From positions 1 through 64,000 of the forward strand of contig NZ_BOLS01000004.1 in assembly GCF_016861785.1 (NCBI RefSeq): a stretch of DNA of 64,000 nucleotides, read 5' to 3'. Source of the stretch: Lacticaseibacillus mingshuiensis (GTDB lineage Bacteria > Bacillota > Bacilli > Lactobacillales > Lactobacillaceae). Numbering within the stretch: the first letter of the stretch is position 1; every line of letters begins with the position of its first letter. Below the pieces are notes generated by a model. The model made no database searches, had not been told where the DNA came from, and was given only the letters and a program-made list of their open reading frames with translations. This document shows, piece by piece, positions 1 through 64,000 of the stretch. The position numbers were made by a program, and so were the translations under genes.

Positions 1-111
1 AATACTGGAATGAAGCCATTTAGAAACAGACAAAATTTTATATTATTTCATCTGTCAACTTGACAGGGCCGACCGCATTGGGATTGTGAGCGGCTTTTTG
101 TGACCGTCGAG

Positions 112-222
112 CTACTTGGCTCGCCAAGCTCTCACAAGATCGCGCCAAGCCAAAATGCAGGCGGCCGAAATGATCAGCAACCCCAGGCCTTCTCCTAGCA
201 GCTGCCGAAGCAGGTTGGCCAC
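112..222 (-). CDS. possible small hydrophobic peptide (36 aa)
   Basis: Reading the minus strand from a GTG gives a 36-residue peptide with a basic/aliphatic start, one hydrophobic helix (LGLLIISAACILAW) and a basic C-terminus (RDLVRAWRAK). This is the general shape of type I toxin or other small membrane peptides. No clear ribosome site precedes the GTG. The gene lies divergently next to the Abi-family HEPN gene. I do not recognise the family. It could equally be chance coding potential. Confidence 0.2.
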   Translation of the reverse strand: MANLLRQLLGEGLGLLIISAACILAWRDLVRAWRAK

Positions 223-247
223 GGTACGAAAAAGCCTGTAGAAATAG

Positions 248-277
248 TTGACACAAAAGTACAACGTGTTTTAGAAT
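248..277 (+). promoter_or_regulatory. promoter of the abi leader RNA and gene
   Basis: TTGACA at 248-253 and TAGAAT at 272-277 with an 18-bp spacer form a near-consensus sigma-A promoter. Transcription should start near 284, which is downstream of the ATG at 276, so the long in-frame extension starting there cannot be the protein start. Confidence 0.65.
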
Positions 278-283
278 GTGTTT

Positions 284-343
284 AACGGTACCCCACATAC
301 CTCTGCATTTAGGTGCATGTATCCTTGGTTGGGGTCTTTTTTT
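284..343 (+). ncRNA. short terminated leader RNA, abiF-RNA-like candidate
   Basis: Between the promoter and the HEPN gene lies about 60 nt that folds as an outer stem ACCCCA (290-295) with TGGGGT (330-335). An inner hairpin pairs ACCT (299-302) with AGGT (311-314), and a run of seven T (337-343) follows directly. That is an intrinsic terminator, so most transcripts should end as a small RNA and only read-through reaches the gene. Abi/AbiF loci are known to carry a conserved upstream RNA, and RNA-antitoxin systems use the same promoter-RNA-terminator-toxin order. Assignment to the abiF RNA family is inference from position and shape. Confidence 0.4.
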
Positions 344-359
344 GTATATGGGGGAAGAC

Positions 360-1223
360 ATGGCTTATACGCGCGTAGCAACAACAACCCATCAGCAAAT
401 TGACATCTTGAGAAGCCGTGGCCTTCAGATTGCTGATGAAAAATCGGCGATGGCGATTCTGGAAGAGGTTGGTTATTTCCGATTTAAGGGATACTGTCTT
501 CCATTTTATGGGCCTGAAAAAGAAAGATTTCGGTCTGGTGTCGATCTTGAGCAGATCTACCAGACCTATCGTTTCGATACAGATGTTAAAGCATTAACCC
601 TACAAGCTTGTCAAAGAGCAGAGACCAGATTTAAGTCAATTATGGGCAATACCTTGGCATTGACACTCGGTTCTGTTCTGCCCGATACTGCTTTCTATTC
701 TGTTGACAGAGCAAAACAATGGCATGCGCGAGCTGCTAAGGCCCAAGTTGATGGCTCCTCGCGAGGTGAATTATATGTTGATCACTATACTGTTGAGTAT
801 GAGGAGTTTCCAATTTGGGTGGACCTGGAATTGACCTCGTTTGGCAACGCTTCAATGCTTTATTCGTGGCTTGATCGTGATCTACAACGTCAAGTGGCAG
901 CAAGATATGGCGTCCGGTACCCCTATATTCAGAACTGGATGCATGTGTTAACGGTTATTAGGAATACGTGCGCACATAACTCTCGAATTTATGGGCGTCA
1001 TTTGGCTCTCAATACAAGAATTCCCAGCTCACAAAGCCCATATTTTGTAAACGGAAATTTCTTCTCTGTACTGTTCGTTTTGTACAAAGTCCTAGCCCGG
1101 AAAGACTTTGCGGTGTACCTGCAACGCATGAAGACTTGCTTTGACAGTTATCAAGGTTGCGTCGCTATCAACTGGTTGGGTTTTCCAGACGATTGGTTTG
1201 AGCACTGCCTTGGTATGATGTGA
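360..1223 (+). CDS. Abi-family (AbiD/AbiF) HEPN protein
   Basis: The protein is 287 aa with the Abi_2 family features: an N-terminal THQQIDILRSRGL segment, YFRFKGYCLPF near residue 40, and a C-terminal HEPN RNase motif RNTCAH (Arg201-x4-His206). The family acts in phage abortive infection, probably by cleaving RNA. The start was set at ATG 360, because the promoter places the transcript start near 284 and only this ATG has a purine-rich ribosome site (GGGGGAAGA at 350-358, although close). ATG 348 directly follows the terminator T-run and has none. The gene stands alone behind its leader RNA; substrate specificity is unknown. Confidence 0.85.
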   Translation: MAYTRVATTTHQQIDILRSRGLQIADEKSAMAILEEVGYFRFKGYCLPFYGPEKERFRSGVDLEQIYQTYRFDTDVKALTLQACQRAETRFKSIMGNTLALTLGSVLPDTAFYSVDRAKQWHARAAKAQVDGSSRGELYVDHYTVEYEEFPIWVDLELTSFGNASMLYSWLDRDLQRQVAARYGVRYPYIQNWMHVLTVIRNTCAHNSRIYGRHLALNTRIPSSQSPYFVNGNFFSVLFVLYKVLARKDFAVYLQRMKTCFDSYQGCVAINWLGFPDDWFEHCLGMM

Positions 1224-1374
1224 GCATGGCGGCCGATATTAGTTTCCTTGATCAGCATGATTGACTGTAACGAGTCAGTGTCATGACGTTTCCCTGAACC
1301 AATGCTCAGTTTCGCAAATAACCTTTCAGTTCTTCAAACTCGACACCGCCAACAGGGACGGTTATAATCATTCT

Positions 1375-1633
1375 GGAACCTCGGTGCATCGCCCTGATCA
1401 GGTCGCACCGGCATGCTTTTGCATCGTCTTTCGGTTGTTGTTTGCCTCCCGTGGGCCTCTGTCTTGGGCTTACCACAGGAGGCGGGCGGCAGCGACCCGG
1501 CATCGCCGTGATTCAAGGAAGACGGGCTCGCGCCTGATCCGCGCGGCACCGACCCGAACCGGTATCGTCGGTGTTCCATAGCGGTGGACAACACAGCGGA
1601 GGCGCCTCCTCGTGCACTGGGGAGGCGTTTTTT
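1375..1633 (+). ncRNA. candidate structured RNA gene (~260 nt)
   Basis: TCGACA (1340-1345), a 17-bp spacer and TATAAT (1363-1368) form a strong promoter. The predicted transcript contains a series of hairpins: CGGTGC/GCACCG (1382-1387/1405-1410), GCCTCC with GGAGGC (1444-1449/1478-1483) enclosing GTGG/CCAC, and CACCGAC/GTCGGTG (1547-1553/1567-1573). It ends in a terminator CGCCTCC/GGAGGCG plus six T (1603-1633). Overlapping reading frames on both strands have no recognisable protein. I find no hallmark of 6S, SRP, RNase P or tmRNA. Confidence 0.4.
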
Positions 1634-1820
1634 GGTGCCTCCAGGAAAAATAGGTTGGCGCTGGCCGCCATTCTCGTGACCGGATTCACCCTAGTGGGGA
1701 TGCCACTTACGTATAAAAATCCCTGATACGAGGAAATTGAGATGTTTGAAAAAGGTGCAGTCAGAAGCCGGCGCTCATTGACGCAGCGTCTATCGGCGGA
1801 TGAATCCGGTCATAAAAACC

Positions 1821-1845
1821 AAAAAAATCCAGCACAAGGCTGGAT
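1821..1845 (-). terminator. terminator of the Thr/Ala-rich protein gene
   Basis: On the minus strand ATCCAGC pairs with GCTGGAT and is followed by a T-run (A-run 1821-1826 on the plus strand). The 1634-1869 interval otherwise holds no supportable gene; an open frame from 1742 runs through this hairpin. Confidence 0.75.
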
Positions 1846-1869
1846 GATAAAACGATATAAGGTGAAATA

Positions 1870-3078
1870 TCACGGGATATCGGTGGCCTCTGCTGGCATC
1901 GTATCTTTGAGCCAACTCCAGGTATAATGCACCGTGCCATCTTCAAGCTGGACAGAATATGCAGTCGCCTGGTCATCGGATCCGGCGGCTTTTTGCGCGG
2001 CTTTCATCGCGGCAACGGCTTCGGCCATCGTCGCGTACAAGCCGTTTTCGCCAATCACAGCCGGGTCGGTGCCTTTTTCGGTGGCGGCGTCGGTGCCAGT
2101 TGTGTCCGTTGTGTCTGTGGTCGCGTCCTCATGCGCCGGTTTCTTCTCGGTATTGGCATCGGTGGCCGGCGTTGAGGCGGCTGTGGTGTCTTTGGCTGGC
2201 TTGCTCGTGGTAGTGGCTTGCTCATCCGTGGTGGTTGCGGACGAGGACTGGGCCGCCGCGTCGCTCGCTGGGTGTGCCGCGGTTGCGGTGTCGGATGTCG
2301 AACTGGCCGTGGCCGTAGCCGCGCTCGCGTCAGCCTTGGTCACCTTATCAGTTGTGGCGTCTTTGGCAGGAGTCTTTGCCTCGGTGGCCGCTTCAGTTGT
2401 GGTTGATTTCGCCGGGGCCGCTGCCTGTTGCGCCGCACTATTTTCCGCGGGGACCGCGGTTGGCGTCAGGGTATCGAGCAGGGGGAGGTAGGCCTGGCGA
2501 AACGCGGCGACGGGGACCGCTTCGATCGCCGTTTTTGCGGCGGCGAGTTGGGCGGCAGTCGGGTCGCTGGTGGTTGCGGCGCGAATCGCAGCGAGGGCCG
2601 TCGCCTGGGTGTCGACCAGTTTGACGTCGGCCGCCGCAGCTTTGGCGTAGGTCTTGTCCGCCGCCTGGAGCCGCTGGAACGCGTTGTTCAGGTTGGTGTT
2701 GTCGTAGCTAGTGTCGCGGATCACGTGGTCGGTGTTCAGAATTTGCTCGGCTTCGGTGTGGACCGCGACGAATAATTCGGCATTTTGAATCTGCTTTTGG
2801 GCGGTGGCGAGTTGTGCCTGCTGGGCAGGGGTCATCGTCGCCTTCAACTTGGCGGCCTGGCCCGCCGTGTAACTGGCGCGGTTGAGGTAGGCGGCTGCGA
2901 GATTGCTTTTCGGCGCGCTGACAAAATCGGCACCGCGCAACGCTTTGGTGGCTTTTGTGACTTGCGTGATGGCGTGTTCGGCTTCGTTGGCGCGGGTGAG
3001 CTGGGCGCGCACCTGCCAGCCGACCGCGATCGTCACGACCGCCCAGAGGATGACAAAGACAGTCATTTTCTTCTTCAC
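1870..3078 (-). CDS. membrane-anchored Thr/Ala-rich protein of unknown function
   Basis: The 402-aa protein has a short basic N-terminus (VKKK), one transmembrane segment (residues ~6-22), a helical alanine-rich region to about residue 205, a long low-complexity linker of T/A/D/K repeats (~210-340) and a compact C-terminal segment with GLYATMAEAVAAMKAA and a DGTVHYTWSWL stretch. This fits a cell-surface protein anchored by an uncleaved N-terminal helix, with the linker spanning the wall. The GTG at 3078 was chosen because GGAGG lies 7 nt upstream; the ATG 33 nt earlier has no ribosome site. I do not recognise the C-terminal domain. The gene is monocistronic. Confidence 0.7.
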   Translation of the reverse strand: MKKKMTVFVILWAVVTIAVGWQVRAQLTRANEAEHAITQVTKATKALRGADFVSAPKSNLAAAYLNRASYTAGQAAKLKATMTPAQQAQLATAQKQIQNAELFVAVHTEAEQILNTDHVIRDTSYDNTNLNNAFQRLQAADKTYAKAAAADVKLVDTQATALAAIRAATTSDPTAAQLAAAKTAIEAVPVAAFRQAYLPLLDTLTPTAVPAENSAAQQAAAPAKSTTTEAATEAKTPAKDATTDKVTKADASAATATASSTSDTATAAHPASDAAAQSSSATTTDEQATTTSKPAKDTTAASTPATDANTEKKPAHEDATTDTTDTTGTDAATEKGTDPAVIGENGLYATMAEAVAAMKAAQKAAGSDDQATAYSVQLEDGTVHYTWSWLKDTMPAEATDIP

Positions 3079-3375
3079 GTGAACGCCTCCAATCGACTTG
3101 GTTGTGGCCATGATAGCATAGACTTTCGCGTTTCGACACGATGATAAGACGATGTGACAAGGATGTTAGCTCGTCGCAACGTTGTCATGTGGCTTTAATA
3201 TTTCGAGTTCCTTCATTAGTATGGCGGATGGCAAAAATAGTTGCAATCAAAATCCAGCGGTCATTATATTTTCTTATTCCAAGTTCGTATACGCTGCCAT
3301 ACCAGGTTTGGCCCGCTTATTTGTCCGCCATCTAATTTTTCGTGATATTATTTTTCCGAAAAGGAGGCGACGCTC

Positions 3376-4236
3376 ATGATCAGGATTCAGGGCGGCACTT
3401 ATAACATCGGCACCAACGCCGATGATGGGTTCATCGAGGATGTGGAAAAACCGGTGACTGCGGTGACAGTCGCGCCGTTTGAGATCGGCGAGACCACCGT
3501 GACCAATGCTGAGTTTGCGGCGTTCGTGAAGGCGACTGGCTACCAGACGGACTCCGAGCGCATCGGCTGGAGCTACGTCTTCCATCTGTTGATGAGCGAG
3601 GCGGCGAAGCAGGACGCGATGCCGCTGCCCCGCATGGAATGGTGGTATGGCGTGCGCGGCGCCACCTGGGACCATCCATTTGGCCCGGATTCGACCATTG
3701 AAAATCGGCTGGATCATCCCGTTGTGCAGGTCTCGCGCAATGACGCCGTGGCTTATTGCCAATGGGCCGGCGTACGCTTGCCGACTGAGGCTGAATGGGA
3801 GATCGCGGCAAAAGGCGGCACCACCAACACCAAGTGGCCCTGGGGCGATGACGCGCTGGTCCCAGATGGCACCTACATGGCCAACACGTTCCAGGGCGAT
3901 TTTCCCTGGGTCAATGAAAAAACGGATGGCTTCGTCGGCACCGCGCCGGTCCGGTCGTTTACGCCAAATGGGTACGGCCTCTGGCAAATGATCGGCAACG
4001 TCTGGGAATGGTGCGTCAATCCGCGCTACATCCCGCTCGCGGCGTTCCAGACAACCAGCGGCCCGGCGTTTTGGGCGCAGTATCAAGCACATGACGACGC
4101 CGATTACGCGACCAAGGGCGGCTCGTTTCTCTGCCATGAAAGCTACTGCAAACGATATCGCATCGCGGCGCGGAATGGGAATACCGGGGAAAGTGCCAGC
4201 AGTAATATGGGGTTTCGGGTGGTCCGGGATCTGTAG
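3376..4236 (+). CDS. formylglycine-generating enzyme (SUMF1/FGE-sulfatase family)
   Basis: The 286-aa protein spans one FGE-sulfatase domain with GGTYNIGT, the conserved LPTEAEWEIAAKGG block, GNVWEWC and GFRVVRDL at the end. The motif SFLCHESYCKRYR holds both cysteines (Cys253, Cys258) spaced exactly as the copper-binding pair of true FGE. It is therefore likely an active oxidase that converts a Cys in CxPxR-type substrates to formylglycine, rather than a degenerate family member. AAGGAGG precedes ATG 3376. No sulfatase gene lies in this window, so the substrate must be elsewhere or different. Confidence 0.85.
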   Translation: MIRIQGGTYNIGTNADDGFIEDVEKPVTAVTVAPFEIGETTVTNAEFAAFVKATGYQTDSERIGWSYVFHLLMSEAAKQDAMPLPRMEWWYGVRGATWDHPFGPDSTIENRLDHPVVQVSRNDAVAYCQWAGVRLPTEAEWEIAAKGGTTNTKWPWGDDALVPDGTYMANTFQGDFPWVNEKTDGFVGTAPVRSFTPNGYGLWQMIGNVWEWCVNPRYIPLAAFQTTSGPAFWAQYQAHDDADYATKGGSFLCHESYCKRYRIAARNGNTGESASSNMGFRVVRDL

Positions 4237-4246
4237 GAATAGGGAA

Positions 4247-4275
4247 GGCGGCGTTGAGAATGCGCCGTCTTTTTT
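4247..4275 (+). terminator. terminator after the FGE gene
   Basis: GGCGGCG (4247-4253) pairs with CGCCGTC (4263-4269), followed by six T. It isolates the FGE gene from cas9. Confidence 0.75.
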
Positions 4276-4603
4276 GTATAGATCAGGCTATCAGTACTGA
4301 CTGTTGTGCATGTGGTCGAGAATACTAAAACTGCATTTCTATGTGGTTCACGAATCAAGATAGATAAACCAGACTCTGTGTACATAGGCAAATTAGGTCT
4401 TGCGATGTTGTGACTTGTTTTCTGTGGATCCGTAAAACGGGACCGTGCAATAAAAATAAAATTAAAACATTTTCTCCGATAAAAAGGGCGGCCATCCGCT
4501 CATTATATATTTTCATATGTATTTATTCGATATACAAAAAACCCTTGGCGTGCTTTAATTGACATATAAGCCAAAAACAGCGTGAAGCTGAGGGGGAGCA
4601 AAT
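4276..4603. other. AT-rich spacer upstream of cas9
   Basis: No gene is supportable here. A TATAAG at 4565-4570 could be the cas9 minus-10 but lacks a convincing minus-35. I see no anti-repeat in this interval; the tracrRNA lies on the other side of cas9. Confidence 0.5.
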
Positions 4604-7600
4604 ATGGGACAGACAAAGGAATACGGAATCGGGCTTGATATCGGTACGAGTTCGATCGGCATCAGTGCCGTTGACGGCCAAGGAAAACTGCTCAATCTCA
4701 AGGGTAAGAAAGCGTACAGCGTTTATCTTTATTCTGAAGGCCAGGCTGCCGCGACTCGTCGCCAACAGCGCACCACGCGCCGTCGACTCAAACGTCGGCG
4801 CCGACGTTTGGGTCTCCTGCGAGAATTATTCCGACCGATGATCGAGGCGCAAGACCCTGAATTTTTCCTAAGACAGAAATATTTCGGCATTTCGCCTAGA
4901 GACAAAGACAATGTTCAGACGGCCAAGCGGATTTTTAATGACCGCACTGACAAAGACTTTTATGACCAATATCCGACAATCTATCATCTTCGCCATGCAC
5001 TGATGACCAAGCCCGAGCAATTCGACATTCGGGAGGTCTATTTGGCCGTTCGCCATATCATCAAGTATCGCGGCCACTTCCTGACCCAGGGCAACGCAAA
5101 AGATTTTGATGCAAAGAAGATTGATTTTTCAGCGGCGTTCGCCACTATGGATGACTGCTATCAGCGCCTAATTCCTGATTCCTCGATTGTTCTGTCGGGT
5201 CTTCAATACGATGAGATCAGCCTTATCTTGCTGGATAACAACAGCAGTCGCGCCGATCGGAGGGGTAAGTTAGTCACGCTTCTGATGGCGGCACAGACGC
5301 TCACGGATAAGGATGAAATCAAACAGGTCAAGCAACTTATCACCGAGCTAGCAAACGGCATTCTTGGCTTGAAGACTAAGTTCAATGTCCTGGTCAATGT
5401 CGAGGGGGATGGAACCTGGAACAAGTCGTTTGACGCCTTTGATGACTTTTTCGCCGATCATGGGAGCGAACTGTCTGATGATGCCCAGACTGTACTTGAG
5501 ACGGTTCAAGAACTCTATCGAAGCATTTTATTGGCTGGCATCATCCCGGCCGGTACGACCTATTCTGAGCACATGATCGAGCGGTATGAAAAACACAAGG
5601 AAGACCTCAAGTTGTTTAAAGCCTATTTGGCGACGCTTGAGGCAAAAAAGCGGCGTGAATTACGAGCGCTCTACGATCAGTATATTGATGGTAAGGACAG
5701 CAAGCCCCTGATCAGGGACGAATTTTATAAGCAGTTGTCCAAGGCTATCGCTAAAGATGACTCCGAGATGGCGCAAACAATCAAAGACGAAATTGTCGCC
5801 GATAATTTCCTTCCAAAACTGCGAACGAAAGACAATGGTGCAATCCCATATCAGGTCCAGCAACGCGAGCTTGATGTGATTCTTGCCAATCAAGGGAAGT
5901 ATTATCCGTGGCTTGTCAATCCTAATCCTGTCGAGGCGCATCGTTCCGCAGCGCCATATCAGATCGATGAACTGATCACCTTCCGGGTACCTTATTACGG
6001 TGGTCCGATGATCACGGAAGAAGATCAACGTGAGACCTCTGGTGCTAAGTTTGCGTGGATGGTTCGGCGCGAGTCGGGTGAGATCACCCCGTGGAACTAT
6101 GAACAAAAGGTAGACAAGCCGAAGACTGCTGCCGGCTTTATTGCACGCATGAAGACGACGGATACTTATCTTCTGGGTGAAGATGTAGTGCCGAAGCAAA
6201 GCTTGCTGTATCAGCGGTATGAGGTGTTGAACGAACTGAACATGATTCGAGTGGAGGGTCAGCCGCTAACGGCTACGCAAAAACAGCGACTCTATGTTGA
6301 ATTGTTTCAGAATCGAACAAAGAACAGTGCAGTGACCGCTAAAAAACTGCGTGAGAATTTAGTGACCCACGGGGAGTTTCCTCCTAAGATGGAAATCAAG
6401 ATTGAAGGGCTCTCCAACGGTAAATCATTCTTGAGTGGCCTATCTTCGTATCACCGCTTGCGTCAAATACTACCCGAAGCAATTGACGACCCAAGCCGCC
6501 AAGAAGACTTGGAGACAATTATCGCCTGGGCAACAATTTTTGAAGATAGCAACATTTTGCGAGATCAGTTACAAACCATTAATTGGCTGACAGACGATCA
6601 GCGTCAGTCACTTGGTGGCTTGCGGTTGCGGGGATGGGGGCAGTTCTCCAAAAAACTTCTCGCGGAACTGAAAGATAGTCGTGGCAAGACTGTGATCCAG
6701 GAACTCTGGGACACACAACAAAACTTCATGCACATCATCAGCGATGATCAGTTCAAGCGGGCAATCGACGAGGCAAACCAGGGCCGTCTCTCACCGAGCA
6801 CCGTCGATGAATTACTCGACGAGGCCTATACGTCGCCAAGTAATAAGAAGGCTATTCGAAAGGTCATGACGATCATTGCGGACATTAAGCGAGCTAATGG
6901 TGGATATGACCCGACTTGGCTCTTCCTCGAGACCGCTGACGGCCCATCTGGCAAGTCTGATCTCTCGCGATCGCGTCGCCAACAGGTCGCAACGCTTTTT
7001 GATACGATTGCCTCTGATGTCGTTCGTGAGAGTGTGCGAGAGGAGTTTCATGAGCGCCAAGGTTCTGCCGACTTCAGCAAAGACCGCCTATTTCTGTACT
7101 TCATGCAAAATGGGGTGGACCTCTACACCGGCGAGAAGTTGAACATCGATAATTTAGCGGGGTATGACATCGACCATATTATCCCTCAGGCAATCACTAA
7201 GGATGACTCTCTTGCAAATCGTGTGTTGGTCTCGCAATCTGCCAATCGAGAAAAGGGCGATCGCCTCGCATTTGATGTATACGGACCCGCGATGCAATGG
7301 AAGTGGCGGCATTTGAGCGACGACGGCTTTATTCCAAAGAATAAGCTGGCAAATCTGATGCTGCGGCAAAGCGATTTTGACAAACGAGCTGAAGGCTTCA
7401 TCGCCCGTCAGTTGGTTGAGACCCGTCAGATTATCAAGCTGACCGAGCAAATTGCGGCAGCATTGTTCCCAGATACGAAGATTATTGCGGTGAAGGCGGG
7501 ATTGACCCAAGGATTCCGGCACGCGTATGGTCTACCAAAGAATCGTGACGTCAACGATTATCACCATGCATTCGATTCATATCTGGCTGCGTGGATCGGG

Positions 7601-8662
7601 CTCTATCTACTCAATCGCTATCCGAAACTCACACCGTTCTTTGTTTATGGTGACTACAGTAAGGCCTATTACAAAGATATTCGTCAGTTTAACTTCATCG
7701 CTATGATGCAGAAAAACAATCTGACCGTAACGAATGAGAGCGGGGCTGTGGTCTGGGGTGGCCCGCAGACGATTTCCGATATGAAACGGCTCTATGAATA
7801 TAAGCATGTTACGACAGTTCATGAAGTGCTGGAAGGACATGGCGCGCTGTATGACGCAACGAGATATCCTGCCAGCGATGCAGCGCGTAAGTCGCTCATT
7901 CCTCTTAAGGCTAATTTGCCGGTCGAAATATATGGCGGTTACGCGAAGGAAGCTGCAGCATATCTCTCGTTGGTCCGACTGACTGATAAGACACCGGTGA
8001 CTTATAAGATCTTCTCTATCTCAATTCGAGATGCTAGTCTCATTGCCCAACAAGTGAAAAATAGTGAACTTAGCTTTAGAGAGCTTATATATATCCAACT
8101 GAAACAAGAAAAGTTCCTTTCTAAAAGCAACTTTGAGGTTGTTATTCCGAAACTTGCGCTGAACAATCTCTTTCACAATAAAAAGTACGGGTATTTCTTG
8201 GTGAGATCTGATAAGATGTTTAGGAACTACCAACAATTGTGGTTATCACTCGCGGATCAAAAACGGTTACAAGCACAAGCCTCTGATACTGTAGAACCTA
8301 AAACGATTACAAAGGGATTGGACACAGTCTTTGAAAAGATTGTCGATCAAAGCGACCGTTTCTTCAATCTTTATGATATTCGTGCCAATCGTGCCAAGTT
8401 GTCTGAATCTATAGCCGGCTTCAATACTTTACAGGCTAATAACGTATTAGATCTCATTGGGCTCAAACGTATGGTGATTAGCCAGGTTTTGACCGGCTTA
8501 CATGCAAATCCGACTGCCTTGAAGGTGCCGGATTTAGGTATAACGACGCCGTTTGGCTTTTTACAAAATAGTAGTGGTGTTAACTTGGCAAATGACACTG
8601 AGATTATCTATCAGTCACCATCGGGTATGTTTGAAAAACGTATCCCACTCTCTTCTTTGTAG
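4604..8662 (+). CDS. cas9: Cas9 endonuclease, type II-A
   Basis: The 1352-aa protein is the RNA-guided DNA endonuclease and is full length for II-A. Visible parts in order are RuvC-I GIGLDIGTSSIG with Asp12, an arginine-rich bridge helix (RRRLKRRRRR, ~residues 60-70), RuvC-II WLFLETADG with Glu776, the HNH core YDIDHIIPQ with Asp857/His858, and RuvC-III NDYHHAFDSYL with His988/Asp991. All catalytic residues are intact. The start has GGGGGAG 7 nt upstream. It is first in a cas9-cas1-cas2-csn2 row; the tracrRNA is encoded on the opposite strand just after it. Confidence 0.98.
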   Translation: MGQTKEYGIGLDIGTSSIGISAVDGQGKLLNLKGKKAYSVYLYSEGQAAATRRQQRTTRRRLKRRRRRLGLLRELFRPMIEAQDPEFFLRQKYFGISPRDKDNVQTAKRIFNDRTDKDFYDQYPTIYHLRHALMTKPEQFDIREVYLAVRHIIKYRGHFLTQGNAKDFDAKKIDFSAAFATMDDCYQRLIPDSSIVLSGLQYDEISLILLDNNSSRADRRGKLVTLLMAAQTLTDKDEIKQVKQLITELANGILGLKTKFNVLVNVEGDGTWNKSFDAFDDFFADHGSELSDDAQTVLETVQELYRSILLAGIIPAGTTYSEHMIERYEKHKEDLKLFKAYLATLEAKKRRELRALYDQYIDGKDSKPLIRDEFYKQLSKAIAKDDSEMAQTIKDEIVADNFLPKLRTKDNGAIPYQVQQRELDVILANQGKYYPWLVNPNPVEAHRSAAPYQIDELITFRVPYYGGPMITEEDQRETSGAKFAWMVRRESGEITPWNYEQKVDKPKTAAGFIARMKTTDTYLLGEDVVPKQSLLYQRYEVLNELNMIRVEGQPLTATQKQRLYVELFQNRTKNSAVTAKKLRENLVTHGEFPPKMEIKIEGLSNGKSFLSGLSSYHRLRQILPEAIDDPSRQEDLETIIAWATIFEDSNILRDQLQTINWLTDDQRQSLGGLRLRGWGQFSKKLLAELKDSRGKTVIQELWDTQQNFMHIISDDQFKRAIDEANQGRLSPSTVDELLDEAYTSPSNKKAIRKVMTIIADIKRANGGYDPTWLFLETADGPSGKSDLSRSRRQQVATLFDTIASDVVRESVREEFHERQGSADFSKDRLFLYFMQNGVDLYTGEKLNIDNLAGYDIDHIIPQAITKDDSLANRVLVSQSANREKGDRLAFDVYGPAMQWKWRHLSDDGFIPKNKLANLMLRQSDFDKRAEGFIARQLVETRQIIKLTEQIAAALFPDTKIIAVKAGLTQGFRHAYGLPKNRDVNDYHHAFDSYLAAWIGLYLLNRYPKLTPFFVYGDYSKAYYKDIRQFNFIAMMQKNNLTVTNESGAVVWGGPQTISDMKRLYEYKHVTTVHEVLEGHGALYDATRYPASDAARKSLIPLKANLPVEIYGGYAKEAAAYLSLVRLTDKTPVTYKIFSISIRDASLIAQQVKNSELSFRELIYIQLKQEKFLSKSNFEVVIPKLALNNLFHNKKYGYFLVRSDKMFRNYQQLWLSLADQKRLQAQASDTVEPKTITKGLDTVFEKIVDQSDRFFNLYDIRANRAKLSESIAGFNTLQANNVLDLIGLKRMVISQVLTGLHANPTALKVPDLGITTPFGFLQNSSGVNLANDTEIIYQSPSGMFEKRIPLSSL

Positions 8663-8683
8663 ATAGTGGGTCTGATCTCGAAG

Positions 8684-8854
8684 AAAAGCAAAAGAGCTGC
8701 AAGGCATTTACCTCGCAGCTCTTTCTTGTACTATGTATGCCCCACAAAGGGCCGATGAATTTAATCAGGAATGAAACTTAGCCGAAGCTTTGTTTGACCT
8801 TAACGCTAGATGTCAGTTCAATCAGGTTCAACTGTTGAGGATGTCAAACTCAAC
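8684..8854 (-). ncRNA. tracrRNA, transcribed antisense to the cas operon
   Basis: Plus-strand 8804-8829 repeats the CRISPR repeat core. A 20-nt block, TAGATGTCAG to TCAATCAGG, is identical, and CCTTA follows after a short bulge. The minus strand therefore carries the anti-repeat: a 20-bp upper stem, a bulge and a 5-bp lower stem. Downstream come a nexus-like AGCTTCGGCT hairpin (~8783-8792), a GCCC/GGGC hairpin and a strong terminator (8691-8704 pairing 8711-8724, then T-rich). A promoter TTGTCA-18 bp-TATACT (minus-10 at 8866-8861) sets the start near 8854. The location between cas9 and cas1 matches L. casei-group systems. Confidence 0.85.
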
Positions 8855-8902
8855 ATAATAAGTATAGCATCTATCAACATTTTTTGACAAGGAGGTAAGC
8901 CG

Positions 8903-9808
8903 ATGAATTTCAGGACAATATATGTGACTAGCCATGCAAAAGTCACGACACTCAGTAACAACCTTGTCGTGCAAACTGACAACGGAACGAAGACGATACC
9001 TTTGGAAGATGTCCATCTATTGGTGTTAGGAACACCGCAAGTAACGGTGAGCGGTATGGCTATTAGTGCGTTAGCGCGAACAGGTGCAAAAGTTCTCTTT
9101 ACCGGACCGAATGGCAAGCTATCGGCCGAGACTATGAATATGTATAGCACTGGGCGCAGTGCTTCAACTATCGTATCGCAGGTCCTGTGGGATGTTGAGT
9201 TGATGAGTGTTGTATGGACAAAGATCATCGGCGCGAAACTGAGCATGCAGGTACAAGTTCTGGAAGCTATGCAAAAGAATGCTTCCTTGGTGCGGATGCC
9301 CCTTGAAGAAATGGAACTGAATGATGTTACAAATCGAGAAGCCGTCGCCGCTCGCAAGTATTTTCCGGAGCTGTTTGGCAGTGGCTTTTCTCGAAGCAAT
9401 ATTGATGCAACGAATGCAGCCCTCAATTACGGGTATCAGATACTACTGTCGCATGTGAATTTAGAAATAACGGTCAACGGCTATATGACGGAGTTAGGAA
9501 TTCACCATCAAAGCGAAGAAAATCAATTTAACCTAGGATCGGATCTTATGGAGCCCTTTCGTCCATTCATTGATTTGTGGGTGTCACGCCAGAAATTCAA
9601 GGAACTCACGCCTGATGTAAAGGTTGGACTGCTTGATAATATGAACACGGTCATCAAGTATAACGGAAAGAATACACTACTCCGAAATGCAATTCCTGAC
9701 CACGTTAATCGTTGCTTGCGTTTTTTAAATGGAAGTCTTGATGAACTCCAAATGGAGGTGCGACTAGCTGATGAGGTATCGAGTGATGAGACTAATGGTG
9801 ATGTTTGA
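8903..9808 (+). CDS. cas1: Cas1 integrase
   Basis: The 301-aa type II Cas1 is the catalytic subunit of the spacer-integration complex. Metal-binding residues are visible as Glu146 (TNREAVAARKYF), His201 (GIHHQS), and Glu217 with Asp224 (DLMEPFRPFID). AAGGAGG lies 8 nt before ATG 8903. The gene overlaps cas2 by 38 bp, so the two are probably translationally coupled. Confidence 0.97.
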   Translation: MNFRTIYVTSHAKVTTLSNNLVVQTDNGTKTIPLEDVHLLVLGTPQVTVSGMAISALARTGAKVLFTGPNGKLSAETMNMYSTGRSASTIVSQVLWDVELMSVVWTKIIGAKLSMQVQVLEAMQKNASLVRMPLEEMELNDVTNREAVAARKYFPELFGSGFSRSNIDATNAALNYGYQILLSHVNLEITVNGYMTELGIHHQSEENQFNLGSDLMEPFRPFIDLWVSRQKFKELTPDVKVGLLDNMNTVIKYNGKNTLLRNAIPDHVNRCLRFLNGSLDELQMEVRLADEVSSDETNGDV

Positions 9809-10091
9809 CTTACCAGTTGAAACGAGCGCAGAACGCCGAGCATATCGCCAGTTTCGAAAAGGGATGATCAGGGAGGGCTTCTTTATGATGCAATACTCTA
9901 TATATGTCCGGGTTTGTCCTAATCGAAAGTCTGCTCAATTTCTTGAACAGCGTATTGCTAATTTGGCTCCAGAGGCCGGCGTGATTCAGACGATGCTTAT
10001 TACTGAAGCTCAATATCAAGCCGTGAATTTTATTGCTGGAAAGGCCAGCGATGACATTCGAAATTCACCAGAAAGGACGATTGTCATATGA
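9771..10091 (+). CDS. cas2: Cas2 adaptation protein
   Basis: The 106-aa protein has the standard II-A Cas2 start MRYRVMRLMVMFDLP with Asp13, and the RRAYRQFRK and QYSIYVRV blocks that form the ferredoxin-like fold. The start was kept at 9771 despite the 38-bp overlap with cas1, because the first fifteen residues belong to the fold. It bridges two Cas1 dimers during spacer acquisition. The end overlaps csn2 by 4 bp. Confidence 0.96.
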   Translation: MRYRVMRLMVMFDLPVETSAERRAYRQFRKGMIREGFFMMQYSIYVRVCPNRKSAQFLEQRIANLAPEAGVIQTMLITEAQYQAVNFIAGKASDDIRNSPERTIVI

Positions 10092-10771
10092 CTACTTTGA
10101 CATATTTCCCGTATGCACCAATCACTCTATTACCAGGAAAGGCTACAGTTGTTGACACTGCGTCTCCTCGAGTTTATATGGACCTTTTAGATGGTATTCG
10201 CCAAGAGAAAGATATCTTGGTGTTTGCCAATGAGCAGACGAAAGTGGTTGATACTAGCAAAGCTGCAACTTGGTATGGAGATATTCTGCTGGAGGTGGAT
10301 CTAGACAAACTCTTTCAACGGCTGATTATCAAACAACTTCTTGCTGTTATCTCAGATGAATCAACAGTCAAGTTGATCGATGAGGCAAAGGAAATGCTTC
10401 GTCTCGTACTTGAAAGCTCATTCAATTTAGACATTCCGCTCGACGTCTCGCTGACACCGACATTGGAGAATATTGTTAAATTTTCAGGATTAAGTTTCAG
10501 TCCCGAAACAAAAGCAGACCCATATGCTACACTTGAGGTACTTCTAAGGACACTTGTTGAACTGGAAAATGTCAAAATTCCGGTTCTAACAAACCTGAGC
10601 CACTATCTTGATGTCAACCAGTTGAATCAACTAGCAGGATTAGTGGCAGGAACTGGCATGGCCGTTCTTGACATTGAATTTTCATCTATCTCTCGACATA
10701 GCTTATTCGAAGAATGCCAGTATATCTGGATTGATTCGGAGTTTAACGATTCTCGAGGAGAACGAGAATGA
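10088..10771 (+). CDS. csn2: Csn2 adaptation protein
   Basis: The 227-aa protein has the position, length and overall composition of the short Csn2 group, a ring-forming DNA-end binding protein needed for spacer acquisition in type II-A. Similarity is recognised mainly from the locus; it starts inside the cas2 stop (ATGA overlap). Only 21 bp separate its stop from the first repeat, so leader sequences needed for integration must overlap the end of this gene. Confidence 0.92.
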   Translation: MTTLTYFPYAPITLLPGKATVVDTASPRVYMDLLDGIRQEKDILVFANEQTKVVDTSKAATWYGDILLEVDLDKLFQRLIIKQLLAVISDESTVKLIDEAKEMLRLVLESSFNLDIPLDVSLTPTLENIVKFSGLSFSPETKADPYATLEVLLRTLVELENVKIPVLTNLSHYLDVNQLNQLAGLVAGTGMAVLDIEFSSISRHSLFEECQYIWIDSEFNDSRGERE

Positions 10772-10792
10772 GATTTTCATGTCAGAACATCG

Positions 10793-13700
10793 GCCTTAGA
10801 TAGATGTCAGTTCAATCAGGGTCAGCACTTTCATACCTTCGGCCAAGACATCTTGACGGCCTTAGATAGATGTCAGTTCAATCAGGGTCAGCACTGAATT
10901 TGGCTTTGCTCGGCTGGTCTATCGGCCTTAGATAGATGTCAGTTCAATCAGGGTCAGCACGCGTGCTGTACACGCCTTTAGACCTTGTAGGCCTTAGATA
11001 GATGTCAGTTCAATCAGGGTCAGCACACGCAGTTTACCTGGGTCAACGAGCAGTTCGCCTTAGATAGATGTCAGTTCAATCAGGGTCAGCACTTGAAATT
11101 GAAAACCCATATCGGTACCGGGGCCTTAGATAGATGTCAGTTCAATCAGGGTCAGCACCACGCGTTTGTGCCTTAGACCATACATTCGGCCTTAGATAGA
11201 TGTCAGTTCAATCAGGGTCAGCACACGGGAACCCGTTGCGCCACCACGGTTAGTGCCTTAGATAGATGTCAGTTCAATCAGGGTCAGCACGTAAATTGTT
11301 GTTTTCTGTAGCCATAACTAGCCTTAGATAGATGTCAGTTCAATCAGGGTCAGCACAGCCGTGGCTACTGAAACTATTCCATTCCAGCCTTAGATAGATG
11401 TCAGTTCAATCAGGGTCAGCACAGAAGCAAGATAGACACCGCAATAGATACGGCCTTAGATAGATGTCAGTTCAATCAGGGTCAGCACTCACCGAAGCGG
11501 CTGACGGCATGAGCACGCGCCTTAGATAGATGTCAGTTCAATCAGGGTCAGCACGCAGCATTCGTGACTTCTACTGGCGACACTGCCTTAGATAGATGTC
11601 AGTTCAATCAGGGTCAGCACTGAAATGAAAAGTGATACCGTAACAATTACGCCTTAGATAGATGTCAGTTCAATCAGGGTCAGCACGCTGGTGTGTTGGT
11701 TGATGGCTTGACGTAAGCCTTAGATAGATGTCAGTTCAATCAGGGTCAGCACTGACTGGATCATCACGCATCCGTATTCTGCGCCTTAGATAGATGTCAG
11801 TTCAATCAGGGTCAGCACTGAACATAAGAGAGACGGACCTTGCCGGTTGCCTTAGATAGATGTCAGTTCAATCAGGGTCAGCACTGATAATTAAAATGGC
11901 ACGTAAGTCTTACTGCCTTAGATAGATGTCAGTTCAATCAGGGTCAGCACATCCAAACATTGGTATTTAATACAAAAGATGCCTTAGATAGATGTCAGTT
12001 CAATCAGGGTCAGCACCTTTCTGTATCTACTATAGCTCCATGAATGGCCTTAGATAGATGTCAGTTCAATCAGGGTCAGCACTGAATGGTCATGAGCTTG
12101 CTGTTGCCCTTCGCCTTAGATAGATGTCAGTTCAATCAGGGTCAGCACAACAGCACCACAAACTACAGGGTGGCGCTGGCCTTAGATAGATGTCAGTTCA
12201 ATCAGGGTCAGCACCCGCATGTTGGGGTGCACACGTCGTGATGGGCCTTAGATAGATGTCAGTTCAATCAGGGTCAGCACTCCCTGTGGCCAAGCTACGT
12301 CCAGTTGGTTGCCTTAGATAGATGTCAGTTCAATCAGGGTCAGCACACAAAGCTGGCAAGATAGGTAACCTTGACTGCCTTAGATAGATGTCAGTTCAAT
12401 CAGGGTCAGCACAAACTAACCCAGCAAGAAATCGACAGCATGGCCTTAGATAGATGTCAGTTCAATCAGGGTCAGCACAATCTGGAACGGGCTTCGCTCA
12501 TTTGCTGGGCCTTAGATAGATGTCAGTTCAATCAGGGTCAGCACTAATTTCCAGCGTTGCGCTGGTCATGCCAGGCCTTAGATAGATGTCAGTTCAATCA
12601 GGGTCAGCACAGGAGAATAGCGAGCGTGGACTAAATGCAAGCCTTAGATAGATGTCAGTTCAATCAGGGTCAGCACTTGCTCCCTTCCCCCCGTGGTCGG
12701 AAAGATGCCTTAGATAGATGTCAGTTCAATCAGGGTCAGCACCGTTGTCCCTGTGTAGCTGTTAGCAACAGTGCCTTAGATAGATGTCAGTTCAATCAGG
12801 GTCAGCACTCAGGGCCTGCAGGTTCAATACGTTGATGAGCCTTAGATAGATGTCAGTTCAATCAGGGTCAGCACAGAACTTGAGGCGTTTTCTGCCAAGC
12901 GCGTGCCTTAGATAGATGTCAGTTCAATCAGGGTCAGCACTGTTGTCAGCGTAGGATTGCTAAGATTTAAGCCTTAGATAGATGTCAGTTCAATCAGGGT
13001 CAGCACGCAGGTTCCAGGTCTGCATGGCCAGCATCAGCCTTAGATAGATGTCAGTTCAATCAGGGTCAGCACCGTATCGCTTGGCCTCTTGGTCTTGGTA
13101 CAGCCTTAGATAGATGTCAGTTCAATCAGGGTCAGCACCCAAATAAAGAAAGGACATTAACAATGAATGCCTTAGATAGATGTCAGTTCAATCAGGGTCA
13201 GCACACGCAGTGCGGCGAGCTTTTCGTCTAAAGTGCCTTAGATAGATGTCAGTTCAATCAGGGTCAGCACGTCAATTATGAGGTAGTGTTTTACGAGTTC
13301 GCCTTAGATAGATGTCAGTTCAATCAGGGTCAGCACCATTCTTCGGAATCACCAGTTTCTTGATCTGCCTTAGATAGATGTCAGTTCAATCAGGGTCAGC
13401 ACACATCAATAGTGTTTTCGCACATCCGATTGGCCTTAGATAGATGTCAGTTCAATCAGGGTCAGCACAAGCCTGGGCCTTAACATCTCCAATGTCGTGC
13501 CTTAGATAGATGTCAGTTCAATCAGGGTCAGCACGAAAAAATATACGATTGCAGAAGGTAAGTTGCCTTAGATAGATGTCAGTTCAATCAGGGTCAGCAC
13601 AAAGGGGTACGCGCTTTCCACCTTGTATGAGCCTTAGATAGATGTCAGTTCAATCAGGGTCAGCACCATCGAACATGCCATTGTGGTCTGGGTCATGCCT

Positions 13701-14789
13701 TAGATAGATGTCAGTTCAATCAGGGTCAGCACTACAACGTCTATCTCGGCACTGGCGGGGTAGCCTTAGATAGATGTCAGTTCAATCAGGGTCAGCACCA
13801 TCGACACCAGGCAATGGCGCGGTGACAGGCCTTAGATAGATGTCAGTTCAATCAGGGTCAGCACCCCTCATCCTCGACGCCCTGACCAAGCTCGGCCTTA
13901 GATAGATGTCAGTTCAATCAGGGTCAGCACCCGACGACCTAGACGACATCGCCCCCGACAGCCTTAGATAGATGTCAGTTCAATCAGGGTCAGCACCTGC
14001 CGGGCGGAAGCTTCGACTGTGATGACGCCTTAGATAGATGTCAGTTCAATCAGGGTCAGCACCAGTTGATGAGCTAGGCGATGTAATCATGGTGCCTTAG
14101 ATAGATGTCAGTTCAATCAGGGTCAGCACGTAAACATTCCCGCCGCCAATATAGATCTTGCCTTAGATAGATGTCAGTTCAATCAGGGTCAGCACCGGCG
14201 GCGTCCACGTACCAGCCTAAGGGAAGCCTTAGATAGATGTCAGTTCAATCAGGGTCAGCACAACGCCGGGCTTCAAATTCAAACGACCTCAGCCTTAGAT
14301 AGATGTCAGTTCAATCAGGGTCAGCACCGCCACGCTATACAAGTCAATAGTGTGAACGCCTTAGATAGATGTCAGTTCAATCAGGGTCAGCACCGATGCA
14401 TGGACTTCGACACAGCCACGTCTGCCTTAGATAGATGTCAGTTCAATCAGGGTCAGCACCAAGGCTCAGCAGTTCGACGTGAAGCGCATGCCTTAGATAG
14501 ATGTCAGTTCAATCAGGGTCAGCACTTTATCGATTGCTGCATATAGTTCTCGAGTGCCTTAGATAGATGTCAGTTCAATCAGGGTCAGCACCGCTTGTGC
14601 CACCGGTGAATGAGGCGGTCGGCCTTAGATAGATGTCAGTTCAATCAGGGTCAGCGCCGTTGATGACGAGCTCGTCAATCGAGTAGAGTCTTAGATAAAT
14701 CTCAGTTCCATCAGGCTCAATATATGATCAGACTATGTATTTACTACCCCCGTACCTTAGATAGATGTCAGTTCAATCAGTGTCAGCTC
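10793..14789 (+). CRISPR. type II-A CRISPR array, 61 repeats / 60 spacers
   Basis: The 36-bp repeat begins GCCTTAGATAGA and ends CAGGGTCAGCAC. The period is 66 bp with 30-bp spacers; one spacer (14063-14093) is 31 bp. Repeats 1-58 look identical. Repeat 59 (14622) has one change, repeat 60 (14688) eight and repeat 61 (14754) three, so the 3' end is the old end and new spacers enter next to csn2. Anti-repeat pairing shows crRNA is read from the plus strand. Several spacers look phage-like, for example one with a ribosome site and start codon (AAAGGACATTAACAATGAAT), but I could not identify targets. Confidence 0.98.
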
Positions 14790-14933
14790 CATAGGCGAGG
14801 ACAACTCAAGATGCGGCGTACTTCAGCAAGCATTCAATACAACAGGGGAGAAATTCAACCTTGCTCATGATTGCTCTTTTTTAAATGTCATATTTGGGTG
14901 GGTGCGCTTTTACATCGCAGTGATCAGTCCCCA

Positions 14934-14942
14934 TGTTATAAT
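14934..14942 (+). promoter_or_regulatory. extended minus-10 promoter after the array
   Basis: TGTTATAAT is a perfect extended minus-10 element (TG, one base, TATAAT). No good minus-35 is seen at 16-18 bp. The start would be near 14949, giving a short transcript with a CCTT-CGC/GCG-AAGG hairpin before the small reading frame at 15004. Confidence 0.5.
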
Positions 14943-15003
14943 TGTAGTTGTTGGGATAGCTCCTTTCGCAAACGCGAAGGCTGGTTAAAAGGGGTGATAC
15001 GAA

Positions 15004-15060
15004 GTGTGGCTTGTAATCAAACTTGCATTCTATCTCTACATGATCTTGCTCACTCTATAG
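15004..15060 (+). CDS. possible tiny hydrophobic peptide (18 aa), toxin-like
   Basis: A GTG preceded by AAAAGGGG (9-nt spacing) starts an 18-residue frame, (M)WLVIKLAFYLYMILLTL, that is almost wholly hydrophobic. It has an extended minus-10 promoter 60 bp upstream and a terminator directly after the stop, so it looks like a complete mini-gene. It sits just past the degenerate end of the CRISPR array. Short membrane or codon-sequestering toxins have this layout; function here is inference. Confidence 0.35.
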   Translation: MWLVIKLAFYLYMILLTL

Positions 15061-15069
15061 AAAATGGTG

Positions 15070-15094
15070 GTCGCCTCTAGGGGCGGCTATTTTA
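15070..15094 (+). terminator. terminator after the mini-gene
   Basis: GTCGCC (15070-15075) pairs with GGCGGC (15082-15087), followed by TATTTT. Confidence 0.6.
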
Positions 15095-15161
15095 GTATTT
15101 GACTTAAGCACTCAGGGTGTCAGCACAGACCATTCTTGTCTGAAAAATCAACATAGATCGA

Positions 15162-15223
15162 TTGACATGCGCTACACTGTTCATAAATGGTGTCACCAAG
15201 GGGCTCAACAAATAGAGTTGAGC
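15162..15223 (+). promoter_or_regulatory. promoter and 5'-UTR hairpin of the primase-helicase
   Basis: TTGACA at 15162-15167 with TAAATG at 15184-15189 (16-bp spacer) is a plausible promoter. In the leader GCTCAAC (15203-15209) pairs with GTTGAGC (15217-15223) as a perfect 7-bp hairpin. Whether the hairpin regulates is unknown. Confidence 0.45.
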
Positions 15224-15269
15224 ATCAAAATAGTCGTTTATCCCTATTAAAAGGAGAACTGCACAGTCA

Positions 15270-18053
15270 ATGACAAAACACTTTGAGCTTGATGGCCAGA
15301 CATATGAGCTGGTCACGATCGCACAGGATCAAAGTCATGCGCAAAAAGGGCCAATCGTGATCTATCGGCGGCCAGGCACTCAGCAGTATTTTGTGATACC
15401 TCAAGATGAGCTGATTTCTAGAACGAAGCAGCAAAAACCGGTGGATTGGTCAGCGCGCTTGACTCTATTTAAGTCACTTTTTGTGGGCCGAACTGATGTG
15501 TATGCGAACCGGTACTGGAACAAAAGGGCAGAGAAAAAGGCTTATGCGCCAGCCGCGCCATTTGAGAACGGCCGGCCTTCTCGCACTCACCATTTCGAAC
15601 TGACCGATGCGGTTTTGCTTGATCATCTGCGTGGCAGTCAAACACGGTCAGGAGATACGGCGATTGGCCTTTATCCTTTGGCGGAGGACAACACCACTAA
15701 ATTTTTGGTATTCGATATTGATGGTCACCACGCCGATCAGCCGTGGCAAGGGCTCAGCGAGTCGATAGTAAAAGTTTGCCGAGAAGCGGGACTCGCGCCA
15801 CTTGTTGAATTGTCGCAATCCGGCAGTGGAAGTCATATTTGGCTGCTTTTCGCGACGCCGCTTGCGGCATCGATCGCGCGTCGGTTGGGGGATGAGTTGC
15901 TGAAGGCCACGCAGGCAATCGACCCGCGCCTACCGTTCACGGCATTTGACCGGCTATTTCCTGCACAGGACCAACTTGGACCCGGACAATTTGGTAATTT
16001 GATTGCCGCGCCGTTGGAAGCTCATGCGGCTAGAGATGGGCAGAGTGTCTTTGTGGATGAGGCTTGGAAACCATTTTCAGATCAATGGGCCGTTCTTGCG
16101 AAAGCTGACCGGCTCTCGTCTGCAAAGGTGAAAGAGACGATCGATCGGCTTTCGCAGCGGGCTGGCTTTCGACTGTATGATGAGGCGGATGAGGAAGACG
16201 AACCCGACATCTTTACCCAGCCTTACCAGATCACCAAGCCGCTGACGATCATTCGCGCCAATGCGCTATATGTGCTGAAGGCGGATCTAGATGCAGAGGC
16301 GCTGTTGCATTTGAAGTGGCTCGCGTCGTTTCGCAATCCTGTGTTCTATGAGCGCCAGAAAAACCGTATGCCGGTTAATCTGACACCGCGCATCATCAGT
16401 CTTTATCGCGAATCGCCCACGTATCTGATCTTGCCGCGTGGGCTGGAGGATCAGCTGGCGGCAATGGTGGCCTCGATCACTTGGCAGGATAAGGTGGCAA
16501 CCGGCACGCCGCTTGATGTGCACTTCAATGGGACGTTGCGGCCGAATCAGGTCCCCGCATTCAATGCCATGATGGCCAACGTGAACGGGATTTTAGCTGC
16601 GCGAACCGGGTTTGGCAAAACGGTGATCGGCGCCAATCTGATTGCCAAACGCGCGGTCAGTACGTTGATTCTTGTTCCCAATAAGACGCTGGCTGAGCAG
16701 TGGCGGAAAAGTTTGCAGCAACTTTTGACGATCAACACTGCGCCGACTGTAGTGGAACACACGCCTTCTGGACGCAAACGTCGTAAGCCCATCATTGGGA
16801 CGTATTATGGACAAAAGAAAAATTGTAGTGGCCTCGTCGATATTGCGACCGTCCAAGCTGTCAGCCGGCTCCAAGATTCGCGCACTTTTCTAGATCGATA
16901 CGGTATGGTGATCAGCGATGAGGTCCATCACGATGCCGCGTCCACTTTTGACCGGGTGATCGGTGGGCTTCGTGCGCGCTACCTTTATGGGTTGTCAGCG
17001 ACCCCATACCGCCGCGATGGGCAGGCACCAATCTTGACGATGCGTTTTGGACCGATTCGTTTTCGCACTGAGGCAGTGGACCCTGAGTTTGCGCTGAGCG
17101 TGCAGCGGACGGTGATCCCGCGGTTCACGAATTTTGGCATGACAGATCTTGAGACTCTGAAAAATGGAATCGTGGAAAATCGTACTGCGATGCTACATGA
17201 TGAGGCGCGTGATGCCGTGATCATTCGCGATATCAAGAATGCATTGAAGGCCGGTCGACATCTCATTGTGCTGACCAGTCTCGTGGAACATGTGGATCAA
17301 CTCTATAGTCGGGTGAAAGACGCCAATGTGTATCGCATTTACGGCCGCTTTTCAGCAAAGGAACGCAGTGAAGAGATCACACGAATCAAGGCAGAGACCG
17401 GGCCATATGTGATTTTAGCCACGACAGCTACGGCTGGAGAGGGGCTCGATATCGCGACGCTGGATACATTACTGCTCGCGATGCCGATCGGTTATCACGG
17501 TAATCTTGAGCAGTACCTCGGCCGGATGCATCGAGACCTCGGGGCGAAATCGTCGCTGATCGTGTACGATTATGTCGACATGTTTGTGCCGATGTTGATG
17601 CGAATGTATCGCAAGCGACGCAAGACCTACCAAGCGCTGGGGTACACGATCTCGGAAGATGCCTTCACCAAGCAGCGTGGGCCACAGGTCTTTGACGGCC
17701 ATTGCCAGGTGGCGCTGTCGCAGGCCCTGTCAGCTGCGTCCTCTGTTATGGTGGTTGTCCCGCGGGCCGGCCGATTTTTACAAGCAAGATTGGAAAATTC
17801 GCTCATGCCGGAATGCACTGCAGAGGTCTACACGCAATTCGAGCCAACCCTGCCAATCTCAGCCAACAGCCACTTGCACCTTGCCGCTTTCGCTTTGCCA
17901 AATTGTGTGGTCATCGATGGGCGTCAGCTTTGGATCAGTATTGATGCGGGATTTGAAAATAATCGTGGGATGACGATACGGTTGGATCATCCGGAGCTCG
18001 TTTCTCAGTTAGTGAAGATGATGGCGGATAATGAAGGGCGATTGCCACTTTGA
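15270..18053 (+). CDS. TOTE-type archaeo-eukaryotic primase fused to SF2 helicase
   Basis: The 927-aa protein has an N-terminal primase-polymerase-like domain: FLVFDIDG gives the DxD pair Asp149/Asp151, GSGSHIWLLF gives His189, and GQFGNLIAAP is the later basic/Asn motif. It is followed by an SF2 helicase: GFGKT Walker A at 447-451, LVPNKTLAEQW, DEVH at 550-553, SATPYRRDG and QYLGRMHRD. This is the TOTE conflict-system architecture, proposed for defence or for mobile-element replication. The final ~150 residues have no motif I recognise. AAGGAG is 13 nt before ATG 15270, which is long. It directly follows the CRISPR array. Confidence 0.85.
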   Translation: MTKHFELDGQTYELVTIAQDQSHAQKGPIVIYRRPGTQQYFVIPQDELISRTKQQKPVDWSARLTLFKSLFVGRTDVYANRYWNKRAEKKAYAPAAPFENGRPSRTHHFELTDAVLLDHLRGSQTRSGDTAIGLYPLAEDNTTKFLVFDIDGHHADQPWQGLSESIVKVCREAGLAPLVELSQSGSGSHIWLLFATPLAASIARRLGDELLKATQAIDPRLPFTAFDRLFPAQDQLGPGQFGNLIAAPLEAHAARDGQSVFVDEAWKPFSDQWAVLAKADRLSSAKVKETIDRLSQRAGFRLYDEADEEDEPDIFTQPYQITKPLTIIRANALYVLKADLDAEALLHLKWLASFRNPVFYERQKNRMPVNLTPRIISLYRESPTYLILPRGLEDQLAAMVASITWQDKVATGTPLDVHFNGTLRPNQVPAFNAMMANVNGILAARTGFGKTVIGANLIAKRAVSTLILVPNKTLAEQWRKSLQQLLTINTAPTVVEHTPSGRKRRKPIIGTYYGQKKNCSGLVDIATVQAVSRLQDSRTFLDRYGMVISDEVHHDAASTFDRVIGGLRARYLYGLSATPYRRDGQAPILTMRFGPIRFRTEAVDPEFALSVQRTVIPRFTNFGMTDLETLKNGIVENRTAMLHDEARDAVIIRDIKNALKAGRHLIVLTSLVEHVDQLYSRVKDANVYRIYGRFSAKERSEEITRIKAETGPYVILATTATAGEGLDIATLDTLLLAMPIGYHGNLEQYLGRMHRDLGAKSSLIVYDYVDMFVPMLMRMYRKRRKTYQALGYTISEDAFTKQRGPQVFDGHCQVALSQALSAASSVMVVVPRAGRFLQARLENSLMPECTAEVYTQFEPTLPISANSHLHLAAFALPNCVVIDGRQLWISIDAGFENNRGMTIRLDHPELVSQLVKMMADNEGRLPL

Positions 18054-18097
18054 GATTTTCTCTTTGCACGACGACGTTCCACCTAATTCATTCAAAA

Positions 18098-18133
18098 GGG
18101 CGATCGCAGATCTTTGCGCGGTGTGCCTTTTTT
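18098..18133 (+). terminator. terminator of the primase-helicase gene
   Basis: GGGC (18098-18101), CGCA/TGCG and GCC (18125-18127) form an interrupted stem followed by six T. Confidence 0.55.
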
Positions 18134-18166
18134 GAATCTCGGGAGGCCTGAGCAGCAGACCTGAGG

Positions 18167-18898
18167 CCGCTATGTACCTCCGACCCCACTGCAAGTCGGA
18201 GGGTGGCACGTTTCGCTTCGCTGCAGTGGAAACGAAGCGAGCTGTGCCGTTAATGCTCTTTGGCGCTTTCTTTGGCATCCGTGCCGCCGCCATATCGATT
18301 GCTGGTGCAGGTTGGAGGAAGTTTAGGCTTAGAATTTCGCTGACCTTCCCGCTCCCGAAGAAGCAGGCGTCCGGCTCAAGATGGGACGCATTCCAGTCCT
18401 ACAAACAAAGGTGGGCTGCACGACATTGTGTGGATGCCGGTAGTGCTATTCGGTTGTCAAAGAGCGTGACATGGCGTTGCCGCCGGGGACGTTGCAACAT
18501 TTCTGGCTCGCCGAGGCGAACCGTGCGTCTTTCATCATTGTTGGATCTTTGAGTCGCCGCCATAACCAGACGCTGGTGCGGGTTGAAGGAAGTATTGGCT
18601 TAGAATTTCGCTGACCTTCCCACTCCCGAAGAAGCAGGCGTCCGGCTCAAGATGGGCCGCATTCCAGTCCCACAAACGAAAGTGGGCTGCACGACATTGG
18701 ATGAAAGACTTAGGTGGGAGTCCGGACTCCCATGGTGCGGGTGGCGCTGAACGCTGCTGATCGGGCGTGCATTCTGTAGGTGTGGTTGTTTCTTGTCAGC
18801 CCGTGTGAGATCGGATGAGTTGCATGCGACTGATCTCACTCGCCGCATACCTATCCGGGGGTCGGTAAGGCCACCACCTTCTCAGGCCTTACACTATA
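18167..18898 (+). ncRNA. large structured RNA candidate, copy 1
   Basis: No protein frame is credible here, but hairpins are dense: CCTCCGAC/GTCGGAGG (18177/18195), TCGCTTCG/CGAAGCGA (18213/18233), TCGCC/GGCGA (18508/18515), palindrome GGGAGTCCGGACTCCC (18717), GTGAGATC/GATCTCAC (18805/18832) and GTAAGGCC/GGCCTTAC (18865/18885). The same architecture recurs 900-920 bp downstream with different but still pairing bases. Within the copy a ~145-nt module (18281-18428, 18554-18699) is repeated. Orientation is assumed plus because the neighbours read that way. Size and ornateness recall GOLLD or ROOL RNAs; I cannot assign it. Confidence 0.6.
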
Positions 18899-19618
18899 TA
18901 AAGCGATTCTCGAGGGTCAAAACGTAAAGTATTTTCGTGTAAATGTTTTGTATACGCGTTCAAATGCCGAAAAGACTGGTTTTGTGAGCTAAATATATTT
19001 CCATAAATTTCGGCGTTTTGGGCTAGACCAGACGCTTCTCATCGGCGCATGTCGGCTGTCAGTGATCCGCTATGTACCCCTGATCCGGTCGGGCCTTTGA
19101 CCGGACTAGGGGCCACACAAGTTGCAATCGGCAGGCCCTCCCCAGTCGCAACTTGTGTGATTACAGTGCTCTTTGAAAAGCTTTTGTGGTATCCGTGCCG
19201 CCGCCATATATCGATTGCTGGTGCAGTAAGCTTAGGTCATGTAGGCTTAGAATTTCGGTGACCTTCCCGCTTCCGAAGAAGAAGGCGTCGTTCTCAAGAT
19301 GGGCCGCATACCCGGTGCTGCAAACAAAGGTGGGCTGCACGACATTGTGTGGATGCCGGTAGAACTTATTCAGCTGTCAAAGAGCGTGACATGGCGTTGC
19401 CGCCGGGGGCGGTGCATTTGTAACGACCTGCTTGCGCAAGCCGTTCGTCTTTCATCTTAGGTGGATCTTTGAGTCGCCGCCATATCGGACGCTGGTGCAA
19501 GTTGGGTGACATATAGGTTTAGAATTTCGGTGACCTTCCCGCTTCCGAAGAAGAAGGTGTCGTTCTCAAGATGGGCCGCATTCAGCTCCTGCAAACGAAG
19601 GTGGGCTGCACGACATTG
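18281..19618 (+). repeat. four copies of a ~145-nt module inside the tandem RNA
   Basis: Copies lie at 18281-18428, 18554-18699, 19195-19347 and 19474-19618. Each starts (T)CGCCGCCAT, contains GCTGGTGC, TTAGAATTTCG, GACCTTCCC, CTCAAGATGGG and ends GGGCTGCACGACATTG. Copies within one large unit and between units are both similar, so an internal duplication preceded the 900-bp tandem duplication. Confidence 0.85.
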
Positions 19619-19815
19619 CGATGAAAGACTATGGTGGGAACCCGGGCTCCCGTGGTGCGGGTGGTGCTGAACGCCTGCTAGCTAGACAAGCTTTCTGAAG
19701 GTGTGTTGTTTCCCCCGACCGCCCATGGAGTCGAATGAATATGCATGCGACAGTCTCCACTTGGGGCATGCTCATCCGGGCGTCGGTAAGAGCCCACCTT
19801 CCTGACCCTTACATA
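19067..19815 (+). ncRNA. large structured RNA candidate, copy 2
   Basis: This is the second copy of the element at 18167, starting with the same CCGCTATGTACC and ending with the same GTAAG...CTTAC hairpin and AAGCGA tail. Stems are kept by compensatory changes: the first is now CCCCTGATCCGGTC/GACCGGACTAGGGG (19077/19099), the second a perfect 12-bp CACACAAGTTGC/GCAACTTGTGTG (19114/19148), the third GCTTG/CAAGC (19430/19437), and the fourth TGGAG/CTCCA (19726/19755) around the same TGCATGCGAC loop. Single-stranded blocks such as TTAGAATTTCG and GTGGGCTGCACGACATTG are almost unchanged. This pattern is expected of a selected RNA structure. Confidence 0.6.
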
Positions 19816-20126
19816 ATATTAAGCGAGTGGGAGCCGGAAAATGTGATCGAGATTTTGATGTTATTTTTCGATGGCGCCGGAAACGTTGCTGTGAAGGGGT
19901 TTTTGAATCACCCCAAATTTTGACCAAGGAATCTTTTTTCGACAAAGTGCTTTCTGAATCGGCGCTTATCTCGGGGCAAACCGAGATCAAAAAATACACA
20001 AAAGTGAAAATATTTCCGCGAGAAATTCAAAAACAACTTTTTTGCCGAGATTGCCGAGACGTCTCCGGGGTGTCGGTTCGAGATGGGCGGACGTACCCCT
20101 AAGCCGCCGCAAAAATCGCGCCACAG
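19816..20126 (+). other. hairpin-rich noncoding stretch downstream of copy 2
   Basis: There is no gene here. Pairing segments include GGGG/CCCC near 19893-19912, ATCTCGG/CCGAGAT (around 19968-19987) and GGGGT/ACCCC (around 20068-20099). It may be the 3' part of the RNA transcript or a further RNA. There is no clear T-run terminator. Confidence 0.35.
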
Positions 20127-20154
20127 AAAAACGCCGCCTCCACTGGAAACGGCG
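20127..20154 (-). terminator. glpK terminator
   Basis: On the minus strand CGCCG pairs with CGGCG (20150-20154/20132-20136) followed by five T. Confidence 0.7.
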
Positions 20155-20165
20155 CCTGATACAGT

Positions 20166-21964
<1,799 letters not shown>

Positions 21965-23071
21965 TCAGTAGATAAAATCGAGGATGAACCAGCCCATGAT
22001 GCCTAGAATCAACAGGCCCAAGAAGTTGAAGCCCAGGAATCCGAGGAAGAAGCGGCCTTTCTGGTGGTTGCCCCAGTTGACGTATTCTTTGTAAACAAGC
22101 AGGTTGCACATGGAGCCGACCACAGAGCCGAGGCCGCCGATGTTGGAGCCGAGGAACAGCGCGCCGGCATACGTGGTGAATTTGCCGATCAGGATGGTCG
22201 ATGGCACGTTCGAGATGAGCTGGCTGGACAGGAGGCTGGTCATGTAAACGGAATGGTCGGTGGACATCAGGCTGGCGATCAGAGTGGAGACCCACGGAAT
22301 CTGGCGCAGAACGGACACGATCACGAAGAAGCCGGTGAACGTGAGGACGATGCCATAATCCACGTGGATCAGGATGTGCGGGTCAAACAAGGCGGCAAGC
22401 ACGAGGGCCACGACCGCGCCGACCCAGGATGGCAAGAAGCCCAAGACGCCGGCGAAGATCACAAGGGCGGCCACGCCGGTGATGACAGTCGGCCGCATCA
22501 TGATGTGGATGTCTTCAACAGGTACAGTCGGCACGGGCGTTTTTTTCACCATCAGCGAAAACAGCGCCAGCAGGATCAGGCTGGCGATGAGCAACGGAAT
22601 CGACCAGGAAAAAAAGGTCCCCAGTGACACCTGGTAATGATTCATCATGAAGATGTTGTGGGTGTTGCCGAAGGGCGTGAAGGCTGAGCCGAAGTTGGCG
22701 GCCATCCCGATCAAGGTGACGGGTAGGATCTCCGGCAGGTCATATTTTTTAGCGATGCGTAGATAAAGCGGGACTAAGGTCAAAACGGTGACGTCGTTGG
22801 TCAGGAACATCCCAGCCACGACGGCAAGAATCAAAAACATCCACGTCAATTGACGGGCGTCATTGGCGTGACTGGTGAGGCGATATGCGCAGTAATCGAG
22901 CACATGGAGGTACTCGAAAATTTGGATCAGCGTCATCATCGCGGTGATGGACCACAGGGTGGAGAAGTTGATATCGGCAAGACGCGGCCGCGCAATGAAC
23001 AGGCTGAGCACTGTCAGGACCGCTGTGATCTGAAAAACGCGGTCCTTTACAATGTTTTTAAGTATGGTCAT
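21965..23071 (-). CDS. ArsB/NhaD/CitM-type anion or sodium/proton permease
   Basis: The 368-aa polytopic membrane protein has about ten hydrophobic segments and the ion-transporter superfamily signatures MFLTNDVTVLTLVPLY and NFGSAFTPFGNTHNIFM, which form the two re-entrant motifs of this fold, with SQLISNVPSTI in the second half. The substrate cannot be read from the sequence (arsenite, citrate/dicarboxylate or Na+). ATG 23071 was chosen, with GGAG 9 nt upstream; the TTG 15 nt earlier overlaps the ribosome site. It is monocistronic. Confidence 0.8.
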   Translation of the reverse strand: MTILKNIVKDRVFQITAVLTVLSLFIARPRLADINFSTLWSITAMMTLIQIFEYLHVLDYCAYRLTSHANDARQLTWMFLILAVVAGMFLTNDVTVLTLVPLYLRIAKKYDLPEILPVTLIGMAANFGSAFTPFGNTHNIFMMNHYQVSLGTFFSWSIPLLIASLILLALFSLMVKKTPVPTVPVEDIHIMMRPTVITGVAALVIFAGVLGFLPSWVGAVVALVLAALFDPHILIHVDYGIVLTFTGFFVIVSVLRQIPWVSTLIASLMSTDHSVYMTSLLSSQLISNVPSTILIGKFTTYAGALFLGSNIGGLGSVVGSMCNLLVYKEYVNWGNHQKGRFFLGFLGFNFLGLLILGIMGWFILDFIY

Positions 23072-23368
23072 AGTTACACTCTCCAAAAAGACTCAACAGC
23101 TCTAGTTTGCGCCTAAATCAATGTACTGACAATGTATCGCGTGTAAAACTCGTGTAAAGCGAAACGTTCGGGAATCACGGAAATGACGGTGGATCAAGGT
23201 TTGTGAAAGCCCATACAAAAATCAAGACTGATGCGCTTTCATGGCCGATCATGCGTGTTTGTTCCGGAAAGTGGCCCACAAAATGCCGAATGTAAATTTT
23301 TTGTATCGGCATCCGCTGCCCTATTTTTGCCAAGTCGTCTGTTATACTGGACCCCGGAGGACTGTTGT

Positions 23369-23848
23369 ATGAATATCACGGTGATCGGTGTCGGTAAGCT
23401 CAAGGAAAAATATTTCAAAGATGGCATCGCTGAATATATGAAACGACTCGACAAGTTCGCGAAGGTGAAGCTGGTCGAAGTGGCGGATGAAAAAGCGCCG
23501 GAATCGTTGTCCGAGGCGGAAATGGCGCATGTCAAAGAGGTCGAAGGTGAACGTATCCTGGGGAAGATCAAGGACCGCGATTGGGTGATCGCGCTGGCAA
23601 TCGAAGGCAAGCAGCGGCCCAGTGAGGTCTTTGCCAAGGAACTCGCGGATCTCGGCACATATGGCCATTCCGATATCACTTTTGTCATCGGTGGCTCGCT
23701 TGGCCTTGCCCCGGCTGTGATGACGCGGGCTAATGATACGCTGTCGTTTGGCAAACTGACGATGCCGCACCAGTTGATGCGCCTGGTCTTGATGGAGCAG
23801 ATCTACCGCGCATTTATGATCAACGCGGGGAGCCCGTATCATAAGTGA
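23369..23848 (+). CDS. rlmH: 23S rRNA (pseudouridine1915-N3)-methyltransferase RlmH
   Basis: The 159-aa SPOUT methyltransferase starts [16 protein letters not shown] and has the SAM-knot signature [11 protein letters not shown] plus the conserved tail [19 protein letters not shown]. It methylates pseudouridine 1915 in helix 69 of 23S rRNA. GGAGG lies 8 nt before ATG 23369. In many Firmicutes rlmH lies close to the chromosomal origin, in line with the parS-like site at 42839. A TATACT at 23343 may be its minus-10. Confidence 0.97.
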
Positions 23849-23975
23849 GGCCGGCGTCTTGCTTTTTCACAGGCGCGCGGCTGTGGGCAGGGTCGATTTC
23901 GACGCTCGCCGAAACCGCTTGCAAAATCCCCGTTTTTCGCTATAGTCATGGTGACAATAACGAGGAGATGGCTGA

Positions 23976-24662
23976 ATGACTGAACTAAAGGATCTGCCGG
24001 GCAACGCGGCACAATTTTTGCCTGAAAATGCCGAGAAACATCTAGGAACCAGCCTGGAGGGCGCGTCGATCGCGTTTCTTGGGTCGTCGATCACGCTTGG
24101 CGCGGGGGCGCTTGACCGTTCCTATGTGGATTTCTTGGCGGCCCAATATGGCGTCAAGGCCGTGAAGTCGGCGATCAATGGGACGACGTTGGCAGATGCG
24201 GATGACGATTCCTATATTGCCCGCCTCAAGCGCGACATTCCGACGACGCAGGACTTTGCCGCGCTGGTGGTGCAGCTGTCCACCAATGATGGCCGCCGTG
24301 GCTGCCCGGTTGGCGCGATCGCCGCCGAATCTTCCGCGGATGCGTTTGATCCGCACACGACGATCGGCGCCATCGAATTTATTTTGGCGTATGCGAAGGC
24401 ACACTGGGATTGCCCCGTGCTGTTCTACACCTGTCTGCGCGACCCGGCCGAGACCGACTACACAGAATTAGTTGAAAAATTGATCGCGGTGCAGGCCAAG
24501 TGGCACTTCGCCATTCTCGACTTGCACGGGGATGCGGCAGTGGCCGAAGAGACTGCGGCCCAGCCTGCCAGCATGCTCGATGATGCCCATCCGACGATGA
24601 TGGGATACCGCGACATCTGGACGCCGAGGTTTGCCGAAACACTGGAAGCGCTGATCAAATAA
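23976..24662 (+). CDS. SGNH/GDSL-family hydrolase
   Basis: The 228-aa cytoplasmic protein without signal peptide has the SGNH blocks: FLGSSITLGAG (nucleophile Ser in GSSIT), LSTNDGR (block III Asn) and DDAHPTMMGY (Asp-x-x-His). It is probably an esterase or acetyl-sugar deacetylase; the substrate is unknown. GAGGAGA precedes ATG 23976. It shares a strong hairpin terminator with the convergent Rgg gene. Confidence 0.85.
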   Translation: MTELKDLPGNAAQFLPENAEKHLGTSLEGASIAFLGSSITLGAGALDRSYVDFLAAQYGVKAVKSAINGTTLADADDDSYIARLKRDIPTTQDFAALVVQLSTNDGRRGCPVGAIAAESSADAFDPHTTIGAIEFILAYAKAHWDCPVLFYTCLRDPAETDYTELVEKLIAVQAKWHFAILDLHGDAAVAEETAAQPASMLDDAHPTMMGYRDIWTPRFAETLEALIK

Positions 24663-24675
24663 GCCATCGCTAACA

Positions 24676-24731
24676 AAAGACGGCGCAAGTCACCTGGATA
24701 TTTCCCAGGCAATACTTGCGCCGTCTTTTTG
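24676..24731. terminator. bidirectional terminator
   Basis: AAAAGACGGCGCAAGT pairs with ACTTGCGCCGTCTTTT, with an inner CCTGG/CCAGG, and serves both converging genes. Confidence 0.85.
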
Positions 24732-24734
24732 TGT

Positions 24735-25649
24735 TCAGTCCGTCACCGGCGCTGAAAATTTTTCCAGTTGCGCCCAACGTTGGGCCAACTCGATGCGTTG
24801 CGCCTCGACGATCGGGGCGGGCACGAAAAGGGTGATCGCGGCCAGAAGCTTGTCCTTCAAGGCGGTGGCGCCAGGAATATCGCCGTCGAGGTACGTCGCG
24901 ACGACATCGCCGATCTTCACATAGAAGAAATAATAGAAATTATGATTTTGTGTCTGGCGGCTGTGCATCAGCGCAATCGCCTCGCGCACATTGGCCTCTT
25001 GCCGGGTATCCAGCGCACTGCTCAAGAGATTGATGTAAAACGAATCAATCACATACTCGGCGGCGTCATCGCTGGCCGACCAGCTGCCGGTGCGCCGCTG
25101 GACGAGAAGATTGCTGAAAAGCATTCGGAGCTGTGCATAGGGCACGTAGCCAACAATCGTGCTCAGCATGCGAAAATCAAAGCTGGTCAGCTTCTCATCG
25201 TTGGCAAAAAGCGCGAAGATCTCTTGCCCCAGGCGTTTGGCGCTGACGTCATCCTGCCTGATCTCGGCTTGCAGGGTCTCGGCGAGGCGAATCAACGCCA
25301 GTAGCCCTGGCATCGGTGTCTGTCGGTATTGTGTGCGCAGCGCCGTTTTGACGGCTTCGAGCTTGCTGGGGTCTTTCGGGTCGGTATTGTTGATCACCGC
25401 GCGCTCGCCGTCGAAGACAAAATTCGCGGAAAGGCCTGCGCCTTGCACCAGCTCCTGAAAATCAAATGTGAGATACTGCGCCAGCGCGAGCAGTTGCGGC
25501 AACTTGATGTCCACTTCACCGCGGAGGATGCGCTGGAACGTTTTGCTAGACCAGCCCAGGTCCTGGCCCATTTGCTCCAAGGTGATGTGTTTGGCGCGCC
25601 GCAGTTCATCGATGTACCGTCCAACTTTTTCTTGATCTGTTAAAGTCAT
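24735..25649 (-). CDS. Rgg/GadR/MutR-type transcriptional regulator
   Basis: The 304-aa protein has an N-terminal XRE helix-turn-helix (TLEQMGQDLGWSSKTFQRILRGEVDIKLPQL, residues ~19-50) and an all-helical C-terminal region typical of Rgg-like, TPR-related peptide-binding regulators. GGAGG-like CATGGAGGAACTGGG precedes the ATG. It is divergent from the WxL cluster across a 437-bp spacer, so it may control that cluster; I found no convincing short hydrophobic pheromone gene next to it. Confidence 0.8.
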   Translation of the reverse strand: MTLTDQEKVGRYIDELRRAKHITLEQMGQDLGWSSKTFQRILRGEVDIKLPQLLALAQYLTFDFQELVQGAGLSANFVFDGERAVINNTDPKDPSKLEAVKTALRTQYRQTPMPGLLALIRLAETLQAEIRQDDVSAKRLGQEIFALFANDEKLTSFDFRMLSTIVGYVPYAQLRMLFSNLLVQRRTGSWSASDDAAEYVIDSFYINLLSSALDTRQEANVREAIALMHSRQTQNHNFYYFFYVKIGDVVATYLDGDIPGATALKDKLLAAITLFVPAPIVEAQRIELAQRWAQLEKFSAPVTD

Positions 25650-26086
25650 CCCAGTTCCTCCATGGACCCGCGAATGGCGGGCTTAGCCATAACGTAGTGT
25701 GAAGACACGCACACTACACAATGGGAAAAACATATATGCCTATTTATTAGTAGCGTATTTGAAATACATATGCAAGGCGGCTACTTTCGCTGCTTGCTAA
25801 AAACCACCCCAGACCCTTGATAATACAATTCTGACACACTTTCAACCGGACTGTAAATTGAAAATGGAACACAGTGGACACTTCTGTCTGTTTTTTGTTA
25901 TATAACCAAAAATGGGTATAAACTTGGTAAAAATAGGGTTTTTAGTCGGCCTACGAGTCGGTATTTTTTTGAGTGGTTGATACTCAAACCGGGCGTCAGG
26001 GTCTGCTTAACCAAGGATGATTATTTCGAGAGTTGAGTTTGACCTAGTCGCGGCCACTGTGTCACTCGCAAAGAGGGGACAATTAT
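25650..26086 (+). promoter_or_regulatory. regulatory spacer with putative promoter of the WxL cluster
   Basis: The 437-bp spacer carries no credible gene. TGGACA (25875-25880), an 18-bp spacer and TATATA (25899-25904) form the best promoter reading toward the surface-protein cluster, leaving a ~175-nt 5' leader. A second weaker TTGAAA-17-TACTTT lies near 25760. GAGGGGAC precedes the first gene. Confidence 0.4.
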
Positions 26087-28816
26087 ATGAAAGTAAATCA
26101 ATTAAAGAACTTTTTCCCCAAGACTGTGTTTGCACTCGGACTGTTGCTCAGCTTGATCGGGTTAGCAGGCTCAGCTCATAGTCTGTCAATTCAGGCGGCC
26201 ACAGCACCCACGGGCACGTTGGCGATCTCGGATGTGCGTGATTCAGATAATTTCTACACAGGGACTCAGGAAGCGGATCTGTATTCGTGGCAACCAGATG
26301 GGCAAGACGTCCAAGTCAACCGCAATTCCGTTTATCATTTTGCCGATAATTCCAGTATAACAGTCAAACTAACAAACTCACAGGCTCAGGGGTCTGTCGT
26401 TACCACTGGATTGCCGACCGGTGTGACTGTTGATATGGCCGCAACGAAGGCACTTTGGCTCGCTACGGATAGCACTACTAGCTTAGATGCGACTCAACAG
26501 GTGTTGAAATCGCCAGTCACCGGTGCAAGTCTAACCGTCAGTGGCAGTTCATTGCAGATGTATGTCGCGACTACTGGCGCAGCAGTCAACACCTTAACGT
26601 TTGTTGTCAAAGTAGGGGCTGGGCTTTCGTCATTTACCTTGACCCCACTTTTGGCCGGAAACGTGACGGGTGCCTCTGCCACATGGCAACATGATGTCTC
26701 ACGAGTCACGCCAGACGGGAATGTTGCGGCTTATGTGAGCACTTGGTACGGTAATGCGGATCCCTACAAGGTTGGGACTGATTTTCGCTTTCAGCTTTGG
26801 GTGGACAATGTACCAGATGACCAATTGCAAGCAAATTTTGTGACAGCGTATCTCGGCCCGGGCTTAGCGCTTGACTTCGACCAGCTGATCGCTCGCCAGT
26901 CGCCAAGCACTAATCCCAATGCTGGGATTGGCACGATCTTGAGTGATACGACCAGCGGGAATACTCGGACTGTGGTCATGGAAAACAAGTCATTATTGAA
27001 TAAGTTGGCAGACGGGACATTGGTGCCAGTGAAGGTCCAGATCTCCTATAATTCTGTTACCCACAAGATCACGTTGTATTGGCTTGAGGCCTTGACCTCT
27101 GCACAGTTGGCAAATATTAAGGGCTATGTGGCAGTCATGCCAATTAAGGTGCTACCTGGTGGCGGCAGCGGCGGGTATACGATCACCCCTTATTTGGCAG
27201 ATGTTAAGCAAGGCACTGCTGATAGTTTTAACGTTGCTGGAGACACAACGGCCGCGGCTGATCGTTATTATCTTCAGGCTGTTTCTGGGGGGACTGCCAA
27301 CACGCCAGTTCCAGGCTGGCGATTTGGGCCAGGTTATGGGCCTAAGATCACAGCTTCAGATGGCAAACTATACAATGGCGAACTCTTCTTGAATTCCGCT
27401 ATGACAGCGGCATCCAGCGATGAACAGCTTACTGATTCAAATGGTGAGGTGAGCTTGTCCAGTGTCTATTTTGAAAATCGTGAGACCGTCGAGCCCGCAA
27501 TACCCTGGCCTGAGGGGGCAGAATTTCAGTTCAACTGGTTCCAGAACCAAATTTACGATTATGACAAAGCCCAAAAAATCGGGTATTACACGCCGGCAGG
27601 CTATCCTTATATCACCTTGAAGAATGGGTATCTCACTGTTTCTCGCCTGATGAACCCATTGAATGGGCAAACGGCTGCGCCAACGAGCACCTCCCAGTTC
27701 GATGTGGTTGATTCACCGTATGGCGGCGTAAAGAAAATGGTGCGGCTTCATTTGACCGCGTTGAAGTACATCAAGGTCGTTGATGAAAATGGTGATCCAA
27801 TTGATCAGGTCAAGGTGCCTTTGAACGATGGGACGAACACCCTGACTTCCACTACTGGATCACTACACACTGGCGGATATCTGGCTACGGCAACGGCAGG
27901 ACAAGATTACATTCAAGTCACGCCGGGGACACTATTTCCTACCAGCTTATCGGTGCAAGGCAGTGCCATTACAGCGAAGAGTTTTCTGTCACCAACTGGC
28001 AAACTCGGGCTGACTTATGACAAAACGACTGACAAATTAGTCCTCAGCAATACTGACAATCTCGGTGGCGCGGCGACACTATCGGCGGATGGTCAAACCG
28101 TCACTATCAAGTTACAGTTTGGTTCGACCGCACCGCTAAATCCTAGCGACCCCAGTGCTAATAATGATCCATCGACCAATCCGGGAACCGGCGATACGGG
28201 TCGACTGACGCTAGATAGTATTCCAAAGGTGTTTAACTTTGGGGCGCATGATGTGCCGGTCGGCGGAGGCACATATAGCCTCAACGGAGCGACCACACCA
28301 ACGGATGATAGTCTTGCGACCTGGTCGTTAACAGGCGATGGGGAAAAGGCGCCTGTGACAAGCGTTGCCAAGAGCAATGGTACGGTTGTCAAGAACTCGG
28401 CCGGCGACTCTGTTGTCTTTTCGCAGGTCACTAACCGCGCGAAATATCGCGGGTTTCAATTGTCAGTGACCGGAAGCCCGTTGACCAGCAAAGAAGGTCG
28501 CCCGCTGAAAGATGCAGCAATCGTGTTTACTCAGCCCACCGTTCAACAGCTGAGCAATGATTCTGGGACGCTGAAATGGACGAAAATGGCGCCATCTTTT
28601 CAGGTCACCAGTCCAAGTAGTAGTGCCTTACCGCTGGACGGCGAAAGTGCAATCACGCTGATGGATGGTACCCCAGATGGAACTTTGAGTTCGAGAGGGA
28701 CTTACCAAACTGTTTGGAGCCTTTCAAACGTCAAGCTCCAAGTGCCGAACGGGGTGTTGGCGACGGATTATAAGGCTGATCTGACGTGGACTTTGGTCTC
28801 CGCACCCGAGGATTGA
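26087..28816 (+). CDS. large WxL-domain surface protein
   Basis: The 909-aa secreted protein has a signal peptide (residues ~1-37, with LGLLLSLIGLAGSAHS), a large beta-rich ectodomain, a proline/asparagine linker (NPSDPSANNDPSTNPG) and a C-terminal WxL domain from about residue 705. The first WxL is in LATWSLTGDG and the second in DLTWTLVSAP near the end. WxL domains bind peptidoglycan non-covalently. This is the CscC-like member of a csc-type cluster and probably the functional adhesin or complex scaffold. Ligand unknown. Confidence 0.88.
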   Translation: MKVNQLKNFFPKTVFALGLLLSLIGLAGSAHSLSIQAATAPTGTLAISDVRDSDNFYTGTQEADLYSWQPDGQDVQVNRNSVYHFADNSSITVKLTNSQAQGSVVTTGLPTGVTVDMAATKALWLATDSTTSLDATQQVLKSPVTGASLTVSGSSLQMYVATTGAAVNTLTFVVKVGAGLSSFTLTPLLAGNVTGASATWQHDVSRVTPDGNVAAYVSTWYGNADPYKVGTDFRFQLWVDNVPDDQLQANFVTAYLGPGLALDFDQLIARQSPSTNPNAGIGTILSDTTSGNTRTVVMENKSLLNKLADGTLVPVKVQISYNSVTHKITLYWLEALTSAQLANIKGYVAVMPIKVLPGGGSGGYTITPYLADVKQGTADSFNVAGDTTAAADRYYLQAVSGGTANTPVPGWRFGPGYGPKITASDGKLYNGELFLNSAMTAASSDEQLTDSNGEVSLSSVYFENRETVEPAIPWPEGAEFQFNWFQNQIYDYDKAQKIGYYTPAGYPYITLKNGYLTVSRLMNPLNGQTAAPTSTSQFDVVDSPYGGVKKMVRLHLTALKYIKVVDENGDPIDQVKVPLNDGTNTLTSTTGSLHTGGYLATATAGQDYIQVTPGTLFPTSLSVQGSAITAKSFLSPTGKLGLTYDKTTDKLVLSNTDNLGGAATLSADGQTVTIKLQFGSTAPLNPSDPSANNDPSTNPGTGDTGRLTLDSIPKVFNFGAHDVPVGGGTYSLNGATTPTDDSLATWSLTGDGEKAPVTSVAKSNGTVVKNSAGDSVVFSQVTNRAKYRGFQLSVTGSPLTSKEGRPLKDAAIVFTQPTVQQLSNDSGTLKWTKMAPSFQVTSPSSSALPLDGESAITLMDGTPDGTLSSRGTYQTVWSLSNVKLQVPNGVLATDYKADLTWTLVSAPED

Positions 28817-29011
28817 GGTTCGGCCAGTACATCGTTTCATCATTACGCTAGGATCTAACTTTGCGCATCAACGCGCACCTGTTGTCACTGCTGCCAGTCA
28901 CCTTTAAGGAGGTGGGGCCCACGCTCATGTCCAGGTTCGGGGGAGCCGTTTGGGGCTGTATGGAGATGTGAATCCGATCAACAGAATGATCACACTTATG
29001 GAGGAAACATC
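28817..29011. other. spacer between the two WxL genes
   Basis: This holds a strong AAGGAGG (28906-28912) 14 nt before a 14-codon frame (28927-28971); the spacing is poor and I do not call it a gene. GGAGGAAAC then serves the next WxL gene. Confidence 0.4.
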
Positions 29012-29827
29012 ATGAAAAAAACAACACTTGCAATGACTTTATTTTCTGCTGCGATCTTAGGGGCCGGTTTTGCTTCAAATACTGTATTCGCTGCCGATGA
29101 GGCGCAGACGCCGCAAACGCACCAATATACTGGCGAAGCTTACGTGTCCTTCAGCAAGACCACATCAACTGGTCCAATCGATCCAAGTGACCCTAACAAC
29201 TCCGATCCTAGCAACGGCACCTCTGATCCTGGCGTCAATGGGCTTTCGCTTGATGCGATTCCAAAGGTCTTGAACTTTGGTAATCACGACGCAGTTCAGG
29301 CTAACCAGGCTGGACAGAGCTACACGCTGCTGGCAAGTGCGGCCACCACTGAAACAGAAAACGATGCCAAGGAAGGCGCAAAGACGATCGACGGCACGTA
29401 TGCACCAAAGACGACAGACGCCAGCGGTTTGATCGACACGCAGGTCACCAACGTTGATGCGAAAGTCACTTCCTGGACACTGAACGCGCAACTTTCCGAT
29501 TTTGTACACGAAGATGGTAGCACAAAGCTGGCTGGAGCATCGATCGACTTCGGGGCAGGAACGTTCCAGACACTTGGCACAACGACTGCTGACGATGGCA
29601 CTAGCTCTCTGGCATGGTTGCCTGACAGTACCGGTGTGGCCGCCTTCAATTTGCCCGCCGGCGACGCAGATGGCGTGAACTACTACACTTCGTCTGTTGC
29701 GACTGGGACAACTCAGCAGGTCTGGAATACAGACGATGTTAAGCTCAACACACTGGCACCAGTCTCGATGGGGCAGTACAAGGCAACAATCACCTGGACG
29801 CTGACCTCGACGCCAGATGGTGAATAA
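29012..29827 (+). CDS. small WxL-domain surface protein
   Basis: The 271-aa protein has a clean signal peptide ending NTVFA/AD (~residue 28), a Pro/Asp/Asn linker (DPSDPNNSDPSNG) and then one WxL domain starting GLSLDAIPKVLNFGNHD. The first WxL is SWTLNAQLSDF and the second TITWTLTSTPDGE at the C-terminus. The LD(S/A)IPKV-FNFG-HD block is nearly the same as in the large WxL protein, so both likely bind the same partner. It is CscB-like and is followed after 38 bp by the DUF916 gene. Confidence 0.9.
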   Translation: MKKTTLAMTLFSAAILGAGFASNTVFAADEAQTPQTHQYTGEAYVSFSKTTSTGPIDPSDPNNSDPSNGTSDPGVNGLSLDAIPKVLNFGNHDAVQANQAGQSYTLLASAATTETENDAKEGAKTIDGTYAPKTTDASGLIDTQVTNVDAKVTSWTLNAQLSDFVHEDGSTKLAGASIDFGAGTFQTLGTTTADDGTSSLAWLPDSTGVAAFNLPAGDADGVNYYTSSVATGTTQQVWNTDDVKLNTLAPVSMGQYKATITWTLTSTPDGE

Positions 29828-29865
29828 CGCATAATTTTCAGTCAAGTTAGGAAGATGGGTCTTCA

Positions 29866-30915
29866 ATGAAAAAAACGAGCTGGTTGCTTAAGGCGCTGGT
29901 CGTGCTCTTGGCGGTAAGTGGACTGGGGTCACTGACACAGGTCCAGGCAGCGGATACCGGCAATTCAATGGCGGTACCACTGTCGCTTGATCCGATTCAA
30001 AATCGATATCAGATCAACAAAAATACCTACTATTACGACCTGCAAATGAAGCCGAACACCGAAACAAAGCTTGGCCTCAAATTGGCGAATTCAGGCGATA
30101 AGCCGCTCACCGTTCAGGTTCAAGCCATCGCCGCTCGGACCAGCGACCAAGGTCAGGCAATCTATACGAGCCTGTCGACGAATTACGATAGCTCGTTGAA
30201 ATATCCCTTACCAACGCTGATCGACCTGCCAGAAAAGTATCAGAAGATCACGATTCCGGCCCATCAGACAGCGACCTATTCTCTGCCATTGAAGATGCCA
30301 GCTAAGCAATTCAAAGGAGTCATTCTCGGGGCGTTGCTCGTACGGCCTAATCTGAAGACTGCGGCGAAAAGTGGAATCACTAATAAGTATGCTTATTCGA
30401 TCGCGGTTCAGTTGACGAATGGTATTGATGAGACGCCTGACCTTCGGCTGAACACGGTGAAAGTGCAGCACGATCAAGTTCAGACGAATGTGTTGGCGAA
30501 CCTGCAAAATTACAAGGCCGCGCTGGTGCGTAAAGGGACGATCGCGGCACGCATCACCAAGCAGGGCCAAAACCGAACTCTGAAGTCATTGGCTGTTAAC
30601 CGCTCCTCGATGGCCCCAAATTCCAACTTTGATCTGAAAATTCCGTGGGGGGCTGGCGCAATTGCGCCTGGTGATTACACCCTTCATTTGACCTATACTT
30701 CCCAAGACCCGCTATACACTAAAGCTAAGACCTGGCAGTTCACAAAGAATTTTCATGTCTCCGCACTTGAAGCGGCACAATTGACCCTTCAGGCGTTGCA
30801 TATTCCATGGTGGGTCTACCTGATCTTAGTTTTGATCCTAATTGCCTTGATCGTGTTGATCGTGATTTTGATCAAGCGCAGGAAAGGGGGAAAAGCGCGT
30901 GACAAAGATGCCTAA
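29866..30915 (+). CDS. DUF916/DUF3324 WxL-interacting membrane protein
   Basis: The 349-aa protein has a signal peptide (~1-28), an N-terminal DUF916 (WxLIP) beta-sandwich, a second DUF3324 beta-sandwich (from ~160, KYAYSIAVQLTNG), a transmembrane helix at ~313-335 (WWVYLILVLILIALIVLIVILI) and a short basic tail. The family docks WxL proteins and peptidoglycan at the membrane face (CscA-like). It overlaps the next gene by 17 bp, which supports operon expression. Confidence 0.92.
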   Translation: MKKTSWLLKALVVLLAVSGLGSLTQVQAADTGNSMAVPLSLDPIQNRYQINKNTYYYDLQMKPNTETKLGLKLANSGDKPLTVQVQAIAARTSDQGQAIYTSLSTNYDSSLKYPLPTLIDLPEKYQKITIPAHQTATYSLPLKMPAKQFKGVILGALLVRPNLKTAAKSGITNKYAYSIAVQLTNGIDETPDLRLNTVKVQHDQVQTNVLANLQNYKAALVRKGTIAARITKQGQNRTLKSLAVNRSSMAPNSNFDLKIPWGAGAIAPGDYTLHLTYTSQDPLYTKAKTWQFTKNFHVSALEAAQLTLQALHIPWWVYLILVLILIALIVLIVILIKRRKGGKARDKDA

Positions 30916-31312
30916 ACGTGTCGTGATGGTTGTGCTGGCGATTGGCCTCGGTGGCTTCCTGACAGCCGGTAGCAGTTATCAGGTCCATGCCGATAGCACC
31001 GCGGATAGTCAGGCAACTGTTAGTTTTTTTGGCAAAGCGCTGAACCCACATGATCCGTCCCTCCCCGTGACCGATGGTGGCAATGGCACAAGTACCGTGA
31101 CACCGCCTAAAACGCCGGCTCGAATTGTCGCCAATACGACGCCGGAGCAGACCAAAGTGACGGCCAAGGCCCCTGCCAAGCAAACGAGTGCCACTACAAC
31201 GCTCCCGCAAACTGGTAGTGAAACAATGCCATCCTGGCTCATTGCCTTGGGACTTGCGATGACGCTATTGCTTAGTGGTGGCGTGATGCTGGCACGGAAA
31301 ATATGGGCTTGA
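30899..31312 (+). CDS. small LPXTG-anchored protein of the WxL cluster
   Basis: The 137-aa protein starts with GTG (30899) behind AAAGGGGG, and has a signal peptide (~1-31), a Thr/Pro/Lys-rich stalk and a complete sorting signal: LPQTG, hydrophobic helix and short charged end ARKIWA. It would be covalently anchored to peptidoglycan, plausibly by the sortase two genes downstream. It is CscD-like. The ATG at 30908 is an alternative start. Confidence 0.88.
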   Translation: MTKMPKRVVMVVLAIGLGGFLTAGSSYQVHADSTADSQATVSFFGKALNPHDPSLPVTDGGNGTSTVTPPKTPARIVANTTPEQTKVTAKAPAKQTSATTTLPQTGSETMPSWLIALGLAMTLLLSGGVMLARKIWA

Positions 31313-31321
31313 CCCAACACC

Positions 31322-31347
31322 AAAAAGCGCGGGAGACCGCGCTTTTT
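31322..31347 (+). terminator. terminator inside the surface cluster
   Basis: AAAAAGCGCGG pairs with CCGCGCTTTTT across a GAGA loop. It separates the four csc-type genes from the membrane protein-sortase-glycosyltransferase group. Confidence 0.8.
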
Positions 31348-31411
31348 GGGTATGGTGCGGACGCGGACCGCCCTATGCCCAAGAAGCGGGGACAATGCGA
31401 AAGGAGTGGCA

Positions 31412-32008
31412 ATGATGACCAAGCATCTGGCAAGCGACCGATCCAGCCGACATCAATGCTGGCAGCGGATGAACATGGGCTTGGCGATCATCGCGCTAGT
31501 GTTGGCGTTGATCGCAGTGGGTCGCTTCGGATGGGGATACTGGGCCGACCAGTCTGGTAGTAGCAAGCCTGTGGTAGTGCGCGCACCGGCCGTTACTGCT
31601 GAGAGGGATACCGGCGTTGGATTGAGTCTGATCAAATTTTCAGTCGGACGAGACTGGCTTAAGAGGCCTGCATTGGTGATTCACTACGAGATACAAAATG
31701 ATGATGCAACGGCGCTCCTGCCACAGTACTATTTTGCCCGGACCGTCGTCTTCCGTCAGCTTAGTCCTGGCCGGTCGACGGTGGTTCTGGCGCGGACTAC
31801 GCTACCATCGAAACAACTGAGCGCACTAGAGCGAAATTTGGCGGAAAATTCGACGATCATGTTACGTCATGGCGAAACGGTGACAGTGCTAGAAGCAGTC
31901 AGGCTGGAGAGTCTCGATCAACCGGTCACCGTGGCAGTTGCCGGCCGGCCTGCGCAAGTCATTAAGCCCTGGCAGCTCAAGGAGGTGGCCGACGATGGCA
32001 AAAAATGA
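31412..32008 (+). CDS. membrane-anchored beta-sandwich protein (DUF5067-like)
   Basis: The 198-aa protein has an N-terminal cytoplasmic segment, one transmembrane helix (GLAIIALVLALIAVGRFGW, ~residues 23-42) and an extracellular beta-rich domain with LVIHYEIQNDDATALLP, the immunoglobulin-like telokin/DUF5067-type pattern. ATG 31412 has AAAGGAG 7 nt upstream; upstream in-frame codons have none. The gene overlaps the sortase by 14 bp. Exact role unknown; it is probably part of the surface cluster. Confidence 0.7.
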   Translation: MMTKHLASDRSSRHQCWQRMNMGLAIIALVLALIAVGRFGWGYWADQSGSSKPVVVRAPAVTAERDTGVGLSLIKFSVGRDWLKRPALVIHYEIQNDDATALLPQYYFARTVVFRQLSPGRSTVVLARTTLPSKQLSALERNLAENSTIMLRHGETVTVLEAVRLESLDQPVTVAVAGRPAQVIKPWQLKEVADDGKK

Positions 32009-32729
32009 GCGGGCATTTTCTTCCAACCAGCGCGCCAAGTCGGTTGCCAGTTGGCTTGGCCGGCTGATGGTGACGCTTGGGCTGATCATCAGTATTCTTT
32101 TCTGCCTCGGCTATCTGGCGCACGATCAACTCGCAAAGTGGCTTGTGACCCGTCAAGATGTTGCAGTGACGGCGACCACGATCAAAAAGACGCAGCGTGT
32201 GAAAACGAAGCCGACCTTTGATCTTGCCAAAGTTGCACCGCTGACATTACGGACCTTGAGTCAGGCGAATTTGGCGCAAGGACGCCTGCCTGTTGTGGGC
32301 GAGGTCGCGATTCCCGCCCTGAAATGGGTATTGCCGATCTCAGAAGGCGTTGCCAATCGCAACCTTGCCTTTTCCGCGGGGACGTTGAAACCAGGACAAG
32401 TGATGGGGCAACGTAACTACGCGCTGGCAGGGCACCACATGCTCGATCAGGAGAGCATCTTGTTCGGACCTTTAGTCAAAAGTACGGTTGGCATGCAGAT
32501 CGTGCTCACCGATATGACGCACGCGTATGTGTATGAGATCTGGTCGCGTGAACAGATTCCGGCCACGAGGGTCAGCGTGATCGAGGATAATACGGACTAT
32601 CCCACTTTGACTTTGATCACTTGTGATGATTACGGCGAAGGTCGACTCGCTGTCCAGGCACGATTGACCAATGCGGTCGATTTCGGCGCATTGCCAGCGG
32701 CGTGGCAGAAGTTGTTGACCGGTAAATAG
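31995..32729 (+). CDS. class A sortase
   Basis: The 244-aa transpeptidase has a transmembrane anchor (LMVTLGLIISILFCLGYLA) and the sortase barrel. Catalytic residues are His147 or His148 (LAGHHM), Cys210 (LTLITCDD) and Arg217 (GEGRLAVQAR). It cleaves LPXTG-type motifs and links proteins to peptidoglycan; the LPQTG protein at 30899 is the obvious partner. AAGGAGG precedes ATG 31995. A second, cluster-dedicated sortase besides the housekeeping SrtA is the likely reading. Confidence 0.93.
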   Translation: MAKNERAFSSNQRAKSVASWLGRLMVTLGLIISILFCLGYLAHDQLAKWLVTRQDVAVTATTIKKTQRVKTKPTFDLAKVAPLTLRTLSQANLAQGRLPVVGEVAIPALKWVLPISEGVANRNLAFSAGTLKPGQVMGQRNYALAGHHMLDQESILFGPLVKSTVGMQIVLTDMTHAYVYEIWSREQIPATRVSVIEDNTDYPTLTLITCDDYGEGRLAVQARLTNAVDFGALPAAWQKLLTGK

Positions 32730-32738
32730 GAGGACAAG

Positions 32739-34283
32739 ATGCATTATTTTATTGGTAGCGGCGTTAGCACGCGGAAAAGTGGTGTTGAGCAAGCACAGCT
32801 GCTGCGCCTCGCCCTTTTTCGCAAGCAGGGAATGCCTTCCTGTATTGTCACGTTGGACCAATCGATCAACGCGCACGCACTGATGACGGCACGAGGCGCG
32901 CAGCCGGGTGAGTTTATGACGCTGATGGACTGGTATCAGCACAGCACCACCATTGGCCAAACGAGCTGCACGCCAGATATGGTCGCCCCTCATGGCAGTG
33001 TTCCGCAGTTTGGCGGTCGCGAAGGGGATGTTGAAGCCACGAATTTTTTGAAAAATGGTCAGGTCCTGGTTCAAGTTCGGAGTCGTGTCAGCGATCATCA
33101 GGTTAGCCAAGTGCTGTGGCCAGACGCTCAAGGTCGGGTGCGGCGTGTGGATAGTTATGATTCTCGAGGCTTTTTGAGTCGGCAAAGTCAGCTGGAATCA
33201 AATGGTCACTTAAGCGGGGATCGATTTTTAGATGTCGCCGGTCACGTGGCGGTCACGATTCTCTATAACGGCGATATCGACCATGGCATCACTCAGATCA
33301 CCCTGGCGGATGGACGCCATTATTCCGACCAAGCGCACTTTGAATATGCTTTTTTGCAGGAATTGGATGCCGCCGAACCAAGTGTTTTCTATTTTGATCG
33401 AGGCTATGATTCTTACATGACACATGATCTGTCGTTGCGGGGCCAACGCGTCGTTGTTGTCCATAATGACCACGAAGATTACGAGAAGGAAAACGCGGCA
33501 GCGTATACCAAGGTTTATCAGCAACTCGGCATACCAGTTACTGAGCGGGCGCATCAAAGTGGTTATGCGACGCGCCTGGCGGATCCCGGCCTGATTGATG
33601 CCTTCTTGGTCTCGACGCCGCAGCAGCAGGCTATGATCCAGCGTGACTACCCGCAGACTGCGCCTGTATTGGTCGCGCCGGTGGGGGTGATGCTTGAGCC
33701 GCCGCGCCGTGTCGCGTTTGATGACAGAGAGCGGCTGGCACTCGTGGTCGCCAGTCGAATTTCGCCGGAGAAGGGTCTGGATGATCTAATCAAAGCCTTT
33801 GAGATGATTCACGGCCGACTTCCGCTTGCGACATTGACAATCTATGGGGCAGGCGGCGGAGCAGTCGCTGACAATTATTTACGTTTGTTGAAGCAGCACG
33901 TCCTGGCAGCAGGACTCGAAGAGGCGGTCAACTTTCTTGGCTTTCGGGTCCAGGCGGCAACCACGTTCGACAAGTATGGTCTGTATCTGATGACTAGCCG
34001 GACCGAGGCGTTCAATATCGGTATTCAAGAGGCACTGAGTCATGGGCTGCCGGTCATCTCGTATGATGTGCCATATGGACCACAGGCACTGATTCAAAAT
34101 GGCCAAAATGGTCTATTGACACCGCCAAATGAACCACGCCAACTTGCTCAGGCGGCGCTTCGAGTACTTGAAACGCCGACACTTCAGGCCAATATGAGTC
34201 TGTCGGCATATCGGAGCCGCGACCGCTACAATAGCGATGCGGTTTGGCAACAATATCAAGCACTGTTTGAGTTGATGAAGTGA
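32739..34283 (+). CDS. family 4 glycosyltransferase (TagE/GtfA-like)
   Basis: The 514-aa protein starts MHYFIGSGVSTRKSGVEQAQ, the pattern of TagE-type or accessory-Sec glycosyltransferases, and has a GT4 C-terminal half: VVASRISPEKGLDDLIKAF, LTIYGAGGG, NFLGFR and the EX7E-type SRTEAFNIGIQEALSHGLPVISYD. It would transfer a sugar to a surface protein or teichoic acid; its place in the surface cluster (9 bp after sortase, AGGAGG site) favours glycosylation of a cluster protein. The acceptor is inference. Confidence 0.85.
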   Translation: MHYFIGSGVSTRKSGVEQAQLLRLALFRKQGMPSCIVTLDQSINAHALMTARGAQPGEFMTLMDWYQHSTTIGQTSCTPDMVAPHGSVPQFGGREGDVEATNFLKNGQVLVQVRSRVSDHQVSQVLWPDAQGRVRRVDSYDSRGFLSRQSQLESNGHLSGDRFLDVAGHVAVTILYNGDIDHGITQITLADGRHYSDQAHFEYAFLQELDAAEPSVFYFDRGYDSYMTHDLSLRGQRVVVVHNDHEDYEKENAAAYTKVYQQLGIPVTERAHQSGYATRLADPGLIDAFLVSTPQQQAMIQRDYPQTAPVLVAPVGVMLEPPRRVAFDDRERLALVVASRISPEKGLDDLIKAFEMIHGRLPLATLTIYGAGGGAVADNYLRLLKQHVLAAGLEEAVNFLGFRVQAATTFDKYGLYLMTSRTEAFNIGIQEALSHGLPVISYDVPYGPQALIQNGQNGLLTPPNEPRQLAQAALRVLETPTLQANMSLSAYRSRDRYNSDAVWQQYQALFELMK

Positions 34284-34301
34284 TTATTTTCTTTGGTGGA
34301 A

Positions 34302-34413
34302 GTGGGACAAATGTCGCTCTTGGGTCCGACAGGTAAGTGTTTCAAGCGCCGGGTCCGAACTTTGGACCTGGTGATTGGAGCCTCAGCTGCTCGGACCCGG
34401 ACATTTGGCCCAC
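34302..34413 (+). repeat. multibranched palindromic intergenic element
   Basis: The outer arms GTGGGACAAATGTC (34302-34315) and GACATTTGGCCCAC (34400-34413) pair at 13 of 14 positions. Inside, GGGTCCGA (34322) pairs with TCGGACCC (34391), enclosing a third hairpin (34347-34356/34364-34373). It is either a structured 3'-UTR or an extragenic repeat element. Confidence 0.6.
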
Positions 34414-34443
34414 GATACTGCCGTAACATTCAGGCACCATCCG

Positions 34444-34476
34444 GGAACTGAGACAGTGCCCCAGTTCCGCCTTTTT
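34444..34476 (+). terminator. terminator of the surface cluster
   Basis: GGAACTG (34444-34450) pairs with CAGTTCC (34462-34468), followed by GCC and five T. Confidence 0.75.
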
Positions 34477-34646
34477 GTGCTTGGGAGAGAGCTTGCCATA
34501 TGCGGACTATTTTTAACCGCCTGATTTTTCCAAAAACCCGCAACGTTCGTGTCTAGGCTAATGCAACGCGTGCCAAAATGAAGTAACTTATTAATGATAG
34601 GATCATTGCATCTGACGCGCAGGCTGTTTAGCCGAAAGGAGCCGCT

Positions 34647-35831
34647 ATGACAAACGTTGAAACGATGTTGCACCGGGTGCGCCCGGACTTGCTCGCGATG
34701 AAGCCGTCCGCTTTGCGGGCATTTGATGAGGAGGTCTCTGCGATTCCCGGCATCATCAAATTGACGCTGGGCGAGCCGGACTTTAACACGCCTGAGCACA
34801 TCAAGCAGGCGGGTATTCGCAGCATCGAACAAAATCATACCCATTATCCGCAAGCGGCGGGCATTCCTGCTTTGCGCGAGGCGGCGGCCGGCTTTTTGAA
34901 TGAAAAGTATCGCCTGCATTACACGCCAGAGGAGATCATCGTTACAGTTGGCGCCACCGAAGCCATTTGGGCGAGCCTGGGCGCACTCATTCAGCCTGGC
35001 GACAAGGTGATCGTGCCGATTCCGGCCTGGGGTCTGTACATGAATGTGATCGAGCTGCTCGGTGCGACGCCGGTCTTTATCAACACCGAACCGGATGGCT
35101 ATGAGCTGAATCCCGAGAAGTTGCGTGCCGTTCTTGATGAAAATGGCGACAGCGTGCGGGCACTGGTGTTGAATTTTCCCAATAATCCGACTGGGAAGAC
35201 GTTGCGCCGGCCGAAGCTTCAGGCGATCGCTGATGTGCTGAAGGACTACCCTGTTTTCGCCATCGCCGATGAGGTCTATTCCGAGTTGACGTTTGGCGAG
35301 TCGCATGTGTCGCTGGCGGAATTGTTGCCCGAACAGACGCTGCTGCTCAACGGCGTCTCCAAGTCACACGCGATGACGGGCTGGCGTATCGGTGTCATCG
35401 CCGGCGCACAGCCGATCATCGACCAAGTCTTCAAATTCCATCAGGCGTCGGTCACTTCGGCGGCTTATCCCATGGAAGATGCCGCCGTTGAGGCCTTCAC
35501 TGCGGGCAAGGACGATGGCCGCGAAATGGCGCAGGACTACGAGAAACGCGGCCGCTTCCTGTATCAGGCGCTGGTCGACCTCGGCTTTGATGTCGTGGAA
35601 CCAGAAGGCGCGTTTTACCTGTACTGCAAGGTGCCGGCTTGGCTCAACGAGGACGAAGCGACGTTCTGCCGGCGGTTGGCCTACGAAGCGCAAGTGGCCG
35701 TCAGCGCGGGCACGGCGTTTGGGCCAAGTGGGAAAAATCACTTCCGCATCAGCTACGCCTCAAGCCTGGCTGATTTGAAGGAAGCGGCTCGACGCATCGG
35801 CGTGTACCTCGAAAAACGGCGAGCGGAATAG
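34647..35831 (+). CDS. class I/II PLP-dependent aminotransferase
   Basis: The 394-aa fold-type I aminotransferase has the PLP-binding lysine Lys239 in GVSKSHAMTGWRIG, NFPNNPTGKT, IADEVYSELTF, and the C-terminal Arg in NHFRISYA that binds the substrate carboxylate. It is closest in style to PatA/AraT-type enzymes that act on aromatic, aspartate or N-acetyl-diamino acids; the exact substrate is not readable. GAAAGGAG lies before ATG 34647. It is monocistronic with its own terminator. Confidence 0.9.
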   Translation: MTNVETMLHRVRPDLLAMKPSALRAFDEEVSAIPGIIKLTLGEPDFNTPEHIKQAGIRSIEQNHTHYPQAAGIPALREAAAGFLNEKYRLHYTPEEIIVTVGATEAIWASLGALIQPGDKVIVPIPAWGLYMNVIELLGATPVFINTEPDGYELNPEKLRAVLDENGDSVRALVLNFPNNPTGKTLRRPKLQAIADVLKDYPVFAIADEVYSELTFGESHVSLAELLPEQTLLLNGVSKSHAMTGWRIGVIAGAQPIIDQVFKFHQASVTSAAYPMEDAAVEAFTAGKDDGREMAQDYEKRGRFLYQALVDLGFDVVEPEGAFYLYCKVPAWLNEDEATFCRRLAYEAQVAVSAGTAFGPSGKNHFRISYASSLADLKEAARRIGVYLEKRRAE

Positions 35832-35842
35832 GCGTGACGCAA

Positions 35843-35874
35843 AACAGGCCGGTGCGCATTGCGGCCTGTTTTTG
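35843..35874 (+). terminator. aminotransferase terminator
   Basis: AACAGGCCG pairs with CGGCCTGTT, followed by TTTG. Confidence 0.75.
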
Positions 35875-35985
35875 CGTGGCTTGTGTTTTCCCCGAAAATC
35901 GCTAGACTGGAAATAATCTGAGAGGCGCGGGCTGGCAGGCCGAGGTGCGCCAGTGGATGCGGCGAAAGCGAAAGGTGGCGGCAAG

Positions 35986-36711
35986 ATGGACATTGACTTA
36001 TCAGCAAAAGCGGGGCTCAAGGATGTCATGCCGACCGCCTTTGGCTATATTGGCGTGGGTCTGGCGTTCGGCATCGTTGCGCACACCAGCGGCATCGGGC
36101 CGTTCATGGTCCTGTTGATGTCGTTGATCGTTTACGCGGGCTCCGCGCAATTCGTGTTGACCTCGATGCTGCTAGCGGCTAGCCCCGTTAGCGCGATCGT
36201 CGCCTCGGTTTTTCTCGTCAACGCCCGCATGGCTCTGATGAGCATGACCGTGGCCCCTTATCTGAAAAAAGAATCGCTGACCCAAAATATTCTGATCGGC
36301 TCGCTTTTGACCGATGAGACCTTTGCGCTGTCGATGAACAAGCTGAATGTGACGCATCGCCCGCTGCGGCCAGCCTGGTTTCATGCGGCCAATCTCGGCG
36401 CGTACCTGATCTGGGCCGCGGCGACGGTTGCCGGTGACCTGGTAGGCAGTCTGATTCCTGATGCCAAGGCGTTTGGCCTGGATTTTGCCGTGGTCGCCAT
36501 GTTCATCGGGCTACTTTACCTGCAAATGGTGACGGACCGGTCGCGCCGTTTTTCCCGCCATCTGGAAGTTGCGGGGACGGTGATGCTGCTGATGGTCATC
36601 CTGATGCGCTTCATGCCAGGGAACACCGCGATTCTGGTGGCCACAGTGCTCGGTTGCTTGATCGGCATGGCGCTGGAACACCTGCGCAAGGAGGCGCCGA
36701 CGCATGACTGA
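35986..36711 (+). CDS. azlC: AzlC family branched-chain amino acid exporter subunit
   Basis: The 241-aa membrane protein has the AzlC N-terminal motif (PTAFGYIGVGLAFGIVA), SLIVYAGSAQFV, NARMALMSMTVAPYL and LLTDETFALSM. With AzlD it forms an exporter for branched-chain amino acids or analogues. ATG 35986 was preferred over the GTG 33 nt upstream because AAAGGTGG precedes it. It overlaps azlD by 8 bp. Confidence 0.92.
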   Translation: MDIDLSAKAGLKDVMPTAFGYIGVGLAFGIVAHTSGIGPFMVLLMSLIVYAGSAQFVLTSMLLAASPVSAIVASVFLVNARMALMSMTVAPYLKKESLTQNILIGSLLTDETFALSMNKLNVTHRPLRPAWFHAANLGAYLIWAAATVAGDLVGSLIPDAKAFGLDFAVVAMFIGLLYLQMVTDRSRRFSRHLEVAGTVMLLMVILMRFMPGNTAILVATVLGCLIGMALEHLRKEAPTHD

Positions 36712-37033
36712 CGGAAAATTGTTGGTGACCATTCTCCTTTGCGGCCTGGCCACCTGGCTCTTGCGGGTGACCCCATTTGTGCTGGTCAAAGCGGCGCGCC
36801 TGCCGAAATGGCTGCTGTCGTTTTTGAGTTTTGTCCCAGTCGCGATTCTGGCCGCCATTTTCGCCGAGGAATTGCTGGTCTATCACCCAGGCGCCTGGCC
36901 GACTTTGAATGTAGAAAATACGTTAGCGGCGTTGCCCGCGATCGTGGCGGCCATCGTTTCAAAGAGCCTGCTGGTGACCGTGGTCGTCGGGGTCGCCGCC
37001 ATGGCCGTGGTGCGGCTGTTAGGGTGGGGCTGA
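36704..37033 (+). CDS. azlD: AzlD family branched-chain amino acid exporter subunit
   Basis: The 109-aa protein has four hydrophobic segments and the AzlD signature WLLRVTPFVLVKAARLP, plus LPAIVAAIVS near the end. It is the small partner of AzlC, and AAGGAGG lies inside the azlC end, so translation is coupled. Confidence 0.92.
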   Translation: MTDGKLLVTILLCGLATWLLRVTPFVLVKAARLPKWLLSFLSFVPVAILAAIFAEELLVYHPGAWPTLNVENTLAALPAIVAAIVSKSLLVTVVVGVAAMAVVRLLGWG

Positions 37034-37062
37034 GAGACAGGGACATCAGACAAGATCGTCAA

Positions 37063-38106
37063 TTAGACCAAGCGGTACTTTGTCGACCGCCCCTGGCCGA
37101 CTTTGACGATTTTTTTTTCGTTTAGAAGCGCGTTTAATTCACGCGCGATCGTGACCTCGCTATAAGTTGGAATCAGCCCCATGAGCTCGCGTTTTGAGAG
37201 TGGTTTGAGCGCCTCTTCCAGTGCCGTCTGAATCAGCGCTACGGCCGACGTTTTTGTGGTGGCCGGCCGAACGCGCGCGACCAAGTCTCGGTAACTCTGA
37301 AGCAGAATGCTGAGAAAATAATTGAGAAATGGCGTGTAGGTATTCGCATTGGCCATCCAGCCGTCAGAGCTTTCCTTCAAAACCCGATAATAGTCGGTTT
37401 TTGTCTGCTCGATCAGGGATTCGATGCTGATGTATTTTCCAACCTCAAAACCGCTACGATACAAGACAAGCAATGTGAGCAGGCGCGACATGCGGCCGTT
37501 CCCGTCACGAAACGGATGAATTGAGACAAAATCAAAAACAAATGCGCCCGCCAGCAGGACTGCCGGCATTTTTGCTTCCATCAACGCGTGTTCGTAGCCC
37601 TGGCAAAGGTCGGTCATCAGTTGAGGGGTGGCGATTGCTGGGGCAGGGGTGAAGCGTGTCTCAGTAGTGCCATCTTCGAAGACTGTCACGATCTGATTAT
37701 CACGGTCTTTGAACTGGCCTCCCCAAGTGCTTGCCGTGAACGCAAAGAGTTTCTTGTGTAGCGCGAGAATGGTCGTCGCGCGAATCGGCATGTACGCGTA
37801 CTGGTCATGAATCAGGTCTAGAACATCTCGGTAGCCGGAGATTTCTTCCTCACTGCGGTCGTGCGGCTGGATCCGGTGTTGCACCAATTGACGAAGCCGG
37901 GTGTCGCTGGTAAAGATACCTTCAATTCGATTTGACGCGTCCGTACTTTGAATTTTCGCGACCTCAAGCAGCCGGTCGAGTACGGCCGCTTCTCGGGGTG
38001 CCAGTTGAGCCAGCTGCCCACGCAATTCGCCGATCTGGCTGATCTTGGTCGTCATTTCTGGGGTAATGACGAGGTTATTGAGCGTTGAATAATCAAAAGT
38101 TTTCAT
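37063..38106 (-). CDS. Fic family protein with C-terminal winged helix
   Basis: The 347-aa protein has an N-terminal class II inhibitory motif (TDASNRIEG, ~residues 55-63), a Fic core with HPFRDGNGRMSR from His197, and a C-terminal winged-helix segment (LMGLIPTYSEVTIARELNALL). Fic enzymes AMPylate target proteins, and the inhibitory helix glutamate blocks ATP binding. The DNA-binding tail together with the 18-bp palindrome at its promoter suggests autoregulation. AGGAGG precedes the ATG. Confidence 0.92.
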   Translation of the reverse strand: MKTFDYSTLNNLVITPEMTTKISQIGELRGQLAQLAPREAAVLDRLLEVAKIQSTDASNRIEGIFTSDTRLRQLVQHRIQPHDRSEEEISGYRDVLDLIHDQYAYMPIRATTILALHKKLFAFTASTWGGQFKDRDNQIVTVFEDGTTETRFTPAPAIATPQLMTDLCQGYEHALMEAKMPAVLLAGAFVFDFVSIHPFRDGNGRMSRLLTLLVLYRSGFEVGKYISIESLIEQTKTDYYRVLKESSDGWMANANTYTPFLNYFLSILLQSYRDLVARVRPATTKTSAVALIQTALEEALKPLSKRELMGLIPTYSEVTIARELNALLNEKKIVKVGQGRSTKYRLV

Positions 38107-38126
38107 CGTGTTTCGACACCTCCTAA

Positions 38127-38168
38127 CTCTATTCTACATCATTTGTGACAAAATGATGTAGAATAGAG
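38127..38168. promoter_or_regulatory. perfect 18-bp inverted repeat at the fic promoter
   Basis: Arms CTCTATTCTACATCATTT (38127-38144) and AAATGATGTAGAATAG...AG (38151-38168) are perfectly complementary with a 6-bp centre. Each arm contains a TAGAAT minus-10-like sequence in its outward direction, so an operator overlapping divergent promoters is likely. It lies 21 bp upstream of the fic start. Confidence 0.75.
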
Positions 38169-38179
38169 CGAAGCCAAGA

Positions 38180-38314
38180 CGAAAAATCGGGGAGACTGGT
38201 TCACTGTTTTGTGTTGATTCCTCGTTCCGAGACCGATGTCCGCTATCTCTCCAAGCTACCTCATCCGCTCTTCACGCCGCCCTCATTTCACCGCGATGTG
38301 GGTGGCGTTTTTTT
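38180..38314 (+). ncRNA. possible short transcript divergent from fic
   Basis: No protein gene is seen. CGCC-CC (38275) pairs with GG-GGCG (38304-38307) followed by seven T (38308-38314), a terminator with nothing coding upstream on this strand. TAGAAT in the palindrome could start a ~135-nt RNA. It may instead be a decayed gene end. Confidence 0.25.
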
Positions 38315-38386
38315 CACCAAAAATGCGGCTGGGTCCCCATTTTCCGTTGATATACTCAACAGATCAACTTTTTGGGGGAACGGAAA

Positions 38387-39181
38387 ATGACGAGACGATC
38401 GATGTGGGGCTTTACAGGGCTGGCGATGGGCTTGCTTGCGGCTGGATCGACGGGCTGCAGTGAGCCGACCGCCACTTCGCACTTGGCGAGCGTTGGGCCG
38501 CGCCATGAAAAAACGGCCGAGGAGGCAAAAGCGGAATCCTCCTTCGATGCCATGGTGGCCAGCAACCAGGTAAAAGCTGAAGCGGACACGGCGGCCAAGG
38601 CGAAGCTGCCGCGGGTGCCGGTCACGGCAGAATTTTTCAAGAGTAAGCCGGTCTCTTACACCTATGAGGAACGCTACTTTAGCGATGAGAATGACACGTT
38701 GCTCGAAGTATTGCCGGAAAATCGAGACAAGCTGGCGCCGTTTGGCAAGGATATGACCCGGCTAGAATATCGCATCGTGACCTTGATGCCCAATGGCGAT
38801 GCCTACTCGTACGACGTGGTCAAAACGGATGACGGCGACAAGCAGGCATCGGTCGTGATGGACAAGGGGCGCTACACCGTGGCTGGGACGCAGGTGACGG
38901 TAATGGCGAACCGCCAAACGATGCGCCACGAAGCGAAGGACGCGGATGGCACGCTTTTGGAGCTCTACGGTGGCTCGAGTTATAGCCCAGGTTTGAACAC
39001 GACGCACTACAAGCTTGACCCCGAGACTGGCTGGCTCATCGCAGAGGGTAAGGCGAAAGCGCGCGAGGAGGCGACTATTTATCCTGAGATCACCGAGACC
39101 CCGTTGACCGATCTGCCTGCGTTGTATCGGCAGATCGAGGCGGATCTTGCCAAGCACGGGCATATCGACCGGCACCATTGA
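38387..39181 (+). CDS. putative lipoprotein of unknown function
   Basis: The 264-aa protein has a basic N-terminus MTRRS, a hydrophobic stretch and a lipobox-like AAGSTGC (Cys ~19), so it is likely lipidated and surface-exposed. The mature part is charged and predicted mainly beta. I do not recognise the domain. Start at ATG 38387 with GGGGGAA upstream; an extended minus-10 TGATATACT at 38348-38356 fits a promoter. Confidence 0.65.
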   Translation: MTRRSMWGFTGLAMGLLAAGSTGCSEPTATSHLASVGPRHEKTAEEAKAESSFDAMVASNQVKAEADTAAKAKLPRVPVTAEFFKSKPVSYTYEERYFSDENDTLLEVLPENRDKLAPFGKDMTRLEYRIVTLMPNGDAYSYDVVKTDDGDKQASVVMDKGRYTVAGTQVTVMANRQTMRHEAKDADGTLLELYGGSSYSPGLNTTHYKLDPETGWLIAEGKAKAREEATIYPEITETPLTDLPALYRQIEADLAKHGHIDRHH

Positions 39182-39192
39182 TCGCACAAAAA

Positions 39193-39249
39193 GAGCTTGT
39201 TTCCGAAGCCGCCGCATCTGGAGCGGGAGCTGGGAACAAGCTCGTTTTT
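39193..39249. terminator. bidirectional terminator
   Basis: GAGCTTGTTTCC pairs with GGGAACAAGCTC, with T/A-rich flanks, between the lipoprotein gene and the convergent MFS gene. Confidence 0.75.
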
Positions 39250-40501
39250 ATTTTTCCGCTTGCAGATCGCGGTCATAGTGGCGCGCGGCTGGTAAAATCA
39301 GCGTTAATAGGCCACACAGAAGGCTGCCAATGCCGCCGATCAGGAAGAGGTTTTGCACGCCCAGCGCATCGCCGACCGGGCCGGCCATGATCAAGCCGAT
39401 CGGACCGCTGATGCTCATCAGGGAATTCAGGACGCCCATCACGCGGCCAAGCGTGCTCGGGGCAAAACTCTGCTGAATCATCGCCATCAGGAGTGTGTTG
39501 AAGAATGGCACGGCCAGGCCCGCCACGGCGTTGAGCGCCACGAACCACCAGAAACCATGGGTGTTCCCAGGTAAAAAGGCGGCGGCGCCGATAGTCACAC
39601 CTACTACGAAATAAGAGAGAATCATCGGTCGCATGCGGTCGGACCAATTTTTCCAAATACTGATGATAAAGCCGCCTGCTAACATGCCCACTGACCACAC
39701 AACTTCGACAATGCCAGCCTGCGCGACAGTACCGTGGAAAAATTGGACCGTCATCAGCGGATACATCGAGCCCACCGGCATGAAAAATAGGGTGAACAAG
39801 GTGCCAATCAGCGTGATGATCAACAGGCCACGGCGTGTTGCCAGCAATTGTAGCCCGGCTTTCGCGTCGGCGAGGGGATGCACGGGCTCGCTGCGCGTTT
39901 CGTGATGATGGTCCGGCAGTGTCACAAGCAGCAAAAGGCCTGCGCCAATCAAGAAGCCGATCACGTCAAGCAAGATCAAGAAGCGGATCTCAACCAGTGA
40001 GAACAAGAATGCGCCAAGCGCCGGCGCAATGATGAAGTTAGCAGAGCTGATCATGCCGAGTTGGCCATTTGCGCGCGTCAAATCATCAGCGGGCACCATC
40101 TCCGGCAAGACGGATTGAATGGTCGGTTGCTGGAAAGTCTGCGCGAGCGCCCGCATGAATAAGCTGATGAACACCAGCCAAAGCGGAAAAGTCGCTTGGA
40201 GACTGCCGGCGACGAACAGAATCACTGCAAACAGCGCCACCACGGCATCCGAGATAATGAGAAGCGCCTTCTTGTTTGTCCGGTCGATCAATCCGCCGAC
40301 AAACGGGGAAAGTAGGACCGTTGGCAACATGCCAAGCAGTGAGGCGAAGCTCAACATGCTGGCTGAGCCCGTCTGCATCGTCAGATACCAGATGATTGCG
40401 TATTGCACGATCATCGAGGTGATACCGGACAGAAATTGGCCGGTGAGAAAGATCAAAAAATTACGCCGCCAGTTGGGAATGGCAAGTGGGGATGGATTCA
40501 T
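39248..40501 (-). CDS. MFS transporter, drug-efflux type
   Basis: The 417-aa protein has twelve hydrophobic segments, the motif-A-like GGLIDRTNKKALLIISD between helices 2 and 3, and the MFS_3 (MefA/EntS-like) layout. It likely exports drugs or other small molecules by proton antiport. ATG 40501 has AAAGGAG 6 nt upstream; the longer upstream in-frame extension has none. Confidence 0.88.
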   Translation of the reverse strand: MNPSPLAIPNWRRNFLIFLTGQFLSGITSMIVQYAIIWYLTMQTGSASMLSFASLLGMLPTVLLSPFVGGLIDRTNKKALLIISDAVVALFAVILFVAGSLQATFPLWLVFISLFMRALAQTFQQPTIQSVLPEMVPADDLTRANGQLGMISSANFIIAPALGAFLFSLVEIRFLILLDVIGFLIGAGLLLLVTLPDHHHETRSEPVHPLADAKAGLQLLATRRGLLIITLIGTLFTLFFMPVGSMYPLMTVQFFHGTVAQAGIVEVVWSVGMLAGGFIISIWKNWSDRMRPMILSYFVVGVTIGAAAFLPGNTHGFWWFVALNAVAGLAVPFFNTLLMAMIQQSFAPSTLGRVMGVLNSLMSISGPIGLIMAGPVGDALGVQNLFLIGGIGSLLCGLLTLILPAARHYDRDLQAEK

Positions 40502-40686
40502 AGGAACTCCTTTTTGAGGGCTTTGTGCCGATTTTAAATAGGTCGCGGGGCGTGAATTGTGGCGCGTACAACAAACGATTTTATTCAGAATAGCATAACG
40601 CGAAAGATTTGAATATGGGAAAGCCAATCACGAAAAGTGTACTGCCCACCCCCTAACCGCTCGGCTCCGCACTACAGTCGGGCTTC

Positions 40687-40783
40687 GGTGCGCATGGTCG
40701 AGCCAGATAGGTACGCCAGTCACTCGGGGCTTAGAGCGCCCCAAGCGCCAGGCTAGCCTAGCTGCTCGACCATCCCGCGCACC
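40687..40783. repeat. large palindromic intergenic element
   Basis: GGTGCGC-ATGGTCGAGC (40687-40703) pairs with GCTCGACCAT-CCC-GCGCACC (40764-40783) as a 17-bp stem with a 3-nt bulge. An inner GGGGC/GCCCC hairpin lies within. No gene is seen in 40502-40904. Confidence 0.6.
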
Positions 40784-40904
40784 TCCGCACCCTTTCTACT
40801 TGGTATATCCCTCCGATCCGACTTTTCGCCGCTTGCCGCCTTTTGCATCGGGTTCCGTGTTATTCTGCTTGTGAGAAAGTGCTTACATTAATGGAGGGAC
40901 GAAT

Positions 40905-42767
40905 ATGGCAGTGACATGGCAAGGGGTGCCTGCGCAGTATCAACAGGCGCTAACGCAAGTGATCGATGGCCGCGATGGGGGAATCGACGGTCAGGTGCAA
41001 GTCGCGTTTCAACAGACGCCTGGACTCGCGATCGAGCGCGATGGCGATCAAGGCATGGTCACGTATCATAGCGAAGCGGACCTGCTCAGGGCGGCAACGC
41101 TGTGGCTGGGCCGGGCGAAAACAGAAACGGCGTTCACGGAAAGTCAGCGCGCCCGCTACGACACGGTCGGCGTGATGATCGATGTCGCCCGAAACGGCGT
41201 CCCAACCGTGGCCACGCTGGAATCCGCCTTTGTGCGCCTTGCGAGTTTGGGGTACAACGAAGTCTGGCTGTACCTGGAGGATATTTTTGAAGTGCCGGGC
41301 GAGCCGTATTTTGGCCTGCAACGCGGCCGCTATTCGCAGGCAGACCTGCACGAGCTGGCCGTTTTTGCCGATGGGGTCGGGATCACCTTGGTGCCGGCCA
41401 TCCAGACGCTGGCGCATAACCGGGGGATGTTGCAGTGGCGTGCATTTGACGACATTCGCGACGCACCGGATTGTCTCTATGTTGAAAAGCCGGAGACGAC
41501 GGCATTTTTGCGCCACCTCCTGAAGGCAGCTAGTGCCCCGTTTTTGACGAAGAAAATTCATATCGGCATGGACGAGGCGAACAGCCTTGGCCGCGGCGAG
41601 ATGTTGAATGACCGCGGGCTGGTCGATCAAACTGAGCTGATGGTCGCGCATCTGAAGACGGTCGTGGGCCTATGCGATGAGCTCGGGCTTCAGCCGATGA
41701 TGTGGAGTGACATGTGGTTCAAAATGGCCAGTGAACAGCATCGTCTGTACGACCCCGACACTGTTTTCACCAAAGAGTTGGTTGACTCGATTCCGCCCGT
41801 CGCCCAAGTTTATTGGGATTATTACAAAGATCGTGTCGAGCCATATGCGAAACTGTTTGACCTGCATAAAGACCTGAAGCAGGAGCTGATCTTTGCGGCG
41901 GGCGTGTGGACCTGGAACGGGATGGCGCCGAATCAGCAGACGATGCTGGCGACGCTGCGGGCCGGGATGCAGGCAGCTAGTGATGCCGGGGTCAAGCAGG
42001 TGATCGCGACGATGTGGGAGGACGACGGCGCCGAGGTGCCACTGGAGGCCGCATGGTTTGGCTTGCAGACGTTTGCCGAATATCAATATCATGATACGGT
42101 CTCATATGAGGAAGCCGCCCACGCATTTTCGCTAATGCAAGGCGAGGATGCGGCGAGCTTCATGTTGTTTGACCGCTTCGACAACCTCGAGCATCCCGAT
42201 CGGCCGAACCTAGAGATGGATGACCCCAGCAAGATCGTGCTTTACGAGGATCTCCTGCTCCAGCGCTATCAGGTCAACTTGGCGCCGTTTGATATCAGCG
42301 GCTGGTACGCGAAGCTGGCGGTGGACCTGCGCGCGGCGCAAACAACGCCTAGAAGCGCTGCGATGTTTGCGCAGTACGCGTTGTTGGCGGACTTATTAAG
42401 TAAAAAGAGTTTGGCGCTGCAGGCCATTGCCACGTTGCCCGATGCTGGGGTGGGGGCTTTGCCTGCGGTACGCGCGGCGCTTGAGACTTATCGCACCGCG
42501 TTGACGACGTGGATTCCTGTTTTTCGTAAACAATGGCATGATGAGCGGCGCGGCGAAGGATACGAGATCATGGATCTGCGCCTGAACGGCTTGCTGGGCC
42601 GCATTGATACAGTCGAATACCGGCTGGATGAATGGGCGGCCGGGCGCGACGACCTTGCCGAACTCAAGGAACCCAAGCTGCCGATGGATAAATACACCAG
42701 TGGCCAGATCGGGCGCGGGCGGTATTACCAGATCTTCAGCGCAAGCGGCATCGGGCAAAATATGTAA
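40905..42767 (+). CDS. GH20 beta-N-acetylhexosaminidase
   Basis: The 620-aa cytoplasmic enzyme (no signal peptide) has a GH20 TIM barrel. HIGMDEA gives the catalytic Asp223-Glu224 pair of substrate-assisted catalysis; ATMWEDDGAEVPLEAAWFGLQTFAEYQY is the conserved distal wall. It removes terminal GlcNAc or GalNAc from imported oligosaccharides. GGAGG precedes ATG 40905. No sugar transporter sits beside it. Confidence 0.9.
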   Translation: MAVTWQGVPAQYQQALTQVIDGRDGGIDGQVQVAFQQTPGLAIERDGDQGMVTYHSEADLLRAATLWLGRAKTETAFTESQRARYDTVGVMIDVARNGVPTVATLESAFVRLASLGYNEVWLYLEDIFEVPGEPYFGLQRGRYSQADLHELAVFADGVGITLVPAIQTLAHNRGMLQWRAFDDIRDAPDCLYVEKPETTAFLRHLLKAASAPFLTKKIHIGMDEANSLGRGEMLNDRGLVDQTELMVAHLKTVVGLCDELGLQPMMWSDMWFKMASEQHRLYDPDTVFTKELVDSIPPVAQVYWDYYKDRVEPYAKLFDLHKDLKQELIFAAGVWTWNGMAPNQQTMLATLRAGMQAASDAGVKQVIATMWEDDGAEVPLEAAWFGLQTFAEYQYHDTVSYEEAAHAFSLMQGEDAASFMLFDRFDNLEHPDRPNLEMDDPSKIVLYEDLLLQRYQVNLAPFDISGWYAKLAVDLRAAQTTPRSAAMFAQYALLADLLSKKSLALQAIATLPDAGVGALPAVRAALETYRTALTTWIPVFRKQWHDERRGEGYEIMDLRLNGLLGRIDTVEYRLDEWAAGRDDLAELKEPKLPMDKYTSGQIGRGRYYQIFSASGIGQNM

Positions 42768-42838
42768 CAATCGAAGCCCGACAAAAACGACGACGTATCC
42801 GAAGTGGGTGCGCCGCCGTTTTGCGTTACCTCGTAAAA

Positions 42839-42854
42839 TGTTTCACGAGAAACA
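42839..42854. promoter_or_regulatory. parS-like ParB binding site
   Basis: TGTTTCACGAGAAACA differs from the Gram-positive parS consensus (TGTTNCACGTGAAACA) at one central position. It is embedded in a longer 10-bp inverted repeat AAAATGTTTC/GAAACATTTT, and sits in an intergenic gap. Confidence 0.6.
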
Positions 42855-42948
42855 TTTTGAGCTATCAGTGTGATTGCGAGCCGCTTTGCTTGAATGCGTT
42901 GCCTCATCCTGTTGATGCCTGTAAAATCGTGGACTGTTGGAAATCCAC

Positions 42949-42985
42949 AAAAACCGCTCGCAGCCTTTGCCGACTGCGGGCGGTT
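42949..42985 (-). terminator. GNAT gene terminator
   Basis: On the minus strand AACCGCCCGCAG pairs with CTGCGAGCGGTT, followed by T-rich sequence. Confidence 0.75.
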
Positions 42986-42988
42986 TCG

Positions 42989-43510
42989 TCATTCACGCGT
43001 TTGCACTAACGGATCATAGAATTGATGATAAGCCGCTTCAGACACGGCTGGGCCGGCCATCAAAACAGCGTACGGCACGCCCCATGTTGAATAGCGAATC
43101 TCACTGTCAAAGAAGCCATTTTTGAAGTAAAAATGCTGACGAGATAGCCGCTCAGCGGCATTTGGCGCAGCGGGGTCCGGCGTTTCGATCTCAAGCGCCA
43201 GCGTTTCCGGCAAACAGGCGTCTTTTAAAAGTGTGATCGCCTGACTGCCATAACCTTTGCCGCGCAGGCTTTCGTCGATGGCAAAATAGCCAAGCAGGTG
43301 CAAGCCATCGCGCGCAATCGTGGTGGCCAGCCCGATGAAAGTCTCATCATCGTTGAATGCATATAAGTGGGTGGTATAGCCAGGCCGTTGTTTATTTAAC
43401 AGCACATCAAATTGAACCCGCTCAGCTTTGGGAAAAGCCGTTTCGTACAGCGATTGAATCTGGCTGGCAAGCGGATCGCCAGCGGAAATGGTGGTCATGG
43501 TGAGGGACAT
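42989..43510 (-). CDS. GNAT family N-acetyltransferase
   Basis: The 173-aa protein has the acetyl-CoA binding motif A as DESLRGKGYGSQAITLL (~residues 80-96) and HFYFKNGF in motif B. The substrate is unknown. ATG 43510 follows GGAGG by 7 nt; a TTG directly before it was rejected. Confidence 0.85.
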   Translation of the reverse strand: MSLTMTTISAGDPLASQIQSLYETAFPKAERVQFDVLLNKQRPGYTTHLYAFNDDETFIGLATTIARDGLHLLGYFAIDESLRGKGYGSQAITLLKDACLPETLALEIETPDPAAPNAAERLSRQHFYFKNGFFDSEIRYSTWGVPYAVLMAGPAVSEAAYHQFYDPLVQTRE

Positions 43511-43627
43511 CAAGCGCCTCCTGCATTCGTGTTATTAAGATGATTATAACCGATTTCGGCAAGGAGGAGGGATGGCCCTGTGGAAGATAGCCGGCCAATC
43601 ATGTGAGACAAACACAATTGGTGGGTC

Positions 43628-43656
43628 TTGTACGCCGTATCAAACATCTGTAGTAT
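43628..43656 (+). promoter_or_regulatory. promoter of the double Rgg-like gene
   Basis: TTGTAC (43628-43633), a 17-bp spacer and TAGTAT (43651-43656). The start near 43663 rules out the in-frame ATG at 43628. Confidence 0.55.
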
Positions 43657-43690
43657 ATTGGTTAATTATACGAAAAAAGAGGCGTCGCAA

Positions 43691-45580
43691 ATGAGTCAGA
43701 TGACGATCGGCGAGTTCTTCAAGAAAATGAGAAAAAACCGTGGCCTGACCCTTGAGGAAGCGGTGGCTGGCGCGCATTATTCGCCCGCTGCGTTGTCGCG
43801 GTTTGAACGCAACGAGACAGACCTCAGCGTTGAGGACGCGGTGCCCATCATCGCCAATCTGCAGATCACGGCGCCGAATTTCAAGCGCTTTATGGACAAT
43901 AACGATGGCCAGCTGACCACACAGCTTTACACGGCCTTTTTTTCGCGCGACAAAGCGGCAATCGCAAAATTGGCCGCGGGGTTTGAGACGGCCCACAAAG
44001 ACGATCATCGGCCAACAACTGATTATGCCCGCTTTTTATTTCGCATTTCCGCGGTCGACCACGACGCGCCCATTCACTTGAATCACCAACAAGAAGCCGC
44101 TGTAGCACGCTTTCTCAATCCGTTTCCAGGCTGGAACATTGGCGTCCATCAATTGACGATGGCGGCGGCGATGCGTTTTGCCAGTCAGGATCTGTTGGGG
44201 CTGATCACTGCGCGGCTCGACGCCTATCAACAGTTGTTCACGGCCGAGTCGATCAATGACTCGAAAATCCCGGATGCGGATTATGGCCTCTTGCTGATTC
44301 ACCTTGTGGCGCGGCGGGAAATGGCCCTGGCAGCGCAGATGATGGCGGCGACCACGCGTTACCACGGGCTACGTATCGCGGTTCATGTGCCCGGACCGCT
44401 CAATGTGCTGGCGATGAACGGCGCGCCGTTTGTGCAATTTGCGCAGGCTGCCTATCGCTGGGCGAAAGCGCCGAATGAAACGGATGCCGCCGCGGCGCAG
44501 CGCGTGATCGATCAGGCGCGCGAGCTGATGGCGCCGGCCTTGGCGGATTATCTGGCGGCCATGTGGTCTTTTATCCGCGTTGGGCGGTCAAGTTGGCGTA
44601 ATTTGAAACTGACGGCGTCGCCAGCCCTGACTGATTTTTCCCAGGTGGAATGGACCTTTAATGGCGCAACCATCGCAGCGGTGCGCAAACATTATCAGCT
44701 GACGCTTGAGGACGTCATCACTGACCGGACCGTGTCGTCGCAGTCTCGCTTTGAAAAAGGGGCGACGCAACTCGGCTTCCGCGCCGCGATCGGGTTGTTG
44801 CAAACGCTCCTGCTGGAACCCACGATGTTTTATCGAAACACCTTTTTGTCGACCTACATTGAGCTGGACCAACTATTGGCGCCAGCGTCGCCCAAGACTG
44901 GGGCGGCACGGCTGGCCGAAGTGCGCGAGGCTGTCGAAACGGCTTGTGCTCGCTTGCCGGAAAAACCGGCTGCGCTTCGTGATCTGAATAGGACAACATT
45001 TTGGATTCGTGGGGCTCAACGCCTGATGAACGAAGGGTTTTCCAGCGAGGAATCAGTTGCAGCAGGGTTTGACACCGATGTTTTTGCCGAGTGGGCGATG
45101 CGCGGGGTGCGCGGATTGACCCATGTGCAGCTATCGGACTTTATCGCTTTTTCCGAGTGTACCAATAGTCTCCCCGGGGAGCTGTCCTATGAAGGCTGGC
45201 GGATTCTTTTCTCGCACGCGGATTTTGACCTCAGCACCGCAGCGGTCTGCACCGATATGCTGGAGAATGTGGTCTTGAATCTCGCGCTCGATGGGCATGT
45301 TGACTTGATCTTGCAGCTGCAGCACGCCCTCGACAATCTCTGGCAGGACAAGGTGTGGATCGCGTCCAGCATGACCGTGGCCGTCTCCACGTGCCTTTTC
45401 CAAATGTACGCGGATCCCGCTCGCGCCGATGACTTGTGGGCGCTGAACAAGCGGCAACAGGAAGCGATGGCCGGCTTTGCCGAACGGAACGATAAGGGTA
45501 GCGTTTGGATCGGCAATACTTTTGAAGTCACGGAACGTTATGTCAAACCGGCTTTTGATGAATGGCGTGCAACTCACTAG
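43691..45580 (+). CDS. tandemly duplicated Rgg-like regulator
   Basis: The 629-aa protein is about twice the usual Rgg length. The first XRE helix-turn-helix is residues ~5-45 (GLTLEEAVAGAHYSPAALSRFERN), followed by a helical region. A second one appears at ~330-375 (TIAAVRKHYQLTLEDVITDRTVSSQSRFEKG) followed by another helical region, so two Rgg-like modules are joined in one chain. Start at ATG 43691 because the promoter lies just upstream. Whether the second module still binds DNA is unknown. Confidence 0.75.
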   Translation: MSQMTIGEFFKKMRKNRGLTLEEAVAGAHYSPAALSRFERNETDLSVEDAVPIIANLQITAPNFKRFMDNNDGQLTTQLYTAFFSRDKAAIAKLAAGFETAHKDDHRPTTDYARFLFRISAVDHDAPIHLNHQQEAAVARFLNPFPGWNIGVHQLTMAAAMRFASQDLLGLITARLDAYQQLFTAESINDSKIPDADYGLLLIHLVARREMALAAQMMAATTRYHGLRIAVHVPGPLNVLAMNGAPFVQFAQAAYRWAKAPNETDAAAAQRVIDQARELMAPALADYLAAMWSFIRVGRSSWRNLKLTASPALTDFSQVEWTFNGATIAAVRKHYQLTLEDVITDRTVSSQSRFEKGATQLGFRAAIGLLQTLLLEPTMFYRNTFLSTYIELDQLLAPASPKTGAARLAEVREAVETACARLPEKPAALRDLNRTTFWIRGAQRLMNEGFSSEESVAAGFDTDVFAEWAMRGVRGLTHVQLSDFIAFSECTNSLPGELSYEGWRILFSHADFDLSTAAVCTDMLENVVLNLALDGHVDLILQLQHALDNLWQDKVWIASSMTVAVSTCLFQMYADPARADDLWALNKRQQEAMAGFAERNDKGSVWIGNTFEVTERYVKPAFDEWRATH

Positions 45581-45649
45581 CTTTTGAAAATTGATCCGTT
45601 AGCGATGCGGCCTCTGGTTTTGCGAGGTGTGGATCGCGACCGGCCATCA

Positions 45650-45698
45650 AAAGGAGTAGACCCATCAAGCTGATATCGCTTGTGGGACTACTCCTTTT
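45650..45698. terminator. bidirectional terminator
   Basis: AAAAGGAGTAG-ACCC pairs with GGG-CTACTCCTTTT. Confidence 0.8.
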
Positions 45699-45702
45699 TG
45701 CG

Positions 45703-46467
45703 TTAATCGAGGAGGGCGACAACATTGCCCGTGAAATCTCTTGAGCGTTCGGTGTCTGGCAACACTATCGATATCTTAGGATAGTCAACGAAATTGCTTA
45801 GAATATCAAGGCGCCATTCATAGTAATCTGTCGTATCGGAGCTGCTGGTGCCGGTTGACCCGCCGACCATGACACCGGTATCGCCAATCATCGTCCCCGT
45901 GCCAACGCTACTCGAAGAGGTCGAAGTGGATGAACCAGTATGTAAGTGCTCACGGGTTGCATGTTTGATATTCTCATTCGAATAAGCGACTAAGGTGCCC
46001 GTATCTTGATTCACAAAAGTGCACGCAGTCGACCCATAGAGCAGTCCCCAATCGCCATAGCGGTGAGTCCAATACTTACCATTCACAGTCAAAGGTACGA
46101 CCGCTTTTAGTAGCTTATCTGTGTACCGATACCGGCCCTGAATCATATCTTCGCGTGCCTGCGAACGCGCGCGGCTGGCCCGGCGTCCCAAGAAGCTACT
46201 CCCACGGAAAACAAACAACAGGATGAAACAGATGAAGGCGACACCAAGTGATCCACCGGTCTCTGAAGTGAACATAAAAAAATTCCAGATAATAATAATC
46301 ACGCAGAGCCAAAAGGCCACTCTGTAAATACTAAGCGTTGACTGTGTCTTCGCGGCCGTCTCGTTGTACTTCTTGATCAGCGCGCTACCTTCCGCTGACT
46401 GATCGAAAGGTGGCAACCCCGTTGCTTTAAACAGGTTCCAGTAACCCGGTAATGGAAATTTTGCCAT
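45703..46467 (-). CDS. membrane protein of unknown function
   Basis: The 254-aa protein has two transmembrane segments (residues ~49-66 and ~73-88), a mixed domain with a serine/threonine/glycine-rich insert (TGSSTSTSSSSVGTGT) and a compact C-terminus (YYEWRLDILSNFVDYPKISIVLP). I do not recognise the family. GGAGGGACATCT precedes the ATG. It is monocistronic. Confidence 0.7.
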   Translation of the reverse strand: MAKFPLPGYWNLFKATGLPPFDQSAEGSALIKKYNETAAKTQSTLSIYRVAFWLCVIIIIWNFFMFTSETGGSLGVAFICFILLFVFRGSSFLGRRASRARSQAREDMIQGRYRYTDKLLKAVVPLTVNGKYWTHRYGDWGLLYGSTACTFVNQDTGTLVAYSNENIKHATREHLHTGSSTSTSSSSVGTGTMIGDTGVMVGGSTGTSSSDTTDYYEWRLDILSNFVDYPKISIVLPDTERSRDFTGNVVALLD

Positions 46468-46638
46468 AGATGTCCCTCCAGAAAATAATTGCGAATAACT
46501 GCTTTTATTTTATGGAGAATTCACGGAGTCAACAATAAGCAGCGGGGCCAAATCGACACAACTTGGTCCTAGTTTGCAGATATGCAAGTTAATGGCCTCG
46601 GAGACTGTCAGCACGCCCCGAAAAATTCCGCAGAATCA

Positions 46639-46672
46639 AACAGCGGCCAGCGCACACAAGCCGCTGGCCGCC
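46639..46672 (-). terminator. possible terminator of the ydbT-ydbS operon
   Basis: On the minus strand GCGGCCAGCG pairs perfectly with CGCTGGCCGC, but the T-run after it is poor. The rest of 46468-46684 holds no gene. Confidence 0.5.
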
Positions 46673-46684
46673 AAATCGATTGCT

Positions 46685-48184
46685 TTATTTTTCTCTTGTA
46701 AACCAGTCGCGCACCGCGCTGGCCGTCTTGAGATCCAGATAGCGGACCTCAATGGCCTCGTTGCTATTGCCTTTGCGGACATTCACGGTCAAATGCGCGC
46801 GCCCCGGCTTTTTCATCCAGATGCTTTGCGCGAGCTCGACCGCTTGGACGTTGGCGCGGCGGACGAGGAAGCGTTCACGGGTAAAATAGTGGCCTGTCTC
46901 AAGCATCAATAGGTCCGGGGACACGATTGCCACACCGGCGCTGCGGCTGACATAACGGCCTTGGAAAAAGCCGAAGAGTAGGATGACTGCCGCAAGCACG
47001 AGGTAGGGTGCCAGCCAGGTCCGGGCAAAAATGCCGACTGCGAGGCCCCCTGCCAGCAGGATGCCCGCCCAGATCAGGACTGCGTTGCGAATGAATAGCC
47101 AGCGATTGCCGGCGGGGACGCGCCTGACATCTGGCACTTCTTCGGGCAGCCAATCAATGTAGGGCTGCATCGTCGTCAGCGCCGCGTCATCGCGCAGGAC
47201 GGGCATCAAGACGAGCTCGTCATCGTCCTCATCCTGGCCGGCGTTGCTGGCGATTAGGACCTGGACCGTGGCGAGATGGAGCCACTGCCGCAAGATACTT
47301 TGTTTGATGCGCACCGCCTGCACATGGGCGCTGCGGACGCTGACGGTGTTGCGCTTAAAATAGCCTCGCGCTGTCGTCAGCTGCTGGGCGCTGCGTGTCA
47401 GGGTGAAGTGATAGAATTTTTGCAAAATACTGAGGTATGTCACCATCAGGCCCAGCAGTAAGGCGCCGATCACCAACGCCACGACGACCAAAAAAGCCAG
47501 GTGCGCCAGGGCATTGGCGGCGTCTGTCATCGCGTCGTCTGGGAGCCGTTGCCACAGCGCCAACAAAAAGACGATGATCGGCACGAAGCCAACGGAACTC
47601 AGCGCGTATAAATTGAGGTCATGGGCATTGATCTGATACGTTGGGTCGGCGGCGACGTCTTCCGGGTGCGTGATCGCCTGAAGCGCCTCGGCGAGCTCGG
47701 CGGTATGCGCCGCTTCCGGGTCTTTAGCTGGAGCGGTCGTCGGTTGTTTGCCAGTCCGCAACGCCTCGATCTGGTCGCCAACCGCCACCGGCACCGCCAG
47801 CAGGGAGGCCTCGGCTTCCTCATCTTTGTGGCTCGCCGTTTCGATCGTCAAAGACTCCAGCCTAAATGGCCTCATGAAAAACCATTGCTGGCGCTGGACA
47901 GTCTGAATCCTTGAATAGGGGATGTGCTGGGTTTTTTGCTCAAACAGGCCGGAATTGATGGTCAAGCCATCGTCGCCCACCAGGTAGGTGAACCGCCAGT
48001 AGCGCACAGCCACGGCAATCACGGTGATCACAATGATCGCCACCACGATCAGCCCGAGCCAGATCGTCCACCAGTCCAGTTTCGACGCGAGGGCCAGGAC
48101 GGCGACCACGGCCCAAAATGCGCTGCGGAGTTCCTTAACGCCCATGCCGACTAGCGCCAGTGGGGCCAGATGCTTACCCTTCAT
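46685..48184 (-). CDS. ydbT: YdbT-like bacterial PH-domain membrane protein
   Basis: The 499-aa protein has paired transmembrane helices near the N-terminus (~23-62), middle (~195-250) and ~365-405, each followed by a bPH_2 (DUF304) domain seen as GLTINSGLFEQKTQHIPYSRIQTVQRQQ, YFKRNTVSVRSAHVQAVRIKQS and HYFTRERFLVRRANVQAVELAQS. The B. subtilis ydbS-ydbT pair has the same order and sizes; roles in antimicrobial resistance have been reported for that pair. It overlaps the upstream gene by 11 bp. Confidence 0.85.
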   Translation of the reverse strand: MKGKHLAPLALVGMGVKELRSAFWAVVAVLALASKLDWWTIWLGLIVVAIIVITVIAVAVRYWRFTYLVGDDGLTINSGLFEQKTQHIPYSRIQTVQRQQWFFMRPFRLESLTIETASHKDEEAEASLLAVPVAVGDQIEALRTGKQPTTAPAKDPEAAHTAELAEALQAITHPEDVAADPTYQINAHDLNLYALSSVGFVPIIVFLLALWQRLPDDAMTDAANALAHLAFLVVVALVIGALLLGLMVTYLSILQKFYHFTLTRSAQQLTTARGYFKRNTVSVRSAHVQAVRIKQSILRQWLHLATVQVLIASNAGQDEDDDELVLMPVLRDDAALTTMQPYIDWLPEEVPDVRRVPAGNRWLFIRNAVLIWAGILLAGGLAVGIFARTWLAPYLVLAAVILLFGFFQGRYVSRSAGVAIVSPDLLMLETGHYFTRERFLVRRANVQAVELAQSIWMKKPGRAHLTVNVRKGNSNEAIEVRYLDLKTASAVRDWFTREK

Positions 48185-48638
48185 CGCGTGCCTCCTTGGC
48201 CAGCAGGAGAATCTGGTCGCGGAGCTTTTCGGCCACCGGTTTCGTCAGCCCATCGATCTTGTGGCTGGTCGAAGCCGTCTCGATATTGACCTCCTGCAGC
48301 TGAAAATGCCGTAGAATTGGCCCGCTCGATAGCGTCACATTTTGCACTCGGGTGATCGGCACGGCTTCCTCACTTTGGATGATCGCGCCTTTTTGCATGT
48401 AGACCGCGGTATCCGTGATCCTGTACCGCCAAAATTGATAGCGGTACGGGACCAGGCTGAGCATGATGATGGGCTGCAATACGGCCAGCGCCGCAGGAAA
48501 GGCCAACAACCAAAGCGGCCAGTTCCACAAAATGTGGCCGGCAAACAATCCAGCGGCGGCGACCAACCACCAGAAAATGGTCAACAAGGCCGAGATCGTC
48601 CAGACTTTGCGTATCGCGGCAGGTAGTTTTTCTTGCAC
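48174..48638 (-). CDS. ydbS: YdbS-like bacterial PH-domain membrane protein
   Basis: The 154-aa protein has two transmembrane helices then one bPH_2 domain (YMQKGAIIQSEEAVPITRVQNVTL). The start is GTG 48638 behind GAGGGGG; the upstream in-frame ATG lies inside the extended minus-10 TGCTATACT (AGTATA at 48671-48676) and cannot be translated. It is the first gene of the ydbS-ydbT operon. Confidence 0.85.
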   Translation of the reverse strand: MQEKLPAAIRKVWTISALLTIFWWLVAAAGLFAGHILWNWPLWLLAFPAALAVLQPIIMLSLVPYRYQFWRYRITDTAVYMQKGAIIQSEEAVPITRVQNVTLSSGPILRHFQLQEVNIETASTSHKIDGLTKPVAEKLRDQILLLAKEARDEG

Positions 48639-48845
48639 AGATGTATCCCCCTCGTCTGATTTCTGCGACCAGTATAGCATAGGGGGTTACCGATTCGTGG
48701 CCGGCGCGCCCACATAAAAACGCGGCGACCCGAATGACGGGCGCCGCGCTAGTTATGGGGGCGAACAGTTTTGTAAGGTAGGGCGGGAGAGGGGGAAAAG
48801 AGACTGAATCATGAGCGTCTCGTGCCACCGCTCCCACGGCCCTAA

Positions 48846-51119
48846 TTAATTACTCAATCCGACAGCTTTCTTTGCCTCGTTGTTTGCCTCTTTCATTTCG
48901 GTGCTGGTCTCTTTGCGGGTATGGACGAAATAGAGGGTCATTTCGCTTCGCAGTTGCGCCATTTTGTCGCGGTAGGCCACGGCGGTTGGGTGGTTGGCTT
49001 GCCAGCGCCCGGTGCCCCAGCCTTCGATGCCATTGTAGTCATAAACAATGGTCAGTTCTTTGATGTTGGCCGCTTGCGCCTTTTTGAGACCGGCCAGCAC
49101 GCCGGCCATTTCGCCCCCGTAATCGCGGAGGTTGAGCGTGATCTTTTCTTGACCGGCGCCGGAGATCACATCCGTTTTGCCATCTTGCGCCAGCATGCCG
49201 CCGTAGCCATACGTGCCGGTCTGCGGGTTGAACGCGCCGTCGACATAAAGGACAGCCGCAGTCTTGAACGTGAGCGGCGGGGTCACCTTGATCGCCGCCG
49301 CGCGCGCGACGATCTTGTCGTCGCCATCCACATCAACGTTGATCTGGTGCGTGTCTTCGGTGGTCAAAAGCAGGTCGGCGATCGGCCCCATCAACGCGTC
49401 GTCGATCGCACGCTCCAGCGGCCGGGCGCCGAGGTCGGGCTTGTAGCCGAGCGCCACGAGTTTGGTTTTAACGGCGTCGGTGAGCGACAGACTGATGCCC
49501 TGGCTCTCAAATAGCTGGTAGAAGTGCTTGAGCTTGATCTCCAAGATCTTGAACAGATCAGGCTTGCTGATCGGCTTGAACTCGATGATGTTTGAAAAAC
49601 GGTTCTGCAGCTCTTTTGGAAACGCCTTGGTGAACGCCTCTGTGGAAAAGGCATAGTCGGCGCCGGCCTCGGTGTTGCCAAAGCCCATGTGCATATCACT
49701 GGGCGCCATTCCGGCATTTGAGGTGAAGATCATAATGTTTGAACGCAGAGAGAAAAGCTGCCCATCGCCTGCGGTCAAACGCGCGTCATCCAACATTTGC
49801 AGCATCAGATTCTGAACCGGCCGCGCCGCTTTTTCGAATTCATCAAACAAGAGAATCGCGTTGGGATGTTCACGCAGGGCGTTCGTCAATAACCCGCCTC
49901 GCTCGCTGTTTTTATAAACTGCTGCGATTCCGATCAACTTGAACACGCCATCTTCCGGATCGGAAAATTCGGACATGTCAAAACGCAGATACTCGGTTTC
50001 GCGGCCATACAGCGCCAGGGTCAACTGCTTGGCGAGCTCTGTTTTCCCCACCCCGGTCGGCCCAACAAACAGGAACGTCGCCAGGGGCCGGTGCGGGTTG
50101 TTCAGACCGACGCTGGCACGTGCCATCGCCTGAGCGACCGCATGGGTGGCCTGCGTCTGGCCGATCACGCCATCGTTGAGCGTATTTTCCAGGCCGAGAA
50201 TGGATTCTTTGTTAAGGACGCTGGCTGGAAAAGTGTTGTAGCGCGTGGCCAGGGTGCCCTGCACCATTTCTTTCGTGATCGTGCCCGGGGCGTCCGCCGT
50301 GCCGGCAAATTCGCCGCCGAGTTCGTCCATCAGCAGAATCGCTTTTTCCGGATCCGGCAGGTTGGTCATGATCGCGCGGGAGCCGGACGCCAGCTGCACC
50401 AGCGCATCGGGCGCAAAGGTGACATGGTGGCTGGTTTCGTAGTGTGCGCTGAAATGGCGCAGGACATAGGCGACATCGCTGACGCCAAGTGTTCTGAGCG
50501 GCAAGAAGAGCGGGGCGGTCAGGCGAGACTTCTCAAAGGCGCTCGTCCTGTCTTCAAAATGTGGAGTGAACGCGGCGTCAGTGGTTTTGCTGCGAATCAC
50601 TTTATACTCGGCCGGCGTCAAATGGGCGACGTAGATCAAGTCGTCTGCGCTCTCGGCGAGTTGCCAGCTGCTTGCGGTGAGAATACTCTTGTGCGCCAGG
50701 CTCGGCGACGTTGAGGCGGCCAGGTCATGCGCCAGTTGCGTGAGAAACAGCGTGTAGGCCAGCGTGGAGTCCGTGACAATGGTGAGCTTGGTGTTCGCGT
50801 CGCGCGCCAACGCGTTTTCCGCGCGCTCGCGGTCAGCCTTGAACAGATCCATGTCGTCAGGCCCGGGAATGACGAGCTTGCTCGCGGAACCGGGGCCGGC
50901 GAAAAATTGGAACGCTGCTTCTTCGTCTGGGCGCGGGTCGGCCGGCATCACATCCGCGGTCACACGGAACAGATTGATCAGGCCACCTTGATCCGTGTAT
51001 TTATGAAACATCCGCGTGGCAGTGGCCATCAAGTCGGCGTTGGAAAACGTCCCCGTCGCTTCCTGGGCGACATCGCTAAAAACCGTATCAAAGTCGAGAT
51101 CAAAATCATTTTCTGACAT
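48846..51119 (-). CDS. Clp-type AAA+ ATPase with C-terminal RNase H domain
   Basis: The 757-aa protein starts at ATG 51119 (AAAGGAC upstream). The first half resembles a degenerate ClpB/ClpC D1: no Walker A, but the lid LPLRTLGVSDVAYVLRHFSAHYE...PDPEKAILLMDELGG is recognisable. D2 is intact: GPTGVGKTELAK at ~353, LLFDEFEKAA, sensor residues and the D2 C-terminal GYKPDLGARPLERAI. From ~620 a type I RNase H fold follows with Asp627 (YVDGAF), Glu670 (GEMAG), Asp694 (VYDYNGIEGW) and a late acid (Glu744 region, TEMKEANNEA). All catalytic acids appear present. It is divergent from a RelA/SpoT protein that also ends in an RNase H-like domain. I know no characterised homologue. Confidence 0.85.
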   Translation of the reverse strand: MSENDFDLDFDTVFSDVAQEATGTFSNADLMATATRMFHKYTDQGGLINLFRVTADVMPADPRPDEEAAFQFFAGPGSASKLVIPGPDDMDLFKADRERAENALARDANTKLTIVTDSTLAYTLFLTQLAHDLAASTSPSLAHKSILTASSWQLAESADDLIYVAHLTPAEYKVIRSKTTDAAFTPHFEDRTSAFEKSRLTAPLFLPLRTLGVSDVAYVLRHFSAHYETSHHVTFAPDALVQLASGSRAIMTNLPDPEKAILLMDELGGEFAGTADAPGTITKEMVQGTLATRYNTFPASVLNKESILGLENTLNDGVIGQTQATHAVAQAMARASVGLNNPHRPLATFLFVGPTGVGKTELAKQLTLALYGRETEYLRFDMSEFSDPEDGVFKLIGIAAVYKNSERGGLLTNALREHPNAILLFDEFEKAARPVQNLMLQMLDDARLTAGDGQLFSLRSNIMIFTSNAGMAPSDMHMGFGNTEAGADYAFSTEAFTKAFPKELQNRFSNIIEFKPISKPDLFKILEIKLKHFYQLFESQGISLSLTDAVKTKLVALGYKPDLGARPLERAIDDALMGPIADLLLTTEDTHQINVDVDGDDKIVARAAAIKVTPPLTFKTAAVLYVDGAFNPQTGTYGYGGMLAQDGKTDVISGAGQEKITLNLRDYGGEMAGVLAGLKKAQAANIKELTIVYDYNGIEGWGTGRWQANHPTAVAYRDKMAQLRSEMTLYFVHTRKETSTEMKEANNEAKKAVGLSN

Positions 51120-51138
51120 GAGGCGTCCTTTCTGAGGA

Positions 51139-51288
51139 AAAGGGTGTGGCGGCTCGCGGGATGGCGGGGTAGCTAACTTGGCTCGTGTGCGCATGGCGGA
51201 CTTGGCCATACGTGCACAAGCCAGTTAGATATCCCCGCGATGCGAGCCGGAACCCAACTACAAAGGGTGTGGCGGCTCGCGGGATGGC
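51139..51288. repeat. palindromic element flanked by 27-bp direct repeats
   Basis: A 27-bp sequence starting AAAGGGTGTGGCGGC occurs at 51139-51165 and 51262-51288. Between and across it lies a ~98-bp imperfect hairpin: GGCTCGC/GCGAGCC (51151/51242), GCGGGG-TA/TATCCCCGC, CTAACTTGGCT/AGCCAGTTAG, and ATGGC/GCCAT at the tip. It occupies the divergent spacer of the two RNase H-fused genes. Confidence 0.7.
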
Positions 51289-51421
51289 ACCAACCTTCTT
51301 AATCAGGCACCGGCGCTTCCCCCCACTTCCGAAAAAATCAACAAGGGTTTAATCCAAATCGATTTTACCCCATAATGAATGGGGAAACGATGACATATTT
51401 TGGCAAGTTGGGGGAACTGTG

Positions 51422-52579
51422 ATGATCTCAGATGACAAAATGACTGAATGGGTCAAAGGCGTGCGCACCGAGTTTTCGGACCTGCGCGAAACGCTGTCAG
51501 ACCAGCTGACCGGCTGGCAGTTGACCCTCAATAAACAAGCCGATTACGCCGGGCGCATTCATCCGTTGATGGAAGTGACCAGTCGCGTCAAGACGACCAG
51601 CAGTATTCTTGCGAAACTCCGTGATCCAGCCAAGCAACAGCTTGCCGGGGTCAGCCTGGAAGGACTGGACAACCAGGATGACTTTTTGAGCGCGGTCTTT
51701 GCGGTGGTGCCGGATGTGTTGGGTTTTCGTCTGTTATGCCCGACAACGGCCAGTGTTTTTTACGTGGTGGAAGCCTTGAAGGAGCGCCTGGCTGGGGCAG
51801 GGTACACGAACATCGCGGCGCTTGAGCGTAATTATGTCGCCCCGCGCCCGGAAGATGCAGACCCGGCTGATGTCGCCGAGTTTGCGGCGGATTCCAAGGA
51901 GGTCCAGCGCAACTACCATTCGTATCACTTCACGGTCCAGGCCCCGGCGCATGGGACGCTTGGGCTGGTGTTGCCGGTGGAGATCCAGGTGCGGACTTAC
52001 GGGATGCATTTTTACGCCCAGATCGAACACGAGATCCACTACAAAGGCGAGGAGCCGCTGATCGCCGATCGGGCCGCGGCGGTCGAGGCGGGGCTGACGA
52101 AGATCGCGCCGGAGATCTATGCGCTGGATGACAAGTTCAGCCAGATCTACGAGGGCTATCTTGCGGCCAAGGAGACCCAGTTCTCGCTGGTGCTGGCGGT
52201 GTCGGACAACAAGTGGGGCGTGTCGGTCCTGGACGCCGGCGACCAGCGCATCGACCAGTTCGGCGGCACCGGGGATGCGGATGTCTCGCACATCCAAGCG
52301 GAGCTGATCGCCGCGGCCGCCGCCGTTGACTGGTGCCGGGAAAAAGGGTTGGCGGATCCGGCCGCGCGCACCTTCAGCATTTACTATGGCTGGGACAAGA
52401 TCGCGGACCTCGCGGAAAAGCGGGCCAAGCCGAGTGCCTCGACGCGCAGCTATGTGACGGTGTTGCAGGCGGCGCTGGCCGAGGCGGACCGCACGCGCAT
52501 CACGATCTTGTGGCGCTGGCTGGATGAGCATTACACCCCCAAGCAGATCGCGGCGTATCGGAAAATTCGCGGGAAGTGA
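51422..52579 (+). CDS. RelA/SpoT-type (p)ppGpp synthetase fused to an RNase H-like domain
   Basis: In this 385-aa protein, residues ~40-230 form a RelQ/RelP-like synthetase domain: SRVKTTSSILAK (ATP-binding Arg/Lys), PDVLGFRLL, NYHSYHFTV (Tyr-x-x-Ser-x-His type) and EIQVRTYGMHFYAQIEHEIHYK. It would make (p)ppGpp or pppApp-like alarmones. From ~242 a second domain resembles an RNase H fold: a beta hairpin (SLVLAVSDNKWGVSVLDAG), a helix with Glu (AELIAAAAAV) and a strand TFSIYYGWDKIADLAE; the first Asp and the central Asp are not cleanly conserved, so catalysis is doubtful. ATG 51422 follows GGGGG by 7 nt. An RNase HII-alarmone synthetase fusion is known from Mycobacterium smegmatis. Confidence 0.8.
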   Translation: MISDDKMTEWVKGVRTEFSDLRETLSDQLTGWQLTLNKQADYAGRIHPLMEVTSRVKTTSSILAKLRDPAKQQLAGVSLEGLDNQDDFLSAVFAVVPDVLGFRLLCPTTASVFYVVEALKERLAGAGYTNIAALERNYVAPRPEDADPADVAEFAADSKEVQRNYHSYHFTVQAPAHGTLGLVLPVEIQVRTYGMHFYAQIEHEIHYKGEEPLIADRAAAVEAGLTKIAPEIYALDDKFSQIYEGYLAAKETQFSLVLAVSDNKWGVSVLDAGDQRIDQFGGTGDADVSHIQAELIAAAAAVDWCREKGLADPAARTFSIYYGWDKIADLAEKRAKPSASTRSYVTVLQAALAEADRTRITILWRWLDEHYTPKQIAAYRKIRGK

Positions 52580-52688
52580 TGGCGTCGCGGGGGCGTGGCG
52601 GTGCAACGTTTGCTTTCTCTGGCTGTGTGACGCGCCCTTTTCATCGGGACCTGCCCCGCGCCCATTTAAATAGAAGAAAGGCGACAAA

Positions 52689-53630
52689 TTGACCTCACGT
52701 TTAGCGGAAGATCTGACGACTGAACAGCTCCGAAAGATCGCCATGCATTTGCGGCCCGCGCTCACTATCACCGCGGTGCGCCCATTGGCTGGCGGTCTGT
52801 TCAATGCGGTCTATCTATTGACAACGACTGACGGCCCGCTGGTGTTGCGCATCGGGCCGGTGCACAGAGACCTTCTGTTGCCATATGAGCGTCACCTGAT
52901 GCAGGCGGAGATGGTTGTGGATGACCTGCTGGGCCGTCGCCAGATCCTCGCCACCGATTTTTCCAAAACGGTGGTGGGTCGTGATCTCATGCTGCAGCGA
53001 TATCTGCCTGGCCAGCCGCTGAGCGCCTTGATGGAAAAGGGACCACTGCCGGATGCGCTGCAGAACCAGCTCGGCCAAGCGGTGGCGCGCATTCACCAAG
53101 TGACCGCGCCCACCCAGCAGTTTGGCCGGGTCGCGCTTATGGCGGCGGATCTCGGCGAGCGCTTTGCGACATGGGGCGCGTTTTTGACCCACGAGATCTT
53201 GACCACGGCTTCACGGTTGGTGGCATGCGGGTTGTTGACGGGGGACCAAGCCGCGATGCTTGGTGATTTGTTTCGGCGTGAGGAAGAGGCGCTGAATGAG
53301 GTAGCCGAGCCGCATTTGGTGCACGCGGATCTGTGGTCGGGCAATGTGCTGGTCAGCGAAGATGGCACGCGCATCGTGTCCGCGATCGATTTTGACCGGG
53401 CAATCTGGGGAGACCCTGAGTTTGATTTTTCCCCGACCTGGGCGTTTGGTGCGGATCCGGCATTTGCGCGCGGGTACGGCGACGTGCCGGCTCACCCTCG
53501 GCGCCGGGCGCTGTACCAGATGGTGACTTGCGCGCTGGATGCGTATGTGTGGCAAGTGGAATATGGGGATGAGGCGCAAGCGCAAGTGAATCGGGAGAAA
53601 CTTCTGAACCTGCTTGATGCGTTCGCGTGA
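52689..53630 (+). CDS. aminoglycoside phosphotransferase-family kinase
   Basis: The 313-aa APH/choline-kinase fold has HADLWSGNVLV as Brenner motif and IDFDRAIWGDPEFDF as the metal-binding motif, with a Gly-rich AGGLFNAVYLL nucleotide loop and LVLRIGP strand. It phosphorylates a small molecule; the substrate is unknown and resistance should not be assumed. It begins with TTG 52689, with GAAAGGCG 7 nt upstream; the next in-frame ATG would cut into the domain. Confidence 0.85.
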   Translation: MTSRLAEDLTTEQLRKIAMHLRPALTITAVRPLAGGLFNAVYLLTTTDGPLVLRIGPVHRDLLLPYERHLMQAEMVVDDLLGRRQILATDFSKTVVGRDLMLQRYLPGQPLSALMEKGPLPDALQNQLGQAVARIHQVTAPTQQFGRVALMAADLGERFATWGAFLTHEILTTASRLVACGLLTGDQAAMLGDLFRREEEALNEVAEPHLVHADLWSGNVLVSEDGTRIVSAIDFDRAIWGDPEFDFSPTWAFGADPAFARGYGDVPAHPRRRALYQMVTCALDAYVWQVEYGDEAQAQVNREKLLNLLDAFA

Positions 53631-53632
53631 TT

Positions 53633-53663
53633 CAAAAAGAGGGGCGGATGCCTCTCTTTTTTA
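53633..53663 (+). terminator. phosphotransferase gene terminator
   Basis: AAAAGAGG pairs with CCTCTCTTTT. Confidence 0.7.
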
Positions 53664-53727
53664 TAGTGGATGATTATCAAATAGTATCAACTTTGGGGTT
53701 TGACGCAACAGGTGCTGTTATTAGAAG

Positions 53728-53744
53728 ACTTATCCGTGATAAGT
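53728..53744. promoter_or_regulatory. inverted repeat upstream of ald
   Basis: ACTTATC-CGT-GATAAGT is a perfect 7-bp palindrome 12 bp before TATAAG (53756-53761), a likely minus-10 of ald. It sits over the minus-35 region, the usual place for an operator; the regulator is unknown. Confidence 0.4.
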
Positions 53745-53841
53745 CATTTTTAGTGTATAAGATTTCATTTGCCCCTCCAAGACCGATAAGTTGTGAAAGC
53801 CTTGCCAATCTCGTATGCTCATTGTAAGGGAGATGGTTACG

Positions 53842-54948
53842 ATGGAAATTGGAATTCCAAAAGAGATCAAAGTCAATGAGAACCGCATCGGGATCACGCC
53901 GACTGGGGTGCAGTTGTTGGTGGCGGCCGGCCATCATGTGATCGTTGAACGCGAGGCCGGCGCGGTCGCCGGATACAGCGATGCGGCGTATGCCGAGGCT
54001 GGGGCGACACTAGCCGATGCCGAAACGGCTTGGGCCGCAGCGTTAGTGATCAAGGTCAAGGAACCGCTGGCCAGCGAGTATCATTATTTGCGGCCGGATC
54101 TGGTCCTGTACACCTACCTACATTTGGCGGCGAATGCCGAGTTGACGGCCGCCCTGATCGAGCACGGCACCACCGCGATCGGTTATGAAACGATGACCGC
54201 CGCGGATGGCAGTTTGCCTGCGCTGACCCCGATGAGTCAGGTGGCCGGGCGCATGGCCGTGCTCATCGGCGGTCAGTTCCTGCAGACGCAATTTGGCGGC
54301 AAGGGCCTCCTGCTGACCGGCGTGCCCGGCATTCGTAAGGCCAACGTGGTCGTGATCGGCGGTGGGGTCGTCGGGAAAAATGCGGTGAAGGTCGCACTTG
54401 GCCTGGGCGCCAATGTCACCTTGCTGGATATTGCCCCCCATGTGCTCGCAAAAGTCGACGACGAGTTCGGTGGCCGCGTGCAGACCCTATTTTCCACCTC
54501 GGCCAGCATCGCCGCCGCAGTCAAAACGGCGGATCTGGTGATCGGGGCGGTGCTCATCACCGGGGCGCGAGCGCCAAAATTAGTCACCGAAGAAATGATC
54601 GCCAGCATGGCCCCCGGCTCAGTGGTGGTCGATATTCCGATCGACCAAGGCGGCATCTTCGCTACCTCGACGCACGCGACGACATTTGACGACCCAACCT
54701 ATGTGGTGGATGGCGTCATTCATTATGCGGTCGCGAATTTGCCGGGCGCCGTGCCAAAGACGGCGACCGACGCGCTGACCAGCGTCACCATTCCATTTGC
54801 TAAGACACTAGCAGGCGGGGTGAAGCCGGCGCTGCAAGCCAGTCGAGAACTGTTTTCCGGCGTGAATGTGTATCAAGGGACGCTGGTCAATCAGGCCGTG
54901 GCGAAGAGCCTTGACCTGACCGCGAAAAATCTAGCAGAATTGCTCTAA
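53842..54948 (+). CDS. ald: alanine dehydrogenase
   Basis: The 368-aa NAD-dependent enzyme catalyses reversible oxidative deamination of L-alanine to pyruvate. It starts [20 protein letters not shown] and has the catalytic Lys/His stretch [26 protein letters not shown], the Rossmann motif [21 protein letters not shown], and the end [19 protein letters not shown] 53842 follows AAGGGAG by 9 nt; an in-frame ATG 27 nt upstream lacks a site. It is monocistronic. Confidence 0.96.
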
Positions 54949-54952
54949 CGCA

Positions 54953-54988
54953 AAAAGCGCACGCCTCCGAGTAGAAGACGTGCGCTTT
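54953..54988. terminator. bidirectional terminator
   Basis: AAAAGCGCACG pairs with CGTGCGCTTTT, between ald and the convergent permease gene. Confidence 0.8.
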
Positions 54989-54999
54989 TGTTATACCCG

Positions 55000-55716
55000 C
55001 TAAAAGATCAAATAATACAGCCCGCTGAGGCCGATAAACGCGTAGATAAACGGCTTGACCTGTTTGAGTTCCCAGCGCGCTGACAGTTGGGCCGCGACCA
55101 GCGTGCCCACCACCGCCGCGGCCATGCCGCCCAGAATCAGTGGGAGATTCGCCGCCACCAGAATGCCCGAGTGAATGCGCACCGCGGTAATGTAAAACGT
55201 GTCCATGAGGAAAAAGCCTTGCAGGTTTCCCATATACTGCGGCGTGGTCTCAGCCATACTGAGAAAATACAGCGCCATCAAGGGGCCGCCGATGCCAAAC
55301 AACCCGTTGAAGAAACCTGAGATGATCATGAACGCGCCGGCGATAAACCACGGGTAAGGATGCTCGCCCGCTGTTTTCGAAAAAATGAAGTAGATACTCA
55401 GTGCAATCAACAATCCGCCCAACAGTTTCCGCAAAAGTCCCGCGTCCAGCACGGTGCCCAGATGGACGGACCAAGTCGCCACCGCGGCGTAGACAACGAA
55501 CGGAATGGCCACCTTGCGCAGGGAAAACGCGTGCCGATAATGCCACGCTAGCACGATCGTTGAACACAACATGATCACACCGCCAATGCCCGCTGCTCTT
55601 GCGATGGGGAAAACCGCTGGGAAAAACACCATCATGATGATGACCGACCCAAAGCCGGTGATACCTTGCACCAACGCCGCGAAAAATGATGGAATCAACA
55701 CCAGTAACCACGCCAC
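55000..55716 (-). CDS. TauE/SafE family permease
   Basis: The 238-aa protein has about eight hydrophobic segments and the two TauE/SafE half motifs, ALVQGITGFGSVIIMM and SGFFNGLFGIGGPLMALYFL. The family exports or imports sulfite, sulfoacetate and other anions. GTG 55716 has AAAGGAGG 8 nt upstream. A TTGACA around 55764 with AACTAT/CAAACT at ~55740 puts transcription after the earlier in-frame ATG, supporting the GTG. Confidence 0.85.
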   Translation of the reverse strand: MAWLLVLIPSFFAALVQGITGFGSVIIMMVFFPAVFPIARAAGIGGVIMLCSTIVLAWHYRHAFSLRKVAIPFVVYAAVATWSVHLGTVLDAGLLRKLLGGLLIALSIYFIFSKTAGEHPYPWFIAGAFMIISGFFNGLFGIGGPLMALYFLSMAETTPQYMGNLQGFFLMDTFYITAVRIHSGILVAANLPLILGGMAAAVVGTLVAAQLSARWELKQVKPFIYAFIGLSGLYYLIF

Positions 55717-55850
55717 GCGCCCAACCTCCTTTTGTCCTTTCATAGTTTGGCGGGGGAAACCGCTTCTGTCAATTTTTCTTGGTGGCAAGTTGGCTTAGAA
55801 CGAGAGGACAAGTGCGGCGACTTTCTCGAAAAAAGACTGGCCCCGAAAAC

Positions 55851-56236
55851 AAAAAGACGGTCCGCACTCGCTGACCGTCCCAGGACACACTAAAGAGGCC
55901 TCGAGAGGCCCCATTTTTGAAATTTTCAGTTACGAACGTGCCGCTGTCTGCGCGGGGATGGGCGCCGCGCCCTATGTACCGTGTGTTCGTTACTCCACTG
56001 CACGCACACACGGTGATCCATCCGACCCATTTTGAACACCAGATGAAAATGGCATCCGTTGTTAACGCTTATACCCGAATCGCCAGACACGCGCCAGCGC
56101 GCTGGTGAGACAGGCCCCATGAGACTCAAGGGAAAGCTACGATCGTTCGGCAACCGGACAACGCCGGCAGGACCACCGAAGGAATTGGACAGGGGATCAG
56201 TGGGTTAGCAAGGCCCACACCTGCAATCGAGTTAAC
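55851..56236 (-). ncRNA. candidate orphan RNA gene (~386 nt)
   Basis: The minus strand has TCGACA (56271-56266), a 17-bp spacer and TATAGT (56248-56243), then no credible protein frame, and ends in GACGGTC/GACCGTC plus five T (55879-55851). Internal hairpins include GTGGG/CCCAC (56210/56224), a perfect 9-bp ACCGTGTGT/ACACACGGT (55978/56006), GGGCG/CGCCC (55960) and GGCCTC/GAGGCC (~55897). I looked for RNase P, tmRNA and SRP hallmarks and found none. Confidence 0.5.
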
Positions 56237-56464
56237 GCGGTTACTATAACACCGCTTTGGAATGCTGTCGACTATTTAGAACTTGCGGATGTATCCGATT
56301 ACAAGCAACAAACCGCGCCATTAAAGGATTTTCAATTGACGACCGAAATCGCCACTAAAAATGACGATTGTGCAGCCTACCGTGCACATTTATGACCGCG
56401 CCGTTTCACCCGCCGGCCCACCCGCTCGCGCGAGAGTACAACGCCGTCAGTCAACAGGGATGAC
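56237..56464. other. intergenic stretch without gene
   Basis: Apart from the minus-strand promoter at 56243-56271, nothing interpretable is seen. Confidence 0.5.
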
Positions 56465-56492
56465 TTGTGACCGGCGCCGAAACTGGTACAAT
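56465..56492 (+). promoter_or_regulatory. promoter of the 38-aa gene
   Basis: TTGTGA (56465-56470), a 16-bp spacer and TACAAT (56487-56492) with an extended TGG just before. Confidence 0.6.
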
Positions 56493-56522
56493 AAGGGCAT
56501 TCTTTAATAAGGGGATTACATC

Positions 56523-56639
56523 ATGAGCGAATACACCGTTAAGTTGAGTGAAGCGGACTACCAGATGATCCGCGATTGCCATTCCAAGAATGCCTCGATC
56601 ATCAAGGCCTTGGATGAAGCAAAGAAGAGCGACAAGTAA
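56523..56639 (+). CDS. 38-residue cytoplasmic protein
   Basis: The protein reads MSEYTVKLSEADYQMIRDCH and ends with AKKSDK; it is charged, with one predicted helix pair and no membrane segment. It has a full gene signature: promoter, AAGGGGA 8 nt before the ATG, and a terminator (GCGGCC/GGCCGC with seven T, 56652-56686). I do not recognise the family. The N-terminal wording (VKLSEADYQMIRD) recalls short ribbon-helix-helix proteins, but it is too short to say. Confidence 0.7.
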   Translation: MSEYTVKLSEADYQMIRDCHSKNASIIKALDEAKKSDK

Positions 56640-56696
56640 GTAACAATAAATGGCGGCCACATTGCGAAAATGCGGCCGCTATTTTTTTGCTTTTTC

Positions 56697-56872
56697 TTGT
56701 GACCGTTTCCATCATCTGCTAAAGTCATCTTGAAAGCGATAGGAGGGACCAGCGATGATGAAATGAGCGCACAGATGAATTGTCATCCTAGGTAGTGCAC
56801 TGCCAAGGGATGGACGCGCTCATTTTTTTCAAGATCCCGCAAAGGTCTGGCCAAAATGGGTCAGGCTTTTTT
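56697..56872 (+). promoter_or_regulatory. attenuator leader of the ABC exporter (leader peptide MMK)
   Basis: The promoter is TTGTGA-17 bp-TAAAGT (56697-56725). AGGAGGG then precedes ATG ATG AAA TGA (56755-56766), a three-residue leader peptide. Its stop lies inside the 5' arm ATGAGCGC (56763-56770) of a hairpin whose 3' arm GCGCTCAT (56816-56823) is followed by six or more T. A second hairpin with six T ends at about 56872. A ribosome held on the leader would keep the first terminator from forming, so expression should rise when translation stalls. Confidence 0.65.
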
Positions 56873-56899
56873 GTCGCATAGGGACGATTGGGTGAAAAA

Positions 56900-58570
56900 A
56901 TGAAACTATCAACTTTACTATCATCGCGGCGCCGGCTGTGGCTGTTCTTGTTGGTGATACCAGTGACTGCCTGTATAGATGTCGCGACGTCATGGCTATT
57001 GCAGCTGATCACGGATGTCGTCACGCGCAAATACAACATGGCTTTTGGATTGTTGGTCGCCGTGGTGGTCGGCTATATCTTGATCGATGCTGTCGCGCTG
57101 GGAACGCGCAATGTCACGCAGGCACATCTATTGACTGATATTCAGGTCCATTTGCAAGACAAGTTGTTTGACGCAACGAGTCGCCTGTCATTAGGTGCCT
57201 TCACCGCCAATGACGCAGGCGTCTACCTCAATCATTTTGGGGAAGAGACCACAGAAGTTCGCAGCAAGTATTACGGGTCGATTTTTGACGCTTATGCTTT
57301 AGGATGGCAATTGGTGATCGCCTTGATCGGTACCTTGCTGATCAACCCCAAGATCACATTGGTCGCGCTTGCCCTGTGCGTGCCGGCATTGATCATTCCA
57401 CGTGCGACCGCCCACATCTCTGAGCAAGCAGAGACCGCGCAGTTGGCTGCGTCACGCAAATTCAATAGCCTACTCACCGATTTTATTCATGGCTATCAGA
57501 CGTTACGGCTCAATCTGCGTATTCCAGAATTCGGGGCACGTTTCAAGCGGCAGACTGCGGCATTTGGCCGAGCAGACCGGCATAACCGGAATGTCTCGGG
57601 CATCGTCAATGCGGTTCAGAATATGTGCCAGGATATCCAGTATTTTGGGACTTGGGTGGTTGGCGGCTTTTTCGTGTACCGTGGCACAATGTCGTTGGGC
57701 CAGCTGGTCGCATTCTCCCAATTAGTGATCTTCATCTCCTATCCGTTATTTGCGGCGGTCGATCTGTTGGCGGCTATGAATGCCGGCCGGGCGGTGAAAA
57801 AACAATTGAGCGCGTATCTTGCCTCGGCCCCAGAAGATACGACAGGGACATCGGCACTGCCGCTGGGCCAGATTCGGTATTCGAACGTCACGGTTCAAGC
57901 GGATGATCGCACAATTCTTTCTTCGATCACTGCGCATATCGACCCCACGGCAAAAACAGTGATCGTCGGCGCCAGTGGCAGCGGCAAGTCCACCTTGATG
58001 CGAAGCCTGTTTGGGTACTATGAGCATGTGACAGGCGGGATCACCATCGCTGGTCAGGAGACCAAAACCGCCGGCCAAGCTGCCGTTAGTTCAGTATTGG
58101 CGTATCTACCGCAGGATCCCTATGTTTTCAGCGGGACACTCAAAGACAATGTCACATTGTTTGCATCGGCTGAGGACGAAGATGTCGCCAAAGCGTTAAA
58201 CGAGGCAGGCTTGGGTGACTGGGACAACAGATTGAACGAACCGTTGCACAACAATAATGGCCGATTGTCAGGCGGTGAACGGAAACGGCTAGGACTGGCA
58301 CGATTAGCCTTAGGGAGTCAGCGTTTGCCAATTTACGACGAGTTGACCTCGGGCCTGGATCCGCTGCTTGCCGACACCATCGAACATCAACTGTTCGCGC
58401 GTGCGGGCGGCTTTGTCTATATCACGCACCGAGACAATCCCGAGGTATTTGAAAAGGCAACCCAGATCCTGGTCCTTTCAGCGGGCCATCTGATTGCTGC
58501 AGGGGCCATGACGGAGCCTGCCGTGACAGACGCGATGACTCAGATGGGCCTCTTGAGGAATCCGGCCTAA
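56900..58570 (+). CDS. ABC exporter, fused transmembrane and ATPase domains
   Basis: The 556-aa half-transporter has six transmembrane helices (to ~310) and an ATPase domain with Walker A GASGSGKST from Gly357, a Q-loop YLPQDPYVFSG, signature LSGGERKR and Walker B LPIYDELTSGLD (the usual Pro of DEPTSGLD is Leu), with ITHRD as H-loop. It probably works as a homodimer exporting a peptide, lipid or drug. ATG 56900 was chosen (GGGTGA upstream). The attenuator leader suggests control by ribosome stalling. Confidence 0.88.
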   Translation: MKLSTLLSSRRRLWLFLLVIPVTACIDVATSWLLQLITDVVTRKYNMAFGLLVAVVVGYILIDAVALGTRNVTQAHLLTDIQVHLQDKLFDATSRLSLGAFTANDAGVYLNHFGEETTEVRSKYYGSIFDAYALGWQLVIALIGTLLINPKITLVALALCVPALIIPRATAHISEQAETAQLAASRKFNSLLTDFIHGYQTLRLNLRIPEFGARFKRQTAAFGRADRHNRNVSGIVNAVQNMCQDIQYFGTWVVGGFFVYRGTMSLGQLVAFSQLVIFISYPLFAAVDLLAAMNAGRAVKKQLSAYLASAPEDTTGTSALPLGQIRYSNVTVQADDRTILSSITAHIDPTAKTVIVGASGSGKSTLMRSLFGYYEHVTGGITIAGQETKTAGQAAVSSVLAYLPQDPYVFSGTLKDNVTLFASAEDEDVAKALNEAGLGDWDNRLNEPLHNNNGRLSGGERKRLGLARLALGSQRLPIYDELTSGLDPLLADTIEHQLFARAGGFVYITHRDNPEVFEKATQILVLSAGHLIAAGAMTEPAVTDAMTQMGLLRNPA

Positions 58571-58574
58571 AAAA

Positions 58575-58615
58575 GAAGCCATCTTCTCGCAGCAACGCGA
58601 GGGGATGGCTTCGTT
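58575..58615. terminator. bidirectional terminator
   Basis: AAGCCATC-CTCG pairs with CGAG-GATGGCTT, followed by CGTTTTT; it serves the ABC and ClC genes. Confidence 0.75.
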
Positions 58616-58616
58616 T

Positions 58617-59894
58617 TTATTGAATCGGTTTTGGTTTCGGCGCCGACTGCCACTTGCTCAGGCAGGCGCGGGCCACCAGCCAGGCCAAAAACGTGCCGAT
58701 CGCGAGGGGCACCAAGGCGGTCGGATGCAGGTGGCTGACTTCAAAGAGCATGAACATCGCCATCAGGGGGGCCTGCTGGGACGCCGCGAGCAGCGAGGCC
58801 GCACCGAGGACCGCGACTTGCCAGATCGGCAGGCCGAGGCCAAGTTGCGCCAGCGCGATGCCGGCCGTCATGCCCAGCACCCCACCGATCGCGATACTCG
58901 GCGTCAAGGTCCCGCCAGCCGCGCCGGCGCGCAGGGTGAAAACAGTGACCAGTGCTTTGGCCAAGGCGGCAAGCAGGAAAAAGCCAATCAAGTTGGCCTG
59001 TGTGTTGGTCATTGCTGGTTCTGCCAGGGCGCGGCCATTGCCCATGATCTGCGGCATCTGCATCGCGATCAGTCCAGTGATGGCCGCCATCAGTGGCAGT
59101 TGCCACAGGAGGTTTTTGTCCCGCGTCGAATGCAGGGTGGCCCATCTAAAGCCCATCCGGAAAAGCGCGCCGACCACGCCGCAAACTGGGCCGAGCACCA
59201 CCGCGATCAGCGCCACGCGCCAATCAAAAGCCCCACCGCCCAATGCGTAGTACGCGGCAAAGCCCCGGTGCAGCGAGCCGATCAGCATCGCGATCACCGC
59301 CATGGGCAAGCTGACGAGGACCGCGCGCAGATCCGCTTTTTTCAAAAGCAATTCGAGGGCAAACATCGTTCCGGTCAGTGGCGATAGGTAAATGCCGGCA
59401 AATCCCGCGCCGGCCGCGGCCGCGATCAACAGCCGCCGGTCCTCTTTAGACAGAGTGATCGCGCGCATTTTATGAAGTACGCGCTCCCAGCTTTGGGCGA
59501 GCATCGCGCCGAGCTCACGTGGGGCAAGCTCGCGGCCCACCGACCCGCCGACACTGACGTACAAGATCTGGGTGAGAACATGGACCGTTGTGGTGGCTGG
59601 CGGCATTTCCTTTTTTTCCAAAAGAGCCTGCGCGATGCTGACGGTGGGGCGCATGCGGCGCCGCATCAGATACCAGATCACCGCCGCCAAACAGCCGCCG
59701 ATCAGCAGGCTCACCAGACGCCGCGTCGACCCCGCCGCCCAGGCTACCGGCTGCGCCGCGGTCTCGGTGAAGTTGAGAAAAAGATGCACGATGGCTTCGG
59801 CGATCAGGCCCAGCAAAAGCGACGCGAACCCGACACCGACGCCGAGCACAACGGTTGAAATGGCCAAAATTAGATCATGATGTTGCGATTTCAT
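58617..59894 (-). CDS. ClC family chloride channel/antiporter
   Basis: The 425-aa protein has the ClC selectivity-filter motifs: GGSVGRELAPRELGAM (GxGREGP type, with Leu-Ala in place of Gly-Pro), AGFAGIYLSPLTGTMFALELL and AAGGTLTPSIAIGG. It likely exchanges chloride or fluoride for protons. ATG 59894 follows GGGAGG by 7 nt. It has no CBS domains. Confidence 0.9.
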   Translation of the reverse strand: MKSQHHDLILAISTVVLGVGVGFASLLLGLIAEAIVHLFLNFTETAAQPVAWAAGSTRRLVSLLIGGCLAAVIWYLMRRRMRPTVSIAQALLEKKEMPPATTTVHVLTQILYVSVGGSVGRELAPRELGAMLAQSWERVLHKMRAITLSKEDRRLLIAAAAGAGFAGIYLSPLTGTMFALELLLKKADLRAVLVSLPMAVIAMLIGSLHRGFAAYYALGGGAFDWRVALIAVVLGPVCGVVGALFRMGFRWATLHSTRDKNLLWQLPLMAAITGLIAMQMPQIMGNGRALAEPAMTNTQANLIGFFLLAALAKALVTVFTLRAGAAGGTLTPSIAIGGVLGMTAGIALAQLGLGLPIWQVAVLGAASLLAASQQAPLMAMFMLFEVSHLHPTALVPLAIGTFLAWLVARACLSKWQSAPKPKPIQ

Positions 59895-60080
59895 GTGGCA
59901 GCCTCCCGGAATTTCTTTTTCTACCTTATCGAGCAAAGGGCAAAATAGCAAGGGCCTTGGCAGCTGCAAGCAGTCCTCCATGCGGTAAGTGGGGTGGCGA
60001 CTCACTTGCGCGCCCCCCTGGTCAGCAGTATCATTCGTGTGTGAATACAACTTTACGTGATGCGCAGAAAAGAGACTGTT

Positions 60081-60671
60081 ATGTCAGACACTGAAGAATT
60101 GATGCAGCTCGTCACCCGCGAGCGCCAATATCGGGTGCGCCACGAAGATGCCAAGTTGGCCGCGCAATACTGGCCGGATGCGGCGGTCGAGACCTCTTGG
60201 CAGCGCGGTGGCGTCCAGAGTTTTGTCGCCCACGCCCCGGCGGAAATGGACACCGGCCTGCCGATTATCACCCGCGTTTGCGGGCCCGTGGTGCATCAGC
60301 GCAGTGCCACACGCGCCTATATCGAGGTCCCGACGATCTCCAACTATTGGGAAAGGCTCCATGGAAAAGAGGTCGTGCTGACGGAATATATGCGGCTTTT
60401 GGACCGGGCGGAAAAACGGGATGGTATCTGGAAGCTGGCGGGGATGTTGTCGATCTACGAAAGTGATAGCCTAGCCCCAGCAATTCCCGGCACGGCCCTG
60501 ACCATCGACCCGGAAGCACTCAAGGGCCTGCGCCATCCGTATCGCTTTTTGGCCTACACGCGCCTAGAAGCTGGCGGCCAGATCAGCCAAGAGCTCTTAG
60601 GCATCGACCAACCAGACGCCCTGGCCGCCGCGTATCAGGAAGCGGAAGCGTGGGCGAAGGCCGGGGCATGA
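60081..60671 (+). CDS. SnoaL/NTF2-like protein
   Basis: The 196-aa protein has an N-terminal helix (MSDTEELMQLVTRERQYR), the cone-shaped NTF2 fold pattern with YWPDAAVETSW and DGIWKLAGMLSIYE. It could be a small isomerase, hydrolase or simply a binding protein. ATG 60081 has AAAGAGA upstream. It is monocistronic. Confidence 0.75.
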   Translation: MSDTEELMQLVTRERQYRVRHEDAKLAAQYWPDAAVETSWQRGGVQSFVAHAPAEMDTGLPIITRVCGPVVHQRSATRAYIEVPTISNYWERLHGKEVVLTEYMRLLDRAEKRDGIWKLAGMLSIYESDSLAPAIPGTALTIDPEALKGLRHPYRFLAYTRLEAGGQISQELLGIDQPDALAAAYQEAEAWAKAGA

Positions 60672-60702
60672 CATCCTGCGTATCCGGAGAAAATTGGCCC
60701 AC

Positions 60703-60763
60703 GAAAAAAGTCGATTCGGGCATCTGTTTTTCACGAAAACAGATGCCCGAACCGACTTTTTGA
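60703..60763. terminator. very strong bidirectional terminator
   Basis: AAAAGTCG-TTCGGGCATCTG (60703 on) pairs with CAGATGCCCGAA-CGACTTTT around a short AT-rich loop; over 20 pairs. Confidence 0.85.
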
Positions 60764-60772
60764 ATCCAGAAG

Positions 60773-61468
60773 TTAACGAATCTCGCCGCCACGCGCCTTG
60801 ATGATCTTTTTCCCAAAGGCACTGTTGTAAATGTGGGCCAGCTTGTCCGCAAACTCGGCGCGCGGAATCGCCTCGCCGAATAGCGGACTGCCAGGCTCGA
60901 GTACCAGCCCGAAGCGCAGTGGCCCGAGGTCGAAGGGGTCAAAGCCAAAGTCGCGCAGCACAGCCTCCACCACCGGCCGGATGTCGTCGTGGTCCGTCGC
61001 ATACGCCATCGCCCGCGGCACATCGGGATGACGGTCGACTTCGATCTCCAGATCGTGGTAGCCCATGTGGTTGAACGCCTTGGCGACCTTGCTTTGGGCC
61101 AGATGCGCCTGGACGACCTCAGACGACGACTCGATGAGGCTGGAGATCGTATTCACGGTGCCATCGACCTCCGCCCAAAAATTCGTGGCGTCCAGCACAA
61201 TCTTGTCCGCAAACGCCGCGGGCTCCAAGTCCTGCACGTGACTCAGCGGAATGGCGAGGATGATCACATCAGCCTGACGTACGACCTCGGCCGCCGAAAG
61301 AGTTGTGGCACCAGGCGCCAGGGTATCGATCACCCATTTGAGATCCGCGACGGAATGGCGGCTGCCAATCAAAATGGGCAGATCGCGCGATTCGCCGATG
61401 CGGGCCAGCGTCGAGCCGAGTTTGCCGGCGCCGAGAATGCCAATGGTTGGTTTGTCTGTGTTAGGCAT
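60773..61468 (-). CDS. F420H2:NADP oxidoreductase-like NAD(P)-binding protein
   Basis: The 231-aa protein has a Rossmann motif GILGAGKLGSTLARIG at the N-terminus and ends with the family's GPLRFGLVLEPGSPLFG. Despite the family name lactobacilli do not make F420, so it likely reduces or oxidises another cofactor with NAD(P)H, perhaps flavin. It overlaps the LLM gene by 8 bp (ATGCCTAA), so the two form an operon. Confidence 0.8.
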   Translation of the reverse strand: MPNTDKPTIGILGAGKLGSTLARIGESRDLPILIGSRHSVADLKWVIDTLAPGATTLSAAEVVRQADVIILAIPLSHVQDLEPAAFADKIVLDATNFWAEVDGTVNTISSLIESSSEVVQAHLAQSKVAKAFNHMGYHDLEIEVDRHPDVPRAMAYATDHDDIRPVVEAVLRDFGFDPFDLGPLRFGLVLEPGSPLFGEAIPRAEFADKLAHIYNSAFGKKIIKARGGEIR

Positions 61469-62510
61469 TATCGTCATCTCCCAGCAGTTCCTTGACCCGC
61501 GGCACGACCTTTTCGCCAAAGTTGCGGATGGTGGCTTCGCGCTGGTGAATCAGCTGGCCGCCTGTGCCATAAACCAGGTCGAAGCGCGACATGTCCAGTG
61601 CCTTCATGTTATGCGCGATCTTTTGGGCGACCTGTTCCGGCGTGCCGACATAATAGGAGCCCTTGTCGATCTCGAATTCAAAGCGGTCGCGCGTCATCGG
61701 TGCCCAGCCGCGATCGATGCCGATGCGATCCATTTCGGCCCGGATGTATTTCCAGCCAACCTCGACCGCTTCGTCGGCATCGTCCAAAATAATGCCGTGG
61801 GCGTGCATGCCAAGTGGGTGCTCAGGCATGCTGAGCTGCGCGGCGGCCTTGTGATACAAGTCGACATACGGGCGGAAGCGCACCGGCTCGCCGCCGATGA
61901 TCGCGATCACCACTGGAATGTTGTAGTGGACCGCGCGGATGATCGACTCAGGCGAGCCGCCGACCGCCAAGCTGGTGGGAATCGTTTCGCCACTTGGCAG
62001 TTTTGGATAAACCGTGGTGTCGGTGAGCTTCTGCGTGAATTCACCCTTCCAGTTCATTGGCTTGCCCTCGAGCAATTTTTGCCACATCGCGATCTTCTCG
62101 ATGAAGAGCTCATCGTAATTTTCAAGCGAGTAGCCGTACAGGGGAAAAGACTCAGTGAATGAGCCACGGCCCAGCATGATCTCCTCGCGCCCGTGTGACA
62201 GGCCATGCAAGGTGGAAAAGCGTTCGAACACGCGCACCGGGTCGTCGGAGGACAACACGGTGACGGCGGTGCCCAGCTTGATGTGGTTGGTCACTGCGGC
62301 CATCGCCCCGAGCACGACCTCGGGACTAGAGATCGCAAACTCGCTGCGGTGATGCTCACCCAGCGCGATGCGGTCGAGGCCGAGCTTGTCTGCCAAGACC
62401 GCCTCCTTGACCACCTGACGCAGCGTCTCGTCGCCGTCCATGGCCGTGCCATCATCATGGAACCCAATATCGCCGAATGTGTTCAAGCCGAACTCATATT
62501 TTTTCGTCAT
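61461..62510 (-). CDS. LLM class flavin-dependent oxidoreductase
   Basis: The 349-aa luciferase-like TIM barrel starts YEFGLNTFGDIGF, with LDRIALGEHHRSEFAISSPEVVLGA, TAVTVLSSDDPVRVFERFSTLHGLS and LGRGSFTESFPLYG, typical of bacterial luciferase-family monooxygenases using FMN. GGAGG lies 8 nt before ATG 62510. The partner gene downstream may supply reduced cofactor. A palindrome upstream suggests repressor control. Confidence 0.9.
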   Translation of the reverse strand: MTKKYEFGLNTFGDIGFHDDGTAMDGDETLRQVVKEAVLADKLGLDRIALGEHHRSEFAISSPEVVLGAMAAVTNHIKLGTAVTVLSSDDPVRVFERFSTLHGLSHGREEIMLGRGSFTESFPLYGYSLENYDELFIEKIAMWQKLLEGKPMNWKGEFTQKLTDTTVYPKLPSGETIPTSLAVGGSPESIIRAVHYNIPVVIAIIGGEPVRFRPYVDLYHKAAAQLSMPEHPLGMHAHGIILDDADEAVEVGWKYIRAEMDRIGIDRGWAPMTRDRFEFEIDKGSYYVGTPEQVAQKIAHNMKALDMSRFDLVYGTGGQLIHQREATIRNFGEKVVPRVKELLGDDDNA

Positions 62511-62528
62511 CCTGTTGTCCTCCGTCTT

Positions 62529-62543
62529 CTTACTTTTAGTAAG
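62529..62543. promoter_or_regulatory. operator-like palindrome of the LLM operon
   Basis: CTTACT-TTT-AGTAAG is a perfect inverted repeat just downstream of a TATAAA on the minus strand. Spaced TACTTACT/AGTAAG patterns are typical of HxlR/MarR-type operators; the regulator is not in the window. Confidence 0.45.
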
Positions 62544-62604
62544 TACATTTATAGTTTAGCAGGAAAAAACGCAATTGCAACCCTGTTTTTGTTTGAACTC
62601 TATC

Positions 62605-62623
62605 GGGGGGGGGGTTACCCCCG
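62605..62623 (+). repeat. run of ten G followed by five C
   Basis: G10 (62605-62614), TTA, C5, G form a small hairpin in the spacer before the PBP gene. Such tracts are prone to length change. Confidence 0.7.
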
Positions 62624-62759
62624 AGACTTCTGGTTGACTCACCTTAGCTAAAACTTGAGACTCGTCCCCAGTGTGAGTGCGGTATATTAAGGTGTCTAAC
62701 CATTGCCCGCACAAACAGCGGGGCAGACCACTTCACGAAGACGGGGGATCATTCAGTCA

Positions 62760-64000
62760 ATGAAAAAAATACTGATCGGTGGCATCGCAGCGCTTGTCGT
62801 TGTTGCGGCGGCGGTCGGCGGCTTCTTCGGCTACAAAAAGTTCGAAAGTAACCGCCAAGAAGAGGCTGCCAACAAAGCGGCGACCACGTATCTGAACGCG
62901 TTTCAAAAACGGCAATATGACAAGCTGATCACGGTGATCGACGGCAACAAGTTGAAGGGCAAAGGCTACCACTACACCCTGAAACAGGTCGAGGCCCGCA
63001 ATCAGGCCGTCTTCGACCGAGTCGGGGCGGATGACATCAAGATCGAGAACAAGAAGGTGGTGCGCAAGAACGCGACGACTTTTACCTTGTCGTTTGATGT
63101 CAAAATGGCGACGACGGTGGGACCACTCACCGCGCGGGGTTACGAGACCACCGTTCATCAAGTTGGCGATCAATGGCAGGTCGTCTGGAATCCGCAGATG
63201 CTGTTTCCACAAATGTCAGGTAGCGCGACGGTTCAGCTGACGCGGACGGCTGCGACTCGAGGCTCGATTCTCGATCGCAATGGCGAGGTGCTGGCGACCA
63301 ATGGGACCCGGGTCGAAGCGGGCCTGGTGCGCGGCCAGCTCGGGACCGGCGCAGCGAAGACCGCCAATCTGGCGAAGATCGCGGATGCGTTGGATGTGAC
63401 GTCCGACTCGTTGGATAAGCTGCTCGCCCAAAGTTGGGTGACCGATGACAATTTTGTCCCGATCAAGGTTGTCACCGCCCAGCCCAAGCTGACTGGGGTC
63501 ACCTATGAGAATGTGGCGATGCGGACGTATCCGACCGGCGCGGCCAGTGCGCAGCTGATCGGGTATGTCGGCGAGGTGTCGGCCGACGACATCAAGAAGG
63601 ACCCGCAGCTGGCGGCCGGTGATGAGATCGGCAAGACCGGCCTTGAGCAGACTTACAACAGCGAGCTGGCGGGCAAGGCTGGCGGTGAGCTGTGGATCGA
63701 GGATAACGGCAAGACCGTCCAAACCCTGACCTCGCGCAAAATGGTGCCGGGGAAGAATGTTCAACTGACGATCGATGCCGCAGCGCAGGAAAAGGCCTAT
63801 GCCCAGATCAAGGGTAAAAAGGGCGCGGTGGTCACGCTCGATCCAACCACGGGCGCTGTGATGACGTTGGTCAGCGCCCCCAGCTATGATCCAAACGACT
63901 TCGTGGCCGGTATCAGTCAAGCAGATTACGACAAGCTCGCAAATAATTCCGCCGCCCCATTTTCCAGTCGCTACCTGCAGGGGTATGCGCCGGGGTCGAC
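62760..64000 (+). CDS. class B penicillin-binding protein, MecA_N type (partial)
   Basis: The frame is open to the window edge, 413 residues visible. It shows an N-terminal membrane anchor (ILIGGIAALVVVAAAVGGFFG), an NTF2-like MecA_N domain (~residues 30-150), a PBP dimerisation domain starting TRGSILDRNGEVLATNG, and the start of the transpeptidase domain (GAVVTLDPTTGAVMTLVSAPSYDPN). It breaks off in YAPGST, just where the active-site Ser-x-x-Lys begins. It cross-links peptidoglycan during growth. Start ATG 62760 with GGGGGA upstream. Confidence 0.92.
   Translation, partial: MKKILIGGIAALVVVAAAVGGFFGYKKFESNRQEEAANKAATTYLNAFQKRQYDKLITVIDGNKLKGKGYHYTLKQVEARNQAVFDRVGADDIKIENKKVVRKNATTFTLSFDVKMATTVGPLTARGYETTVHQVGDQWQVVWNPQMLFPQMSGSATVQLTRTAATRGSILDRNGEVLATNGTRVEAGLVRGQLGTGAAKTANLAKIADALDVTSDSLDKLLAQSWVTDDNFVPIKVVTAQPKLTGVTYENVAMRTYPTGAASAQLIGYVGEVSADDIKKDPQLAAGDEIGKTGLEQTYNSELAGKAGGELWIEDNGKTVQTLTSRKMVPGKNVQLTIDAAAQEKAYAQIKGKKGAVVTLDPTTGAVMTLVSAPSYDPNDFVAGISQADYDKLANNSAAPFSSRYLQGYAPGS

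Follow-up and report, generated by a model that had tools for sequence, protein, structure and literature searches.

A multi-copy family of large structured, probably self-associating RNAs in two Lacticaseibacillus species

The window, by which we mean the whole 64,000-nt stretch of Lacticaseibacillus mingshuiensis DNA that was analysed, holds a tandem pair of large units that are almost certainly genes for a structured RNA. The best explanation as a whole, favoured here with some reserve, is a stand-alone RNA gene on the minus strand that most likely specifies a self-associating RNA. Each unit would be its own gene for a noncoding RNA of ∼730–760 nt, transcribed from its own AT-rich promoter adjoining a conserved 5′ hairpin. 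In the predicted fold, PB and PA are the hairpins of a 5′ domain; two modules, almost identical and with a long closing stem apiece, come next, separated by two hairpins of which one has a GNRA loop, and the long P2 and P1 hairpins lie at the 3′ end. The readings from sequence that carry this model are the structure and its covariation, the copy number, the conserved promoter-side flank, and the complementarity of loops. Such an RNA would be transcribed, would oligomerise into a homo-oligomer of the GOLLD, ROOL or OLE sort, and would have a biological role.

Architecture and covariation of the tandem units

RNA unit 1 (18170–18906, 737 nt) is the downstream member of the pair, with the RNA 5′ end at ∼18906 and the 3′ end at ∼18170, and RNA unit 2 (19070–19826, 757 nt) is the promoter-proximal member; these and all features below are given for the minus strand unless stated otherwise. 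The units are ∼80% identical at a body offset of ∼920 bp, and within each, a module of ∼144 nt occurs in two copies spaced by ∼271 bp, in agreement with the original prediction of two large tandem copies with internal module repeats. The 5′ terminal hairpin of unit 1 (18865–18892) is formed by the stem GUAAGGCC/GGCCUUAC and has the conserved loop GAAGGUGG, for which a CACC segment downstream is a possible pairing partner by sequence match. In the equivalent hairpin of unit 2 (19786–19812), the A.C mismatches of the plus strand become G.U pairs on the minus strand. Hairpins PB (unit 1, 18749–18774; unit 2, 19669–19695) and PA (18715–18732; 19635–19652) follow. The module B core of unit 1 (18555–18696) is closed by the stem GTCTTTCATC (18527–18536)/GATGAAAGAC (18700–18709), and the module A core (18285–18425) by GCTCTTTG (18255–18262)/CAAAGAGC (18458–18465); the corresponding cores in unit 2 lie at 19475–19615 and 19199–19344. 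Between the modules of unit 1 are a hairpin at 18505–18522 and the GNRA tetraloop hairpin at 18473–18484, which reads GGCG-GCAA-CGCC here and GGCG-GAAA-CGCC or GGCU-GAAA-AGCC elsewhere.

Covariation was assessed on a minus-strand alignment of 14 full units from two species, with a composed, RNAalifold-derived structure of 205 pairs. Standard pairs occupy 94.1% of the cells of this structure against a shuffled mean of 90.9 (sd 0.2), and pairing falls to 37.8–42.4% when the structure is slid by 1–3 columns. Both sides change at 38 pairs, against 22.6 (sd 2.8) in shuffles, and the covariation score of 0.162 compares with 0.110; none of 500 shuffles reaches any of the three values (94.1%, 38 and 0.162), whereas the number of further pair types (102) is not above chance (shuffled 100.0; reached by 140 of 500). 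The structure was taken from the alignment on which it is tested, and duplication and mosaic exchange connect the units, so that the shuffle and slide controls overstate the certainty of these figures; the evidence from the P1/P2 and PB loops depends less on that alignment. A strand-neutral scan that admitted Watson–Crick pairs only returned 27 helices, and in ten of these picked by hand, 34 of the 71 pairs have at least two Watson–Crick types. Both paired changes quoted in the original prediction are present, TCGCC/GGCGA to GCTTG/CAAGC in the inter-module hairpin (18505–18522) and GTGAG/CTCAC to TGGAG/CTCCA in the other end domain, and its claim of selection on RNA structure is borne out by the covariation. 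The module blocks are near-invariant, with 87% mean column identity over 32 modules, and the 3′ half (P2 and P1) aligns poorly across types.

Protein-coding and pseudogene readings were rejected. Only one unit of 14, C2:131972, has a longest stop-free frame above the 95% level of its shuffles (176 codons against 170), the other 13 staying below it, and gap runs in the alignment are most commonly 1 or 2 nt long; several units are overlapped by minus-strand frames, the longest of ∼191 aa. The original prediction was to fall if homologues had a conserved protein frame or lacked covariation; no conserved frame was found, and covariation is present. With an extent of >∼500 nt, an elaborate covarying structure and no conserved frame, the units have the characteristics of a large ornate noncoding RNA, and the size and complexity anticipated for them, in the range of GOLLD and ROOL, hold at ∼730–760 nt and 205 pairs.

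Reading strand and conserved flank

The original prediction took the plus strand by default; its structure stands, and the minus strand is the more likely one to be read. A plus-strand RNA was abandoned on the strength of tetraloops, folding energies, mismatch types, folding of the P2/P1 region and flank conservation, evidence that is in part mixed, and we regard minus-strand reading as very probable. On the minus strand, C(UUCG)G closes the module hairpin in 30 of 32 modules, and the inter-module hairpin has a GNRA loop in all 14 units (GCAA in 11, GAAA in 3), 13 of them found by pattern and the fourteenth (L092, GCAA) by reading; the stem of this hairpin changes from GGCG/CGCC to GGCU/AGCC in two units. 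The mean minimum free energy (MFE) z-score of the 14 units against dinucleotide shuffles is modest on the minus strand (−1.83) and near zero on the plus strand (−0.73), where the global MFE is not significant. RNAalifold does not discriminate between the strands, with energies of −337 (minus) and −330 (plus) and covariation parts of 171.9 and 173.9, respectively. The P2/P1 region folds lower on the minus strand in nine of 14 units, a comparison made on stretches that are not exactly alike, and lower on the plus strand in the other five (C14, C19:5787, C2:132887, C9 and G027:C6); because of these five, our confidence in the minus strand was lowered slightly. Among distinct variants of the ten picked helices, A.C combinations outnumber G.U on the plus strand (69 vs 45, p 0.031), as they do in the terminal hairpin alone (10 vs 0) and in the cells of all 27 scan helices (235 vs 207), whereas three of the ten (P2o, J1 and PA) have more G.U than A.C among distinct variants.

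The flanks are also asymmetric. When the nine loci are compared in 36 pairs, identity in the adjoining 60 nt is 73.5% on the minus-strand 5′ side and 58.2% on the 3′ side, against 57.3% for shuffled sequence. Rich in A and T, the conserved flank closes with boxes such as TATAGT or TATTAT directly before the first hairpin, with weaker boxes at some loci and a −10-like box that differs among loci. In unit 2, this flank occupies 19813–19890 (GATCACATTTTCC ... CGCTTAATATTATG, minus strand letters), and in unit 1, a promoter-like site is found at 18893–18920 (TTGACC, 16 nt, TATAGT; 10/12). A scan with the promoter consensus was at chance level (2 found vs 1.6 expected), and the proposed site of unit 1 is based on the conservation of the flank at nine loci and not on the scan. 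No consistent terminator was found.

Complementary loops, palindromes and probable association between molecules

P2 and P1 are long adjacent hairpins at the RNA 3′ end, with loops that are complementary to one another. In unit 1, the P2 loop (hairpin 18205–18248) reads TGCAGTGG at 18222–18229 and the P1 loop (hairpin 18177–18202) reads CCACTGCA at 18186–18193; in unit 2, the loops are AGGCCC at 19133–19138 (P2, hairpin 19114–19159) and GGGCCT at 19091–19096 (P1, hairpin 19077–19112), all in plus-strand letters. Across the family, the P2/P1 loops fall into five unrelated types, GGGCCU/AGGCCC, CCACUGCA/UGCAGUGG, GGCGCCAC/GUGGCGCC, GCCGGCAC/GUGCCGGC and UCCCGCUG/CAGCGGGA, in which the typed letters include some bases of the closing stems. 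The longest Watson–Crick stretches within types are 6, 8, 8, 8 and 8, as opposed to 2–4 in the 20 non-cognate combinations, and the cognate sum is reached by none of 20000 letter shuffles. The types are held exactly in 17 of the 21 units having this end, with small variants in the other four (L095_6003, L098_5932, L101_6279 and L107_1), and MFE folding leaves the typed loops partly closed in L096, L101, the window unit at 19070 and the type d units. Of the four tandem pairs, three combine a promoter-proximal unit of type a with a second unit of type b, d or c, and the fourth has type a in both places.

The inner loop tetranucleotide of PB is a palindrome in each of the 19 units that show this hairpin (GTAC in 11, GATC in 5, AGCT in 3), and PB thus has the covarying palindromic loop that is known from OLE; the counts were taken with patterns that specify these sequences in advance, and all 19 can be read in the aligned rows. 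The palindrome extends to six bases in 15 of the 19, as in TAGCTA of unit 2 (19679–19684), the exceptions being three TGATCG loops and one CGTACA, in which the palindrome is limited to the four central bases; unit 1 is of the former kind (plus-strand TGATCG at 18758–18763, GATC core at 18759–18762). A palindromic PB core cannot pair with itself inside one hairpin. The PA apex is CCCGGG in 10 units, TCCGGA in 7 and ACCGGT in 2 (TCCGGA at 18721–18726 in unit 1, CCCGGG at 19641–19646 in unit 2), which is compatible both with a palindrome for kissing and with an ordinary hairpin whose loop is CCGG. In OLE, according to PMC12286853, the L9.3 loop switches from GGCC to GAUC or AGCU, a change taken as evidence of intermolecular pairing (bridge B3). 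The switching palindrome of PB (GUAC/GAUC/AGCU) would be the same signature of symmetric kissing, a device common with OLE and not proof of kinship.

On this basis, the PB palindrome, and perhaps that of PA, would join two identical molecules through symmetric kissing, and the P1 and P2 loops would either clamp one molecule or link P1 to the P2 of the next, chaining molecules head to tail as in phi29 pRNA. In phi29 pRNA, a part of the phage packaging motor, two mutually complementary loops are used between molecules and make rings; by that description, it may serve as a model for P1–P2 pairing, although it is much smaller. Some pairing between molecules is, on balance, probable for the RNA described here, whereas P1–P2 pairing between molecules rather than within one is put forward tentatively. 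If the P1–P2 contact is intermolecular, paralogues would stay separate, as none of the five codes is complementary to another. A more doubtful extension, drawn from the five P1/P2 codes (6–8 within, ≤4 across) and the switching PB and PA palindromes, is that the family consists of paralogous self-assembling RNAs with private loop addresses, each type forming its own homo-oligomer without mixing; if true, two sister species would have evolved an orthogonal assembly code that occurs in nature and is made of RNA alone.

A monomeric structured RNA is an unlikely but serious alternative, in which the P1–P2 kiss would be intramolecular and the palindromes without significance, the RNA acting through a protein or ligand that the invariant module blocks hold. 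It draws on the adjacency of P1 and P2 in one molecule and on the module blocks, whose conservation is as expected of a binding surface, yet it leaves three different palindromic PB cores unexplained by pairing within a hairpin loop, and an 8-bp kissing helix between adjacent ∼14-bp hairpins would presumably be awkward sterically. For the favoured self-associating RNA, the matched P1/P2 loop pairs amount to built-in compensatory mutants, with which specific assembly by loop code, and divergence of the code against cross-talk, become directly testable in vitro.

Distribution, genomic context and relation to known RNAs

The tandem pair that the original prediction described is real and, in a fuller picture, represents one of nine loci of a family with 13 units in the whole L. 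mingshuiensis genome (G000; 2.76 Mb, 56 contigs). Twelve units are complete, and tandem pairs occur at four of the nine loci. The remaining unit, on contig C11 (L097 6574–7050), has a single module; it apparently arose by recombination between modules A and B and is a ready-made natural deletion variant. A survey of the genus gave matches in two of 30 genomes, G000 and that of L. yichunensis 33-1 (G027). At eight of the nine loci, the flanks can be aligned, at identities of ∼82–98%, with an L. yichunensis site that is likewise occupied, implying little recent movement, and the family is thus older than the split of the two species and has mostly been inherited in place since. The ninth (C9) has no partner among the L. 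yichunensis stretches compared. The L. yichunensis assembly breaks at many copies, and the unit ends observed in it number eight at the 3′ side and six at the 5′ side. L. yichunensis also has one unit (L100 7390–8128) where the window has two; in this unit, a 3′ end of one copy's type appears to be joined to the 5′ flank belonging to the other copy, either as a collapsed tandem or as an assembly effect. The yigZ–kup site is empty in the relative G007 (291 bp vs 1457 bp in G000), being ∼1.17 kb shorter, so that an insertion-sized unit is absent there.

Wider searches were consistent with a narrow range. Blastn against plasmids and phages gave no relatives, in sets that may leave out records very near the source genome, and across the taxonomic family it matched two of 397 genomes (two candidates scored per genome). 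Covariance model (CM) searches, with eight candidates scored per genome and weak homologues possibly missed for that reason, returned G000 and G027 plus three weak matches (L114, L115 and L116) among 397 family genomes with the plus-strand model R1, only G000 and G027 among 395 genomes of the order with R1 and among 378 family genomes with the minus-strand model R2, and only G000 among 388 genomes of the class with R2. The weak matches L114 and L116 fall within reading frames, which we take to be mfd-like and xylulokinase-like. A pattern search of genome contigs returned 59 stretches, of which L. yichunensis accounts for 7 and single 19-mer matches for 52 (the latter ≤9.7 bits by nhmmer, ≤20.4 bits by CM), and patterns in viral contigs gave 2, 0, 27 and 5 stretches (≤11.1 bits by nhmmer, ≤16.7 by CM), none of which was taken as a homologue. 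The family thus appears lineage-restricted, being found in two Lacticaseibacillus species only among the genomes searched, and illustrates that large elaborate RNAs can escape family-based searches.

The pair matches no known RNA family. Rfam 15 gave no match at the gathering threshold in the whole 64 kb and, up to an E-value of 10 in 17900–20250, five unrelated weak matches; the comparison with GOLLD, ROOL and OLE called for in the original prediction returned none of the three. A whole-genome search with the ROOL model (RF03087) likewise had no match, but neither did the control genomes. Literature listings on Lacticaseibacillus noncoding RNA, on L. yichunensis and on large RNAs of the GOLLD, ROOL, OLE, HEARO or raiA type contain no report of this RNA. 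In PMC12286853, GOLLD is described as often >800 nt, ornate, with kissing loops and symmetric loops between chains, encoded in phages or prophages and often beside tRNAs, and ROOL as ∼520–660 nt, ornate, with kissing loops, a phage or prophage RNA often near tRNAs with lactobacilli among its hosts; few ornate self-assembling bacterial RNAs are known by that account, GOLLD and ROOL being still without function, and phi29 pRNA is named in its reference list. The same paper counts as ROOL an L. salivarius RNA that, according to Cousin et al. 2017 (PMC5643018), is confined to that species, carried on a megaplasmid and more abundant than 16S rRNA, a useful precedent for a narrow range. The present family resembles GOLLD in being large and ornate with (predicted) kissing loops, and ROOL in size range, lactobacilli hosts, ornate fold, kissing loops and a species-confined member; with OLE it has in common the large extended folded RNA and the palindrome-switching loop. 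It differs from ROOL in being chromosomal and multi-copy, from OLE in its two repeated modules, many copies per genome, five types of complementary P1/P2 loop pairs and an occurrence, among the genomes searched, in two Lacticaseibacillus species only, and from all three in lacking an Rfam match. The best reading is a new class within the large ornate self-associating RNAs rather than a member of GOLLD, ROOL or OLE, and one that offers many natural paralogues in a single lactic-acid bacterium, which are lacking for GOLLD and ROOL.

The cages formed by GOLLD and ROOL are a 14-mer and an 8-mer, respectively. That the RNA is a very diverged member of either is quite improbable: size, ornate covarying structure and lactobacilli hosts would fit, as would the C9 and C11 loci, which have phage-type lysin genes no more than a few kb away, but the Rfam searches were negative, the window contains no tRNA, and the other seven loci have ordinary neighbours, so that the phage and tRNA context typical of GOLLD is wanting. 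Somewhat less improbable is that the units are selfish or non-autonomous mobile DNA, with RNA-like folds that help them spread (e.g. as an unknown RNA-guided or packaged element). Dispersal over nine loci and the empty yigZ–kup site speak for this; against it are the loci common to L. yichunensis, a sign of little recent movement, the ∼20% divergence of units with paired changes, the missing conserved reading frame, and the UUCG and GNRA loops, which suggest a functional RNA. A cis-acting leader or riboswitch-like tandem regulator, to which a module repeated within one transcript and invariant blocks might correspond, is largely refuted, as the gene past the RNA 3′ end is convergent at eight of nine loci, leaving nothing downstream to regulate in cis there; only at C9 is it co-directional. 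The stand-alone RNA gene that we favour is likewise found among neighbours without a common theme (a TOTE-type primase-helicase, a MucBP surface protein, an ECF transporter, a non-specific endonuclease and others), to which nfo, yigZ, kup and rplQ are presumably to be added at further loci from their translations.

Further features were observed around the units. The RNA pair of the window has genes for a TOTE primase-helicase and a glycerol kinase as neighbours; the former, a TOTE conflict-system gene (15270–18053, plus strand; Pfam AEP-TOTE, E 4.9e-63), is convergent to the pair, and its place at the corresponding site of L. yichunensis is taken by another gene, probably formylglycine-generating-enzyme-like. 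At 9771–14600, cas2- and csn2-like genes are followed by repeats translating as ALDRCQFNQGQH, apparently a type II-A CRISPR array. The phage-type genes at C9 and C11 (L096 1644–3392 and L097 8233–11265; two of nine loci) encode a GH25 lysin with a holin and a GH25 lysin with BppU, and are possibly the trace of a phage origin. BLAST between loci revealed a second dispersed repeat family of ∼125 nt, partly tandem, in both species (L095 2203–2471, L097 2099–2385, L098 3666–3969, L101 3973–4384 and L092 8776–8928). Finally, the motif TTTTGAWTC follows a terminator-like T-run upstream of several units. It was rejected as an insertion signal, being overrepresented across the window (8 sites vs 1.9 expected, e.g. 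18130, 19901 and 22828), and therefore looks like a general terminator tail, possibly genome-wide.
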